A stretch of DNA of 64,000 bases. Source: Chiridota heheva (Eukaryota; Echinodermata; Holothuroidea; Apodida; Chiridotidae). Below, one piece after another: positions 1-64,000 of this stretch (its first letter is position 1; the number at the start of each line of letters is the position of its first letter). The notes under the pieces were generated by a model. The model was not told where the DNA came from. It ran no database searches and saw nothing but the letters and a program-made list of their open reading frames with translations. Made by a program: the position numbers and the translations under genes. The DNA is taken from positions 1,011,001 through 1,075,000 of the forward strand of contig JAIGNY010001464.1 in assembly GCA_020152595.1 (NCBI GenBank), in the 5' to 3' direction.

Positions 1-37
1 TTGTAAACAAAAATGATTTATTTGCTGAGAGAAGGAG

Positions 38-53
38 GGGGGGGGGGGGGGGG
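38..53. repeat. G homopolymer tract
   Basis: An uninterrupted G run, seen directly. It is prone to sequencing or assembly length error and has no gene context. Confidence 0.9.
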
Positions 54-94
54 TTACGGGGAAGTAAATTTGAGGAATAGAAACTAATCTTTAG

Positions 95-155
95 CAGTCC
101 GGTCCACCTGTCCACGCTCCTCATCAGGAGATCTCCCGATAAGGACATCGAAACA
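95..155. mobile_element. Solo end of CAGTCCGG MITE family 1
   Basis: Begins CAGTCCGGTCCAC and continues into CAGGAGATCTCCCGAT, the terminal inverted repeat of the family that is complete at 1942-2435. No matching opposite end is seen nearby, so this is a solo or truncated end. The rest of 156-1941 is AT-rich with no gene or repeat I recognise; the short open frames there have no family features. Confidence 0.65.
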
Positions 156-1941
156 AGTGGAGGGAACGAATTTTAAACAGTTTTAAAAATATGCAGCCGC
201 TAAGTATGCGCGTAATGTGTTTTTTTTTTTTGTATTTTGTTTTTAAAGGAATTAGGTTTTTGATGCATATCACACACATTACATTTGCTATTTTCAATTA
301 TGAAACCTTTTTGTGGAAAATTATTTCAAAAACCTTCTGGGCGGAGACTAGCGAATATGATTTCGTGATATCATTTCAAAGCCATGGTAAACAAGAAGTT
401 TGCGCTGGAGAAATTGTAGAAAATATTTTTAGTTTCAAATAAGAGCAATAAAAACACTATGTATTTCCTATTTTTGTCAAAAACCAGTGCTCACTGTTAT
501 GTTGATATATAAACAAATTCTAGATTGGAAATATCTTCTCGATAGGCCACCGCCTAATGTGGTTTGCCCTTTAAAGGAACCCATATTGATGTCATTGTTT
601 TAGTCATAATTACTGATTTGCATGGGTGTGAGTGGGTGTGACTATTTTAAATATGCTGATAAATCAAGGAACTGCTGGTTTCACGGATAAGTATTGTATC
701 CCTATGGTCCGATGGTGACTCAACTGGACTGTAGCGTGACATGACGTAATGGATCGTAAAAATCGGTTCATTAGGTGTCTGCTAAAGTAACCTTGGGAGT
801 GCTCATAAACATCCTTATGACGGTACAATAAAAACCTTAAACTTGAAAGTCAATAAAGATCTGTTTTAGTTCATAAACTACTTCCAAATTGGTTTTCTCT
901 TTGAATTTTACTGCGTAAAACCCCAATAATTCCATATTTCCTCTGTTAACGTTAGTACACGGGAAAGGTCAAGTTGCACTTTGTCTCTCTATAATTTGAT
1001 CACTCTAATCAACGAAATGCTTAATTTTCGATCTAAATCTTATTGTTCTTCTATTTCACAAGAAACTGCAAAAAAATAAAAAATACTGTTAAAGATGATG
1101 CATTCGCAAAAATAACGTATGAGACCCTACTTTTCTGTTTACCGACCTGGTTAAGATGGTCTAATCATGCTTACTCGTGACTGGAAAAGGGACTGAATCC
1201 ATCCGTTAATTCCCATCCTCGTCGTTCACACACGTACTTCGAAAAGAATCAACGTTGAACGCTTAAAGTGGATTGAAATAGTATAATTGAATTATCAAAA
1301 GGGAGAAACGTGCCTTTTGTTTACTCGTATAACTAAAAGACCCGTTTATTTAATCAAATTAAGCCCTCCCCCATTTACATCAGTGTGCATAGTCTCTTTT
1401 CAGACAAATGTTACACTATTACACAAAGATTCGATGGTAACGAGGGATATTTCATAATAAGATAATAGTTGAACTGTTTCAATTTCATATCAAACCTTCG
1501 ATGCGTGATTGTGTTCGTCAGATTCGTTTGAATTCGGCAGTAGTCGGATTCCGAGTAGCGCCATAAAATAACATGTTCGCTATTTTCGTTTAAGAGATTA
1601 GTCAGTGACACCAAGGGCTAAGTTAGAATATATAGAAACATGAAAACATCAAAGAATCTCTTCACATTATTATTGTTTGTGGATTTATATGAAATATACC
1701 AATCACAGGAACAATTTGGTTCAAAAAGCATAATGATATCACATATCACAGTGTATTCAGAAGTGACTGGACAGCTAGGGGAGCAGGTCTACTTCAATAA
1801 GCATGCAAGGTGCAATGTGTAGGTATTTCTTTGAAAATTAATTATCTCTTTCTAAATTATTAGAAACATTTTTCATTGATAATTCAGATGGAATATATAA
1901 CATACAATTTGCAAGAACATTCGTTTCCCACCCTTATTAAA

Positions 1942-2435
1942 CAGTCCGGTCGACGCTTCCGATCGGGAGACCTCCCAATTGGGAGATTTCTTGTCATTAT
2001 AAGCCACAATGCATCTTTCCAAATTTAAATCTCTCTAAAGAAATACTTAAACGATAGAATAAGTTTAAGTCAAAGATAGGGAAAATGCATGCGAAATGTT
2101 CTAATTGTATTGGTGCAACAGAGAGGTAGAATTATTTTCTCCATTTTCACCAACGCAAATTTGACTTTCACCAGGGAATTTTAAAGTAATTTTTTAAAAT
2201 TAATTTCAATAGTTCCTGAAGGGTACATTTTAAAATTTTAGTCACCAGCGAAAACTCAAATTACACAAAAAGTTCCAGAAAAATAAATTTCAGCATCATT
2301 TTCAACTTCATACAATTTTAGATTTTTACAGAATTTGAAAAGCAAAAAATAATTTTAATGGTTGAAATTTTGAACACTTTAATTATGGTCACTGCGCATG
2401 TCTCGATCTCCCGATCGGGAGCGTGGACCGGACTG
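1942..2435. mobile_element. MITE, CAGTCCGG family 1, intact copy with 5-bp target duplication
   Basis: A 494-bp element bounded by CAGTCCGG and CCGGACTG, with identical TTAAA on both sides (1937-1941 and 2436-2440). Each end carries nested palindromes of the type CCCGATCGGG and GGGAGATCTCCC. The interior is AT-rich and non-coding. Related copies sit at 19747-20116, 39188-39781 and 62515-63025. It has no transposase, so it is non-autonomous. The superfamily is not assigned. Confidence 0.85.
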
Positions 2436-4074
2436 TTAAAGGTTCTTGTACCTTACACTCTAAATAAGAGAACAAATGTATAACTATCTTTCATAGATTT
2501 ATATAAAAATCGTCTTGGACCTGTGCGTGTTACACCTTTTAAAGTTCGACTATGGACATCTAGCAGATCTTATATATGTAAAAGAGCACGGAATTCTGAA
2601 TAGAATGGTTTTTAAAATTAATAAAAAGCCTATTTATTTTTCAAGTTATGACTAAACAAAGTTTCATGATTTGTTTATTTGCCCGGAATTTGTGATATAC
2701 TAAGAGGAATACATCTCAAAATCTTTATATATAAAAAGACACAAATGGAATAAACTAACAATTACAAAATGAAACAAATTAAAAAAACAAATACTTTTAA
2801 AATAACACACTCGTCAATATTTCGACACAAAAGATTGGTGATGCACATTTGCCATTACTTTTGTCAGTATATCAAAATATGAGGGGTTTTTTTTTCTTGC
2901 TCGATACTTTATTTACTCATTTCTTCAGAAAAATGCAATTCTGAATTCCTACAAAATTGTTTTAAAAGTCCACGTTATACATATCCATTATAAGGTTTCC
3001 TTTGTGTAAGTTTATTTATATATTATTATCAGAAAGTTTAATTAGTCAACTTCCTAACTTTGTAATAAGTTTGTATTTATTGATTTCATATAGCTCTCTC
3101 CTACAATTGTCTGAATTGTCCCAGATATAAATAATGATACGACTTATAAATTGACGTCAAAATATTAGTGGGAAATAAAGACTTTAGATTGTTTTATTAT
3201 CCATCTGTATATATGAACATCGCGAAGTTAAATACTGCATCTATTCTAATTTATCAAAGTAAAAATCAATTTATCTTCCATATTTTATAAGATTCCTGAT
3301 AAGCACAATCTAATTCATAAAGATTTTATTCTTTTGTCTGAATGTGTTTTTCGATTCATAGCGCACTGCCCCCATTCACTTCAACCGCGTTCTTTATTGA
3401 TTTAAAGACTTATTTTGCCTAAAAGTGTATTTTATAACCTCTTATTAAGATATTTATTGATTAGAATATCTGTTCTATATTTATTTCTCCTATTTAACCG
3501 GAAATTGTCAATTTTGTATTGCATCTTATTATTAGGAAAATTCCGGTGTTTTCATCTAGAAAGAAAATTAACAAAAACTGAGAAAAAGAAATACCAGTGC
3601 AGTATATCGTTCCTTTCTCTTTTCGTGTCTTTCGCATTAATATCAGATCAAGTGAAATATAACCAAATTAAAAATAATCATAGGTTTTTATATTATTTAG
3701 GTAACTTGGAGGATAAAATAAAATACAAAATTCCAAATCAGAAAATGTAATAATTCTAATAATTTTGATCTACAGCAATGTCTGACTTATTAGAAAATAA
3801 CACCAGATACACCCTAAAAAAAGTTTGATTCAGCATGACTCCGCCGCCCCTAAAATCTATAAATATTTAGCAAAATTGTCAAGAAATTTAAGGCGTTACG
3901 TCACTCCTCTGTAGTATAATTTCTACCCCATCATTTTCAAATAAGATTAATTGTGACAAATTTTAAACTCGAATTCTTTTAAAACAAACAAGATATTAAC
4001 GAATGTCTGACTTTTAGGAAATAACATTATATATGAGTAACACACAATTTATCTACAACTGGAAGAAACCTCAT
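2436..4074. other. AT-rich intergenic DNA, no gene seen
   Basis: No conserved coding frame, RNA gene or repeat unit was recognised. The 111-residue open frame at 3415-3750 is rich in Leu, Ile, Lys and Tyr, as random AT-rich DNA would encode. Confidence 0.6.
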
Positions 4075-4255
4075 GGCATGCTCTTTTATGGAGCAAATCA
4101 AAACACTCATTTCAGCCATTTTTTAATTAAAGCCCCAGCATTGACAAAATACCTGAATCACTAAAGTTTCAAAATTTTTAAATAAAACTATTCAAATTCG
4201 TGGCTTGTAAAATCAAATTGAAAACAATAATCAACAAAAAGTTCACAAAACATAA
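4075..4255 (+). repeat. Dispersed repeat C, copy 1
   Basis: Diverged but collinear with 11040-11215. Shared blocks include GCTCTTTTATG, AATTAAAGC, CAGCATTGA and CAGAATCACTA-like runs, ending near AAGTTCA. The two copies lie in the same orientation on either side of the Polinton-like segment. Function unknown. Confidence 0.55.
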
Positions 4256-4780
4256 TACAAACTGAAGAAGGGGAAATTCCAGTGTAGTGCATTGGTAATT
4301 TCTCTTTTCGTGTGTTTTGTTATAATATCAAAACCAGTGAATAATAAAGGCATCAACAAGAATTTAACTTGCCCAACGGTTGGGGACTCATAATAGTAGT
4401 AAGATGAGCCTATACAGAGGTTGACCAATCAGGAGCCAGTACATGATGAATAATTCGGGCCAATAATTTCCAGTCTATTGCCCTTAAAATCACCAGTGTT
4501 AACAATTCACTGAAGAAAACATCCTTTCACAGTAGGAACGCATCCTCTGCCACAACTTGCACATGGTTGGCCCTGCAGTCATCCTATCCGCAATGACTTG
4601 GCTCTTTACAAGAAAGTCCATTGTGTACATACAGATGATAAAGAATGAATTAACTGATGCGTAAAACCACTAAGTGATATGTAGTGGGGTTCTTAATTGT
4701 TTCTAGCAGAATATAAAAGTCATACCCGCAAAAATGGGGGTTCTTGCGGGTAAAAAGACTGAAAATTGGTTGCGAGAGTT
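4256..4780. other. Intergenic DNA, no gene seen
   Basis: No family-like coding frame, RNA gene or repeat was recognised here. Confidence 0.5.
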
Positions 4781-4799
4781 AGGCGTTATGATTACTATT

Positions 4800-4862
4800 T
4801 TCATGAATATTCATGAATAAATTAGCATATTTCATGAATATTCATAGAATATGCAAATTAGG
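4800..4862. promoter_or_regulatory. Palindromic ATTCATGAAT cluster with octamer-like ATGCAAAT
   Basis: Two copies of TTCATGAATATTCATGAAT-like palindromic sequence, followed by ATATGCAAATTA, which contains the ATGCAAAT octamer. The block lies just outside the left histone-type stem-loop. Octamers are known POU-factor sites in histone H2B promoters, but a role here is only inference. Confidence 0.35.
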
Positions 4863-5008
4863 TGTAATACTGGCGCCTGATTGATTAACTTCTGTATAGG
4901 CTCTTCGAATTTTACCGACGACCGAAGGTTGTCGAATCTTTTGGAGGGAAAAGATAAACACACAACAAAAATGTCTTAATTCAATTTTCTCATTGTTATA
5001 TTTGTGGT

Positions 5009-5024
5009 GGCTCTTAATAGAGCC
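5009..5024 (-). terminator. Histone-type mRNA 3' stem-loop (left, minus strand)
   Basis: Read on the minus strand this is a 6-bp stem GGCTCT/AGAGCC with the four-base loop ATTA. It is preceded by ACCAAA and followed by ACCACA. This matches the replication-dependent histone hairpin in stem, loop size and both flanks. The downstream sequence (AATGAGAAAA) is only a weak U7-type purine element. The next 40 bases resemble those after the right-hand stem-loop at 9343-9358. It lies 67 nt past the stop of the small minus frame at 5092-5199. Confidence 0.8.
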
Positions 5025-5091
5025 TTTGGTTTTTTTTATCGATCGATCGATCAATCTACTGTCCTCCTGTAGTCAACTGATGCTGACCTGT

Positions 5092-5199
5092 TTATTTGCT
5101 CTCGTGCATCCTCAGCATTTCTAGATTTTCCAAGTGGGCTCGACACGAGGCAGTTCCTTTTTTCCAAGGTGGCTTAGACATGAATCGTTTCCAACTCAT
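5092..5199 (-). CDS. Small basic open frame before the left stem-loop (hypothetical)
   Basis: A 35-residue frame starting MSWKRFMSKPPWKKG and ending in HESK. It is Lys/Arg-rich at its N-terminus. It is the last frame on the minus strand before the histone-type stem-loop, 67 nt from its stop to the hairpin. I do not recognise it. It may be the tail of a longer gene broken by frameshift, because the frame stays open upstream of its ATG for some codons (FRFYTHHYKIKA). Existence as a protein is uncertain. Confidence 0.3.
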   Translation of the reverse strand: MSWKRFMSKPPWKKGTASCRAHLENLEMLRMHESK

Positions 5200-5292
5200 G
5201 GCTTTTATCTTGTAATGGTGGGTATAAAAGCGAAATGTCGGAGATCACTTCATGCGTGAACGTCTACGAGGTTTGCACCTGGTTGCATTCCC

Positions 5293-5457
5293 CTATTTGT
5301 TGTCTTTAGCTGCAAAGTTCCAAAGGTAGTCTGGTCTTTGACTCTGGTACTTCGGTGGTGTTCTGACGACAGATGTTTTTTGTACTCTGTTGTCAAACTT
5401 GCGTGCCAAACCGAACCGGTAGTAAGCTATGACGGGGTGTCTTCCCCTTGTCAGCAT
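5293..5457 (-). pseudogene. Minus-strand frame downstream of shared promoter P1 (unknown product)
   Basis: A 54-residue frame from the first in-frame Met after the predicted transcription start, running MLTRGRHPVIAYYRFGLARK and ending AAKDNK. It is Arg/Lys/Tyr-rich. The frame stays open upstream to 5601, but that part overlaps the CCAAT/TATA region and is probably not translated. Together with 5092-5199 it lies between promoter P1 and the left stem-loop, so it may be part of one small transcription unit now broken by frame changes. No family recognised. Confidence 0.3.
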
Positions 5458-5574
5458 CCTATTTTTGAACCCATTAGGGTAAGTAACTAGATTCTCGATT
5501 CCGGTACGTATTGATCCGAAATGTTGTGTCTTATCCAACGTCCAAAGGCAAAGTGAAGTCGACGTGCAAGACGT

Positions 5575-5648
5575 TGTCTTTTTATGCTCTTCTTCGACCA
5601 ATCAGAAGCCAGAAAGGTATGATGTCATCCGAGCTGTTGGCGCCCTTC
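5575..5648 (-). promoter_or_regulatory. Shared promoter cassette P1 (minus strand)
   Basis: Read on the minus strand: GGGCGCCAACAGC, then CGGATGACATCATACC (CRE/AP-1-like TGACATCA), then CTGATTGGTC (inverted CCAAT box), then ATAAAAAG (TATA-like, 5578-5585). The same order and wording recur on the plus strand at 9661-9738 and 9852-9922. Order and spacing fit an RNA polymerase II promoter. It drives toward the minus-strand frames and the left stem-loop. Confidence 0.7.
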
Positions 5649-5844
5649 TGAAGAAAAAGAAAACGAAGGTTAAAGTATCTGCCCCAACTTAGGCAGTGGT
5701 ACCATAGAAGTCATGCCATCGTTTTGTACTCCTTCCGTTATCATTCGATTCGTCCCCGCATCGGCCTTTCGATACACCAGTAAGCTCGATCTTACCTCAT
5801 ACAGTTTCGCCCAGTCCAATTCGTGGATTCTCGCCTCTCCGTAA

Positions 5845-6604
5845 CAGCAGTACTTCACCGACATATTAGCTCAAAACAACGTACTTTTACCGGGTGTGGA
5901 AGTACGACTCAAACTGCATCAAACTAAGGACTCTTTTTTTGTTTGACGTCGGGAGCTGAGCTGTCGACTTTCGTGTGATTTTCTTGGACGCCATTCTCTA
6001 CGTCCGCAAACTGACGTGCAGCGACACCCACGTGATCAACGACCTCGCACCTTCAACAGAGAACCGGTAAAAATCCGACGCACCATCATCCGAAATATCA
6101 CCATTTACCAAGATTTACAAGGAGACAATGTATTTCTGGGCGAGCTACCAAAGAGGATTGTGGTTTGTCTGGTGGACACGGCCTCTTTCAACGGCGCTTA
6201 CAGGAAGAATCCGTTTCGTTTCCAATCTTTTAAACTGAATTATGTCACGCTTCACGTCGATGAGAAACAATATCCGTCCACGCCGCTTACCCCCAACTTC
6301 GATTCACATTGAGCTTTCCGCTGTTACCTTCAACTGTTTTCGGCCACGGGTCGGTTGTACGGCGATGGGAACGTGGACATCACTCCGACGGATTTTCTGG
6401 ACGGTTTGACGCTGTTTTCTTTCGACCTGACGCCCGACAAATCCCACGGACAGCACTACACGGTCAATAAACAGGAATTCTTCGGGTGGATTTAGAATTT
6501 GCAGAGGCATTGGCTTCCACCACCACCTTGTCATCTACGCCGAATTCGACAACATCATCGAAATAGATCAAAACCGCAACATCATCTACGACTTTACCAA
6601 TTGA
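5845..6604 (+). pseudogene. Polinton-type capsid protein pseudogene, C-terminal part
   Basis: Recognisable segments in order are VLLPGVEVRLKLHQTKDSFF near 5881-5940, AILYVRKL near 5990, VKIRRTIIRNITIYQ to FQSFKLNYVTLHVD at 6061-6265, LFSFDLTPD near 6410, and VIYAEFDNIIEID near 6530-6568. These resemble the jelly-roll capsid family of Polinton/Maverick elements, often annotated in invertebrates as F54H12.2-like. The frame is broken: TGA at 5944-5946, a shift before 5978 and another before 6044, TGA at 6310-6312, TAG near 6493, and a shift before 6530. The reading ends at TGA 6602-6604, five bases before the protease ATG. The N-terminal half of the usual protein is missing or unrecognisable. 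Described as a fossil only. Confidence 0.75.
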
Positions 6605-6608
6605 AATC

Positions 6609-7012
6609 ATGGAGACGTCCGATATTGTTCAAATGTTCAGCAAAGACGCTTACACACGATGACTCGTGTGCGACTTGTTCGACGTCATGGTGTTCAACAC
6701 GGATCCTAGTTGGAAGCTGGGTCGGCATTGAGTCGCTATTTACGTGCCCAAAGTCGGTCCTTGGGAATATTTGTACTCCTACCGCGAACCCCCGACGTTT
6801 CTTCCATTCGACGTTTCTTGAAAAATAAACCGTTTGTTTACAACAACAAACCGCTTCAGAGTCCTACCTCTGACGTATGTGGTCACTATTGCATTTATTA
6901 TCTGGTTCACAGGGCATGAGACTCGGACATAAACGACATGGCTGGTTTTTGTAAAGAAAATGAACGCAACGACGACGACGTGGTCACATTTGTACTTCAA
7001 CATTACGGTTAA
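6609..7012 (+). pseudogene. Adenain-like cysteine protease pseudogene
   Basis: Starts METSDIVQMFSKDAY at 6609, directly after the capsid remnant. The family hallmarks are a His before VAIYVPKVG (the usual Trp after the His is a TGA at 6729-6731) and the Cys block SDVCGHYCIYYL near 6873-6905. Other breaks are TGA at 6660-6662, TGA at 6819-6821 with a change to the frame used by the Cys block, and TGA at 6917-6919. The last frame, ending FVLQHYG, stops at 7010-7012. In Polintons and adenoviruses this protease matures virion proteins. Capsid followed by protease supports the assignment. Inactive as it stands. Confidence 0.8.
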
Positions 7013-7133
7013 AACGATGATATAAGACGTTCGTTTAATGGTCATTGATTCAAATACGTATAAGATGTTCTTTTACAGGTGATTATAACTCAAATGTTTT
7101 CATAATGTTCTTCGTAATGATTAGCCCCTCTAT

Positions 7134-7268
7134 AAAACACATTGATGAGTCATCCGAAATGACCGAAGCCGGAACAGAACTCCGTCTCTTAAGTAGTGAA
7201 TCGTTGTTTTACTAGAAGGTGCTTGTTGCGCATATATTGTTTTAAAAAGTTATAAAAACGCGACGACG
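7134..7268 (+). promoter_or_regulatory. Candidate promoter of the PC4-like unit
   Basis: Contains TGATGAGTCATCCG (AP-1-like TGAGTCA) and GTTATAAAAACG (TATA-like, about 7249-7257) between the protease remnant and the first PC4-like segment. It lacks the CCAAT part of the shared cassette, so it is a different promoter type or a decayed one. Confidence 0.4.
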
Positions 7269-7279
7269 ATGGTGTGTAA

Positions 7280-7562
7280 CATTCAGTCAAAACTCAAGAC
7301 ACGATCATCGAAGCATCAACAAACACTACCCGACCACAACGATTAACCGATGTCCTCGCCGACACACAAGACAAGAAAGCTGTCGCATTAGGAGGCGAAC
7401 GCTATCTCACTGTCTCTGGCTTCAACGGAAAGTTTTACGTTCATGTACGACAATTTTTTACACACCCGAATGTAGGGACGACGCCTGTGGCGACCAAGAA
7501 AGGCATTGCCCTCAAACTAGAGCAATGGGCCGTGATAACTCGTCGAGCATCTGGTAACGGAT
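7280..7562 (+). pseudogene. PC4/p15 (Sub1)-like domain, segment 1
   Basis: The frame from 7280 carries VALGGERYLTVSGFNGKFYV, HVRQFF and KKGIALKLEQW over 7377-7540. This is the strand pattern and the C-terminal KKGIaL..EQW signature of the PC4/p15 coactivator family, whose members bind single-stranded DNA as dimers. The only nearby upstream ATG (7269) is in another frame, so the start is broken or lost. The frame runs on to TAA at 7637-7639 but loses likeness after about 7555, where a second similar segment begins in a new frame. Family call from motif reading only. Confidence 0.6.
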
Positions 7563-7958
7563 ATGCTCAAGAAATTAAAGGAAAGTACCCATCGCATCCA
7601 TTCGGGAGAAAAGCTCAAGCTGGCGCTTGGACAACATAACTACGTCACAATTTCATCATTCAAAGACATTCTCTACGTACATATCAGAAAGTACAGCAAC
7701 GCCCCTTCTATCGGCAAGTACCTAGCAAGAAGGGTATTGCTCTCACACCAGAGTAATGGATGATATTGGCACGTCGCGAGAGTTCGTCAAGTGTGTATTT
7801 TGAAAGACGAAGAAGAAGACAAAATTGAGCAAAGAAACATTCAAGCAAGAAAGAACAGCACGCTTTCAGTGCCGTGTAGCAAACCCGTGTTCGCACCCAC
7901 GGATATGCCGACGTTTAAAAACCTTGCCTCACAGTCCAAAAACATATCTTCTAATTGA
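7563..7958 (+). pseudogene. PC4-like domain, segment 2, with acidic tail
   Basis: Opens MLKKLKESTHRIHSGEKL, then LALGQHNYVTISSFKDILYV and HIRKY, parallel to segment 1. After a frame change the next frame gives KKGIALTPE, then TAA where segment 1 has Gln, then Trp. The Trp is followed by a stretch resembling the RR.S run after segment 1. A tail KDEEEDKIEQRNIQARK lies in a further frame, which stops at 7956-7958. The parallel with segment 1 suggests an ancestral tandem two-domain protein or two adjacent genes. Confidence 0.55.
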
Positions 7959-8078
7959 AATGAAGCAGGATATCATCGGTTGATAATTGACTAGCGTCCT
8001 GTACTGAAAAAGTTATGAAAGTGCCCGAATCCAAAAAACACCCATCATTCTTTCGTAGCTTTTCGAGAAAGACACATC

Positions 8079-8433
8079 ATGGCCCAAACCGGTTGGAATA
8101 AAGTAAAGAGGAACGGTAACGTGTACTACCATAACAAGGCTACGGGGAAATTCGATTCTAACCACCTCCCTCAGATCCTGAAAAAACATACCTTTGAAGA
8201 GAGCTTTGAAAATGCAGAGTTACGACAAAGTAAGAGACAGTCGCGAATAGGTGACCTGAGCTTATCCCGTAGGAGAGGACGTGTATGTGTCTACATTGTA
8301 GTTTGAAAGCAGCAGATACGTACATCTTCGCAAGTATGCCAAAACCAACCCCGGCACAATACCTTGAGTCACGGCTTAAGGCATCGCCATGGGAGAAGGC
8401 GTTTTAGATGAACTCTGCAAGAACAAAATATGA
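8079..8433 (+). pseudogene. PC4-like segment 3 with WW-like N-terminus
   Basis: Starts MAQTGWNKVKRNGNVYYHNK, whose W, YY.N and TGK spacing faintly recalls a WW domain without the second Trp. The same frame stops at 8304-8306. Another frame from about 8275 reads GEDVYVSTL, a TAG, then FESSRYVHLRKYAKTNPG, a TGA, VTA, a TAA, and GIAMGEGVLDELC. That matches the YVHiRkY and GIA landmarks of segments 1 and 2. Three stops and at least one frameshift make it a pseudogene. The WW suggestion is weak. Confidence 0.5.
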
Positions 8434-8472
8434 TATCTGAACTGGCATTGCATTACTATACGTCTAACGTCA

Positions 8473-8901
8473 ATGGAGCCGTCGCATGAGCGGTTCCGTC
8501 ACACCCTGCCTGAAAAATTACGTTTGCTTTTAGGAAAACAGATTTACATCAGTCTGACCGCAGAAGATGAAACCATTCTTGTGGACATGCGCCATTTGAC
8601 CACGCAATGCAAACGATCAGTGACCCAAACGGACACACCAGCCGTCAATGGGCCGTCATACCCGGAGAAAAGTGATTTCTCTCAACCTGGACCAATGGTG
8701 CAAACTGGAGAGCTTGGAAGGTTATATACAGTAGAACATTTAAAAGCACTGGTTAAAGTACCTATCTGAGAGAAAAAGCCCCTTAAACTGGACGAATTGT
8801 GCGAACAGATGGTCGTGGAAAATACAACAGAACATTCGAAAGCACCCGCAAAGAAAAGACCCCGTTCACCGTCGTCGTCGCCACCTGTCACCGCAAGGTA
8901 A
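8473..8901 (+). pseudogene. PC4-like segment 4 with basic nuclear-signal tail
   Basis: An open frame of 98 residues (8473-8769) with LRLLLGKQIYISLTAEDETI and LVDMRHLTT, aligning loosely with the strands of the other PC4-like segments. After a frame change the text reads KKPLKLDELCEQM, recalling VLDELC of segment 3. It then reads APAKKRPRSPSSSPP, which looks like a nuclear localisation signal, and stops at 8899-8901. An AATAAA follows at about 8970. Weakest of the four PC4 calls on the fold, but the shared LDELC tail supports relatedness. Confidence 0.4.
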
Positions 8902-8962
8902 ATTTCAAACTGGACATACAACCCATCATCATCGAGAAACCAGGAGAACCCTCAACATCTGT

Positions 8963-9322
8963 TTGAGCAATAAAATGTGTATTATTATGCCATATAAGCT
9001 GCGTCTTATTTTCTGGCATTGTTTTGAAAAAGAAAAAATAAAGTTTGAAAAAAGAAGAAGACGAAGAACTTGTTTTGACCAACGGAGAGTGGATGAGGAT
9101 GTTGGCGGCGGCCGACAAATAGTGGCTCGTGGCCGACGAGTGCCCTCCAAAGATGGAAAACGAAGCATAGACAGAGGCAAAGACAAAAGCAAAGACAGAA
9201 GCAACGACAAAAGCAAAGACAGAAGAAAAGACAGAGGAAGAGGTGGTGGAGACAGGACGATCAGTGGAACCCAAACTGTCACAGCGCTGTGTGAGTGCCC
9301 GTTCTGTCCAGTCCTGGCGTGA
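8963..9322 (+). CDS. Very basic open frame ending just before the right stem-loop (hypothetical)
   Basis: An uninterrupted 119-residue frame. It includes KFEKRRRRRTCFDQRR, then a degenerate K-D-R-S repeat (GKDKSKDRSNDKSKDRRK), then GRGGG. Its stop lies 20 nt before the histone-type hairpin at 9343, a spacing normal for histone genes. A basic core or condensing protein is conceivable, but several frames on both strands are open here because the repeat AAAGACARAAGCAAAGAC-like unit lacks stops. A competing frame reads LTNGEWMRMLAAADK with two later stops. I cannot decide which frame was real. Confidence 0.35.
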   Translation: MSNKMCIIMPYKLRLIFWHCFEKEKIKFEKRRRRRTCFDQRRVDEDVGGGRQIVARGRRVPSKDGKRSIDRGKDKSKDRSNDKSKDRRKDRGRGGGDRTISGTQTVTALCECPFCPVLA

Positions 9323-9342
9323 CAGAACCCTAAGAACCCAAA

Positions 9343-9358
9343 GGCTCTTTTAAGAGCC
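9343..9358 (+). terminator. Histone-type mRNA 3' stem-loop (right, plus strand)
   Basis: 6-bp stem GGCTCT/AGAGCC with loop TTTA, preceded by ACCCAAA and followed by ACCACA. This is an essentially perfect match to the replication-dependent histone 3' hairpin bound by SLBP. It sits 20 nt after the stop of the basic frame at 8963-9322. No histone gene is nearby. Confidence 0.88.
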
Positions 9359-9369
9359 ACCACAGGTAT

Positions 9370-9379
9370 AAGAAAGAGC
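9370..9379 (+). promoter_or_regulatory. U7-type histone downstream element
   Basis: AAGAAAGAGC starts 11 nt after the stem. In sea urchin histone pre-mRNA a CAAGAAAGA element stands at about this distance, and in vertebrates a purine-rich element pairs with the 5' end of U7 snRNA (GCUCUUU). The match in sequence and spacing makes U7-dependent 3' cleavage plausible for this former transcript. Confidence 0.65.
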
Positions 9380-9393
9380 AAATTGATTCAAGA

Positions 9394-9635
9394 CATTCTT
9401 ATCGTTTGTAACGGCCAATGCTTGTTCTTATCGTTTGTTGCCTAACATTATATCGTCCATAATTGTTCTTATCGTTTGTAACGTCCATATTTGTTCTTAT
9501 CGTTTATTGTCCATATTTGTTCTGTGGTGTCAATTAAATTAAGACATTCTTACCTTTTTTATGTGACATTTTATCGTCCATATTTGTTCTTATCGTTTGT
9601 TGTCCATGTTTGTTCTTATCGTTTTATTTTCTGTT
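9394..9635 (+). repeat. Minisatellite of a TTCTTATCGTTTGT unit
   Basis: Repeats of TTGTTCTTATCGTTTGT followed by variable (A/T)(A/G)CGTCCATA text, period roughly 30 bp with interruptions, directly after the right stem-loop. A further AAATTAAGACATTCTTA inside it echoes the sequence that follows both stem-loops. Confidence 0.7.
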
Positions 9636-9660
9636 GTGTCATTGTTTTTTGTTTTTCAAA

Positions 9661-9738
9661 AGAGCACCACCAACTCGGATGATATCACACCTTCTGGCTT
9701 TTAATTGGTCAAAGAGATCGGAACAAAAAAGTATAAAT
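9661..9738 (+). promoter_or_regulatory. Shared promoter cassette P2 (plus strand)
   Basis: AGAGCACCACCAACTCGG, then GATGATATCACACC, CTTCTGGCTTTTAATTGGTC (inverted CCAAT at 9704-9708) and TATAAAT at 9732-9738. It is the diverged sister of P1 and P3. It is followed by ATTCAGAACTTCAGAGCAAT, which recurs after P3 and may be the start-site region. No ATG-led frame follows before P3. Confidence 0.7.
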
Positions 9739-9851
9739 TGAGCAATCCTGTTCCATTCCTGACATACGTATTCAGAACTTCAGAGCAATCACATCAAAAA
9801 TTGCAGTAAGACATTTAATACAGTTTAGAGCTAACGCCAGAGTACAATAAC

Positions 9852-9922
9852 AAAAGAGCGCCAACAACCCGGATGACATCATACCTTCTGGCTTCTGATT
9901 GGTCAAAGAGATACGTATAAAT
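9852..9922 (+). promoter_or_regulatory. Shared promoter cassette P3 (plus strand)
   Basis: AAAGAGCGCCAACAACCCGG, GATGACATCATACC, CTTCTGGCTTCTGATTGGTC (inverted CCAAT at 9898-9902) and TATAAAT at 9916-9922. It is closest to P1. About 50 bases downstream an ATG opens the frame at 9974, a normal promoter-to-start distance. P2 and P3 lie about 190 bp apart and look like a local duplication. Confidence 0.75.
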
Positions 9923-9973
9923 TGAACAATCTTGTTCCATTGGTATTCAAAACTTCAGAGCAAACACATCATC

Positions 9974-10138
9974 ATGGATTGGGAAATCTTAGCCGACCAA
10001 ATGTTTAAACGCTAGAGAAAATGCAGTCCTAGACCTATCGACTACGGTAAAGTTATAGACCACCTCGAAAACAGATGGAACTGTTTCGTACCTTTCAAAG
10101 ACGGGTTTTATCATGCAGAAGGCGATGTAATACTACAA
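9974..10138 (+). pseudogene. Truncated gene behind promoter P3 (unknown product)
   Basis: ATG at 9974 gives MDWEILADQMFKR, then TAG at 10013-10015. The same frame then stays open (RKCSPRPIDYGKVIDHLENR and on to EGDVI) until repeat A begins at about 10138. It reads like real protein with one nonsense change, cut off by a later insertion or rearrangement. I do not recognise the family. Its promoter is the same cassette used by other genes of the segment, so it probably belongs to it. Confidence 0.5.
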
Positions 10139-10660
10139 GTTTGTATATCTGGTGTCAAAAGCTGCTATCTTTATGAAATTATGTTATCTTGTGGTTAATG
10201 ATAATGTTGTTGTTGATAGAATTGTTGAACTGTGGAGAAACTTTCAATTTATACCACTTTTTATTTCTTGGAGCAGGAAAAATACGAAATTTCAAATAAT
10301 GCACAACATACATGCTGTAACGTCAGGACGTTACGTACACAATAGGCCTGCCCCCTACATACGCTGTAGGCCTACACACACACAAAAGCGTGTATACCCA
10401 CAGTATGTGACGGTACACACAAGACTGAAGTAGGACGCTATCGATAATCACCGATTTTGTCACTCCAGTCCCGTTGTGTCTCATCCCAGCTTGACTATTG
10501 GTGTCCTAAGTTACCTTCAAATGATTCCTCCAGCTTGTCGTCTTCATAAAATGTATAAATTTCATCTGGAAAACATCACTTTCTGCTGTAACGTTGGTCG
10601 CCATTTTTTCATACTTGTATCTTCTACATAGTCAGATAGTTATCTTCCGTACAACTGGAA
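10138..10660 (-). repeat. Dispersed repeat A, copy 1, with exon-like frame
   Basis: The reverse complement matches 38158-38700 over its whole length, diverged. Read on the minus strand it starts TACGGAAGATAACTA, contains ATGGCGACCAACGTTACAGC, and a coding-like stretch CFPDEIYTFYEDDKLEESFE ending at a splice-donor-like AAG/GTAACT. It continues to AAAGATAGCAGC and ends ACAAAC. Relative to the other copy it has an extra A that breaks the longer frame. It truncates the Polinton-like gene at 9974. Confidence 0.7.
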
Positions 10661-10663
10661 AAA

Positions 10664-11012
10664 AACCTATAGACCATTTCGAATCAGAATCGACGATTTC
10701 CGGAAAATTGATTTAAATAATTTCACATGATCGAGATTCATGTGTCCTGGGGGAATCTTATTGACCAATCAAATACTGGAAATCTTGGCCGTCTGCACAA
10801 TTCCAAACGGTATAGGACCAAGTGTATGAAAAATGTTTTTAAGCATACGTATCATACGTGCGTTATACATGAAGGAAGTACGCGCGCGTATTGCTGCTTA
10901 CATTTTTTTCCTCAAAACTGCACCTGATTGGTTGGAAAACAAAAGGAAAAGTTATCTCATCATTTGATTAGTCGAAGTTAGTACTGAAACAAAAATCTCG
11001 TTCGGCTAAACA
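10664..11012 (+). repeat. Dispersed repeat B, copy 1
   Basis: Collinear with 40283-40575. Shared landmarks are CCTATAGACC, GAATCGACRATTTCCGGAAA, ATCATACGTGCGTTATACAT, CCTCAAAACTGCAC and ATCTCGTTCGGCTAAA. Non-coding. It contains two CCAAT-type boxes (GATTGGTTGG and TGACCAATC). Ends are not defined well enough to name a transposon class. Confidence 0.7.
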
Positions 11013-14000
11013 GGTAAACTTGATTTAAAAAAGTCTATAGCATTCTCTTTTATGCAACAGAAATACAAGACCCAATTCAGTCCAATTAAAGCATCAGCAT
11101 TGATAAGATACCAGAATCACTAGGTCTCAAAAAAAATTATATTACAACTATGACTTAACAAGCAAAATCTTGGCTTATAAAACCAAATCGAACTAAAATT
11201 TCACTTGAAGTTCATTGGATTTTACAATATGTAAGTTCCGAAACCCTATTTTGATCCCCAAAATACGAAAGCATACTTCTAATGGAAAATGCAGAATTGA
11301 ATAATGTATATACATTGACATTGTGTCTACTAAAAGACTTATTATACAACAAGGATTTCCATTTTGGCATTAATAATATACAAAGGAAATAACAGTCCTT
11401 TGTATCAAGGAATTTAAACTCAGGCATCTGTCAGTATTGTCCCACTTTCTCCTTTAAATGTATTTTATAGTATGTGCCTTAATTCAACTCAAGTGGTTAG
11501 CTTCGACATTTTGAAGAATCGCAACTGTGACTTGGTGTACTTTGCATGTCATTAACATATTGATCCGCTGGAAAGAAAAATTTGTTATTTCAGAGAATGA
11601 AAATAAGATTCATAAACGAAAGACAACCAGTCGATTTCTTACCCCCGCTTCATCTTTCTTAACTACTTTTCCTGTCCGAAAATTCCGGTTCAAGGAATCG
11701 GTTGGCATTTTCGAGGACCGTTCCAAATACGAAGAAAACTAATATACACGTTGCATTTGAAACTTCACACAAAAAACTTGAAAACACATATTCGATTTTG
11801 TAAATGCACTTATTTGCTTCTTAAACACCACTTACCGATGGCCTTATAGTACCTTACAAGAACTAACGTGGCATTTTCAAGGATTTTATCTAAAAACGTG
11901 TTTTCTTTAAAACTCATTTGCATTTCAGAAAAAGCAATATGTTTACTTCTGTCTAAAGTTTGCAAAACTTGAAACAAAAATTCGATTTGGAATCCGGTAA
12001 CCTCCCTCAAAAATGCCTCTTTCAATCTCGTTGTTTTGGGATTGATTGATAGATGCTAATGCTTGATGTTTGTCTAGGTTCTCAACACTTAAAACACGGA
12101 GCGGAAACGAGAGCATATTTGAAACAAGTACTAGTCATCACATACGTGCCCAGCTTAAGTCGCGAGGAAACGTCGTTAGTCAATAACCATCAATATCTTA
12201 CCGTGACTGGGCGTCACTTAATTCTGGCTAATATGCACTTATCCTAACAAAAACTCCATTAATTTCGAGAGGGTGATGGTAACGTTTGGCGTTTAGGTAA
12301 CTAGTCGTGACTTCCGTTCTAAGAGGAAGTTGCTTTTAGGAACAGAGGTGTAGAGAAAATCTACCTAAGATATCAAACAACAAATTTGCCATGGTTTGTG
12401 CAAACTTTCCCCTTTCCCTCGCACTTGATCGATGATTAGTAAATTGTGCATTATAAGGACTCTTTGTTGCAAGTTAAAGTGCAATTCAAGATACCGTATG
12501 TTTCTTTGGAGAAAAACAACAAACTCACACGAATTGCCACCACGGGAATACTCGATCAAATATGTCCTTTCACTCCTATGAGTGGAAGAAAATTTTGATA
12601 TTTAAAACAGCAAAATTTTGGGCAGTCTTTCTTCACACTTCTTTTTGAAGAAAACGAAACCCCGTGATTGATAAAGAGTATGATCTGTCCTTAATTCTAA
12701 TACAAGAATCCACTTAAATCTCACCGCTTTTCGCTCTCTAACGCGGTCAACCCACTCATAGAGTTTTTCATTCTTAAAGGTCAAAAACCTACATCAAATT
12801 CACTTCAAAATGTTCATCCAATCAAAATGCTTGTTTCATCTTTTATTGGACAATATGAAAGTTTATTGTTGTTCTTGTTCTTTTTTAACATCACTCTGTG
12901 TATATTTTGATTTAAGAATGATTTAATATATGAACAGTGTTGATATAAGTGCCGTAAATGATGCTGTGTTGGACCAAAAGGTTTTATTGACTAATTAGTC
13001 GCTTAACCTTTTCAACGTCACAGCACTTGTCATAAAATTTGAAAACTATGGAGATTGTGGGAGGTTTATCTTGTTAAGTAATTAATAAATGTGATTGGAC
13101 AAAATGTATAATAACGTCTTATCCAAGACAGCTTTAATAACTTTAAAATGAAAAACGTCACGCAAACCTATTTGTTCAAAAATTTGCGCAGAAAGTTTAA
13201 GCAACGGACGGACAATATGTAATGTATATAAAACATTAGTAGAAAGCAGCCATGTCCAGATGTCAAAGACGTAATGTGATTCTTACAAACATTTACATTT
13301 TTTTTCTATATGTTACTCTTATATAAGTTTTGTTTGTAATTTCTTCTGCTGCCAGATCAAATCAGGTTAGTGTTAGGGTTCAATAAAATTATGTGAAGTT
13401 ATTATTCATTAATTTACGGGAGAGAGTATTATTTTGAGATCGATCAAGTATCTAAAACTACAAGTATAGGTTTTGGTATCCTGTGTCAAAATGCGCACGA
13501 ATTATAATAAATCTGGGAACAAATGTATGTAAGGGTATAAACTAGATGTCACTTGCAGGAACCATCCTATTAGAACACCTTTTCATCAACACTACACCGA
13601 TTATTTGTGCTTAGAGGTCAACTTTTCATGTTTAGGGTACCACACATGGCACCGTCATAGCATGTTAGTAATACTTTCTTAGGTCTATCTAATAAAGGTA
13701 AGTCTGTGCTCTCATATATTATTGTCATATTGTCAAAATGTTCACTTTCTGCTATGGTATAGTTAATGGCATGATTGTGACTTCATCATGGCCCGGATGG
13801 TATGATTATGACCTCATGACGTTACCATGACTCGGCTGCATACGGGGCGTGGGAGGAACTACAATGATTTCTCGTAGATCCAATAATAAGTTTGCATGAA
13901 ACGTGTTGATGAAGCTTCCACCCACCATTGCACAGGTAGGGAATGGTGTTATCGTTTTAGGTGTAGAAGCAATATGAATGCTTTACGGCAGAAGACCACT

Positions 14001-16255
14001 ACCAGGTAATATAACACTTTAATCCTCAATGAAAGGTCAATTTTCCAGGTCCATATTCAGATGTTGTTGATTACTTTGACATGACGCTTCTCTTCGTCAT
14101 GCGTTAATAGATGAAAAAATTATAAAATGAGTTCGAAAAACTACACGACATGAATGGTCTCAAATATCACTTTCTATATATTTTGCAATCTATTGTACAT
14201 TGTAACTTTATACATACATTTCTTCACATAAATGAAAATATGGCTTCTTTAAGATTTTTCACATAACTTCACAAGTATTTGTACAAAATTATGGTCATGG
14301 GTTTACATAAATATTATATTCACAATGTGATAATATATATTGGTCTAGCTTTTACGAATTCCTACCGTGTAATTTTCACTGACTCGTGAATATCAATTTA
14401 ACTTCCGTACAAACCTGTAAGTCATCTTTTGAGAATTAGTAATCTCTTCCATCTTGAATCTTTGTTTTATTTGTTCTGTCTTGTGAGAAAACAAAATCAC
14501 AAACGAAGCCCCAAAATGCTATAGACAATCAACTCAACATATGACTTCGAAAATAAGCTTAGTGTGTTTACTCTTACTTAGACGAACAAACAATTACCAT
14601 AATGAGATATCGAACCTGCTTTCAAAACGGAAGTTAAAGTGGATCAACTCACTAAAACGGATAAAATTTACCTCAAGTCTTTAATTCATAAGCATTTAGC
14701 TCTCTTGGACGAAGTTATATTTGTCTTTTATAACCCACCAGTAGAAATGTACACAAAAACTTCTTAAGAAAAAGAGAGTCAAGACTCATTAACCTCGAAA
14801 TATATTTACCCATTTGAAATGAGCTCAAGCGGGCTTTTGAATAAGTTGATGCGAACGAAAATGTAGGATTTTGACGGTTACAGCGGGTAATATTTCGATC
14901 GAAAGTCAGCCAACAGGTGAAGCACATACTCAAATTAAGTGGATACTCACAGAGTCAAAGAGGGTAGAAAAGTTATATCGTCACTTACTTCAAATCTCAT
15001 AGAAAACGAGTCCAAACGAGTTCTTCACATACTGACAAAATTTATCCATCTATTTTTTTGTGTGTAAATATTATTCAAGGAATAGCAAAATAGTCTTAAC
15101 AAAGCCAACAATACTTTTACGATTTTTCATAGCAAAGGAAAGTCACAATTTGCATAAAAAAGTAAAAATATTTTTAAAAAATACACTTTTTTATTTTGCT
15201 TATTCATTTTTGTTGAAAAACGACTCTGGGTGCAAGAAATGTATATTTACGGTCCCTTTGATCTGTGCATTCAGTTCTTTGCACTAGATATACGCAATTA
15301 TTTGTTAGTTGATGTTGAATTGGTAAATGTAAAAGTCTATTGTTTTAGAATGTTTTCCTTCAGGCAGTCAGGAACATAATTTTCGAAGATTTGGTTTTGT
15401 GGTTCAAGCAAATATCTAATAACTGAGCAAGCAAAAACAATTATCATTCCTGTATGTCCACGACACAATAATAGTAGTTTTAACTTGATCAAGAATTAGT
15501 ATAAGTTTTGTTTTATTCAGTTATAGATACGCGTCTAACAGAAGAGTAAACTATTTTCTGACAAGGATTCAAACTATTTTAAACTTATGTAGAATTCTTT
15601 GCTGCGAAGAATTCTAAAAGCAAATGTTTTTTGTTTATTTGTCCATAAGAACAAAAGATTGCAATGATCTAAAAACGGTACATTGAAACAATTAATTTGT
15701 TAGAACATTACAATCTTAATAAGAAAATATTGATATATTTTTCGACCATGGTGATTTCTACCGTTGACTAAATTTTAAGAAACGTATAGGACTAAAATGT
15801 CACTGCATTTTTTATAGTTCAATGATGAATATCATCAAATAAATGTTATGATATAATTATCTTAACAAATTATACAAATAATATTATGTTTTCTTTAACC
15901 AGTGTATCTACCATACTAAATTAAAACACTCGTATGTCCTTGTTTATGTTCCAAAATGCTATAACATAAAAAGATAATTTCTTCGAGATCTCGGACTGTC
16001 GGAAGGAAATTTACTCAGATATATGCTACTTTCTGTTATTACTTAAATTATTTTGTTTTGAGAAATCAGACAGGCATTTCCAAGTCCAGCTAACCGCTGC
16101 CGAAAGTTTTCCAAGATTGTCACGACTAACAGATTAAAGATTTACTGTACAAGTATTCCTGCTGGTGATGCGCTATAAGGTAAGGAAGGTATATTTTATA
16201 TTTTTCAAAGATTTCTTGCTCCGTTGTGCATGATACTCTAATGCTTAACAACATA
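11013..16255. other. Intergenic DNA; repeat C copy 2 at its start, otherwise no gene seen
   Basis: Positions 11040-11215 align with 4075-4255 (repeat C). The remaining 5 kb is AT-rich with short open frames only, no splice-flanked conserved exon, RNA gene or inverted-repeat element that I could recognise. Confidence 0.5.
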
Positions 16256-16651
16256 CAGTCTGAGAGCAACCCGAAAAACTGGGCACTCTCATATGCCCCA
16301 ACAAATTTGGTCCTTTATTACGTCAACGCATGAACCTACACATTTAACTAGCCCACACTAAAATATGGGGTATTTCATTGCTAATAATCAGTTTGATTGA
16401 TTTTCTCAAGAAGGCGACGATGAATTTTAGAAAGCAGCGGCAAAAAGTTTTAAATATCTATTTACTATCCGTCTCCAAAATTTCAGGTTATCCCGTAAAA
16501 TTTTAAACAATCCGGGGCGGAAAATGAGAAACCCCATACGTTTAGTGTGGGCTAGTCAAATGTCTAGGCTTATGCGATGACGTAATACACAAAATTACCC
16601 AATTTTGGGGGTATTTCAAAGCACCAAGTTTTTCGGGTCGCTCCCGGATTG
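16256..16651. mobile_element. Foldback MITE, GGGAGCRACCC family, full copy
   Basis: Two arms of about 130 bp in inverted orientation. The left runs CAGTCTGAGAGCAACCCGAA to GGGGTATTTCATTG; the right runs from ATGAGAAACCCCATACG to GGGTCGCTCCCGGATTG. Shared arm text includes ACTAGCCCACACTAAA and GCGATGACGTAATAC or its complement. Flanks ACAACATA and ACACATA suggest a 7-8 bp target duplication, as in hAT elements. A second copy runs off the window at 63511. It lies within 500 bp of the Dmbx stop codon. Confidence 0.75.
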
Positions 16652-16815
16652 ACACATACAGATTTAGACCGGAAAGCAGTAGATTGTCTTTTATATTTTC
16701 AAGGAGAATTTCTGCGAAAAAAACTAAAAATTTGCTCAAAGGGGATATTTCTTCAACATAGACCACCATTTTGATGACATTGTGGTCAGGTGGTGCTTCT
16801 TCGTTTGAGCATTGG

Positions 16816-16821
16816 TTTATT
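16816..16821 (-). terminator. Dmbx: Candidate polyadenylation signal of Dmbx
   Basis: AATAAA on the minus strand (AATAAACCAATGC), about 320 nt after the stop codon at 17139. It is the first canonical signal seen downstream before the foldback MITE. No transcript evidence. Confidence 0.35.
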
Positions 16822-17138
16822 AAACATACCATCATGTCATAAATGCACCAGCCAATCACATTGTGTGAAGTTGAGAACCCATTTTTTACACATCTATTAA
16901 TGTTTCAAAACACTAGTAGGCCTATATAATACCCCACAATGACATTGAAGTCTGCGAAATACGAATAAATAGACTTTCTCAGAAAAAGTAGGAACAAAGG
17001 ATTGCGGACATTTATAACAATAATTGAAGCTGGATAATTCTTTTTAGGATCATGTGTTTATGTCAGAAATCACACGAATGATGGCAAAAGTAGGGTCTTA
17101 GTTTTGTTTCATAGTACAGTCGTTGTGCTCTCTGTTGG

Positions 17139-17491
17139 TCACTCGGGTAGTGTCAGTCCCAAAGCAGCAGCGTGTTGTTTGGCTCGTTGGCGCAGGCTCT
17201 CGATGCTGCTCGCGTGTACATGCTGGTTCATCAGTGGTGACATTGGAGGCAAGAACGGTCCAGCGGCCTGCCAGCTGAAACTTGGTAATGATGTATGTGG
17301 AAGGCCAGGGAGAAGGGTTCCTTGCCTGTCCGAGCCTAGTAAGAAAGCAAAATGAGCCGGGAAGGCCGGTCGAGGCAACCAAGCACTAGGGGGTAGATGT
17401 CCGCCCATATACGGTCTAAGAGCTGTATGTCCAAATGGTGAACCGGGGTAAGGGAAATCTCGTGAGAAATGTCCAAAGTCTGGAAATTGAT
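17139..17491 (-). CDS. Dmbx: Dmbx homeobox protein, coding exon 4 (C-terminus with OAR motif)
   Basis: This exon codes residues 261-377 and the stop. It begins after CTTTTACAG at the acceptor, joins phase 1 to exon 3 to restore an Asp codon, and starts QFPDFGHFSRDFPYP. The middle is rich in Pro, Gly, Phe and His. The last 23 residues hold the OAR motif, SSIESLRQRAKQHAAALGL then TLPE and stop. OAR is a short C-terminal motif of many paired-class homeoproteins that modulates transactivation. The DMBX version is close to this one. The stop is TGA at 17139-17141. Open frames on the opposite strand here are shadows. Confidence 0.93.
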
Positions 17492-18748
17492 CTGTAAAAG
17501 AAGAGATTGAGAGTTCTGTATAAGTGAAGAAAGCTCTTCTATATCCTTATTTATGTTTTGTTCATGTTTTTTATTCTCGTCTACAAGTTGGTTTAGAAAG
17601 CTTGCAAAAATAGTGGCTTAGGAATAACGGTTGTTTTATCAAGTCGTAACACTTGTTTACTGTACTGTTTTGTAGATCAAATCCCTGAATCAGAATATGT
17701 GACGCTCTTTACGTTTTTAACCTATTTATCCGACGCCATGTGACATCAATCATTTGCTTTCCTTCCTCTCTCTTCACTTTCCCACTTCCTCTTATTTTGA
17801 TACCATATTCGTACAATTTTTCCCATAATGCATTGCTCATCCTAATTAACCTTTAGTTTTTAGTGAATAAATATCTTTATCTATATACTTACCAAATATG
17901 TTGAAAAAAGATATACAAACATTCATTTTATACCAAGCAAACATGACAGTAATCGCTGTTTGCTTGTTTGAATTAGGAAGTTCAAATATGGAGTGCTGCA
18001 TTGTGGGTTTCTCCGATTATGGAAGACAAATCGACCTCCCAAGGAGGAACGAGTATCGACTCTCCCAAGCAAAAGCGGTCTAGACAGTCTTTGGTGGAGG
18101 ACTGAATACTAGACGCCAAGTATAGCTTCCTAGTTGTAGCAAATAGCGGCCTACATGCATCTATTTACAAATGAATTTGTATTTCTTTACCAACATGTGT
18201 AAGCTAGTGTATAATTGTTTGATGATACCCATTCAGTTGCTAATACCATTTGCAAAACATCTACTTTTACCGGATTTCAAATCTTGTAAGTCATATCAAG
18301 AGTTTATTTAGTGTCTTTTTTACAATGATTGATTGTTTGCCTTCAAACCCATTAAATGCAATAAGGACACACTTAACTGATTTTAATTGAAAGAGAAAAA
18401 TAAGTCCGAAGAGAAATAGATAAAAATTGTTTAGGTAATAATCTTTTGGTCATGATATGCCAAATTGAAGAAACCCAGTAGATGTTACAAACTATTGAGC
18501 TACAAATATAGTTATGAAAAAGCGGTATCATAAGTTTAATATAAAGGTTTGTGAAAAAAGCTGAAAGAATTAAAGTATGCATTGAAAACCATACGCAGCT
18601 GTACTTTAGTTGGTGGAGCAAAACATGGATGGGGCAAAAACTCAACATCCGTGTCATTATACATATATTTCAAGAATGTTTATATTATATTATCTTATAT
18701 CATATTAATGATGAAAGCAAAATAAATTTCCCCCTTTTTATAACTCAC
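17492..18748 (-). other. Dmbx: Dmbx intron 3 (1,257 bp)
   Basis: Donor GTGAGT at 18748, acceptor TTTTACAG ending at 17492, phase 1. No repeat or conserved element was recognised inside. Confidence 0.85.
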
Positions 18749-19223
18749 CTTTTTCAGCGTCTTCTTTTTTTGTGGGTGACTCTACTCGAGGACTGCGCGA
18801 ATTTGATCTCTGCTCTACCGACGAAGCTTTTCCCTCCTCCGCTTTCCCTTCTGAAGATGCATTCCTCTCTTTGTGGTTCAAATCTATTTTGGTATCGCTG
18901 CATTCTTTTCTTGGAGAGATCTCTTTGCTGATTGTTTCAGGTACTTCATGTTCTCTCTGTTCTTGCTTGATGATCCCCACGTGGTTACTAAAGGGGGGAA
19001 TTGGCGAGCGATGCTCAAGACCGGGCTCACTTTTCGAGGGTGAGACTGATACGCGAATATGTTCCTCCTCTGAAAGTTCTTCGTTTTCACACTTTTCGTC
19101 TCTTTCCTTCCTGCTTTCCCCTTCCGTGCATCCTTCCTCTGTCTCCTTAGTTTCCTCTCTTTCTGATAGCGATCGGTTACGCTGTTGTTTCCTGAATTTT
19201 GCGCGACGATTTTTGAACCAGAC
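18749..19223 (-). CDS. Dmbx: Dmbx homeobox protein, coding exon 3 (homeodomain helix 3 and linker)
   Basis: Codes residues 103-260 plus one base of codon 261. It opens with recognition-helix sequence VWFKNRRAKFRKQQR directly after the acceptor TTTGACAG. This is the intron position between homeodomain residues 46 and 47 that is typical of paired-class genes. Lys at homeodomain position 50 (WFKN) predicts a TAATCC-type target, as in Otx, Gsc and Dmbx. Vertebrate DMBX has a KKQR ending where this has KQQR. The remainder is a charged, serine-rich, probably disordered linker with Glu/Lys runs (SEREETKETEEGCTEG and others). The donor is AAAG/GTGAGT. Confidence 0.95.
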
Positions 19224-19746
19224 CTGTCAAATAAAACAAAGATACACATTGCTGAAATTAGCAGCACATGAATTATGTTGAAATACATCAAATTGGCTTT
19301 CAAGTTTTTTCAGTACTCTCATTGGTGCCTGTTAAACTTTAACAAAGCAGTTTTAGTATTTTAGTATTATTTGGCTTCATTTCTTTGAGCCTTTATTTAA
19401 GTGTAAGATCTTATCTGGAATTCGCCAGAGTGAATATTCATTAATATGATTAACGAATAATCATTTTTATTTATATTGAAAAGTCATTTATATCTATAAT
19501 GAATAATCATTTATAATCTTAATACAAATTCCTTTGTACTTAATATTCCGTTGTATTTCTAATAAAAATTCAATAATATTTTTAATGAATATTCATTTAT
19601 ATTAGAAAAGTATTTTCTTAAAATGAAAGAGGCTCTATTTTTACAATGTGGATTGGAAATTTCGTTGTAAAAATTTTCTTACTCATTTATGAGTGAATAC
19701 ACTCTAAATTAAGAGTGTTTTCCGATAATCCAGTAGAAATATTCAA

Positions 19747-20116
19747 AAGTTTGGCTCACGCTCCCGATCGAAAGATCTCCCGATTGGGAGATCAAGACAT
19801 GCACAGTGACCATAATTCAAACTTGCTTAATAAGTTCTGCCATTATTTTATTTTTTTTGCTTTTCAAATTCTGTAATTTCAAAGTTGTATAGTTTGCAAA
19901 TGATTTTAAAATTAATATTTCATTAATATTTCACGGTTCTGTTGTACCAATAAAATTAGAATATTTCGCATGCATTTTCCCTACCTTTGCCTTAAACCTT
20001 TTTAACCGTTATGTATTCTTTCGAGAGATTTGAATTTAGAAAGATGCATTGTGGGTTATAATAACAAGAATTCTCCCGATCGGGAGTTCTCCTGTTCGGG
20101 AGTGTGGACCGGACTG
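19747..20116. mobile_element. MITE, CAGTCCGG family 1, copy in Dmbx intron 2
   Basis: A 370-bp copy in opposite orientation to 1942-2435. The left end is decayed (AAGTTTGGCTCACGCTCCCG). The right end is CTCCCGATCGGGAG-type text ending in GACCGGACTG. The flanks TTCAA and TTTAA fit a mutated 5-bp target duplication. Confidence 0.8.
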
Positions 20117-20983
20117 TTTAAGTTGAATGGAGTGAATTTCTTGTTAACAAAATGAGCATATTGTCGCAAAAATATAACACTGTAAATTACGTGGTAAAAT
20201 GAACCACAATGAAAAATGTAATGTAATTACATATATACAAAGTCAGGTTAATTAGTATATTTTACCGATTTTTGAGCATTTAATGAAGGAGACCATTATG
20301 CAGGACATATGGTATTGGAACATTGCGAATTCATGTTTTCTTTTCCCTAATTTAGATCTCAAAATACTTCGAGTACTTGTATTTAACGAGTACGTTGTAA
20401 AATAACTTGTAACACAGTTAAATTCATACATTGGGATTGAGGTTTTAAATGAAAACAACGGAGCTTATTCGCACGGTTATTCGTGATATAGGCTTACTAT
20501 GGAGCATTATTTAATAGCTCCATGGGCCTACTTATGCCATGATATGCCAATACTGTAATCTTAATGAAATTGTTGTATTTGTTTTGCGGTATTTCTCCGT
20601 AAGTATGAATGTGAAATACATATTTACTAATCTAATAATTGATAATCACACTTGAATCGAATACAGCTAAGTTGTTGAGGTAGCGGTACTCATCATAGCG
20701 CCAAAAGGAGGTAAGGCTTTGAAATGATTTGCATTTGTGTTTTTCTGATAAATGGGTCTGTATCACGGAACGACCTGGATCAGGGATTTACAATTGGACA
20801 GTTGGGAAGGGCAGAGTACATAATCAAGCTCTATTAGCATGTACATCCTTGACTCGTAGTCCACTATAGATTGTATTAAAAGTAATCACTACTAGACCTC
20901 ATTACAGTCACTCAAAGCAATATTCATAACCTATTTTTGTCGATTTTCCTTCTCTGTTAATTGTGATTTACAGAGGATATACG

Positions 20984-21341
<358 letters not shown>

Positions 21342-22130
21342 TCATTTGTTACTATTAATTTTTGTTAGGTCTAATCTAAAAAAATTTAAGCGATTAAAAT
21401 TGTTTCCTTTAAGTTCTGTACTATTCGAAAATTAAGGTTGTTGGTCAGTACGGTCTCTGAAGGCAAATTGAGAAAACTAATGATAAAGGAAGTATTCAAA
21501 AAATTATGTTCCATTGAGCATGTATTTAAATGTTGCACGGCAGACACCAAACATTTATTGGACAAAAGTGGCACAAGGTTTTGTGTACCGTATATGGGTA
21601 ATGTATATAACATGAAACCCAATTTACGCAAGTTGAAAAAATCTTCAAACTTCTTTACGATGAAAATTTACTTACTTCATCAGACTCTATGGATAACTTT
21701 TCATTGCTTTATTTCCGTTAAACACCAAACAATTATTATTGGCTACTAATTTTGTTTTTATACATACACATATTTCTTTAAATGCTTTGACATGTAAGCC
21801 TACATAAAGCTGCCTTTCATTTGGCATCGTCAGACAAAAATACGTCGCCTATTCCCCACATAAAAAAAAGACAAAAGTAAAAGCCTTCTTCAGCATCTCG
21901 ACCCGTGTTCAGATGATAATCCCACATTTGGCGTGAAACTAAGCCATCATAGTACGGTTTAACACTGGTTGGTATTCTGACAATTTTTCTCAAGAAGATT
22001 AGAACAAAGACATATTAAATCTCTATTAAAAACTGACGCTTGGATTATTAAATCGAATAATGAATACAGCTAATTAGCAACAGAATACGTCTTAACATCA
22101 GTGAGAGAATAAAACTTGTTGAGCAATAAC

Positions 22131-22306
22131 CTGTATCCTGGCCTCCGGCAAATTGGTACACATGGCGAGTCTTTCACGCATTACCACGTCCGGGTAGTGA
22201 GTCTTAGCGAAAGTTTTTTCAAGCGCGGCGAGCTGGTGGTTCGTGAACGCCGTGCGGCTGCGACGCTGCTTGCGATGAGCTCCATAGCGAGCCTCAAGGA
22301 TAATAT
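22131..22306 (-). CDS. Dmbx: Dmbx homeobox protein, coding exon 2 (homeodomain helices 1-2)
   Basis: Codes the rest of residue 44 through residue 102. It reads [20 protein letters not shown] then [20 protein letters not shown] and [19 protein letters not shown]. The stretch before the homeodomain (residues 44-54, [15 protein letters not shown] across the exon 1-2 junction) is a DMBX-specific signature, and [18 protein letters not shown] is nearly the vertebrate sequence. The homeodomain runs from about residue 57 to 116. The acceptor is a pyrimidine-rich tract ending AAAGCAG; the donor is CAG/GTTATT. DMBX proteins act in the nucleus as transcription regulators of anterior neural development. 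Confidence 0.96.
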
Positions 22307-24838
22307 CTGCTTTGTGGAGAAAAAGAGAAGGATTTCAATTTTATTGCTTTCATGTATTGTCTAGTGTAGGTTGCTGATGATATAAAGTACACATAATCGT
22401 TAACGATGGGGCAAAAAACTTAACTCTTTTCACTTATTCGTATTCGATTGTGTTATATCAAATTACTTAATGATATATCAGCTTCAAGCGTAGATAGAGC
22501 ATAAGAAAGTACTAGCATAATATTCTGAAATTTATGTTCGTATTAAATAATCCCAAATTGATCATGATAAAATTCATCAGGGCTGAGTTTTTTCTTGTTC
22601 ACAACTCATTCGATGGGTAGTTCGGTTCTACAGTTACTGTGTGAAATAGTTTTCTACCAAACCTTAACATTTAGAGATAAGTGTAGCAATCATATTGACA
22701 ACTGGAATTTCACTATAATTTAATTTTAAAAACACAAGGGAAATGAAAATATTGGTTATAATCACAAGAAGTGTTGGTGAAGTGTCTTTTACCGTTTGTT
22801 GGAAATATTTAGGCCCGTATAATTTTTGCCCTTCGTTTCCACTACCCCTTCCTCATGTCCTAGAACAGTCACTAGATGCAGATAAAACGCAGCTAGAAGT
22901 AATCTGCATACACGTAGACAATGGACAAATAAACGAAATAAGCATTCGCGCCTATATGCCCTTCGAAATTATCGCAAAAAACTACTATTAACTATCGCAA
23001 ATATTTCTGTCCCAATTCTGATGTTTTTAAAATTTAATTTTCAATTTAAATCTGTATGGTAGGGTAGGTAATAGAAAAGTGGTTTAAAGTTTGATATAGT
23101 TAAACAGTGAAAGTAAACAAAATAGCCGTATCCACAAGTATACCTCAAAAATAATAAAGCATTTTGATTTAAAGCGTATCAAAGGCTACAGATGAGCATT
23201 AAAGATTCCTAATTTCGTTCCGTTGTTTTCTAAAAATACAACTATATGCTCGATGGCGTCACAGAAAAGTAAGCTTTTTTTAAAAACGGTTTTAATTGTG
23301 AACATTAACAAATAAAGGATCCAATTTTATGAATCTCTGAGTTGACAAATTAATTAACGTGAAGAATGACAAAACAATGGATGTCTTCTAATAGAAAAAT
23401 AGGTCTTCTTTTGATTATTATGTAATAAAACACAAACTGTAGGGGTATTGATTACAATTTGTATTCATATCGAGATAAGTTTGTTCTTTGTGTTTCACTT
23501 GATTGCATCAAGAAAGGAAAATTTGGTTCAATTGTTTGAAGCCGCAAACAAAAGTTTATATGATTTAAAATCGATTATTTATGACGAGATCAGGAAAAAA
23601 AATGTTAAGCTATTAAGAAGATGAACAAAAAGAGTTTTACTAGAAATATAAAAATTTTATGCTAATTTTCAAACAGATAATAACAATATTAGAAAAAGTT
23701 GTACTTCCAATTAAACGAAAGTGACATATAATATATGGATAACAAAAGAAACATTTTAAATCATGTTTATAAAATAATACTTATAATTCATTGCTCTCTT
23801 GGGTATTTTTTGGATTATAAAAGTAACGAAAGTTCATCTTATTGTTTTCGTAAGCGTCTAGATTAATATCTATATAGTAATTATCAAAAGGCAGAAATTT
23901 ATTTTATTTCTTAAAATTGTAAATATTTGATTGTATTTATACGCAAAAATGAGTCTTAAATATAAAAACACTTTTTCAACATGTTTAAATCTGCTTCGCA
24001 ACTTACAGAAGCCGCGGAACAGGTTTTATTTATTACTTTTTTTAATTCATTGAATTATTTACTAACAATTATTTTCATATATAGTGTTTTTTTTATATCA
24101 ACAAAATATTACTCTTCCCGAAAAGTATGATTCATTTCATCGCAAATTGTGTATGTGTGAATCCATTCATTCTGCATTCTATCATTGGTTGAATATCCTG
24201 ACCTTTTTGTAAATGTAATTCCCAAAATCAAAATGTTTTATTTTCTACACGAAACAAGTCTTACTGAGCTTCCATTTTTCTACATGTTAATAACTAATTT
24301 TATACGACATTAAACTTCACAGAGAATTGGTGACAGGAATGAATCGACATAAGTTTTGTAAACCAAACAAATAGATAACTATTTCAAAGTTTCAATGAAG
24401 TTCTTGATATTCTAAATAACAATATAACAGAAAATGTCATTACGAATGCATCATAAGTTTAAATAAAGAATAAATAAAAAGGACTTTTTATACTTTAAAA
24501 TTAGTTTTCATAACCATAACACCTTTCACTGTTTTATTTACTCCATAATGTATAATTTCTACAACTTTTAAGCTTATTATTACTGAAAACAAACAAACAA
24601 AATACATAGAGCACTTAAGAGGCAATTTATACCTACGAAATAATACTTAAGCATTTAAATGAAATGATAAAGTGCTTGAATATAATGACAAATACGAAGG
24701 CCAACTCAGCATAGAATAATTACAAATTATATATTTCCAACTTTCCTAGAATCCATCACAGCACGCATGGACTTTGACATCTTAAAAATGTGGAAGTTTT
24801 ACTTCTTCATTAGCATTATTGGAAAAACCATGACTCTA

Positions 24839-26130
24839 TAAAAATTTGTGACAATATGAGTCATAAAACACAACAAAATTAATCATTTCAATTAATTTAT
24901 TTGTTTGAACTTTACAGTGGGTCCATGACTACGGAGCCCCCAAGGTGACATGGAAGAAAAAAATATTTTTTTGTCTAAACGAAATATTGTTTCGTTTAGG
25001 GGCTCCGTACATAACAGACAGATAGATGAAATATAATTATCACACTTTATAAGAAACATATACTATTTCTACTGTGAAATTATGTATCCTATTTCAGTCT
25101 AAGAAGTCTGAATATTTACGTCTTTATTTCATCCGCTCATGTTTGACAGATCCTATATGTAAGAGATTTGAAACTTATTTTCAACTTTACCTCAATTATT
25201 ACATTGTTTTTATTTAATACTTAGCTCGTCTTGTGACGAACCACCAATTTACCCATCATCCTATCTTCACTTTATGATATAAAGTTCTATTGAATTTTAT
25301 TGGACGTTTAAAATATCATAAATGTTTCCTAAATGAGAAAACCCACCCCAAAACGGTTTACAACCTAAACATGTGATATTGTATACTTCTTTTCTTGTAT
25401 AATTGGAGAAGCCATAACCCCATAGCACAGTGCCTTCTTAAAGAATTCCTTAGTGTGTGGGGTGGGGGACACAAAAGGGACCTTTTCGGTAAATGTTTTG
25501 AATCGTAATATGCCCCCAACCTCTCCTCTCCGAAAATGTCTTTCATTTTTGGGTAGTTATTTTCCTTTTAAGAAAACAAGCAGTTAAATTTGTTTGGTTA
25601 CATATATTAGGGACCAAAAGAATAAAAAAAATACATATATATATATATTCTTTTTGGGGGGGGGGGAACAAAATGCTTAACTAGTGTGGGCGCTTTGCTG
25701 ACTGAGAGGGGAGGGATTAGTGTGTTAAAAAGGCCCTGCCATAAAAATTATGGCAGGATTAGCCGTAAAACACAACTAAAGTAATAGCTTTTAATGTTTG
25801 GACTTCGTTTTACAGTGAGTTCTTATCATATCAACTTTAATTTTCAAACTTTGGGCAGTTAAGAGGCATATATTATTGTTTACTTTAACTTATTCAGCCT
25901 AGAAGTATGATCCTTTAAAAGTCTAACTCTTCTTTTCATCTGTTAATGTTGGACAAATCCCAAGTGGGAGACTTCAAAACTTGATTTAACTTTTCCTAAA
26001 TTACATTGTTTTTATTTCATAATTAGCTCGTCTTGTAAAGAGTCATCACTTTACCAATATTCATGGTAATCTCTTATGTTCTATATAATTTCATTCGAAG
26101 TTTGAAATGTATTAAATGTTTCATAAAGAG
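24839..26130 (+). repeat. Diverged direct duplication in Dmbx intron 1
   Basis: Two copies, 24839-25330 and 25737-26130, share in order TAAAACACAAC, TTTACAGTG, TTACATTGTTTTTATTT and TTAGCTCGTCTTGT. About 400 bp of unrelated sequence, including a poly-G stretch, separates them. Confidence 0.65.
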
Positions 26131-26607
26131 AGAACCTTAGTAGTGTATCATTTATCAACCAAACTACAAATTGATAATCAATTGGGTTCATTAACAGATC
26201 GTACGATTGAAAACGACATCAAAAACGAGGATGTTGAATTAAAAGAACGTAACAGATGAATATGATTTACAAACGGAAAAATCTTAGCCATTATTGCAGG
26301 AAAATCTGTCTAGGCTGGTCTAGTTGCCAGCTAAATTTGATATATGTTGCAAACTATGTTTCTCCTGCACTCCTGTAGGACAGTTAAGGTTTTCAATTGT
26401 TGACATAAAATCTGATATTTAAAGTATTCTGGTATTAAGCATGTTGAAAGTAAAGATCATAAACAATTAGAAACAATATAGGTACTTTCCCCATAAACGT
26501 TTTCTCACCTTATTTACAAATGTGCTTTTAGTACAATAATAGGATATAAATGATTAAAAATTTAATTTGAAATGATATTCACTCGCTTTTGTTTTTAAGT
26601 ACTGTAG

Positions 26608-26852
26608 AAACAGCTTCTATTTTCAAAATGGATTTCTATTATCAAAATGGACTGGAATAAAGCCTTAACATTACCATTATACTCCTTGTTTGGTACTTCA
26701 TAAACTCTGTACCAGAATAGCTACCAAAATTTTCGTTTGCTATTCTGGTACAGAGTTTATTAAGTACCAAAAAAGAAGTATAATGGTAATGTGAAGGCTT
26801 TATTCCAGTCCATTTTGACAATAGAAATCTATTTTGAAAATAGAAGCTGTTT
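26608..26852. repeat. Near-perfect 114-bp-arm inverted repeat in Dmbx intron 1
   Basis: The left arm 26608-26721 and the right arm 26739-26852 are the same length and complementary at all but six positions by eye, around a 17-nt loop. The arms begin and end AAACAGCTTCTATTTTC and its complement. It could be a young foldback transposon or a hairpin RNA source. It lies about 150 nt inside the intron from exon 1. Confidence 0.9.
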
Positions 26853-27003
26853 AAATTGGATAAGTTGGATAAACAACCGGCCAGAATTTCAAAGCTGGCA
26901 TGTCGACCACTTAATTACGTCAAAATTCAAGAATTTGTATGGATAATAATGCAAGTCAAATAAACTTCAAAGACAAACATAGTCATAAAACATATTGTCA
27001 TAC

Positions 27004-27133
27004 CAGCAAGTCTCTCCGCCAATGATAACGCATGGGTAGAGGGGCGGTATCCCGGGTGTAGGGGAAGTCCTGGTTGGTGCATACTGTAAACTGCTCCAAG
27101 AGCGGCTGGGTTGTAGCCTCCGAGATGATGCAT
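27004..27133 (-). CDS. Dmbx: Dmbx homeobox protein, coding exon 1 (N-terminus)
   Basis: Codes residues 1-43 and one base of codon 44, MHHLGGYNPAALGAVYSMHQ through YRPSTHALSLAERLA. The donor is GCTG/GTATGA. The N-terminus matches vertebrate DMBX in layout: a short Met-(Gln/His)-His start, a Tyr/Met/His-rich run, YRPS.HAL.LAERLAD. I chose ATG 27131-27133 because likeness starts there. The frame stays open upstream with other Met codons, but that text is not DMBX-like and a splice-acceptor-like site (ATCTACCCAG) ends 8 nt before this ATG. Total spliced coding length is 1,134 nt, 377 residues, the usual size of vertebrate DMBX1. Confidence 0.92.
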
Positions 27134-27141
27134 GGTGCAGT

Positions 27142-27157
27142 CTGGGTAGATCAGAAC
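27142..27157 (-). promoter_or_regulatory. Dmbx: Possible 5'-UTR splice acceptor of Dmbx
   Basis: On the minus strand GTTCTGATCTACCCAG stands 8 nt before the start codon. If used, a non-coding first exon lies further upstream (higher coordinates). Weak pyrimidine tract, no transcript evidence. Confidence 0.35.
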
Positions 27158-30100
27158 GAATTGGGTGAATTTAACATGACAGAGAATTGTTGGAGTATAT
27201 TGCATAACATGGTACTTGCAAAGGTCCATCAAGTGATGGAATGAATACACTGTATAAAAGTTCGATATTACTTACAAATTAAAATGAAAATGTCTTCCAC
27301 ACAAAATGCTGCATCAAAACACGAAAAAAATCACACTAAACGTGATAAAAAGTTTTCGTTTGCCAACAAAAGTTTTTGTTTTGCGGGTTGAACAATAATT
27401 AATCTTAGCTTTTCTATATTGACTACTTGAACTACAATTGAAATTGCTGCTACTTCTAAATATTTGAAAGTATTCTTATGAGGAAAAGTACTTAAAAGCG
27501 GTTAAGTTAACTAATAAATAAACAACAATGAAGTTTCTCTATCTTTCAATATGCCAAAATTGAAAAGCTTTTGTTCTAATTTTGGGTAACAACATTTTGG
27601 AAGACACTAAAACTGTAAGAAAATTATAATAAAATGTAAATCAATCCATTTATTTCTTCGGTTTTAAAGTATTAAGAAAGATGTAAATTAAAGCCACTCA
27701 GTCGACGAAACTAAAACAAACAAAAAATGTATCAAACTTATCCTTATTCCAACACTTGGATGAAATAATTTTCCTTTCTTTTGGCCAGGAAATGCGATTA
27801 TTCTCTATTGATGTGACATTTTCGAAAGACTTTAGTGTTTACAAACTTTATAAGTAAGTAATGAATTAAATCAGAATCAAATATCTATAAAACTTTGCAA
27901 ATTAATTTGTAGATATGCAAAAACACTGGAAACATTAATTTGCCTTATTTCTGTTAATTACAAAAAATATCAGCTGTCCATTTTTTGAACCCCGATGTTC
28001 CCCGAAAATGTATGTTCTACCAGTATAGAAAGTTAAATAAAAATCGACCAGACGCTACAAATTTTTATCAAACTGTGTTTCGTTTTCAATTTTCATTTTC
28101 ATTTTTTCTTAACAAATACTCCAACTTAAAACAACTATTACTATATCAAATATTACATTACGCATCGTACTTTCTAACGAAATATTCAGGTATACATTCT
28201 AAAATGTCAATAGAAATTTTTAATACATTCGTACCTCTAAATCAGAAAGATTATGATATCCAAATATGGGAAATTTCCGTTGTTTCGAAAAGCTGCTTAA
28301 AGCAAGAATTGTCAAAAAAATTATTCCACACCGATAAAGTAAGTTGAAAATCACTTTATTAGTTTAATCGTTCAACCAGTAGCTTGAAGTGCCAAATGAC
28401 AATACACGATGCACCTGACAAGGATATAATTCATCACAACTGTAGTTTTGTCTTGTTCACAACTTTCTTGGGGCGGGGCGACCCACCACTTTATTTCCAA
28501 ATTTCTCGTTTAATTATAACTTATCCACGGTCAATCTCCTGACTTTGAAAAATCCACTTGATTTACACGCGACTTGATTGGATAATGCTACACTAAGCTT
28601 GCTACATAGGCACCAATAGCATGGCGTGTTACATTTTTTTTTCCGGGCTTGTAGAAAGTTAGTAAAGGCAACAACAGATTTTTTTTCTTCTTTGCAGTCG
28701 CCTTTTGTAAAGCTATTTAATGCCTTTTGTTAAGTGTGTTTACAGTTGATTAATGCAAAGCCAAACTCCGCGACATGTCAGTTCAAATTTGGCAGTGTAA
28801 GAATAAGTGGTCGTGAACTTCGCATTCAGGATCGATTTGATTGGCAGAATAGTTTTCAACGAGAAATGTGATCTTCAATGGCGTGTTGGGTAAGCGGGCG
28901 GAGAGGACAAATAGCAAACATTGCTGGACAATTGTTATTATTATACCAAATCAAGTACCGCTAAGTGCCGTACTTGATTGACAGACACACGCATATTAAG
29001 CACCTGTGAATGAAATCAAGAAATGATATCATTAAAATGTTTTGCTAAAATATATGAAAAAAGATTTTTTGAGTTACGCGGGAGATTAGATTTTAATGAA
29101 GTATACGTGTGTCAGATATATTTATTCGAAAATCTATTGAATGACATTTTGTAAAATGTTCCATTTTTGCTTAAACGTTGAATACTAAAATGGGCTACTG
29201 TAATATCATATAATTAAAGGCGTCATCCATGCTTACATTTTAAAGGGGTGATTTAAGAAAGCTAAAAGGGTTTCTTTAAGAATGCTTAAAGAGGTTATCT
29301 ATTTAGATTTTTAAAGGGGTGGTATTCGACACTAACGTAATATTCAAAACAGCTTTTAATTCTCATTAGAATAATCAGTGGGATTTGGAAGAATTTTTTT
29401 ATTTTTTATTTCTGTCTTCCGAGTCGAGTTATGACTGGCCAAAATTCCAAAAGTTTGAGACTTTTTAAAGGCGCGCCAGCTACAATGGCAACACGGAGAC
29501 AATACAATTCAAAGTTTCTGATTGGTTGAAATGTTTACATAAATAGTGACAGAACCATGAAAAATAACTTAATTCAAAGGCTAGATTCGTTTCGCGAAGT
29601 TATTAGTGAAGTTTTTTTTCTTCTTCGGTCTGGCCATTTCTATACTTTTTTCAACCCAATCATAGGGAACTTAAAAAGTGATACCTTGTAATTTTTGTGT
29701 AGAAAAATAAAATAGATCAAAACTCATATCTCTCAATCGCAGATTGAAAATTTCTGACGCTGTGCTTCAGAATCCCTTAAAGTAAGAATACCTTTTCCCT
29801 GACTGATGACGTCATGATTGGTTAAATGTTTTTAACCGTAGTTTTAATAAAAATACGACAAACCAAGTGAAACATCTTATAGCGGAATAAATATCACTTT
29901 TCACTCCATAATCTGAACATGGTACCGACATTCTTAAGACAGTGAAGATATGGGATTCAGAAATACGTACGGCAATGTGAAGAAAAGAAGACAAATTAAC
30001 TGCAGTGACGTTATAGGTGACCAATAAGACATGATACAATACACCATGACCTTGGTAATCATAATGTCATTATGTCATTAATATCGTGTCCTTATCAGCA

Positions 30101-31037
30101 CGTGGGCGGAGGAGCATGGATTAATTGTTATTGGTTTATTGTCTTAACTGCACGTTATCTAACGAACTATTTCCACGATTGGTATGATCATCATAATACA
30201 AGCAATTACGATAGATAAACCTTTATTAAAAACACCTAAAAACAAAACACTTTGAACTTGAGGAATTAGCTGACACTTACATACACTCATCTTCTTTATC
30301 AAAGTAAATTAGCCAATTGTCAATATCCAAACATTTGAGATAAATATAACTTACCTTAGATTGTGCAGCGATAAATTAGTAGACCATTAACTTCCATCAT
30401 TTATCCAATCATAAGACGGCAGATGTTCTTTTACAGGAAATGGACTATTTCAATGTTTTTGATGAATAGATTGTTGATGCTTGATCTAATCAAGAGGCAT
30501 TGCTTAATTTGATTTCCTGTAATTGCATCGGGTACTGATCGGGTCAAAGAGAACACATTTGACCTTGATTTCTTTCGTGATTATCTTGCTTGCAGGGAAC
30601 GTTATTAAATTCATACTAGAGCCACGATGGTCCATCAGGCTGGTGCTTATCCCCGGTTTCCTTGGCGCAAGGATACCAGTCCATCGCAGGTCAACTCCCT
30701 CTGTCCCTAGCACTGCTGGTATTCATTTTACAGTAGAGTGGACTGAAGCAAGCAGATTGAAGTGTCTGCTGAAGGAATTGGACCTAGTACCTTTTGCATA
30801 CGACCATGGCTCCCTAACCACTAAGCCACCATAGCCACTGCACTTCAACTTGGGAAATGCTTTGAAGCCGTCAACATTTGACTAATGATGTCGGCACTAC
30901 GAGGGAAACTGTGCCAATCGCACCTACCACCCCACCCTTTCTCCCACCACACCCATTCCTCCACCCCACACACTCCACCACTTCAAGGGAGAAAAAAGCA
31001 AGAGAGCCCTCCATTCCACCGGGAAAAAGGGCAACTG
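27158..31037. other. Region upstream of Dmbx, no coding gene seen
   Basis: Presumed regulatory and intergenic DNA. 28440-29000 is less AT-rich and contains GATTGG/CCAAT boxes, a 9-bp inverted repeat ATCAAGTAC/GTACTTGAT and TGATTGACAG. 29520-29690 shares text with 50120-50290 (CAACCCAATCAT and a GGTCTGG...TTTCTA run). 30600-30840 resembles a dispersed repeat of CCATCGCAGG and CCACTAAGCCACCATAG type. No confident gene. Confidence 0.45.
28975..28984 (+). promoter_or_regulatory. PBX-MEIS composite site TGATTGACAG
   Basis: An exact match to the classical Pbx-Meis/Prep composite motif, about 1.85 kb upstream of the Dmbx start codon. A palindrome ATCAAGTAC...GTACTTGAT immediately precedes and overlaps it. 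One 10-mer is not strong evidence alone. Confidence 0.35.
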
Positions 31038-31536
31038 AAAGGATTCGTTCAGTGGTCAAGCATGTCCATCTTGTATGAAAAAAAAAAACTTTAAAAGAAA
31101 CAAAATGGTGAAGAAACCATACAAAAGGAGATATTCAAGACTGGTGTAGTAAGTCTACTATGGAACGTTGGTGTCCTCATCCTCACATTTTTAGCAATTG
31201 TTAATGTATTATAAAGAAAGTTGATTTAATTCTTTTACTATTTATATTATTTTTCTTCGAACTTTCTTCAAGTAGAATATTATAAATAGCTTTACTAGAT
31301 TAATTTTTACTACTTTTTTGGCATATCCCGATTTTTGTAAGCATCAAAATCGCAGGACAAAATATTATAGAATACATAACGACTTTGAGGAATCTGAGGC
31401 TATGATATCACAACTAGTCTCATTCGTTTCTACACAAATGATACCAAACGATTTTTGAATGGTTTTTTCATTTTTTTGTTTCTTTGAAGTCCTTGTTCAT
31501 ATAAGAAGATTTGCTTGACCACTGAACTAATCCTTT
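31038..31536. mobile_element. MITE, AAAGGATTAGTTCAGTGG family, copy 1
   Basis: The ends AAAGGATTCGTTCAGTGGTC and GACCACTGAACTAATCCTTT are inverted repeats. The inner arm includes TTTAAAAGAAACAAAATGG and its complement. Same element as 43668-44212. No coding capacity. Confidence 0.8.
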
Positions 31537-34500
31537 AAGTGCCCTTTGTAGATTATTTTCTTTTTGAAGGCATTGAAACTGACGTATAAAAGCATTTTGG
31601 ATTTTCGATGTTGTCGATACAAACAATTGTCATCGGCTAGGGCCCTACGAGTGGGCGACTTTCCCTCCTGCCCCCTTCCCCCTCCCCCTTTGCTCTTCAG
31701 TTACGCCACTGGGTCATTAGTCTTTCAAGTTATTTTCGCCCTAACCGTTTCCCTGACTTTCCCTCCGTTTGAATGCTTGATGACCTAAGTGACGCCGGGT
31801 CGCGCGGTGCTCCTACTTTTCAGTTTTGCCCTTGCTCTTACCGGATGCAGGCATTCCTGGACATGATATCTGTAAGTACTAATGTGTTGTGGGATCTGAC
31901 GTGGAGGGCATCTTTATCAAATGTATAGTCTTTAGTAATTTCCAATGTAAAGCGTTTAAACGTCATTCTGAGTTCTATAATACGCATCTTGAGCAAATGA
32001 TGTGCTTGTTGTAATGCATACCGACAAAATGATTGTAGCCCTTATAAAGTAATTCTGTTGGCGTCCATTCCATTAAACTAAATATATTGTATAGGCTACC
32101 GTGACATACTAAAGAAATGATTATGCCTACATTTTGATGATAACAAAATGGTATATATTCAAAGAAAATGTACGCAAAAATGCATGAAAATATTTTATAG
32201 TGTTTAAAATATTCTTCCATGTCCTTTTTTTGTCGTGGGAAAGAAGTTATCGATATTCAAGAAATACATCAAAAATAGAAAAAAAATACACAAAGTGATT
32301 TAAACAAACGTATGATAAGATTGGGAGATCATCAATAATTGTTTTAAAGCGTCATACTTACAAGCTTGGTTGAGTTTTAATAAAAATCGCATAGAAGACT
32401 GCAATTGTTAAACTATATTTGTACATGAGGATTACTGCTATGGTATCGATCAATTACTGACCTAATTGTGAGCTATAAAGAAAACAAAAAACCGTTCGAT
32501 TCTGTCACCAGTTCGCGATAGTGGTGTCGTTCTGCTTGTAAGACTGGGCCGACTTACTGTCAGCTTTGACACATTTGCAAGTGATCTTTTGTTCCGCTGC
32601 GGAGAGTGTTATTGAATTATCATTGTCATAATATGATGATGGCCTAACAAAATGGTGGGAATCAAAATCGTATTAAAAAGATAACAACTTGTCACCGACG
32701 TCATGGGCGTGAGAAATTAGTACGGTTGGCTAATTCTGACTGGGTTTTCTAACATAAACACCAGACAACATAGGATTTGTCGCGTTTGAGCGTGAATTTA
32801 GTCTCTTTATTGTAAAGTGCGGTAATGTGCAGAATCTGGAATTACACCTTAGTTTAGAAATTGGTGCTTTGTCATTAAACACTTTGCAAATCATTACGTC
32901 ATGACGTACTTAGTAAGTTAATGGTAGGCTACATTTGTTCGGGCCTGTTATTGGGTTTTTGTTTGACTTTCGTTTAACCTTTCTTAGCATAACAAATATA
33001 AAGGTGCAAGATTATTTCGGTACCTCCCTACTGAACACTAAAAACATGCATTCTTTGTTATGTATGAGCGTATTTTTTAAACTTTTTTTTGTTTAATGTT
33101 ACCTTCCTTGTAGCAACAAGCAAGGGCGTCGAGAGTTAACACAGACCACGATGACAATAAATATCAACGTATACATATATACCCCAGCCAATTTTTTTGA
33201 TGTTGGAAAATTTATGAAATTAATGTTGGTGGCATACTTCTCAACAAAAGTGACTGAACATTCGGTTAATGTGACATCATATAAGTTCAGATCCAAGATA
33301 ATTCTTTGTGTATTTTTATAAAATTAGAAAATTACTTTCCTTTTATTTAGAGTGTTAACACAGCAGATGGGAAACACATGTTTTTGTAGGGTTAATGTAT
33401 TCCCCATCTTAATGTTTGAATTTAATTTCATTTCAAATAATCTATTCCAGCCAAACAATTACAATTGATTTAAATATTTACATATACATTAATTGAAATT
33501 AGATGCATCTTGTAAATTATATCTGATAGACTAAATTTAAATGAGACCGTACGATCCAGTAGCAAATATAAACATTACAAAATATTGCAAAATACAGCCT
33601 ACAGCTTATTGGTACAAAAAACCCTTATGAGACAATATAACAGACTGAAAACAAAACAATACACTAGAATATTAGCACTCTCTAGAGCGTATACCTCCGC
33701 CCCGTTGCAATTCCAACATGCTTAGAATAATTTTAGAGAATTAATTTGATCGCCATACACAATGTATTCTACCTCAGAAATCTTAGGCCCACCAAGATTC
33801 ATTCCCAAGTTTTGATCTGAACATTTGCAATCTGAATACTTGAAGATTAGTCTGACTGGATTTCTTCCAAGGTGATACCAATGTTTTCAGTCTTATTCAA
33901 GGGAAGCATCATTGTCTGAGCTCTGTTCAACCAGGATTCACATTTCCTCATTTTCCATTCATGGCAAAAACCAACTGTTTCATTTTCATTGATTCGGTGT
34001 CTCTTTGAGTCCAGAAAATGTATTGTTTGAATCTTTATTCAGACCGTAAAGTCATTGTTCAGCACATTCCATTGAAAAGTTTCAACTTAAGTCTTGATAA
34101 CTTAGTCTTAACAGATCTCATCCCCACAATTTCTCACCCCTCAATTTCTGCCCTCAGGCTTCCCCTTTTTCACTAAGTCCCAAATTTTAATCACTTCTTC
34201 ATGAAACAGAAACAAAACCACACACCAAACTCAATCAAAATCCAATCATCAGTTCTGGAGATATTTTGATGACAGACAAACTTAACTTAAAATGTCCCCA
34301 CCCCTACGTTTTCACTCATTCCCTCTTCCAATTTGTCTCAAAATTTAAGCACTTCTTCCTAAAGCAATAACAAATTTAAGCCAAACCTAATCAACAGTTT
34401 TGAGATATCTTGATGTGACAGGCAGACAGACAGAGAAGCAAACAGACAAACAAAGACAGGCGAAAACATAGCCTCCGTCCAACGGTAATAATTCATTCAG

Positions 34501-35249
34501 TATGCAAATAAGCAGATAAAGAAGGAATTGAATAAATCGGTGAAACAAGACTTCCATATACACCCACCCCTCCCTAATCCCATCCTCCCTAGTTCCATCC
34601 CTACCTAGACCCAACCAATGGCGTATCCAGCATTTAAAAAGTAAAGGGTCCAAGAAGGTCCTAGACTCCTCTCCCATAACAAAATGTTCAAATTTAACCC
34701 ACTTCTAGTGGCATTTTTTTAAAGCAAATAAATAAAAAGCAATTTCTCGCAATTTTTGAAAATTTCCACGAAAAAGTGTGTGTGCGCGCTTGTGGGGAGG
34801 GGGTGGGGGAAGCGGACTTATTCCTTTGGCTACATCACTGGACCCTACCCTGCCTAACCTTCTAACCCTCTGCCCTCCATTCCACCTAAACCTACCTAAC
34901 CACCTTCCAAATCAAAGCTTTAAGGATTCAAGAAAGTGCGCAATACAAGTGCGTGAGTACACGGATTGGAATAATCTGTTGTTTTTTTAATTCTTCCAAT
35001 AATTATATCATCACCCATGTATATGGGGATGCTATATTGTAGTCAATTTGGGAGTATTGCACATAATAGGCTCTAGTCCCCAGACCCCATGCACTGCCAC
35101 CACCCCCTCCCTTTGATACTAAGGGGTCTGCTGGGGCCTATAGGGAATCATGTGTGATGACTCCATAGTTGGGGTTGGGGGCCTTGGTTTGTGACACAGG
35201 TGTCAAAGGTGGAGAATTTTCCGACTTGTATGTGCATGTATGCGTGTGT
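31537..35249. other. Intergenic DNA, no gene seen
   Basis: No conserved frame, RNA gene or complete repeat was recognised. 34200-34460 carries AT-rich and CAGACAGACAGA-type simple text. Confidence 0.5.
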
Positions 35250-35720
35250 GTTGACAACGTACACTGAAAATCTTCAATACCAAATGTTGTCAAGATCAAA
35301 GGTCAGAGGTCAAAGAAAAAATTGATTACCGATGGTTGCATCTTTTACAGGAAAGACATGTCATCTTAAAAAAATGAAATATTTTGAGGGCAAAATTAAA
35401 TATGTGTTTTTAAGGGGTAAATTTGTACCATTTCAAACTCAAAGTACAAAACCCATATCAAGCAAATGTTGTACCATGATGTCTTGATGCATTAAATTGG
35501 GCCCGCAGACCCGGGGATTAAAAGGTCACAGAGCAAGTGACCTAAGTTTTGCCATTTTTATCTACCATTTTTAATTAAAAATGCGATTTAAGCGTGGTTG
35601 GTGTTATATTATACGGTATGGTAGATGAATACGAAAAAAATGTATGTAGTTGATAAAGTTCTAAGGTCAAAGTTCACAAGTCAGAGGTCAAATTTGTGGC
35701 TTTATGGTATAATTTGGGTT
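35250..35720 (+). repeat. AGGTCA-rich repeat, first block
   Basis: Several AGGTCA/GGTCAAAG half-sites such as AAAGGTCAGAGGTCAAAG and AAGTCAGAGGTCAAAT. This text is the reverse-complement style of the 50.5-52.8 kb array. Non-coding. Confidence 0.55.
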
Positions 35721-36042
35721 ATTTTCTACTTATTTCATATGGGAAAGTTTACAGCATTTTTTAGCATTAAATGAAATTTCCAGTACCGTGCGCATCAGTC
35801 CACACAACAAATCGCGTCACACAACACGTTTACAACTCTGCTGAATGGTTGAAATGTAGATTACGTCATGCATATGAATAATCATAAGGTTTTATTGAGC
35901 TTAGGCTTAGATGACCTTTGTAGTTCGTTGGCAAATTTACATATCACAAACATTGTCCAATCAGAATAATTTTAATACACGTACCGTATTGCTATACATA
36001 TTTATCAAATTGACAAGTTTAGCCGGTTGCAATTGATAGATA

Positions 36043-36731
36043 GGGAGCTTTAGATTTCACGACGCGGAGTAGTGCGACGGGAAGTTAATCGACAATGTAC
36101 GTCGTCGTACTGACCTCCCCGTCCTGTTGGTTTTGCGCTTTAGATTTTTACGACGGGGAAAATGACAGTCATGTGATTACACTCGGTTACATATCTAAGT
36201 AGCGATGCTCGATCGTAGCAGACGACGCTCCAATTATAAGTACTTTTGAAAGAATGGCGAACCTTCATCAAATTCGTGAATGAAAAGAAAAGTCACGCAC
36301 TTCGATAGGATCAACTTCTTCACAAGTAGTCCGAAGTTAAAATACATATATGATAAACATATGTAAAAATTTCCAAGATGTACCAGTAGAACGTAAAATA
36401 TCTGCGCGCCGATGAAAATGCAAATACTTCATAATTATACTTTAAACTGTAATTTTCAAAATAACAAAGACAACATTTGAGTCAAATATTCATTTGATGA
36501 GCAAAAAAACAGCACCAATTGCTCAATTATGTTAAAAATGCAGATTGGTATAATAATATATGACGTCACACGCTATCCCAAGTTGCCGTTTTCAGCACAA
36601 CCTGAAAACACCCTGACACCTGGTGTAGAATTTCAGGGATAACGAGAAGGTGAAGTATTCGCATGCGCAGAACGTCGAACGTGACGTCAGTTCGTTGTAG
36701 CGAAGTCCGCGTCGTGAAATCTAGAGCTCCC
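36043..36731. mobile_element. MITE, GGGAGCT family with TA target duplication
   Basis: The ends TAGGGAGCTTTAGATTTCAC and GTGAAATCTAGAGCTCCCTA are inverted repeats continuing into GACGCGGAGT and its partner. Flanking TA fits a Tc1/mariner-type or similar target. The interior has CpG-rich ends and an AT-rich middle, no transposase. Single copy in this window. Confidence 0.75.
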
Positions 36732-37100
36732 TAATATCACCGGAGCTACGACTCAACAAAGATCAACATAGTCACTAAACTTGTAATATGCAAGCACATA
36801 AATAGGGTAAAAAACAAACTAAACTTTACTTTCAATTAAAAAAATTACATGTGATGAAGTATAATGAAGACATTGAATTGTACACCATAGAAAAGAGAAT
36901 AAATGACTCTCTTGTATACCGATTTAGTGAGTTCGATTGAGACAACAACTGTTTTGCTATCGTCTTGAAAACACGTGTAGCCTACTCTGATTTTTAAAGC
37001 AGGTTTCCTACGATTAACTTGTATGTGTGTTGGAATGATAAGCAAATGCGCGCAAGGTTCTTATGTCTGTATGTGAATCTTTTGTACAATGGAAAGAAAA

Positions 37101-37720
37101 TTTGAGTTATGGATAGGCCTATGGGGGTAATATATGACAGGTGGGTAAGATAAACGGTACTTTGATGCTTCAAAAGGTCAGAGGTTACGAGTCAATGTTT
37201 AAATATGTGTTCCTAATGAGCAGTTTGTGACCTTTTTGCTGCATTTTCTTTTCTTCTTTTTTTGAATAATAACCAAGTTTGAGTTATGGATGGACTTTAT
37301 GGGGTTATGTATGACAGGTCGATGAATTGTGTTTTGATGTTTCAAAGGTCACGGTTCAAATTCAAATACGTCTTCAAAATGAAATTTTTTTGACCTATCT
37401 GCTGCATTTTTTGAATGAAAATTAACTTTGAATTACGGATGGACCTTATCTGCATATGGGGTCATGTATGACAAGTCGATAAGATAAATTGTTTTGTTTT
37501 TTTTAATGTTTCAAAAGGTCAAAGATCATGGTTCAAAGGTCAAAAATGTTTAAAATAAGCCATTTTTGACGATTTTGCTTCATTGTTATAATGGAATACA
37601 AGTTTGAGTTATGGATGGTCCAAAGGGGTAATGTATGACAGTTTGGTAAAGAATAGCGGTGTTTTAATGCTTTAAAAGTTCAAATGTCAAATAAGCGTTC
37701 CAAATGAATTAAATGTTGTG
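37101..37720 (+). repeat. Tandem repeat, four units of about 150-177 bp, with GGTCA half-sites
   Basis: Units start at TTTGAGTTATGGAT-like text at 37101, 37278, 37427 and 37603. Each contains a TATGACAG run and GGTCA motifs (CAAAGGTCACGG, AAGGTCAAAGATC). The units are diverged. Confidence 0.7.
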
Positions 37721-38157
37721 TTCTGTATATATGATGCATATGATTGTATGATTAGCGGTGATGATATCAGCAACTTCGTGGGTTGCATCACTGTTCAGAA
37801 AGAAGTAGAATTTTTTAATAAAATACATAAATAATGATCTTAGATCTGCAGTTATGACATCACACTGTACACTGCAAGGGCACTGTTCAACAGTAGGCCT
37901 ACTCTCTTGATTTCTTACATTAGTAATTTCAATCTTTCCAACGACTTAAAATCTTTTAACTCTATTAGATGAATTTTTCAAATCTTATAGATTTAAATAG
38001 CTTTGGGAGAAGAAAAAAAATAGTCAACAGATTTGATTTGGTTTTTCAATCGGTAAAAAGATTAGGAACCATAATTTCATAATTGTTCAATCAGAGCCAA
38101 ATACGTACGTATCCTAAACTTTCTGGGTCCAATCAGCACGCCGCGCCATGTTACCTT

Positions 38158-38700
38158 AAGTACGGAAGATAACTATGGAAGATACGAGTTTGAAAAATGG
38201 CGACCAACGTTACAGCAGAACAGGACTCTTGTGTTTTCCAGAGGAAATTGATACATTTTATGGAGATGACAAGCTGGTGGATAATTTGAAGGTAAGAACA
38301 CCAATAGTCAAGCTAGGAAGAGGCACACCGAGACTGGAGTGACAAAATTGGTGATGATCGACAGTGTCCTACTTCAGTTTTGTGTGTACCGTCACATACC
38401 GCGCACATTGCTGTTTTGTGTGGGCGGTACAGTGTATGTAGGCGGCAGGCCTACGCGTACGTAACGTTCTGCCGTTACAGCATGTATGCTGGGCATTATT
38501 TGAAAAATGCTGAGGTCATTGGGAGAAAATGATCAAACTTTGAAATTCGTATTTTCCCTGTTGTAAGAGTTCAAAATTGGTATCAATTGAAAGTTAATTT
38601 CTCCACAATTCAAAAATTCTATCAACAACAGCATTGTCATTAACCACAAAAAACACAACTTCATAAAGATAGCAGCTTTTGACAACAGATATACAAACTA
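38158..38700 (+). repeat. Dispersed repeat A, copy 2, with exon-like frame
   Basis: Inverted relative to 10138-10660. Within it ATG at 38175 opens a 39-codon frame, MEDTSLKNGDQRYSRTGLLC then FPEEIDTFYGDDKLVDNLK. It ends exactly at a consensus donor AAG/GTAAGA (38291/38292). A second ATG (GCG ACC AAC) lies in another frame. The two copies keep the donor and most of the FP(E/D)EI.TFY.DDKL text, so this may be the first exon of a transposon gene or of a duplicated gene. No downstream exon was found. Confidence 0.6.
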
Positions 38701-39187
38701 GTAGGCCATATCGTAATTTGTTTTGCATGTTTTAATGGAAAATTATGCACACCAATGTAAGTTTAAAGTTTTAGTTTTCATTCAAACAGTAGAAAACTGG
38801 TTATAGTGTAGGTTTTAATCCAAAAGAGTTAAATATTCTAAATCTTATTTTGAATCTTTCCTAAGATTAGAAACTTTTAATAAAAGGAAAGATTAATTTT
38901 TAATCCCTTGCATTTGTCCCCCATCTCAATCACGGTAGATTGAAAAATGTAATCTATTAGATTAAAATTTTAATCTTACGAATTAAGAGAGTACTGGTGA
39001 AATATTTGAAATGCATTAACTCTAAAACAGAACAAGATTTTAGCATGGTTTTCACCGATTTTTTCTTTAATAGTCATTTTTCCCATAAATGGAAATGAAT
39101 AATTCACAGCAATATTCCTTTACGTATAGTGTTTGTTTTATATTTTTCTAACTCCTAAAGTACCTCTGGATCCTGCCGCTTTCTCGG

Positions 39188-39781
39188 CAGTTCGGTTCGT
39201 ACTGCCGATTGGGGGACTCAATAAGTCCCCCTTTCGGGAGACTCAAGCATGCGCACTGAGTTTACAGTAATATATGGAAGTCGCCATTTTTATTGTGAAA
39301 TTTCAGTCATAGACGCTTTTTAGTCGTTTCATTGAAAGTTTGTAACAAAGTTTGTTTTGTTCATGGTCAATTTTGCGAAACTTCATTACTAGGCCTACCA
39401 CGCAGTTATTGCTAAATAATTTTCACAAATCCCCAAGTTATTTCTCATAATTTCAGAAAACCTGGTTAAAGCGTAACGTGACTGCCTAACGGTAACACAT
39501 AATAAGATTTCATCACTTTTTTTCAAATTTCCGGAAAACCGCACGGTGAATATTAAAAGCGCACGGTTCAAAGATAATTCATATGCTATTGTTTCAAATC
39601 GTGAATAAAAATTTGAACCCTTCGCAGTTGTTGAGTTCCTCGCGTTCGAAATGTATCTAATTCTTATGTATTTCTATATAAACTTTTTATTTGGATAAAT
39701 GCATTGTGGGATACTTTTGTAATGGATTCCCCGATCGGGAGAACAAAACTGTTCTCCTGATCGGGGGTACGAACGGGACTG
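39188..39781. mobile_element. MITE, CAGTCCGG family 1, diverged copy
   Basis: The ends CAGTTCGGTTCGTACTGCCG and TACGAACGGGACTG are inverted repeats. The interior keeps CATGCGCACTGA and GCATTGTGGGATA as in the other copies. No clear target duplication, so older than 1942-2435. Confidence 0.75.
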
Positions 39782-40059
39782 CTAGAAGTATAAAATAGGA
39801 CATCGGCCCGGTACCATCTTTACTACTTTTTTGAAATCGACGGTAAGCTTGAAGTGCAATAAGCTAATTTATGGTAACGATAATATGTATTGCGCAATGC
39901 AGGTCAAGAGGTCAATTGAAAATATTTTTCCATAAGCATCACTGACACGCATTGAATAACACTGTTACTTCTCAATTTGTTTCATTTAATATTTTGAGTG
40001 AATTAGGTATGTGTTTGTGCTTTCGAAATGGAAGTTCCTTCCTATAGGGACATCGTGTG

Positions 40060-40185
40060 GGTTGCCATGTGGGACAATTGGGTTGGATGCCATGTGGTAT
40101 AAGGTTGGGATGCCATGTGAGACATACATTAGGGTGAGATTCCATGTGGGACATAGATATAAACATAGGGTGGGGATGACATTTG
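40060..40185 (+). repeat. Minisatellite, GATGCCATGTGGGACATA-type unit
   Basis: Four to five units of about 27 bp around GGTTGGGATGCCATGTGGGA. The open frames on the minus strand here only reflect the repeat. Confidence 0.75.
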
Positions 40186-40282
40186 TGTAACTTGCAGGTA
40201 AATGACTTTTCGTCACTTTTCAGTTCTTTTTTTTTATAAGTGGAGATTTACGTGTGTGAATGTGAACTTTTCTCCGTCAGTC

Positions 40283-40575
40283 CTTAGGCCTATAGACCTG
40301 TTCAGATCTGAATCGACAATTTCCGGAAATTAACTTAATATTTGGGGTATCTTGGCTTTCTTCACAATCCACTCACGGTATGGGACCAAGCATATGATTT
40401 TTTTTTTTTTAGCGCACATATCATACGTGCGTTATACATGCAGGTATTTCGCGTGCGTAATGCTGTTTACAATTTTTCCTCAAAACTGCACGGTTGGTTG
40501 GGAAGCAATGGACAAATTCCGCTAGCATTTGATTGGTCGAAGTACTGAAGTAATCTCGTTCGGCTAAAGTCGGTT
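40283..40575 (+). repeat. Dispersed repeat B, copy 2
   Basis: Collinear with 10664-11012 in the same orientation, with a deletion in the first third. It keeps the CGTGCGTTATACATG and CTCGTTCGGCTAAA landmarks. Confidence 0.7.
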
Positions 40576-41227
40576 TGAAAAGGTTTATATCAACAGTTCA
40601 ATCAGTGTTGGACGGAATTATAAAAAAATATATTAAAAAAATGATCTATTAAGATCGATCTATTGCGGAATCATATCCTGTCATTTTCACCTACTAAACA
40701 CTTTAACAAAAGACGAATACATATTTTGTAAATGTTTAACACTGTTTAGCTTTTAAGAGCGTGATCGGGTATAATCGAATATGTTATGTTACAAAAGAGA
40801 GGTGTCAGTTTTGCGTCTAAATCGTAAACTGGATGCGGAGAAGGATAATAGAAATAAGATAATTCTGATAAACACAAAAGAATGAAATAATTGATTATTA
40901 TGCAAAAAAAAAAGCACAGACACATTCTGCAGTACTCGGAGTAAGTGGCAAGGTCTTACTTGAATGGGAAACATGCCTGGGTAGTCTTTACAAGCACATT
41001 GGTGCACACCAGAGGCGTTATGAAGTGGGGACAGAGGAAAAACTGCCCCACGAGGCTTTGATCTTCCCGGATGCATGCTTTCTTCCCGGAAGCAGCAACG
41101 TTTTGATGTAAATTTAATTTTCCATGATTTGCATTTTTCCCATGCACTTGCAATTGTTGAGATTGTTGCCCCTCTAAGGGACAAGAAGTGCCCCCACCTC
41201 TTGCGTGTTCTTCACTTCTCCCTCCCC

Positions 41228-41600
41228 TCGCCTTGTGTTGCCAAGAACTAATCGCGTCAGTGGGGACTACGCCTTTTCTGTCCTGGGTCCATGTTTGTGG
41301 AATGAGCTATATATTGCAATCCGCCAGGCTCCGAATGTTTATACTTTTAAGAAGGCCCTTTAGACTCATCTTTTTCCTACTGAATAAGTTTTATGCTGTC
41401 TTTAATATTTATTTTCTTGTTTTATCATTTTGTTTGGGATTTTTACCAATTTTTGTATGCTTGTATATTGTCCTGCAATTCTTTTACTTTTTGATATTGT
41501 ATATTAAGAGTTTGTCTAAGTATTGTCACTCTTATTGTAAAGCGCCTCGATCCACGGGAGATGCGCTATATAAATGAGTGCAAAAATAATACTAATAATT
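41228..41600 (+). mobile_element. 5'-truncated LINE: reverse transcriptase C-terminus and 3' tail
   Basis: The frame from about 41231 reads LVLPRTNRVSGDYAFSVLGP then CLWNELYIAIRQAPNVYTFK KAL, a TAG at 41361-41363, and THLFPTE with TAA. The pattern (basic P.R..R, YAFSV.GP.LWN.LP..IR..., FK..L.THLF) is the extreme C-terminus of L2/CR1-type non-LTR retrotransposon ORF2. After a 3' UTR comes AAAGCGCCTCGATCC, then GGGAGATGCGCTATATAAAT, then ATT repeats. This is a typical LINE tail with a small GCGC hairpin. Dead copy. Confidence 0.8.
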
Positions 41601-42250
<650 letters not shown>

Positions 42251-42317
42251 TATATAATAGGCTTTAGGTATATGAACAGATAAGCAAAGCATGTTCATGT
42301 TCTTTTGAGTTATTTAT

Positions 42318-42415
42318 AATAGTAGTAATAATAATAATAATGATGATGATGATGACGACGACGATGGTGATGATGATGACGACGACGACGACAATAACAA
42401 TAATAATAATAACCC
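42318..42415. repeat. Compound trinucleotide repeat (AAT, ATG, ACG)
   Basis: Runs of AAT, GATGATGAT and GACGACGAC in series, seen directly. Confidence 0.95.
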
Positions 42416-43667
42416 TTTGGCGCACAATTGACTGCGAATGGATAGAACTTCACTCAGGCTTGTTAATCAGTCCCGAGTAAGATAAGATTACAAAATGAAG
42501 TAGCTTTACTTGAACACTAGCAGGAATAAATATATATTCATTTAATTTGTTCTTTAATTTGTTCTTTTATTTAAATGTCTGAAAATTTTAATCATAAGGA
42601 TCAATAATTGAAGCGGCTTGTGAAGCGGGGCATAACTTTCCCCTCTGACACGATTTCACCATTCCAGTTGCTTGTCCTCTTCTTGATTGGGAGGTAAGAT
42701 TTGGGTGTCATTAAATTCAAATTGAAGAAAGAAAAAAACGGTAATAATGAAGGAAAATTTGGTAAAGTTGCAAAATAATTTGATGAAAGTAAAAAAACAA
42801 TGTGGCAAAATTTCCCAAGATTTCGTGAAAAGTTCCCGATAATGGAAGAAATTTCCCCAAAATTAAAGGAAATTTCCCCAATAGCATAAGAAATTTTCCG
42901 AAAGTTGAATGCTATATCCTGATTAGCAGCAATATTTGATAAAAACATAATTTACCAGTGCAATTTTCCCGCTTATGGTAATTGGAAGATTGGGGGGATT
43001 TTGCCCTGCCCCCATGCAGCCATGTGAACTTTCCTACGCTCCAATTCGAATTTTGTCAGTAGCTCAGCAATGTACTATGATTACCAACTGACTCTTCCCT
43101 CATACTCATACAATCAATTTCCATTGAAAAAGTATATTTTTGTAATTCTTATTTTTCATATTATTTCAAAAAGGGTCGTATCTTTAAGTAAAATCAGAAA
43201 ATTCACAGCAAAACAGTCAAACAGGCTTTTAAGTCTGTAAGTATTGTACATCGGCAACTGACCAAACTTCCAAGACTTTAATGTGAACCGAAGTTTGTGA
43301 TAACGAGCAGACGAGTTAAAAAGAATCCGCAAACAGGTGTGATGCTTAGGCTATAACAAATCATGATTTTCGTTAATTAGGCAAAAAATAATGATTTTGC
43401 TTTGCATATTTCATATATTATAAAGAGAAGCTAGTTCAAGCCATAATTTTACAAAAGAACAACAACCAGATAAGAGCGGGGCTTTTTGAATGGAAAGGTA
43501 TCCCATAAAAAATTCAATAGTGAACGCCGTCGTGCTGGTAACGTCACTTCCAGTTTTCAACTCTACCATAGACACGATTTCAGAAAGTTGCCAGTACTTC
43601 GGAGCTAGTAGCTAGAATTGTGCACAAGTCTGGCGGCGCTTCGGACCGTAACCGCGTCCGTTAATTG
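42416..43667. other. Intergenic DNA, no gene seen
   Basis: 42770-42905 contains degenerate AAATTTCCCC units that open a Phe/Ile/Ser-rich minus frame; I do not regard it as a gene. Nothing else recognised. Confidence 0.5.
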
Positions 43668-44212
43668 AAGGATTAGTGCAGTGGTCAAGCAAGTTTATCT
43701 TATATGAAAGAGGACTTCAAAAGAAATAAAATGGTCAAAAAACATTCAAAAACCTTATTCCGTTAAAGAGATATTCAAGTTTGAAGTTTGGTATGATTTG
43801 TGTAGAAACGACTGAAAGCAGACTAGTTGTGATGTCACAGACTTAGATTCCTCAAAGTTCTTTATGTATTCTATCAAGTTTTGTCCTTCGATTTTATGGC
43901 TTAAAAACCATTGGGTATGTCAGGAAAGTTGTAAAACAAAATCTTGTAAGGATAGTTATAATTTACCACCATGAAGACAGTTTGTGGGAATTTAAGTAAA
44001 ATAGCAAAAAAAAAGTTAAATATATTCTCTTTTAAAGTACATTAACAATTGTTAATAATAGACTTAGTCTTCCAGTCATTTCTACAAAGATAAGACAAGA
44101 GTTTTAAACTTGTATATCTCCTTAACGGAATTGAACGGTTTCTTCACCGTTTTGTTTCTTTTAAAGTCCTCCTCATATAAGATCAATTTGCTTGACAACT
44201 AAACTAATCCTT
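43668..44212. mobile_element. MITE, AAAGGATTAGTTCAGTGG family, copy 2
   Basis: The ends AAGGATTAGTGCAGTGGTCA and the inverted CTTGACAACTAAACTAATCC frame a 545-bp element. The arms stay complementary for over 100 bp (TATCTTATATGA...GAGGACTT.AAAAGAAA). Same family as 31038-31536. Confidence 0.85.
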
Positions 44213-44514
44213 TAAGTCGCTGGTTTGCTGAATTGAGTATACTGTAATTTGGTCTGTGATCATGAAAAGTGACCAAGCATGTAATACTCAAATTACCCTC
44301 GGGTATTTCGGTCAGGTTTTAAAACAATCGAATAACGTAATGAGAATAGAGAGATATGATCAACCATTCTGCTAATAGCATAACATTTTAAAGAGTATAA
44401 TTGTTATTCAAATTATTTAATTTTTGTAATATACAATTTAGATCATTTAGTCCAAAACATTGTAGATAATGTTGCCTCCAAAAATTACAGCGGAAGTAAT
44501 TTGTTCTGGTGTTG

Positions 44515-45190
44515 TTTTTAGTCAAACTTTCTGAGAACGAATACAATAAGCACATATGAATACGTGCCCCTGAAGGTAAGAGGGAAGTGTTATGCCTGAA
44601 TACGAATTAAAAGGTTATTCTTGCGAAATTTGCCCGATGTTAATCATATTCATTATGACACGATTCTTTCTTTTTTTCTTTAGGCTTTTTGGACCATTTA
44701 CAAAAAAATTCTCTCTAAAATATAGGCCGATCCATATAACTCCTGTCCAAATTTCCTGTATATTTCACCGATGGGGCAAGTTCTTTTCAAAAGCTTATAA
44801 AATGGTAACTATTAGTTTTTATACAATTTTGATCATATTTTTGTATTCCAAAACAATCTAGCCAATGTTAAAACTGGAAGACTTTAATATGATGTAGAAG
44901 CAATATTTTTCAATGCTAAGTTATTGTTTTTTCGTAATTGGCCGCAGGAAATTATTATCTGAAAATCAAATTTCTGATAAAATATAGAATGTTCATACGA
45001 GTACGGGTCCATGATTTTGAAGGGGAGGGGGATACCTGGATACGATTTTCGAACTGTTATTTTTGAGAAAACAGCCCGAAAGTTTGCCAGCCTTTACCAG
45101 CAAATCATGTTGACCACCGGCTATTTTACTTGTCGATGATCTTTTTTAAAATATATCAATAGTTTGTGTCCAAATGTCTTATATTTTATC
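44515..45190 (+). repeat. Diverged direct duplication
   Basis: 44515-44800 and 44985-45190 share AATACGTGCCC/GAGTACGGGTCC, GATACCTGGATACGA-like text, ATTCTTGCGAAA/ATTTTTGAGAAA, and TATAT.TCACCGATGGG at their ends. Low identity. Confidence 0.4.
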
Positions 45191-45300
45191 ACCGATGGGA
45201 ACCTTAGGTTATCACTGATGGGGGCCTTTTATCACCGATGGGGCCTTTTATCACCGATGAGGGCCTTTTATGCAAAGTTGTGCCTTTTATGCATGATGGG
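45187..45300 (+). repeat. Minisatellite, TTTTATCACCGATGGGGCC unit
   Basis: Four to five adjacent units of 20-25 bp with small changes (ATCACTGATGGGGGCC, ATGCATGATGGGGC). Confidence 0.8.
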
Positions 45301-46591
45301 GCAATTTTCCCTTGCTCCATGTACTTGAAGCTTATATGAGATTCTGAAGGGATGAGTAAGCCGAGGTTAGATCACGTGATCATTGAGGCTCCTAGGTGGC
45401 CATGTAATACTAAGGTGTTAACACGCTCTGAGATGTCACTTAACCTTAAGTAAAGAAATTAAGCAAATCTTCGTTGTTAGGGGAATCAAAAAGTCAACTA
45501 GAGAACTCACATTAAGTGGCTGGCAAGAGGAGTCTAACGGTTAATCTCGTTCAACAGAAGCTACTTTTAGATTGGACTTCTATTTGAGGTATGGATTATA
45601 CGGACTTGCAATTTAAGCCAAACTTCGTCGCTATTATTCTCTCATTACTGTCAATCAACTGTGAAAAGAAACTTAACTTTATTACAAATATTTGCAGAAC
45701 CCCCGAGGGGAAGAGTCGATCCTCCTCAACGTTAAATCCGATTCCTGTGGTGTTCTGCTTCGAATGAGCCAAATCTCTATTCCTTTTCATCAAGGCATGC
45801 AAAACAGAAGCTCTGTCGGTTTGTTGGTTCTTGGGATAAGCACACCCATTCCCTGAAAAGGGGTGTTAGGCTGTTTTGTTTTCTTACTCCCGGGCAATGG
45901 CGGCTTAGCTTGAGGATTATGGTTCGTTTCGCTCCTCAACACAATAGCGAGCCATTAAACACTCCAAGCTTCAAGAAGAAGCTCAAATTTAGCACGACGA
46001 CGACAATGCTTTACATGTTCGCCCAAACACACATTCTATTGGCAGATTGGCCGGAAAAGAAGGTGAAAAAAGCGGTTGAATGAGCAATTCCCAAAGTACT
46101 CAAAGAAAGAGATGATCATATTTTAAGTACTTAAAAGGGTCTTATGTTTTCTCTATATAATTTTTATTAAAATGATATCGAGCGAAATTCATTAAAGTAA
46201 AGCATTTTGGGGAAGTGCTCAAACGAGCCACTAAGCGGATTATGTGACCTAAAACTTGAAGACTGGGAACAATGCTAACGTCAAAACTCTTTCAACATCG
46301 ACGCATACCTCCAAGATTTGCTCTTTAACAAAAGACTTTCTGAGATGAAAATTTTGATCTGACTTTTTAACAATTTCAGTTTTTCACAGCACTTAATTGT
46401 ATACCCGTGAGAGGCTGTGCCCTATTTAAAGAAATAGATTCAAGGGTAGGTTTAAAATGCAAACTTTAATATCAAGATATTTAGTTCGGCCTTTATGTAA
46501 CGTTAGCATATATGAGATAAAAAAATACCAAACAGACAGTAAAATCGTTTTTCTGACATAGTGAAAATTTAGTTCAATTGTTCCTCTGTCA
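45301..46591. other. Intergenic DNA, no gene seen
   Basis: No family-like frame, RNA gene or transposon end recognised. Confidence 0.5.
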
Positions 46592-46775
46592 GTCTGTATA
46601 CATTCTGATCTATATGTTGGTTTGGAGGGAAATTGTATGGTACTTTTGTATAATACTGTTCACCCCCCCCCCCCCCCCCTCCCTTCCCCCTCCCCCACCT
46701 GTATACATTATAATCCATATGTTAGCTCGGAGGGAAATTGTATGGTACTTTTGTAAAATACCGTTCATCTTTCAT
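46592..46775 (+). repeat. Direct repeat of about 76 bp split by a C-rich tract
   Basis: CTGTATACATTCTGATC to TGTTCA and CTGTATACATTATAATCC to CGTTCA both contain GGAGGGAAATTGTATGGTAC. Poly-C and CCCTCCC text at about 46662-46696 separates them. Confidence 0.85.
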
Positions 46776-48204
46776 TTTTTTTTTACTTGAACAAAACCAT
46801 GAAAACGCAAACTGTCTATTTTGTCCATTGAATCTAATTATCGATTTTTGCTCTGTGATTTTTTGAAATTTAGAAAAGAGGGGAATTTCCCCTTCTTTCC
46901 CAACCAATATACGTTTATGATGGACTATGTTTATCAAGGTCTTTTTATCTAAAGTTTCTTAATTAACCCAGGCGTAATTAACCTTGCGTTGCTTCTCGAA
47001 ATTATTTAAGTGGAATATTCTAGTGTTCTGTCCTTCAAATTCGGATGATTATAAATCTATTTCAAATTTAAACGAAATGGTTTGTTTTGTACTGCAAAAT
47101 AGATAATAAAATAAAAAACATTTATATGTCACGTAAAAGTATCTGCATAATTGAATAAAACATTATATCAGAATCAAATAAACCTGTAACTATTTAGGTT
47201 TTATTTATTGGAATGATACTTGTCAAAATTATTTTAAAACAATATGACTCGTTGTTTTCTTGTTCGTCAACCAAAGCTTGTGATTACAATCAAATACATC
47301 AATTTTTCATGGCAAAAAAAAGCGAAAAGTTTTAAAACTTACGAATTTTATTTATTACGAATTTGGTACCAGCATGCAGACCAGGCTCACGCATTCAAGG
47401 TACATGGACGTGCGTATATATAGGCAATCTTAGCTACATTGCTTTGAAATTAGTTAAAACCCATTATAGTAGCAAAACTTCGGCGAAACATTGACTATTT
47501 TACAGCGTTTTTAAATCTCAGGCGTCAATTTACATATTTTATGCAAATTTTGTGATGTATTGGCTGTGGTATTTTCTTTTGTAACTTATCCTACGGTTTT
47601 TCTTCTTCAGCAAATTCTGGTAAAACGTTTTGTACCATACACCAAATCAAATTCTAGTAGGAAAATAGGCTTTTCATTATTTCAGTGACAAAAATTTAGG
47701 AAAGAAGTTAATAGAATTAAAAGAATATTGCATGTATTAAAAATCTGTTACAAAATTCAAAAACTGTTTTGTTCAGCTGTTAATGCTATTTCAACCAATG
47801 TAGAAATTACTACATGTCCATTAAACATCTGAATATTAACATCAGAAATTTCACAAATCTATCAAATGGTCAAATTGACCAACGACGACGATGAAGTTGA
47901 GGAATAACAGTGGATTGACGCGCCGTTCACCTGTAGTACTCCGAGAGCCCGGGCTACGAGTACCACTTATACCGGCAGGACGAACATAGAGACGACGTAC
48001 GGACAAACATAACATCGACAACCAAGTCAATGTCCACGGCCTTTGATAACCGATATGCGGAATTCTTTATATAGTATATATCACATATCTTTGAATATCA
48101 TTTTCAAACAATTATATATTTTCTGAGGCACCAAAGAACGGCAGAGACACCTTGCGGACAGACCCTGTCACAGCTAGACAAGGAATGTGCCTTAATTATA
48201 TTTG
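46776..48204. other. Intergenic DNA, no gene seen
   Basis: AT-rich. 47890-48060 is more GC-rich (CGACGACG, CCGAGAGCCCGGGC) but gives no recognisable coding frame. Confidence 0.45.
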
Positions 48205-48572
48205 TCAGGTAGCTCAGTTGGTAGAGCGCATGAGCGAGATGCTGGCGGTACCGGGTTCAGGTCTATCTCGGTTTTCTACAGCTATGCAGACATACGCCAA
48301 TCATCAAAGCGGAAGTACGTCATTTGCAGCTCCTGCTTCCCATTCAGCTGTTGAGTAAAGTGGCAATGAAGTGAATGGTGCTCGCCGTCTTTCGGATGTG
48401 ACGTTAAGCCGTTCGATGTGACGTTATGGTTCCGTCGATCCGTGGTGTTTATTGATGCACATGCACTTAGGCAGCTCTCCCTTATACTGATGCTCCGATG
48501 TTTGTTAATGCGCTTTGAATATACTTGTATAGAAAGGGCGCTATAAAAAAATTATTACTATTACTACTATTC
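48205..48572 (+). mobile_element. tRNA-derived SINE
   Basis: The head carries an A box (TAGCTCAGTTGGTAGAGCGC) and a B box (GGGTTCAGGTCT, 48253-48264) about 45 bp apart, an internal RNA polymerase III promoter. The acceptor arms do not pair, so it is not a functional tRNA gene. A 250-bp body follows, then a tail GCGCTTTGAATATACTTG and AAAGGGCGCTATAAAAAAAT, then ATT/ACT repeats. The tail resembles the LINE tail at 41530-41600, which suggests mobilisation by that LINE. Confidence 0.8.
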
Positions 48573-49984
48573 AACTAATGTTTCTTGTATATCTTTTAAA
48601 ACTTTAAGATAGAAATGGGACGTCAAACCCCGGCGTCTTATAAAAAAAATAATGATAAAATTGTTCGATATATTATATTTATGTCTTTATTCGTAAAACT
48701 GATCTACTACCAGATAGGTTTGATCTCAGTCTGGCAGTTGAAAATGTCGATTATTTTGATAAAACTGGTAATTTCAACAAAGTTTAAAACTACTTTGACT
48801 ATTTTTTTTTATATCCAAATACGTCGTTGTTTTTTCTGTAACTTGTTTTTGAAGCGACCAGCGTTAAAGCTGTTTCTTGTAAATAACAACTTTTAATTTC
48901 GTTAAGCTTTTATGAAAAATATCATCATAAACCTGGTGTTTCTTTCCAATATTGTCCTATTCACTTATTTTCTTTGCTACGCATTTGATACCATCCTTTA
49001 ATATTAATTTAAAAAGAAATCATATTTGGTGCAAATAACTTAATTCTCTTCTTTTCATCAGACCCCTTCATATATAACATAAGTAATGGGATACGATGGA
49101 ACTTTATTAGATTTTGTGTATTTTGTTATTGAGCAAAAAGCTGTGAATTAAATTGATTTTTTACAATAAGTTATCTGTTTGATGTAATTTGGATACAAAA
49201 CTCGTCAAGAAACCCGCATTTAGCTTTCCTTAAAAACTGGGGCGTGCATTGTTCATATTGTGGTGTAATTTAACCGAAGCACCTTAACAATGGATTTGAG
49301 AAGGCAAAAATATAGTATGAAAACAATTTCAAATTTCACAATTTATTCTTCTGGGTCAGATCTGTTGGATGCAGAGACAGGCTTAAAACACTTTCAGAAC
49401 ATACGCCTCAAATAAGGTTACGTAGATTGCAAGTTCGATAAGAGAAGGCCAAAATGAGGAGGGGAAAGTTGTCTGGTTATGAAGACAGCTATGGAGATTG
49501 GTGTACACCAAGGTTGGTATGATTTTTTAGAAGATAAATTGGGTTTTTTTCTGAGTTTTTTTTGGGTGGGGCGGACAGGTGAACGGTCCTGTGGGCGGGC
49601 AGGCTTAATGGCGGTCGGCAAATTATTTTCCAAACAGGATAGCAGTGGCAAAATTTTCCTCTTGTCTGATTGGCTTTAATTCTGGACACTAACCCTAACC
49701 TTACTATAACTTAGCTTAAATGAGTACAATTGTTATCCTGTTCGAAGGGCAGTTGGAGAAAGGGGGGCGGGGGGGGGGGGGTAGCGGGCGGGTTGGGCTG
49801 GAGGTTTATGCATTTTGAATAAATATCTGATTTGTTTAACATTCGAAGTACACAATACTGCATACAAATTTAAATACGTTTCAAAAATGCAATGGATTGA
49901 AAGAAGGTTTTGTATCTGGATTTCAAGAGTGAATCTCTTCTGAGCAAATTTCGTAAAATTGCGATGTTCATATCTTTTACGTCA
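48573..49984. other. Intergenic DNA, no gene seen
   Basis: Includes a G tract at about 49760-49785. No gene or complete repeat recognised. Confidence 0.5.
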
Positions 49985-50004
49985 CATCCGATTGTGGATC
50001 GTTT

Positions 50005-50100
50005 TTCTTATTAAGTATACTGTACACATTCGTTTTTCTTATTAAGTAAAGTATACCGTATACATTCGTTTTTCTTATTAGGTTAGTATACTGTACACAT
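50005..50100 (+). repeat. Minisatellite, CATTCGTTTTTCTTATTA unit, period about 38 bp
   Basis: Three adjacent units with GTATACTGTACACATTCG and TTTTTCTTATTA. Confidence 0.8.
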
Positions 50101-50400
50101 GTGCGTGCGTACAGAGAGCTATTCACTTCCGCTGGGGGTTACTGATTGGTTGTCTGTATTTATATACGACCAATCAGAAACCTTAAAATTGATGTTTGAT
50201 GTTGAAAGCGAATCGGTTTTTTTTTTGGTCTGGAGATTTCTACACTGATCTTTTATCAACCCAATCATTTTATACTGGGATGTTAGCATGCATAGATAAA
50301 TGTCGTTGATCAACATTAATGGCAGCCGCTCTAATTAAAGAACAAAAACAGCAAGAAAGCAATCCATGGAGTTGCTGATAGAAGGGAAATAGCTAATAGT

Positions 50401-50433
50401 AATATATTATTATTAATAATGATAATAATAATG

Positions 50434-50467
<34 letters not shown>

Positions 50468-50487
50468 TAATAATAATAATAATAACT
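50401..50487. repeat. AAT trinucleotide microsatellite
   Basis: (AAT)n with a few GAT and AAC variants, next to the start of the 560-bp array. Confidence 0.95.
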
Positions 50488-50514
50488 ATGGGGAAAATGT
50501 TTAAAAGAGTTCGC

Positions 50515-52830
50515 TAGCTTTGTGACCTTTGAACTTTTGATTCCACATTTTACGGGAACAAGTTCATGTACCATGTGATACAAACATAGGATTGGTATGG
50601 GTCTTGCACTTTCGGAATTTAAAGGGACACAAAAAAACACAATACTCACGTCACACTTACCATTCCATAACAACAGGAGAAATGGTGAAAAGTAGTTAAT
50701 AACTCTGTGACCTTTGAACTTTTGACCCTTGAGTCTACAAGACAAATTTATGTACCAAGGTATAACATAGGGTTTGTATAGGACTTGTACTTTTTGAGTT
50801 AAAAATGACGCAAAATTTTGCATAAAAAGCACTAAATTAACCTTTGACCCATGACCTGCGTTTTGACCTCCAATTATTTTCATTTTTTTGTATGCAATTT
50901 GTAAAGATACCAAGTAATTCCTTTAAAAGATACAGCCATCACCAACAAGTTGTTTCATTTGACCTGTGACCTTTTGACCCCAGAGTTTACGGGACACAAG
51001 TTCATGTACCACAGTATCAAAATACAAACAGGATTGGTATAGGTCTTGTACTTTCGGAATTTAGAGTGGCGCAAAAATATACAAATTCGTATATGATTAC
51101 CCCCTAAAATTACATATTTGACCACTAACCCTTGACCGTAATCACTGAAAAACGTTTGAAATTGTTCACATTTATTGTACCTACTGTATGACACCATTCA
51201 CACTCACGTCACACTTACCATTCCATAACAACAGGAGAAATGGTGAAAAGTGGTCAATAGCTATGTGACCTTTGAATTTTGACCCCTAAGTCTACGAGAC
51301 ACAAATTCATGTACCAGGGTATCTTGGTACAACATAGGGTTGGTATAGGCCTTGTACTTTTTGAATTAAAATGACGCAAAATTTTGCATAAAAGCACTAA
51401 ATCAACCTTTGACCCATGACCTACGTTTTGACCTCCAAATAGTTTTATTTTTTTGTAAGCAATTTGTGAAGATACCAAGTAATTCCTTCAAAAGATACAG
51501 CCATCACCAACAATTTGTTTCATTTGACCTGTGACCTTTTGACCCCAGAGTTTACACCACAAGTTCATGTACCACAGTATCATGATACAAACAAGATTGG
51601 TATTGGTCTTGTACTTTCGGAATTTAGGGTGGCGCAAAAATATACAAATTAGTATATAATTCCCCCTTAAAATTACATATTTGACCTCTGACCCTTGACC
51701 GTAATTACTGAAAAACGTTTGAAATTGTTCACATTTATTGTACCTACTGTATGACACCATTCATACTCACGTCACACTTACCATTCCATAACAACAGGAG
51801 AAATGGTGAAAAGTGGTCAATAGCTATGTGACCTTTGAACTTTTGACCCCTGAGTCTACGAGACACAAATTCATGTACCAAGGTATCTTGGTACAACGTA
51901 GGGTTGGTATAGGCCTTGTACTTATTGAGTTAAAAATGACGCAAAATTTTGCATAAAAAGCACTAAATTAACCTTTGACCCATGACCTACGTTTTGACCT
52001 CCAATTATTTTCATTTTTTGTATGCAATTTGTGAATATATCAAGTAATTCCTTCAAAAGATACAGCCATCACCAACAACTTGTTTCATTTGACCTGTGAC
52101 CTTTTGACCCCAGAGTTTACACCACAAGTTCATGTACCACAGTATCATGATACAAACAGGATTGGTATTGGTCTTGTACTTTCGGAATTTAGAGTGGCGT
52201 AAAAATATACAAATTAGTATATAATTACCCCTAAAATTACATAATTGACCTCTGACTCTTAACTGTAATCACTGAAAAACGTTTGAAATTGTTCACATTT
52301 ATTGTACCTACTGTATGACAGCATTCATACTCACGTCACACTTACCAGTCCATAACAACAGGAGAAATAGAAAACCATCCATGGAGTTGCTGATCACATC
52401 ACCTTAAGCATACAGCATAGTTGGGGGGGGGGGGGGGTAGCTAACACGGTCACTATAACTCTGTGACTTTTGGTACAAAAATGTACAAATTAGTACATAA
52501 TTACCCCTAAAATTACATATTTTACCTCTGATTTCTGACCCTTAAAACTAATCACTGAAACAACTTCTTAAATTTTTCACATTTATCGTACCATACTGTA
52601 TGTCACCATTCATGCTCACATCACACTTACCATTCTATAACAATAGGGGAAATGGTGAAAAGTGGCAATAGCTCTGTGACCTTTTGACCCCAGAGTATAC
52701 GGGACACAAAATCATGTACCATGCAATTTGTAAAGCTACTAAGTAATTCCTTCAAAAATTACAGCCATCACCAAAAACTTGTCCCATTTGACCTGTGACC
52801 TTTGTTTCCAAAACTTTGAAGACAAAAGGT
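50515..52830 (-). repeat. Tandem array of about 560-bp units crowded with TGACC half-sites
   Basis: Unit starts (CTCACGTCACACTTACCATT) fall at 50645, 51203, 51766, 52330 and, after an internal deletion, 52615, giving periods of 558, 563 and 564. Each full unit contains about ten TGACC/TGACCT motifs in one orientation, such as GTGACCTTTGAACTTTTGAC, TTTGACCCATGACC and TTTGACCTGTGACCTTTTGA. These are nuclear-receptor half-sites in complement (AGGTCA). The minus strand gives short related frames (MVSYSRYNKCEQFQTFF and MVSLQIAYKK) in each unit. They do not stay in phase between units, so I do not call them genes. Confidence 0.9.
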
Positions 52831-53128
52831 TTCGAGCCAGAGGTACCCGTGCACCAATTTGGGTTCATGTGTGTATTGCACTTTTTGAGTTATAAGCGAC
52901 ACAAAATTACATACATACCTACATACACACAAACACACGGACAGGCACAAGAATCACCCATATTGGTCTTGTTCCACAAACTTATGACCCTAACCCCTAA
53001 TATGAGGTTATTACATGAGACCCAGTGGGCACCACCAGCCCCCTAATGTCAATGGGTGGGAGGGGGGTTACCATGTAGTGTTGGAGGTATAGGCAGTTAT
53101 TTAATTATACAGTAAAGTGACCACAATA

Positions 53129-53168
53129 TCTCATCCCCACATATATGTAAATGTGGGTGATGAGATAA
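53129..53168. repeat. Short hairpin with 15-bp arms
   Basis: ATCTCATCCCCACAT and ATGTGGGTGATGAGAT around a short ATATGTAA loop, one offset base. Possibly a terminator-like or foldback remnant. No gene nearby. Confidence 0.7.
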
Positions 53169-54900
<1,732 letters not shown>

Positions 54901-55649
54901 CCAACAGTACCACAATTTTTGAATAAGTGGGGGGCCAAAACGAAGTGACTGGGGTACCTAATGTCCCACCAGTCGGCTACATATTATGTAGCAATAGACT
55001 GATATATCATTAAGCAGACAGTCTTTAATTTGTTCGCAGTTTTCTTCCTTCAAAAGGCCTATCCTATAGCTTTCAGTCATAGGTGTCAAATATTTCTTAC
55101 AGTAATGTAATTTGAACTTGATATTGTACATCCCTATCTGCCTATTGCCTATAGGCACTTAGTGCCTAACAGATTAAAGACCATCTAGCATAATTAAAAT
55201 GTGGCGGCGTACATTTAATTCTAAACGATTACCAATTACCATTCGCCTATCAGTATAAGACTGCTTATACTGCTTGAAATCTTTTTACCTCTACGTTAAA
55301 GACGATGACTGGCCTTTGAAGTTTCTCTCGGATCATATCATAGGTTTTTTTATTTTTCATTTATCATTACTATCATTTTATTATTTGTATCAGGATAGCC
55401 TGTTCAGTTTTAGGACTGTTCTTACACAGGGTCCTGAGCAACATAAAACAGTACAAATTCCAAAAAAATATATAAAAATGAAAAATAAATAATAGAATAT
55501 CAAACAAAGAAAAATGATACAAATGGCATAGAAAGAAAACAACATATAACAAAGTAAAAACTATCAAATTGTAACCAAATGGTGAAAATGTGAAAAATAC
55601 GTTAAAATCATAAAAAGAAAAATGATAAAATATTAGCGCTAAAGGAAGC

Positions 55650-55999
55650 AAAAGGAAGATAAAAGCTTTAATTGGGCGGTAAGTATCACTTGTTTGATTT
55701 GACTCTTAAAAATGGCTAAGGAATGACAACATTTCAAATCCTTATCTAAATTGTTCCATAATTTACTTCCTTAAAGTATGAAAGATTTCAGTTTTTTCTT
55801 GTTTACAAGATGGAAGTCTGAGGAATCGGCCCTTGGTTTGCTGTGTCGACCGAACAGCTGAATCCAAATGTTTAAAATGCTTACAAAGATAGCTTGGTGC
55901 TAATTCATTTATAACATTTATATAGATTGGACGAACTTGAACATTTAAAGGAGGCATAAAGTCTGATACAATCATTTTTTGATATGACAGAGGATACAA
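55650..55999 (-). mobile_element. LINE reverse transcriptase C-terminal fragment (minus strand)
   Basis: The minus frame 55999-55763 reads through VQVRPIYINVINELAPSYLC KHF, then RSTQQTKGRFLRLPS. After a one-base frame change at about 55755 it reads LWNNLDKDLKCCHSLAIFKS QIK. INELAP.YL..., R....LR.P and LWN.L......AIFKS are the landmarks of the C-terminus of a non-LTR retrotransposon reverse transcriptase protein. It is 5'-truncated, with no simple-repeat tail. It belongs to a different family from the plus-strand LINE at 41228. Confidence 0.65.
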
Positions 56000-57665
56000 A
56001 TCCTAAGTAAGTACCAAAACCAGCAATTCAAAATCCTATTTCTATCTCAAGTTATTCATATTTGAAGTTGACACATGAAGGCTTCCATTTTGTTCAATTC
56101 TTTATTGAATATTGTGCATGATGACATAATTTCCCCAATATGGACATCAAGAATTTAATGTATTTCTTTCTAAATGTGATTTTTATGTTTTATTCCAAAA
56201 TGATGTGACACAAAGTTTTAACAGAATGTTTTGTTAATTTCATGTATACACCAACAAATTCTTTAACCCTTACATAATTTTTTTTCTTCTCATAACCTAG
56301 AAATCTTGAAGCCTAGATTATAAAGAAATACAAAGCATTCAAACATCCTGCTGGGATCATGACATCACAGTCTGCATGTTTTGAAATCAAAATGGCAGCT
56401 CCCATGGTACTATTAAGTAGTAGCATTAAAGTTTTTAATAATTACAAAAAATGTGTTCGATTGCTTCGGGAGTTATGAAACTTGGTCAGAAAATTTGTTA
56501 GTTTCAAATCTATCATATGAAATAAGGACTATGTCAGACTTTATGTCTCCTTTAAAGGCAGTTACACACCAAACGCGACGAGGCGATCGATGTTTTAGAT
56601 AATCAGGAAACCAATTTAATAAGATGTGTGACACGATAATTGAGGGTTTCTGTTTATACTGGAAAATTTGCTAGAAATGATGTTTTGTTCAAACTGTGGA
56701 GAAACTTGTTCGCTTTAGCTATTTAGAGGGGGCGCGATTTTGTATCGCGACGCGAATTTTGCTTTAATTGACATAGAAAGTACTCTCAATAAATTTTCAG
56801 TTATCATCTGCAAAACCATGTGATGACAATTCATCTCTGAAAAAAAGAAGTCAAAATGTTTCTTTCCCAAGTTTGTTATATTCAATTTTGTTTAAAAAAC
56901 CGCTCGCCATGTCGTGTTCGTTGTGCCACGGCAGTCAGAAGGTGACATCTTTAATCGTCTACCAGTCCTTATAGTGTGTTTCGCTTATCATATAAGACGG
57001 TCGTGACCGACCACTTATCCCTAAGATGCCCTCCTCCCCTCACCCCCTACTGAGTGTTACGTATGTTGATAATGCATCAAACATTTTGAATATTTTCTTC
57101 GTCAGATTATTCTCTTTTTCACTCAAATGAAAATTAAACAAACTTGAAATTCCAGATAAAATATCACTCAGATATTAATAGGAAAAGATGTTATATTCAC
57201 CAGAAAGAACTTCAAAAGTTTAAAATATGAATAGAATATTATCTGAATTAAGTTAAAAGCATTTGTAGTATCAAAGTTTGCAGAATTTTTAACCTAATGC
57301 TCAAAATTTAATTCTTTAAATTTCTGTCCTAAATTTCAGTCAATGCAAATCATCAGACTAGTTTCTCCCGCTAAACTACTAAATATTGATTTGAGGTACT
57401 CATCTGTTCCTATTTAAATAAAGCTGGATAAGTTAACATACGGAAATTCATATCACAAAATTGAACTGAAATTTGCATAATGTATTTTTTCTTATGTTAT
57501 ATATATATTAAATTTTGTTGTTGTTATTTTCATGGTTTATATCTTATTTCTTTCCAAATGTATTGCTATACAAAATCAAATTTCTCCCCGAACAGCCCAA
57601 ACTTAAACATTTAACATGCATGTTCTTGAAATATAGTCTTCTACTAGCTGAAGACTTTGTATAGT
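56000..57665. other. Intergenic DNA, no gene seen
   Basis: 56545-56760 has GC-rich half-ends (CACACCAAACGCGACGAGGC and GTATCGCGACGCGAATTTTG) that might be a decayed MITE. Nothing else recognised. Confidence 0.45.
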
Positions 57666-58153
57666 CTGTCCGGCAGCGTGCCTATTAATAGGAACATTTA
57701 TAACACATAATATTCAAGTCATGCAGCCATATTATTTAGATGTTGCGATAAAATGTCATAGTTTCTAATTGATGTACTTGAAATATTAATAATCATTGTG
57801 TTGAAAAACATTTGAATTTTTAAAATGGCTGCCTCGCGCTAAAAAGCCTAGCTCTATTATCTATTATTTCTAATATTTCGAAAACGGCTTGTAAAACATA
57901 TCAAATATGAGTGGAAAAGTTTTAGCCGCATGACAGTAATGAAGTTATTTTCATAAGTTCATAAGTTTCCCCAAGCAAAGATATTTTTCCCAGACGTATG
58001 TAAAATTTGAAATTTGTAACATTGCATTAGCCTTTAACGTTAGGATAGCAAAGGATCATGGGAAATATCACGTAATGGCGGCTTGCATGTAGCAAAAATG
58101 TTCCCACTTAAAGGAACATTTATGTTCCCATTAATAGGCATGCTGCCGGACTG
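57666..58153. mobile_element. MITE, CAGTCCGGCAGC family 2, copy 1
   Basis: The ends CTGTCCGGCAGCGTGCCTAT and ATAGGCATGCTGCCGGACTG are inverted repeats, flanked by identical ATAGT target duplications. The interior keeps AAATGTCATAGTTTCTAAT and ATGGCGGCTTGCATGTAGC. About 488 bp, non-coding. Confidence 0.9.
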
Positions 58154-58599
58154 ATAGTACAAAGGTTTACTCCTGTTCAAGTTGGTTAACCCTGTCGGTT
58201 ATTAAACCGTGTGGGTGCATGAAGGTTATTTCGCTGCCTTTGGGGTAAATGATTTGGAAAAGGAGGACATAAACCAATCATATTGCATAAGAAATAATTC
58301 AGGTGTAAATGTTTTGAACTGATATTTAGACTCTCGTCATATGCCTGTGAGGCTTCACCAAAGCCGTGTCTGTTATGAGATAAGCTCATAACCAAAGCCG
58401 ATTATAGAGGGTAAACATTAGATTGTTAGGCTTACTGAGTCCTCTGGCCTAATGTTTTAAAGAAGCATGCCATGATTCGGACTGTTCTCCAAATTTGAAG
58501 GAAATATCCTGAACATTTAAGATTTTTCATATCAACAGATGAACAGCAACGTTTGATTAACTTAATTTGCAAGTGCATTTTTTCCCCGCTTGTAACCAG
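58154..58599. other. Spacer between two family 2 MITEs, no gene seen
   Basis: 446 bp with short open frames only. Confidence 0.5.
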
Positions 58600-59074
58600 C
58601 AGTACGGAAGCAAGCCTATTGATAGGAACATTTATAACACACAAGAATATTGAAGTCATGCAGCCATATTTTTCAGATTTTGCGATAAAATGTCATAGTT
58701 TCTAATCTATGTACTTTAAATAATAAAAATCGTTGTGTTGAAAAACGTTTAAATTTTCAAAATGGCCGTTTTGCACTTAAAAGCCTAGCTCTATTGTCTA
58801 TTTTATCTAATAATTCAAAAACATATGAAATGGGAGTGGAAATTTTGTAGCCATGGCAGTAATGAAGGTATTTTCATAAGTTTTAAGTTTCCCCTAGCAA
58901 TGATATTTTTCCCAGACGTATTTCAATTTCAAAAAATGTAACAATGCATGAGGCTTTAACGTTAGGATAGCGAAGGGTCATGGAAAATATCACAAAATGG
59001 CGGCTTCCATGTAGCAAAATGTTCCCATTAGTAGGAACAGTTATGTTCCCATTAATAGGCATGCTACAGGACTG
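58600..59074. mobile_element. MITE, CAGTCCGGCAGC family 2, copy 2
   Basis: The ends CAGTACGGAAGCAAGCCTAT and ATAGGCATGCTACAGGACTG, flanked by identical ACCAG target duplications. Same orientation as copy 1, about 450 bp away, collinear inside. Confidence 0.9.
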
Positions 59075-62000
59075 ACCAGGAAATGTGAGATTCTTGCAAC
59101 TGATGGGGTTATTGCCTGTCCTGAGTGGAGATCCGTCCTTCGCACCCGGCAAGATTTCAACTCCTGGGCAGGTGTGTAGAATACTGTTTATCGTCCTACG
59201 GCCTTATGAGATAAGTGTAGCCAATAGATGGTGTTATATATGCATGATTGTTGTATTATGCATGGGTGTTGTGCAAGGTATTCTGCAAAAGTAACGTGCC
59301 TCAGTCTTAACCTCACATACCGTCAAAATAATTGTAGGCGTATTCTTGATATTTTAATTTGATACTTTCAACAGAGTTTTAGAAGAATAAGACAAGTTTA
59401 TTATTGTCCACATTCCTTTAAAAAGTGTCAGTAAGCTTAAAACATTGAACCGCTCCAAATCATGTCTCAATCGACAGGGCTGTTGACCTCGTGGGCCTTA
59501 ACATGGAGAACTATGGGTAATACTTTGACTGTATAACCGAAAGTACAACGACCGCTTCCTTATTTCCCGCGATTCCCTTTCACCAAAACTTAACAAAAAA
59601 CTGAATTTAATAAAATAAAGTTTGCTCTTCCAATAAAAGGCTTGAACTTACGGAGTTATATTTCATACAATGCAGGGGATTTTAGGTAAATATACTTTAA
59701 GCCAACATCCAAACGATTTGTGAGGGGTTGGTCGTGTCACGATTAATGCGATACAGTTTTTAGACTCGCCCAATCAATCGTTTTGTTATTTGAACTTCCA
59801 CTAAATCGGACAAAACGTGCTTAAACTTGGGTTTGGGGATGCATTTCTAACACAAAGCGACTTTGTCAACTTTGAACACACACTGAACACAAAAAGCGTG
59901 TATGCGAGATTGGCAGGTATTATACCTATTGACAGGCGTTATGATTTTATACAAATGTTAACCTAAGGGCAGTTTCGAATTAAGTTTATTCATAATAGAA
60001 TTAAATATTTTGCAAGTAGACCTAATCAATTAGGCTTTTATCACGTAATAAAATATGTCAAAATATTAAGTAGCTTAAAAAAGCTTTGTTGAACCACAAT
60101 TTGAACTCTGGAAAGGTGGAGAGTGGATGAACCCGGAATAATGGTTCCCAGACATCATGATAAGAGAGGTTTGGCATTAAGATGGCAGGAGGTAGAAACT
60201 TAGTCAAAGCAGATTAATTTGATGTACAGGTGTGGTGATCCTACGGTCGAATATTAACCTTTGCTGACGACTGAAGTCGGTCGTTCACTTCGATGCATGA
60301 ACTGTTTAAGAAAGAGTTTAATGGACGTATACAATCGAGGCATCAAGAGAACAGACGTACAGTATAAGCGTATCGGTCCATTACTCTGTCAGTATATGAT
60401 TGTTAGCCTGCGCAATTTGCGAAATTTCGCTTGATTTTGAGTAATTTTTAAGCTTTTCGAAAGTTTTTGGCGAAATGGATCTTTTTCTTTTTTTATTTGT
60501 TTTATGACATGAATTGTTAACTTTTTCCTTAATTTGTCTATCAACTTTCATCATTTCCTAATTTTAGTAGCTGAGCGAGGAATTTGCCCCAGCTAGCTCT
60601 TCGTTCCAAACGCTTGTGGATTCCCGTATTCACTAAATATGGGTTGATAGCCTATACAAATTGCATGGTCTCATGGTTTTAGGTAAAATGTGGTACAAAT
60701 AAACAACACTTTTCGTAAAGTGCATGTTTCCGGTTATACGCCTATACTCTATTATTCCATGTGACAATAGAGGTCGGAGCTCAAATTTAGGCTGCAAAAT
60801 ATGACCACTATGTACAGAATAATTTACTGATACCGCACATAGAGTAGATGAGTAACTCAATTTTATAGCACAAATCATGGGTTCCCCTGCTAGCTACGAT
60901 CATGGCAAGAAGGTGTACAGACTATGATACCTCCGTCATTTATACGAGACAATCAATAATACAGTAATATGTTCCTGGCATCTTGCTTCCGAAAAATGTA
61001 TTAATCTCTGCCCTTGTTCGCAAATGTCTCATCATGCCATATGCTCCTAGATCTATCACGGCCTCTTTAAGCCTGACGACTTATTACCATTAGCCTGATT
61101 TCACAAATTGATCAATAAAGTGTTGCCACATTTTAAAGACCCTATGAAGTTTCGAAAGTAGTCCTATATAGACACCCGACTATCGTTAATGAATCTCCAT
61201 CTAACTCATTTAAAGACTGAAGTAGACTTCATGTCGTATGTTTCAAAAGGCAACTCACATGCCTAATCGTGAGTAGCCAACCAACCCAATATCACAATTT
61301 TGGCGTATTTGACCTTTTCCTCGCATGTGTAACAGTTAGTTTGCAATTGCGACGTATTAGGTCCATCTGAAAATATTTACTTCCAGGTGTACAGAATAAA
61401 AACACATAGTGTTCTCAAAATGTTGGCTCCTCCCCCACTTTGTGCGGGAGAATAGGGCTGTAATTATTGGGGAACAGGGGACTAGTCCCCACTTTATATT
61501 AGGGGTTCAAAAGTACAAAGAACACACTTTTCGAAGACTTTTCCTCCCCCCTCCCCCCTCCCCTCCCCTCCCACACACACACACACTTTGTTGAGGAGAA
61601 TTACGCACAACGGATATCCTTCTTTATGAAACGTAGCGTCTGCTACGCACAAAAAGTTAGGATCACAAATAGCCTCAAAATTCTCCGTTTTATTTTGATA
61701 ATTTTGTTACGGTTCTTTTTTCTTCTTGGCTTCGTAGAGATGGCTATTGATTTCGCATAGCCGCCATATGTGATAATTACAAGGTGTTCTATCCCCAGTA
61801 AAGCTCAATATGTTTGTGTATGTCCTATACAAAGCATTGAAAAGTAACACACATCCAGCCAACGTTTCATTTCTTTGTTTTAACAACTAAGAATAATTCC
61901 TAATACACGAAAGAAGCAAATGTATGCATGTTAAAAACATCTCGTTTTTATTACGCCTATCATGTGGATAATCGTGCTATAAGGTATTGGCGTGTGTTTT

Positions 62001-62514
62001 GATATACAGCCCTATGAAACTCGATGATCTTAGACAAACAGAATTAAATCCAAACTTTACCAGATTATTTCTAAATGTCACGGTTTGTAAAACATATTGG
62101 TCATCAAAGTATATCTTAAAACTTCGTCTAGAAGGCAAAACTTGAACAGTTGAATGCTTATAGTTCGTGCTGAATGGGAATTTATAGGCAACAATAATTG
62201 GGGGCAAAAACATTGTTTGAGTGTTTGTATATTAGATTTGCGAATATTGGCAGGTATTATGCTTCTGTTAAAATGTTTGCACTGTTTGTTTTAACAGGAG
62301 AACAGAAACTGGGACCGAATTAAACGGGTTTATATAAAGATTAAATGTTTACTTTATGAAAAGGCTAATTATCATTTCTCACGCAATTGTTGAGAAGAAA
62401 AAAAACCGAATAATATTTCTGAATGTTTATTGTCTACGTTTTATATGTATACATAGTTGAAATGGACAACTCATGATACGATTTATATAAGGTCAAAGGT
62501 TTAAAGCTGTTGAT
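59075..62514. other. Intergenic DNA, no gene seen
   Basis: A pyrimidine-rich tract with (CA)n lies at about 61543-61588. 61420-61510 has TCCCCCACTTTGTG and GGGACTAGTCCCC text typical of old repeats. No gene recognised. Confidence 0.5.
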
Positions 62515-63025
62515 CAGTCCAGTTCACGCTTCCGGTCGGGAGACCTCCCGATTGCTGGATTGGGAGATCGAGACATGCGCAGTGACCATAAATTAAATTG
62601 CTGCTAATAAGGTCAGCCGTTAATTTCTTTTTACATGTCAAATTTTGTAATTCTTAAGTTAAGTTGTATACTTTGGAAATGATATTGGAATTGATATTTC
62701 TAAATAATTTGAGCTTTTGTTGGTGTTTAAAATATTAAAACCTGCTCTTAAAAAATTATTGAAATACATTTTTAAAGATTACGAAAAAATTCCCTGGTGA
62801 AAGTCAAATTTGCGATGATGAAAATGGAGAAAATAATTTCATCGTTCTCGTACACCAATAAAATTTGAATATTTCGCATGCATTTTTCCTGCCTTCTACT
62901 TAAACCTATTTTACCGTTATGTGTTTCTTTACAGAGTTTGGAATTTGGAAAGATGCATTGTGACTTATAATCACAAAAAATCTTCCGAGTGGGAGATCTC
63001 CCGATCGGGAGCTTCAACCGGACTA
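62515..63025. mobile_element. MITE, CAGTCCGG family 1, copy with TTGAT target duplication
   Basis: The ends CAGTCCAGTTCACGCTTCCG and CGGGAGCTTCAACCGGACTA, flanked by identical TTGAT (62510-62514 and 63026-63030). The interior keeps GAGACATGCGCAGTGACCAT and GAAAGATGCATTGTG. Opposite orientation to 1942-2435. Confidence 0.88.
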
Positions 63026-63510
63026 TTGATACAAGTACAAATGACAAACGCCCCTGAACAACATAACAACACCCTTCTTTGATGTGACCACCGTGATTAT
63101 ATATATATATATTTAGGAATTTTCGTTCACGTGACGTTCGGAAAACATGTTTTGTTTCAAATGAATATGTTGAATTTTAATGTCCAGGCCCTTAGCCGAA
63201 GAAGAAGGAGGAGGGGGGGTGTCCTAGCGAAATAACTCCCTTATGTTGAGAAAGTGCCTTTTTGAAATCTAAAGAAAAATAATCACCTGGAATTTCATAG
63301 TTTGTTGCCCTTTTATACGAAAAACGAACCCCCTTTTCAAATTCCTGGCTACGAGCGCTGATGCCAATATCTTCTTTGCTTGCACATTATTGTGCGGGAA
63401 AAACAATATTTTAAGGATCCTTCAGATTCTTAAAGATACGGATTTCAACGAAATTGAGCCTACCAATTACCCATAATACACCACGCGTCACATTATCCAA
63501 TACACCTTAT
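63026..63510. other. Spacer with a short AT run, no gene seen
   Basis: Contains (AT)n at 63099-63112 and a GAAGAAGGAGGAGGGGGGGT purine tract near 63201-63220. Confidence 0.5.
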
Positions 63511-64000
63511 CAGTTCGGGAGCAACCCAAAAAACTGGGTACTTTGAAATACCCCAAAATTTGGGTACTTTTATGTATTACGTCATCGCATGAGCCTACAC
63601 ATTTGACTAGCCCACACTAAACATATGGGGTTTCTCATTTTCCGCTCCGGATTGTCCAAAATTTCAATGGATATCCTGAAATTAGTAAATAGTAAAGTAA
63701 TAGTATAGTAAATAGATATTAAAAACTTTTTGCCCTGCTTTTTGAAATTCACCGTCACAATTTTGAGAAAATGAACAAAGCAGACTGCCTGTAATCTGTT
63801 TTATTAATTTTCTCAAAAATGCCACCGTAAATTTAAAAAAACAGCGGCAAAAAGTTTTAAATATCTATTTACTATCAGTCTCCAAAATTTGAGGATATCC
63901 ATTGAAATTTTGGACAATCCTGAGCGGAAAATGGGAAACTTCATATGTTTAGTGTGGGCTAGTCAAATGTGTAGGCTCATGCGATGACGTAATACATAAA
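63511..64000. mobile_element. Foldback MITE, GGGAGCRACCC family, second copy (cut by window end)
   Basis: Starts CAGTTCGGGAGCAACCCAAA. The left arm includes ACTAGCCCACACTAAAC. The right arm, from about 63846, includes ATGTTTAGTGTGGGCTAGTC and GCGATGACGTAATAC and runs off the window. The interior is longer than in the copy at 16256, with its own inverted AACTTTTTGCC / GGCAAAAAGTT arms. Confidence 0.85.

Follow-up and report, generated by a model that had tools for sequence, protein, structure and literature searches.

Histone-type 3'-end signals on genes of Polinton-like elements in the genome of Chiridota heheva

Polintons carry terminal inverted repeats, are flanked by a 6-bp target-site duplication and have a length of 15-20 kb. 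In animals, the 3' hairpin of histone mRNAs has uridines at loop positions 1 and 3, and SLBP is cell-cycle regulated, so that an SLBP-dependent mRNA tends to follow S phase. To our knowledge, this class of mRNA is thought to be reserved for histones. In the literature searched, which consisted of titles and the first parts of abstracts and lay mostly outside the subscription journals, no earlier report of histone-type ends on Polintons was found. In the present study, which is based on one host genome, we describe histone-type 3'-end signals in the sequence of Polinton-like elements of C. heheva. These signals have a consistent polarity and a fixed spacing, are tied to three short genes (A, B and C), are absent from two internal pieces and lie within the terminal repeats of a copy that has kept both of its ends. 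On this evidence we consider it very likely that in the Polinton families of this host the 3' ends of A, B and C transcripts are formed by the SLBP/U7 pathway of histone mRNAs.

The window (the whole 64,000-nt stretch that was analysed) contains two 16-nt hairpins, which a sequence-only reading had placed at 5009..5024 on the minus strand and 9343..9358 on the plus strand; both were confirmed at these positions. They lie in the only two matches of the window that reach the gathering score (34) of Rfam RF00032 (Histone3), one at 4983-5029 (-) with 39.7 bits and E 3.5e-8 and one at 9338-9384 (+) with 37.9 bits and E 1.7e-7. Either hairpin is predicted to fold into a 6-bp stem with a 4-nt loop (z -4.6 on the left and -3.0 on the right), and the flanks CCAAA and ACCAC are both seen. 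The right loop is TTTA; the left one is ATTA, which departs from the loop rule through the loss of T at position 1. The same reading had missed a U7-type downstream element, which is present as a perfect AAGAAAGAG (9/9 letters) at 9370..9378 (+), 11 nt past the right stem, and as a decayed version (7/9 letters, also at +11) at 4989..4997 (-). It had rightly put the hairpins 3' of frames reading towards them, gene A (minus) on the left and gene B (plus) on the right, and its claim that no histone gene is present agrees with our search of window positions 2001-13000, in which no histone frame matched.

The left terminus of the element, the outer end of its terminal inverted repeat (AGTAGTAAGATGAGCC...), is at 4395..4441 (+); the same terminus was found in L061/L062, L047, L048 and L031 and was aligned to the repeat end of the copy C401. 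The inner part of the repeat (4832..5008) was recognized by blastn of the reverse complement of window 3501-5010 against the ends of C401 and C42, and the ~390 nt between the two parts are absent from the C401 repeat. Gene A follows as a broken copy at 5062..5490 (-; tblastn E 1e-48), which an open gene A frame used as genome query recovers at C1460:1016062-1016490 with 3 stops. Its promoter-like module (GGCGCC, GGATGACATCATACC, CTGATTGGTC, CATAAAAAG; 5578..5648, -) is common to the gene C modules of the window and of other loci and was also supported by the inverted repeats I3 and I6. Broken frames at 5947..6492 (+) have relatives in L044 and, by eye, in a 344-aa open frame of L143; both may be capsid-like, to judge from a likeness to the Polinton capsid protein, and neither has a Pfam match. 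A broken frame of an adenovirus-type cysteine protease lies at 6710..6916 (+) and matches frames in L037, L041 and L044. The next protein, at 7280..7760 (+), has two PC4 repeats and is split into two frames (Pfam PF02229, E 3e-11, over the cut-off, and E 2e-4, below it); its open relative in L143 matches PC4 at E 4e-25. A second, broken PC4-like protein at 8019..8766 (+) is named after its relatives L041:1637-2164 (PF02229 E 4.5e-5, below cut-off) and L143:527-1420 (E 4.7e-9), and the window frames themselves gave no PC4 match in the Pfam search. Partial gene B (9057..9322, +) ends in ...CPFCPVLA, with its stop at 9320-9322 and the hairpin 20 nt downstream. A gene C promoter-like module (GAGCGCC, GGATGACATCATACC, CTGATTGGTC, TATAAA; 9851..9921, +) was identified by module comparison and inverted repeats and precedes the 5' part of gene C (9974..10147, +; tblastn E 1e-21). 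The copy breaks off within gene C near 10147, and no hairpin was found within 420 nt, the best candidate having 7 mismatches. The window copy is a broken relic: the polymerase region is missing between its hairpins, and no family-B polymerase was found in it.

The Polinton-like identity proposed for the segment was borne out by its relatives, which have polymerase B and an adenovirus-type protease, and by the termini of C401. The family-B DNA polymerase was matched in L142, adjoining gene A of C518 (PF03175, E 2.6e-13), and in L040 (E 3e-6). The protease frame of L143 matched the cysteine protease S273R (PDB 6lj9, E 1.1e-4), and that of L041 matched Pfam Peptidase_C5 at E 0.003, below the cut-off (range for the frames 0.003-0.004). 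A frame in L032 resembles a retrovirus-like integrase by eye, with no Pfam match. In C401, the one copy checked for both features, the terminal inverted repeats are 98.1% identical over 313 nt and 96.3% over 188 nt, and ATACAC flanks the element on both sides as a 6-bp target-site duplication if extra ACT units are allowed at the right end. The pairing of A with C took in 145/152 gene A and 150/152 gene C matches. Of the 44 pairs with a spacing of 4-30 kb, 41 point outward and 31 have a distance of 14-20 kb (range 6.5-29.7). In 10 further pairs the spacing is at most 4 kb, and 8 of these have both genes on the same strand, so the two genes do not always mark opposite ends.

The repeats of C401 reach into the final codons of its outermost genes, C and A, and include the stop codon, the hairpin and the purine element of each. 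Since the signal sits in the repeat, A and C at the two ends share one ending, and their endings are not independent. The 11.5 kb of internal pieces (L142 with the polymerase; L143 with the capsid side, protease and PC4) gave no Rfam match up to E 0.1. The position in the repeat might suggest that the hairpin is a DNA feature, a palindrome for replication, excision or protein priming that merely looks histone-like, and the loop TATA, found in 46 of the 100 matches listed, makes the 16-mer a perfect palindrome. In C42, B hairpins are present on both sides. However, gene B has the hairpin too, and neither C401 nor C492 has, among the matches listed, an exact copy of the B hairpin at its opposite end. 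The sampled gene B sites have a host-like TTTC or TTTG loop in 7 of 8 cases, and a DNA palindrome requires no ACCA, no T at loop positions 1 and 3 and no strand-specific AAGAAAGAG at +11. The B genes, the loop rule and the downstream element therefore disfavour a pure DNA palindrome, which we regard as highly improbable.

In the 1.1-Gb host genome, the core AAAGGCTCTNNNNAGAGCCACC, searched with loop and downstream element left free, has 417 exact copies, and the reversed pattern used as control has 0. These counts, together with shuffles, rule out a chance origin of the hairpins. For the sample, 100 of the 417 sites were listed, 28 were dropped first (11 at C781, 1 at C664 and 16 already examined) and 40 were drawn at random from the remaining 72. 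Fifteen of them end gene A, 15 gene C and 8 gene B; one ends an H2B gene and one could be assigned to no gene. AAGAAAGAG was present at 8/9 letters or more in 35/40, and at +11 nt in 35/35. The first set of element ends has an element of the AAGAAAGAG type in 16/27, at +11 in 14 of those, and the 8 host-type histone ends examined, among them repeat units from a single cluster and one solo H4-like end, have the same offset. In the clear examples the hairpin is 20-33 nt past the stop codon. Judged from the 417 cores and from a sample of the matches listed, the element probably carries hundreds of complete histone-type endings.

With the Histone3 profile, the whole host genome gave at least 74 matches, at least 71 of them over the cut-off; these counts are a floor, as 75 of 217,804 candidates were scored. 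Among related loci, 18 places in 14 loci were over the cut-off. Some of the genome matches do mark histone genes, namely the core histones at C781 and C664, the H1 arrays at C1229 and C3175 and a solo H4-like end at C102, as would be expected if the hairpins were remnants of host histone genes or clusters beside or into which Polintons had inserted. But among 20 fetched loci of 6.5 kb, histone frames were found in 3, gene A, B or C at the hairpin in 16 and neither in 1. The sequence-only reading had also named a solo histone pseudogene as a possible source; 38 of the 40 sampled sites follow A, B or C. Histone debris as the source of the window hairpins is refuted by the lack of a histone frame near them, and as a general account it is almost certainly wrong.

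The conservation of the hairpin is partly built in where sites were found by the hairpin. Gene A copies were also collected by protein search. We started from the first 46 listed matches that extended to at least residue 150, passing over one more at the extreme end of C477. Of these 46, 7 had been examined before and were set aside, all of them with the exact core (7/7), which left 39 for analysis. The hairpin was found at 2 mismatches or fewer in 36/39, mostly 37 nt after the last matched base, and 0/1950 shuffled controls reached 4 mismatches or fewer. The earlier concern that intact relatives might lack the hairpins does not hold here, as copies open over the matched stretch keep it in 14 of 15 cases. 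Apart from the index copies, the window and the first 20 loci contain 17 gene copies (3 in the window), of which 14 have the hairpin at 2 mismatches or fewer and 3 lack it.

These data also bear on the reading that the element picked up the signals from a host histone gene and now passively carries them, without function, as it multiplies. Beyond the purine element, the next 40 nt are similar to host histone ends (mean score 16.1 vs 10.3 for shuffles), which makes descent from a host end likely, and A and C have promoter and 3' end in common, so that a single capture could supply both. As a point against the processing reading, many element copies are decaying, and dN/dS of A and C is 0.48-1.00. 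Against passive carriage, two C genes with a synonymous difference of 35% (pS 0.35) differ at 3 sites of the 59-nt 3' module, all among the 41 letters left after the 18 fixed by the search. Furthermore, among the matches listed, histone genes included, loop position 1 is T in 97/100 and position 3 in 98/100, whereas positions 2 and 4 vary. With the hairpin kept, mostly at equal distance, by nearly all protein-found gene A copies, we judge passive carriage to be improbable. The signal would probably have come from a host histone gene and spread later to several genes of the element.

In the host, the RNA-binding domain of SLBP (PF15247) was matched over the cut-off at C2543. The match is split into two pieces, and one piece required reading through 2 stops. 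For U7 snRNA, RF00066 matched nothing in the host, nor in the control genomes, and pattern candidates numbered 31 in the host vs 121 in the reversed control, with none convincing among the 10 inspected. Of 74 element ends, 11 have AATAAA or ATTAAA in the 120 nt 3' of the stem, as against 0 of 5 host ends, so some copies could use poly(A).

The gene A protein measured 140 and 156 aa in two relatives, with pI 11.6 and 11.0, and the gene B protein 125 and 127 aa, with pI 4.6 and 4.1. For the proteins of A and C, no family was matched in Pfam at E <=0.1 and PDB yielded no relative that was convincing; that of B had just a weak Pfam match below the cut-off. The promoter module common to A and C has CCAAT-type and TATA-type boxes, with a GCGCC element in several copies.

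A, B and C are three short units with stops ~20-40 nt before an SLBP-type hairpin, ACCA and a U7-type purine element. Under the processing reading that we prefer, host SLBP and U7 snRNP would cleave the transcripts past the hairpin, and the resulting mRNAs would be without poly(A), stable and translated mainly in S phase; the coupling to S phase and the absence of poly(A) are drawn from established histone biology. Cleavage at the A and C ends would also halt transcripts near the element termini. The signals may instead work for escape from poly(A)-dependent control or for stopping transcription at the element ends, since transcripts running past the outermost hairpins of C401 would leave the element after a few hundred nt. 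The regulation of SLBP tends to tie such mRNAs to S phase all the same, and we find a purpose other than S-phase timing rather unlikely. It is compatible with the processing reading and does not exclude it.

A wider proposal is possible, though we hold it at somewhat less than an even chance: the A/C promoter module and the A/B/C ends may form a histone-like programme, in which A (very basic) and B and C (acidic) would be made poly(A)-free only during host replication, with A on fresh element DNA as histones are on host DNA. If true, this would place a virus-like element inside an mRNA class thought reserved for histones.

Even with the endings alone, a mobile virus-like element would break the rule that reserves this class. 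The endings would offer a natural variant set of the SLBP/U7 signal and suggest a way for a virus-like element to time itself to host S phase. In addition, genes A, B and C may go unseen in RNA-seq that selects for poly(A). Hairpin-pattern and protein scans of the IMG/VR viral contigs found no relative, a result that says little on animals at large.

The element ends agree with the host H1, H2A, H2B and H4 ends in the letters of the stem, in the CAAA/ACC flanks, in having T at loop positions 1 and 3 and AAGAAAGAG at +11, and in a stop close upstream. The host H3 end deviates slightly from the other host histone ends. The element ends differ from replication-dependent histone mRNAs in their coding regions, which are the Polinton genes A, B and C and not histones, and in the loop, which is TATA in 11/15 A and 12/15 C sites sampled and TTTA in others, in contrast to TTTC/TTTG in the host histone genes seen. 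With Polinton/Maverick elements and adintoviruses the present elements share the family-B polymerase, the adenovirus-type protease and putative capsid-like genes, the terminal repeats and 6-bp duplication seen in C401, and a length in keeping with the A-C distance of 14-20 kb in most pairs; what differs is that genes A, B and C have a histone-type 3' end and that its signal is placed within the terminal repeats. The adomaviruses and tailtomaviruses are likewise animal DNA viruses tied to histones, and one of the two has virion genes in common with adintoviruses (PMC11071296). The protein of their 'Histoid' genes is reported to resemble a histone, so the histone likeness there is in the protein, whereas here it is in the mRNA ending (PMC11071296).

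Three short Polinton genes of the C. heheva genome, here called A, B and C, end in complete, oriented, spaced and conserved histone-type 3' signals. In the window, both hairpins proposed by the sequence-only reading were confirmed in place, at 5009-5024 on the minus strand (gene A) and at 9343-9358 on the plus strand (gene B), each above the gathering score of Rfam Histone3, and no other Rfam family reached threshold anywhere within the 64 kb. Each forms a hairpin of 6-bp stem and 4-nt loop, and their folds beat 200 and 199 of 200 shuffles. The right hairpin is followed, 11 nt past the stem, by the U7-type purine element AAGAAAGAG at 9370-9378, and the decayed element of the left hairpin still matches it at 7 of 9 positions. 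Tandem repeats with a TTATCGTTTGTTGTCCATATTTGTTC-like unit lie after the gene B signal, at 9407-9642.

The window copy begins at its left terminus, 4395, and is truncated on the right within gene C, at about 10147. Its frames are broken: those at 5947-6492, which we take to be capsid-like, a protease at 6710-6916, and two PC4-type proteins at 7280-8766, the first matching PF02229 (E 3e-11). No polymerase frame was present between its two hairpins. The Polinton identity of these frames is supplied by relatives in the same genome, in which we found a family-B polymerase (PF03175, E 3e-6 in locus L040 and 2.6e-13 in L142), a protease (PDB 6lj9, E 1.1e-4) and PC4 (E 4e-25); neither integrase nor packaging ATPase was established for these elements. 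Internal pieces of two elements other than that on contig C401 (L142 and L143, 11.5 kb) hold polymerase, capsid-side, protease and PC4 genes; no Rfam family matched them at E values of up to 0.1. The PC4 (transcription coactivator p15) domains occur in two proteins, one with two repeats (window 7280-8766; L143:527-1420 and L143:1512-2126), and we know of no standard Polinton gene list that includes them. Elsewhere in the window, long simple-repeat tracts at 20968-21345, 41516-42223 and 54157-54660 give spurious open frames.

At the other loci inspected, the same three frames recur upstream of the hairpins. In two measured examples of each, gene A encodes a protein of 140 and 156 aa (pI 11.6 and 11.0), gene B one of 125 and 127 aa (pI 4.6 and 4.1), with a CPFC C-terminal end in several copies, and gene C one of 111 and 114 aa (pI 5.8 and 5.1). 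The stop codon precedes the hairpin by 20-33 nt in clear examples. Among 81 distinct exact ends, H3 ends being left out for their differing upstream flank, 29 followed A, 22 B, 23 C and 5 histones, and 2 (L033 and L070) were unassigned; since the loci were mostly fetched for having a hairpin, these counts tell what hairpins serve and not how often each gene has one. At the first loci, the hairpin was found at 14 of 17 gene copies other than those that had led to the locus (3 of the 17 in the window), and was absent at 3. In many A and C genes (L051-L056), a palindromic run like GATCGATCGGCCGATCGAT lies just 5' of the hairpin in the 3' UTR; it could be a second RNA stem or a repeat mark.

The host assembly (G000; 1.1 Gb, 3744 contigs) was searched with a hairpin core pattern, which leaves the loop free and sets no downstream constraint. 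It gave 417 matches and the reversed pattern none. T occupied loop position 1 in 97 and position 3 in 98 of the 100 listed sites, positions 2 and 4 being variable; T at positions 1 and 3 is the rule for animal histone hairpins. A random sample of 40 was drawn from the 72 listed sites that remained once known histone clusters and sites already inspected had been dropped, and comprised 15 A, 15 C, 8 B, 1 H2B and 1 unassigned site. AAGAAAGAG was matched at 8 or more of 9 positions in 35 of the 40, always at +11 nt, and in 16 of the first 27 element ends (14 at +11), which included non-exact cores, vs 3.5% of shuffles. The eight host-type histone ends examined, which include repeat units of one cluster and the solo end L033, also carry it at +11. 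Among the sampled hairpins, TATA is the loop in 11 of the 15 from A genes and in 12 of the 15 from C genes, giving a perfect 16-nt palindrome, and a host-like TTTC or TTTG is the loop in 7 of 8 B hairpins.

In addition, the genome was searched from the gene side with one open gene A protein, hairpins playing no part. At least 152 matches were obtained (150 of 501 candidates scored), and a gene C protein likewise gave at least 152. In 39 gene A 3' flanks the core was exact in 24, had one mismatch in 9, two in 3 and four in 1, and was absent from 2, while none of 1950 shuffled flanks came within 4 mismatches. Of the 36 flanks with up to 2 mismatches, 32 held AAGAAAGAG at 8 or more of 9 positions, all at +11. 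The earlier reading depended on intact relatives keeping the hairpin, and most do: among 15 gene A copies whose frame is open across the matched region, the core was exact in 11, had one mismatch in 3 and was lacking in 1.

Hairpins that share a contig are strictly arranged. With the histone cluster contig C781 left out of the 100 listed sites, pairs up to 2.5 kb apart were on the same strand in 17/17 cases, and of the pairs with a spacing of 2.5-30 kb, which come from nine contigs, 16/18 faced outward (-,+), the other two being on C411. A-C pairs 4-30 kb apart were outward-facing in 41/44, and 31 of the 44 were separated by 14-20 kb. Ten further A-C pairs lay less than 4 kb apart, 8 of them on one strand; thus A and C stand side by side in some copies, such as L031 and L047. 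This placement on one strand, not at opposite ends, was seen in L031, L032, L047 and the close pairs, and on contig C42 there is a B hairpin at either side. Terminal gene sets have thus been reshuffled from one element family to another. The element on C401 has an inverted repeat at both ends (98.1% over 313 nt, with an inward extension of 96.3% over 188 nt) and ATACAC on both flanks. The repeat begins with AGTAGTAAGAGG, holds the downstream element and hairpin, and ends at the last codons of C and A, hence both outermost genes take their 3' end from it. The A and C genes of this element are also alike in their promoter and leader, at 90% over 123 nt. The promoter-like module comprises GGATGACATCATACC, CTGATTGGTC and a TATA-like box, with GCGCC in several copies.

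Two C genes of different families (pS 0.35, dN/dS 0.48) differ at 3 positions in their 59-nt 3' modules; as 18 letters are fixed by the site-finding pattern, the fair figure is 3/41. Pairwise dN/dS among A and C genes ranged from 0.48 to 1.00, a mix of constraint and decay. Likeness to host histone ends continues through the 40 nt past the purine element (mean local score 16.1 vs 10.3 for shuffles, n=74), as if the module had descended from a host histone gene. The host core histone cluster on C781 has a unit of about 6 kb; separate from it, linker histone H1 genes form tandem arrays of about 1.4 kb on C1229 and C3175. L033 (G000:C102:1367743-1367789) is a solo H4-like 3' end with hairpin and downstream element, and no histone frame was found in the locus.

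The host genome encodes an SLBP RNA-binding domain; no U7 snRNA turned up in the genome search, the profile used being silent in control genomes as well. AATAAA or ATTAAA occurs up to 120 nt downstream in 11 of 74 element ends, and this counts against histone-type processing. We found no prior report among the titles and abstract starts listed, most subscription papers lying outside the search, and such endings are likely absent from print; passages of PMC11071296 are in line with this, as is PMC11071308, which gave no term matches. For histone mRNAs, the established steps (PMC1924863) are recognition of the hairpin by SLBP, pairing of U7 snRNP to the downstream element, and then cleavage past the hairpin. 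Judged from this one genome, the A, B and C mRNAs would be made by the same SLBP/U7 route and, by analogy with histone mRNAs, would lack poly(A) and may be tied to S phase.
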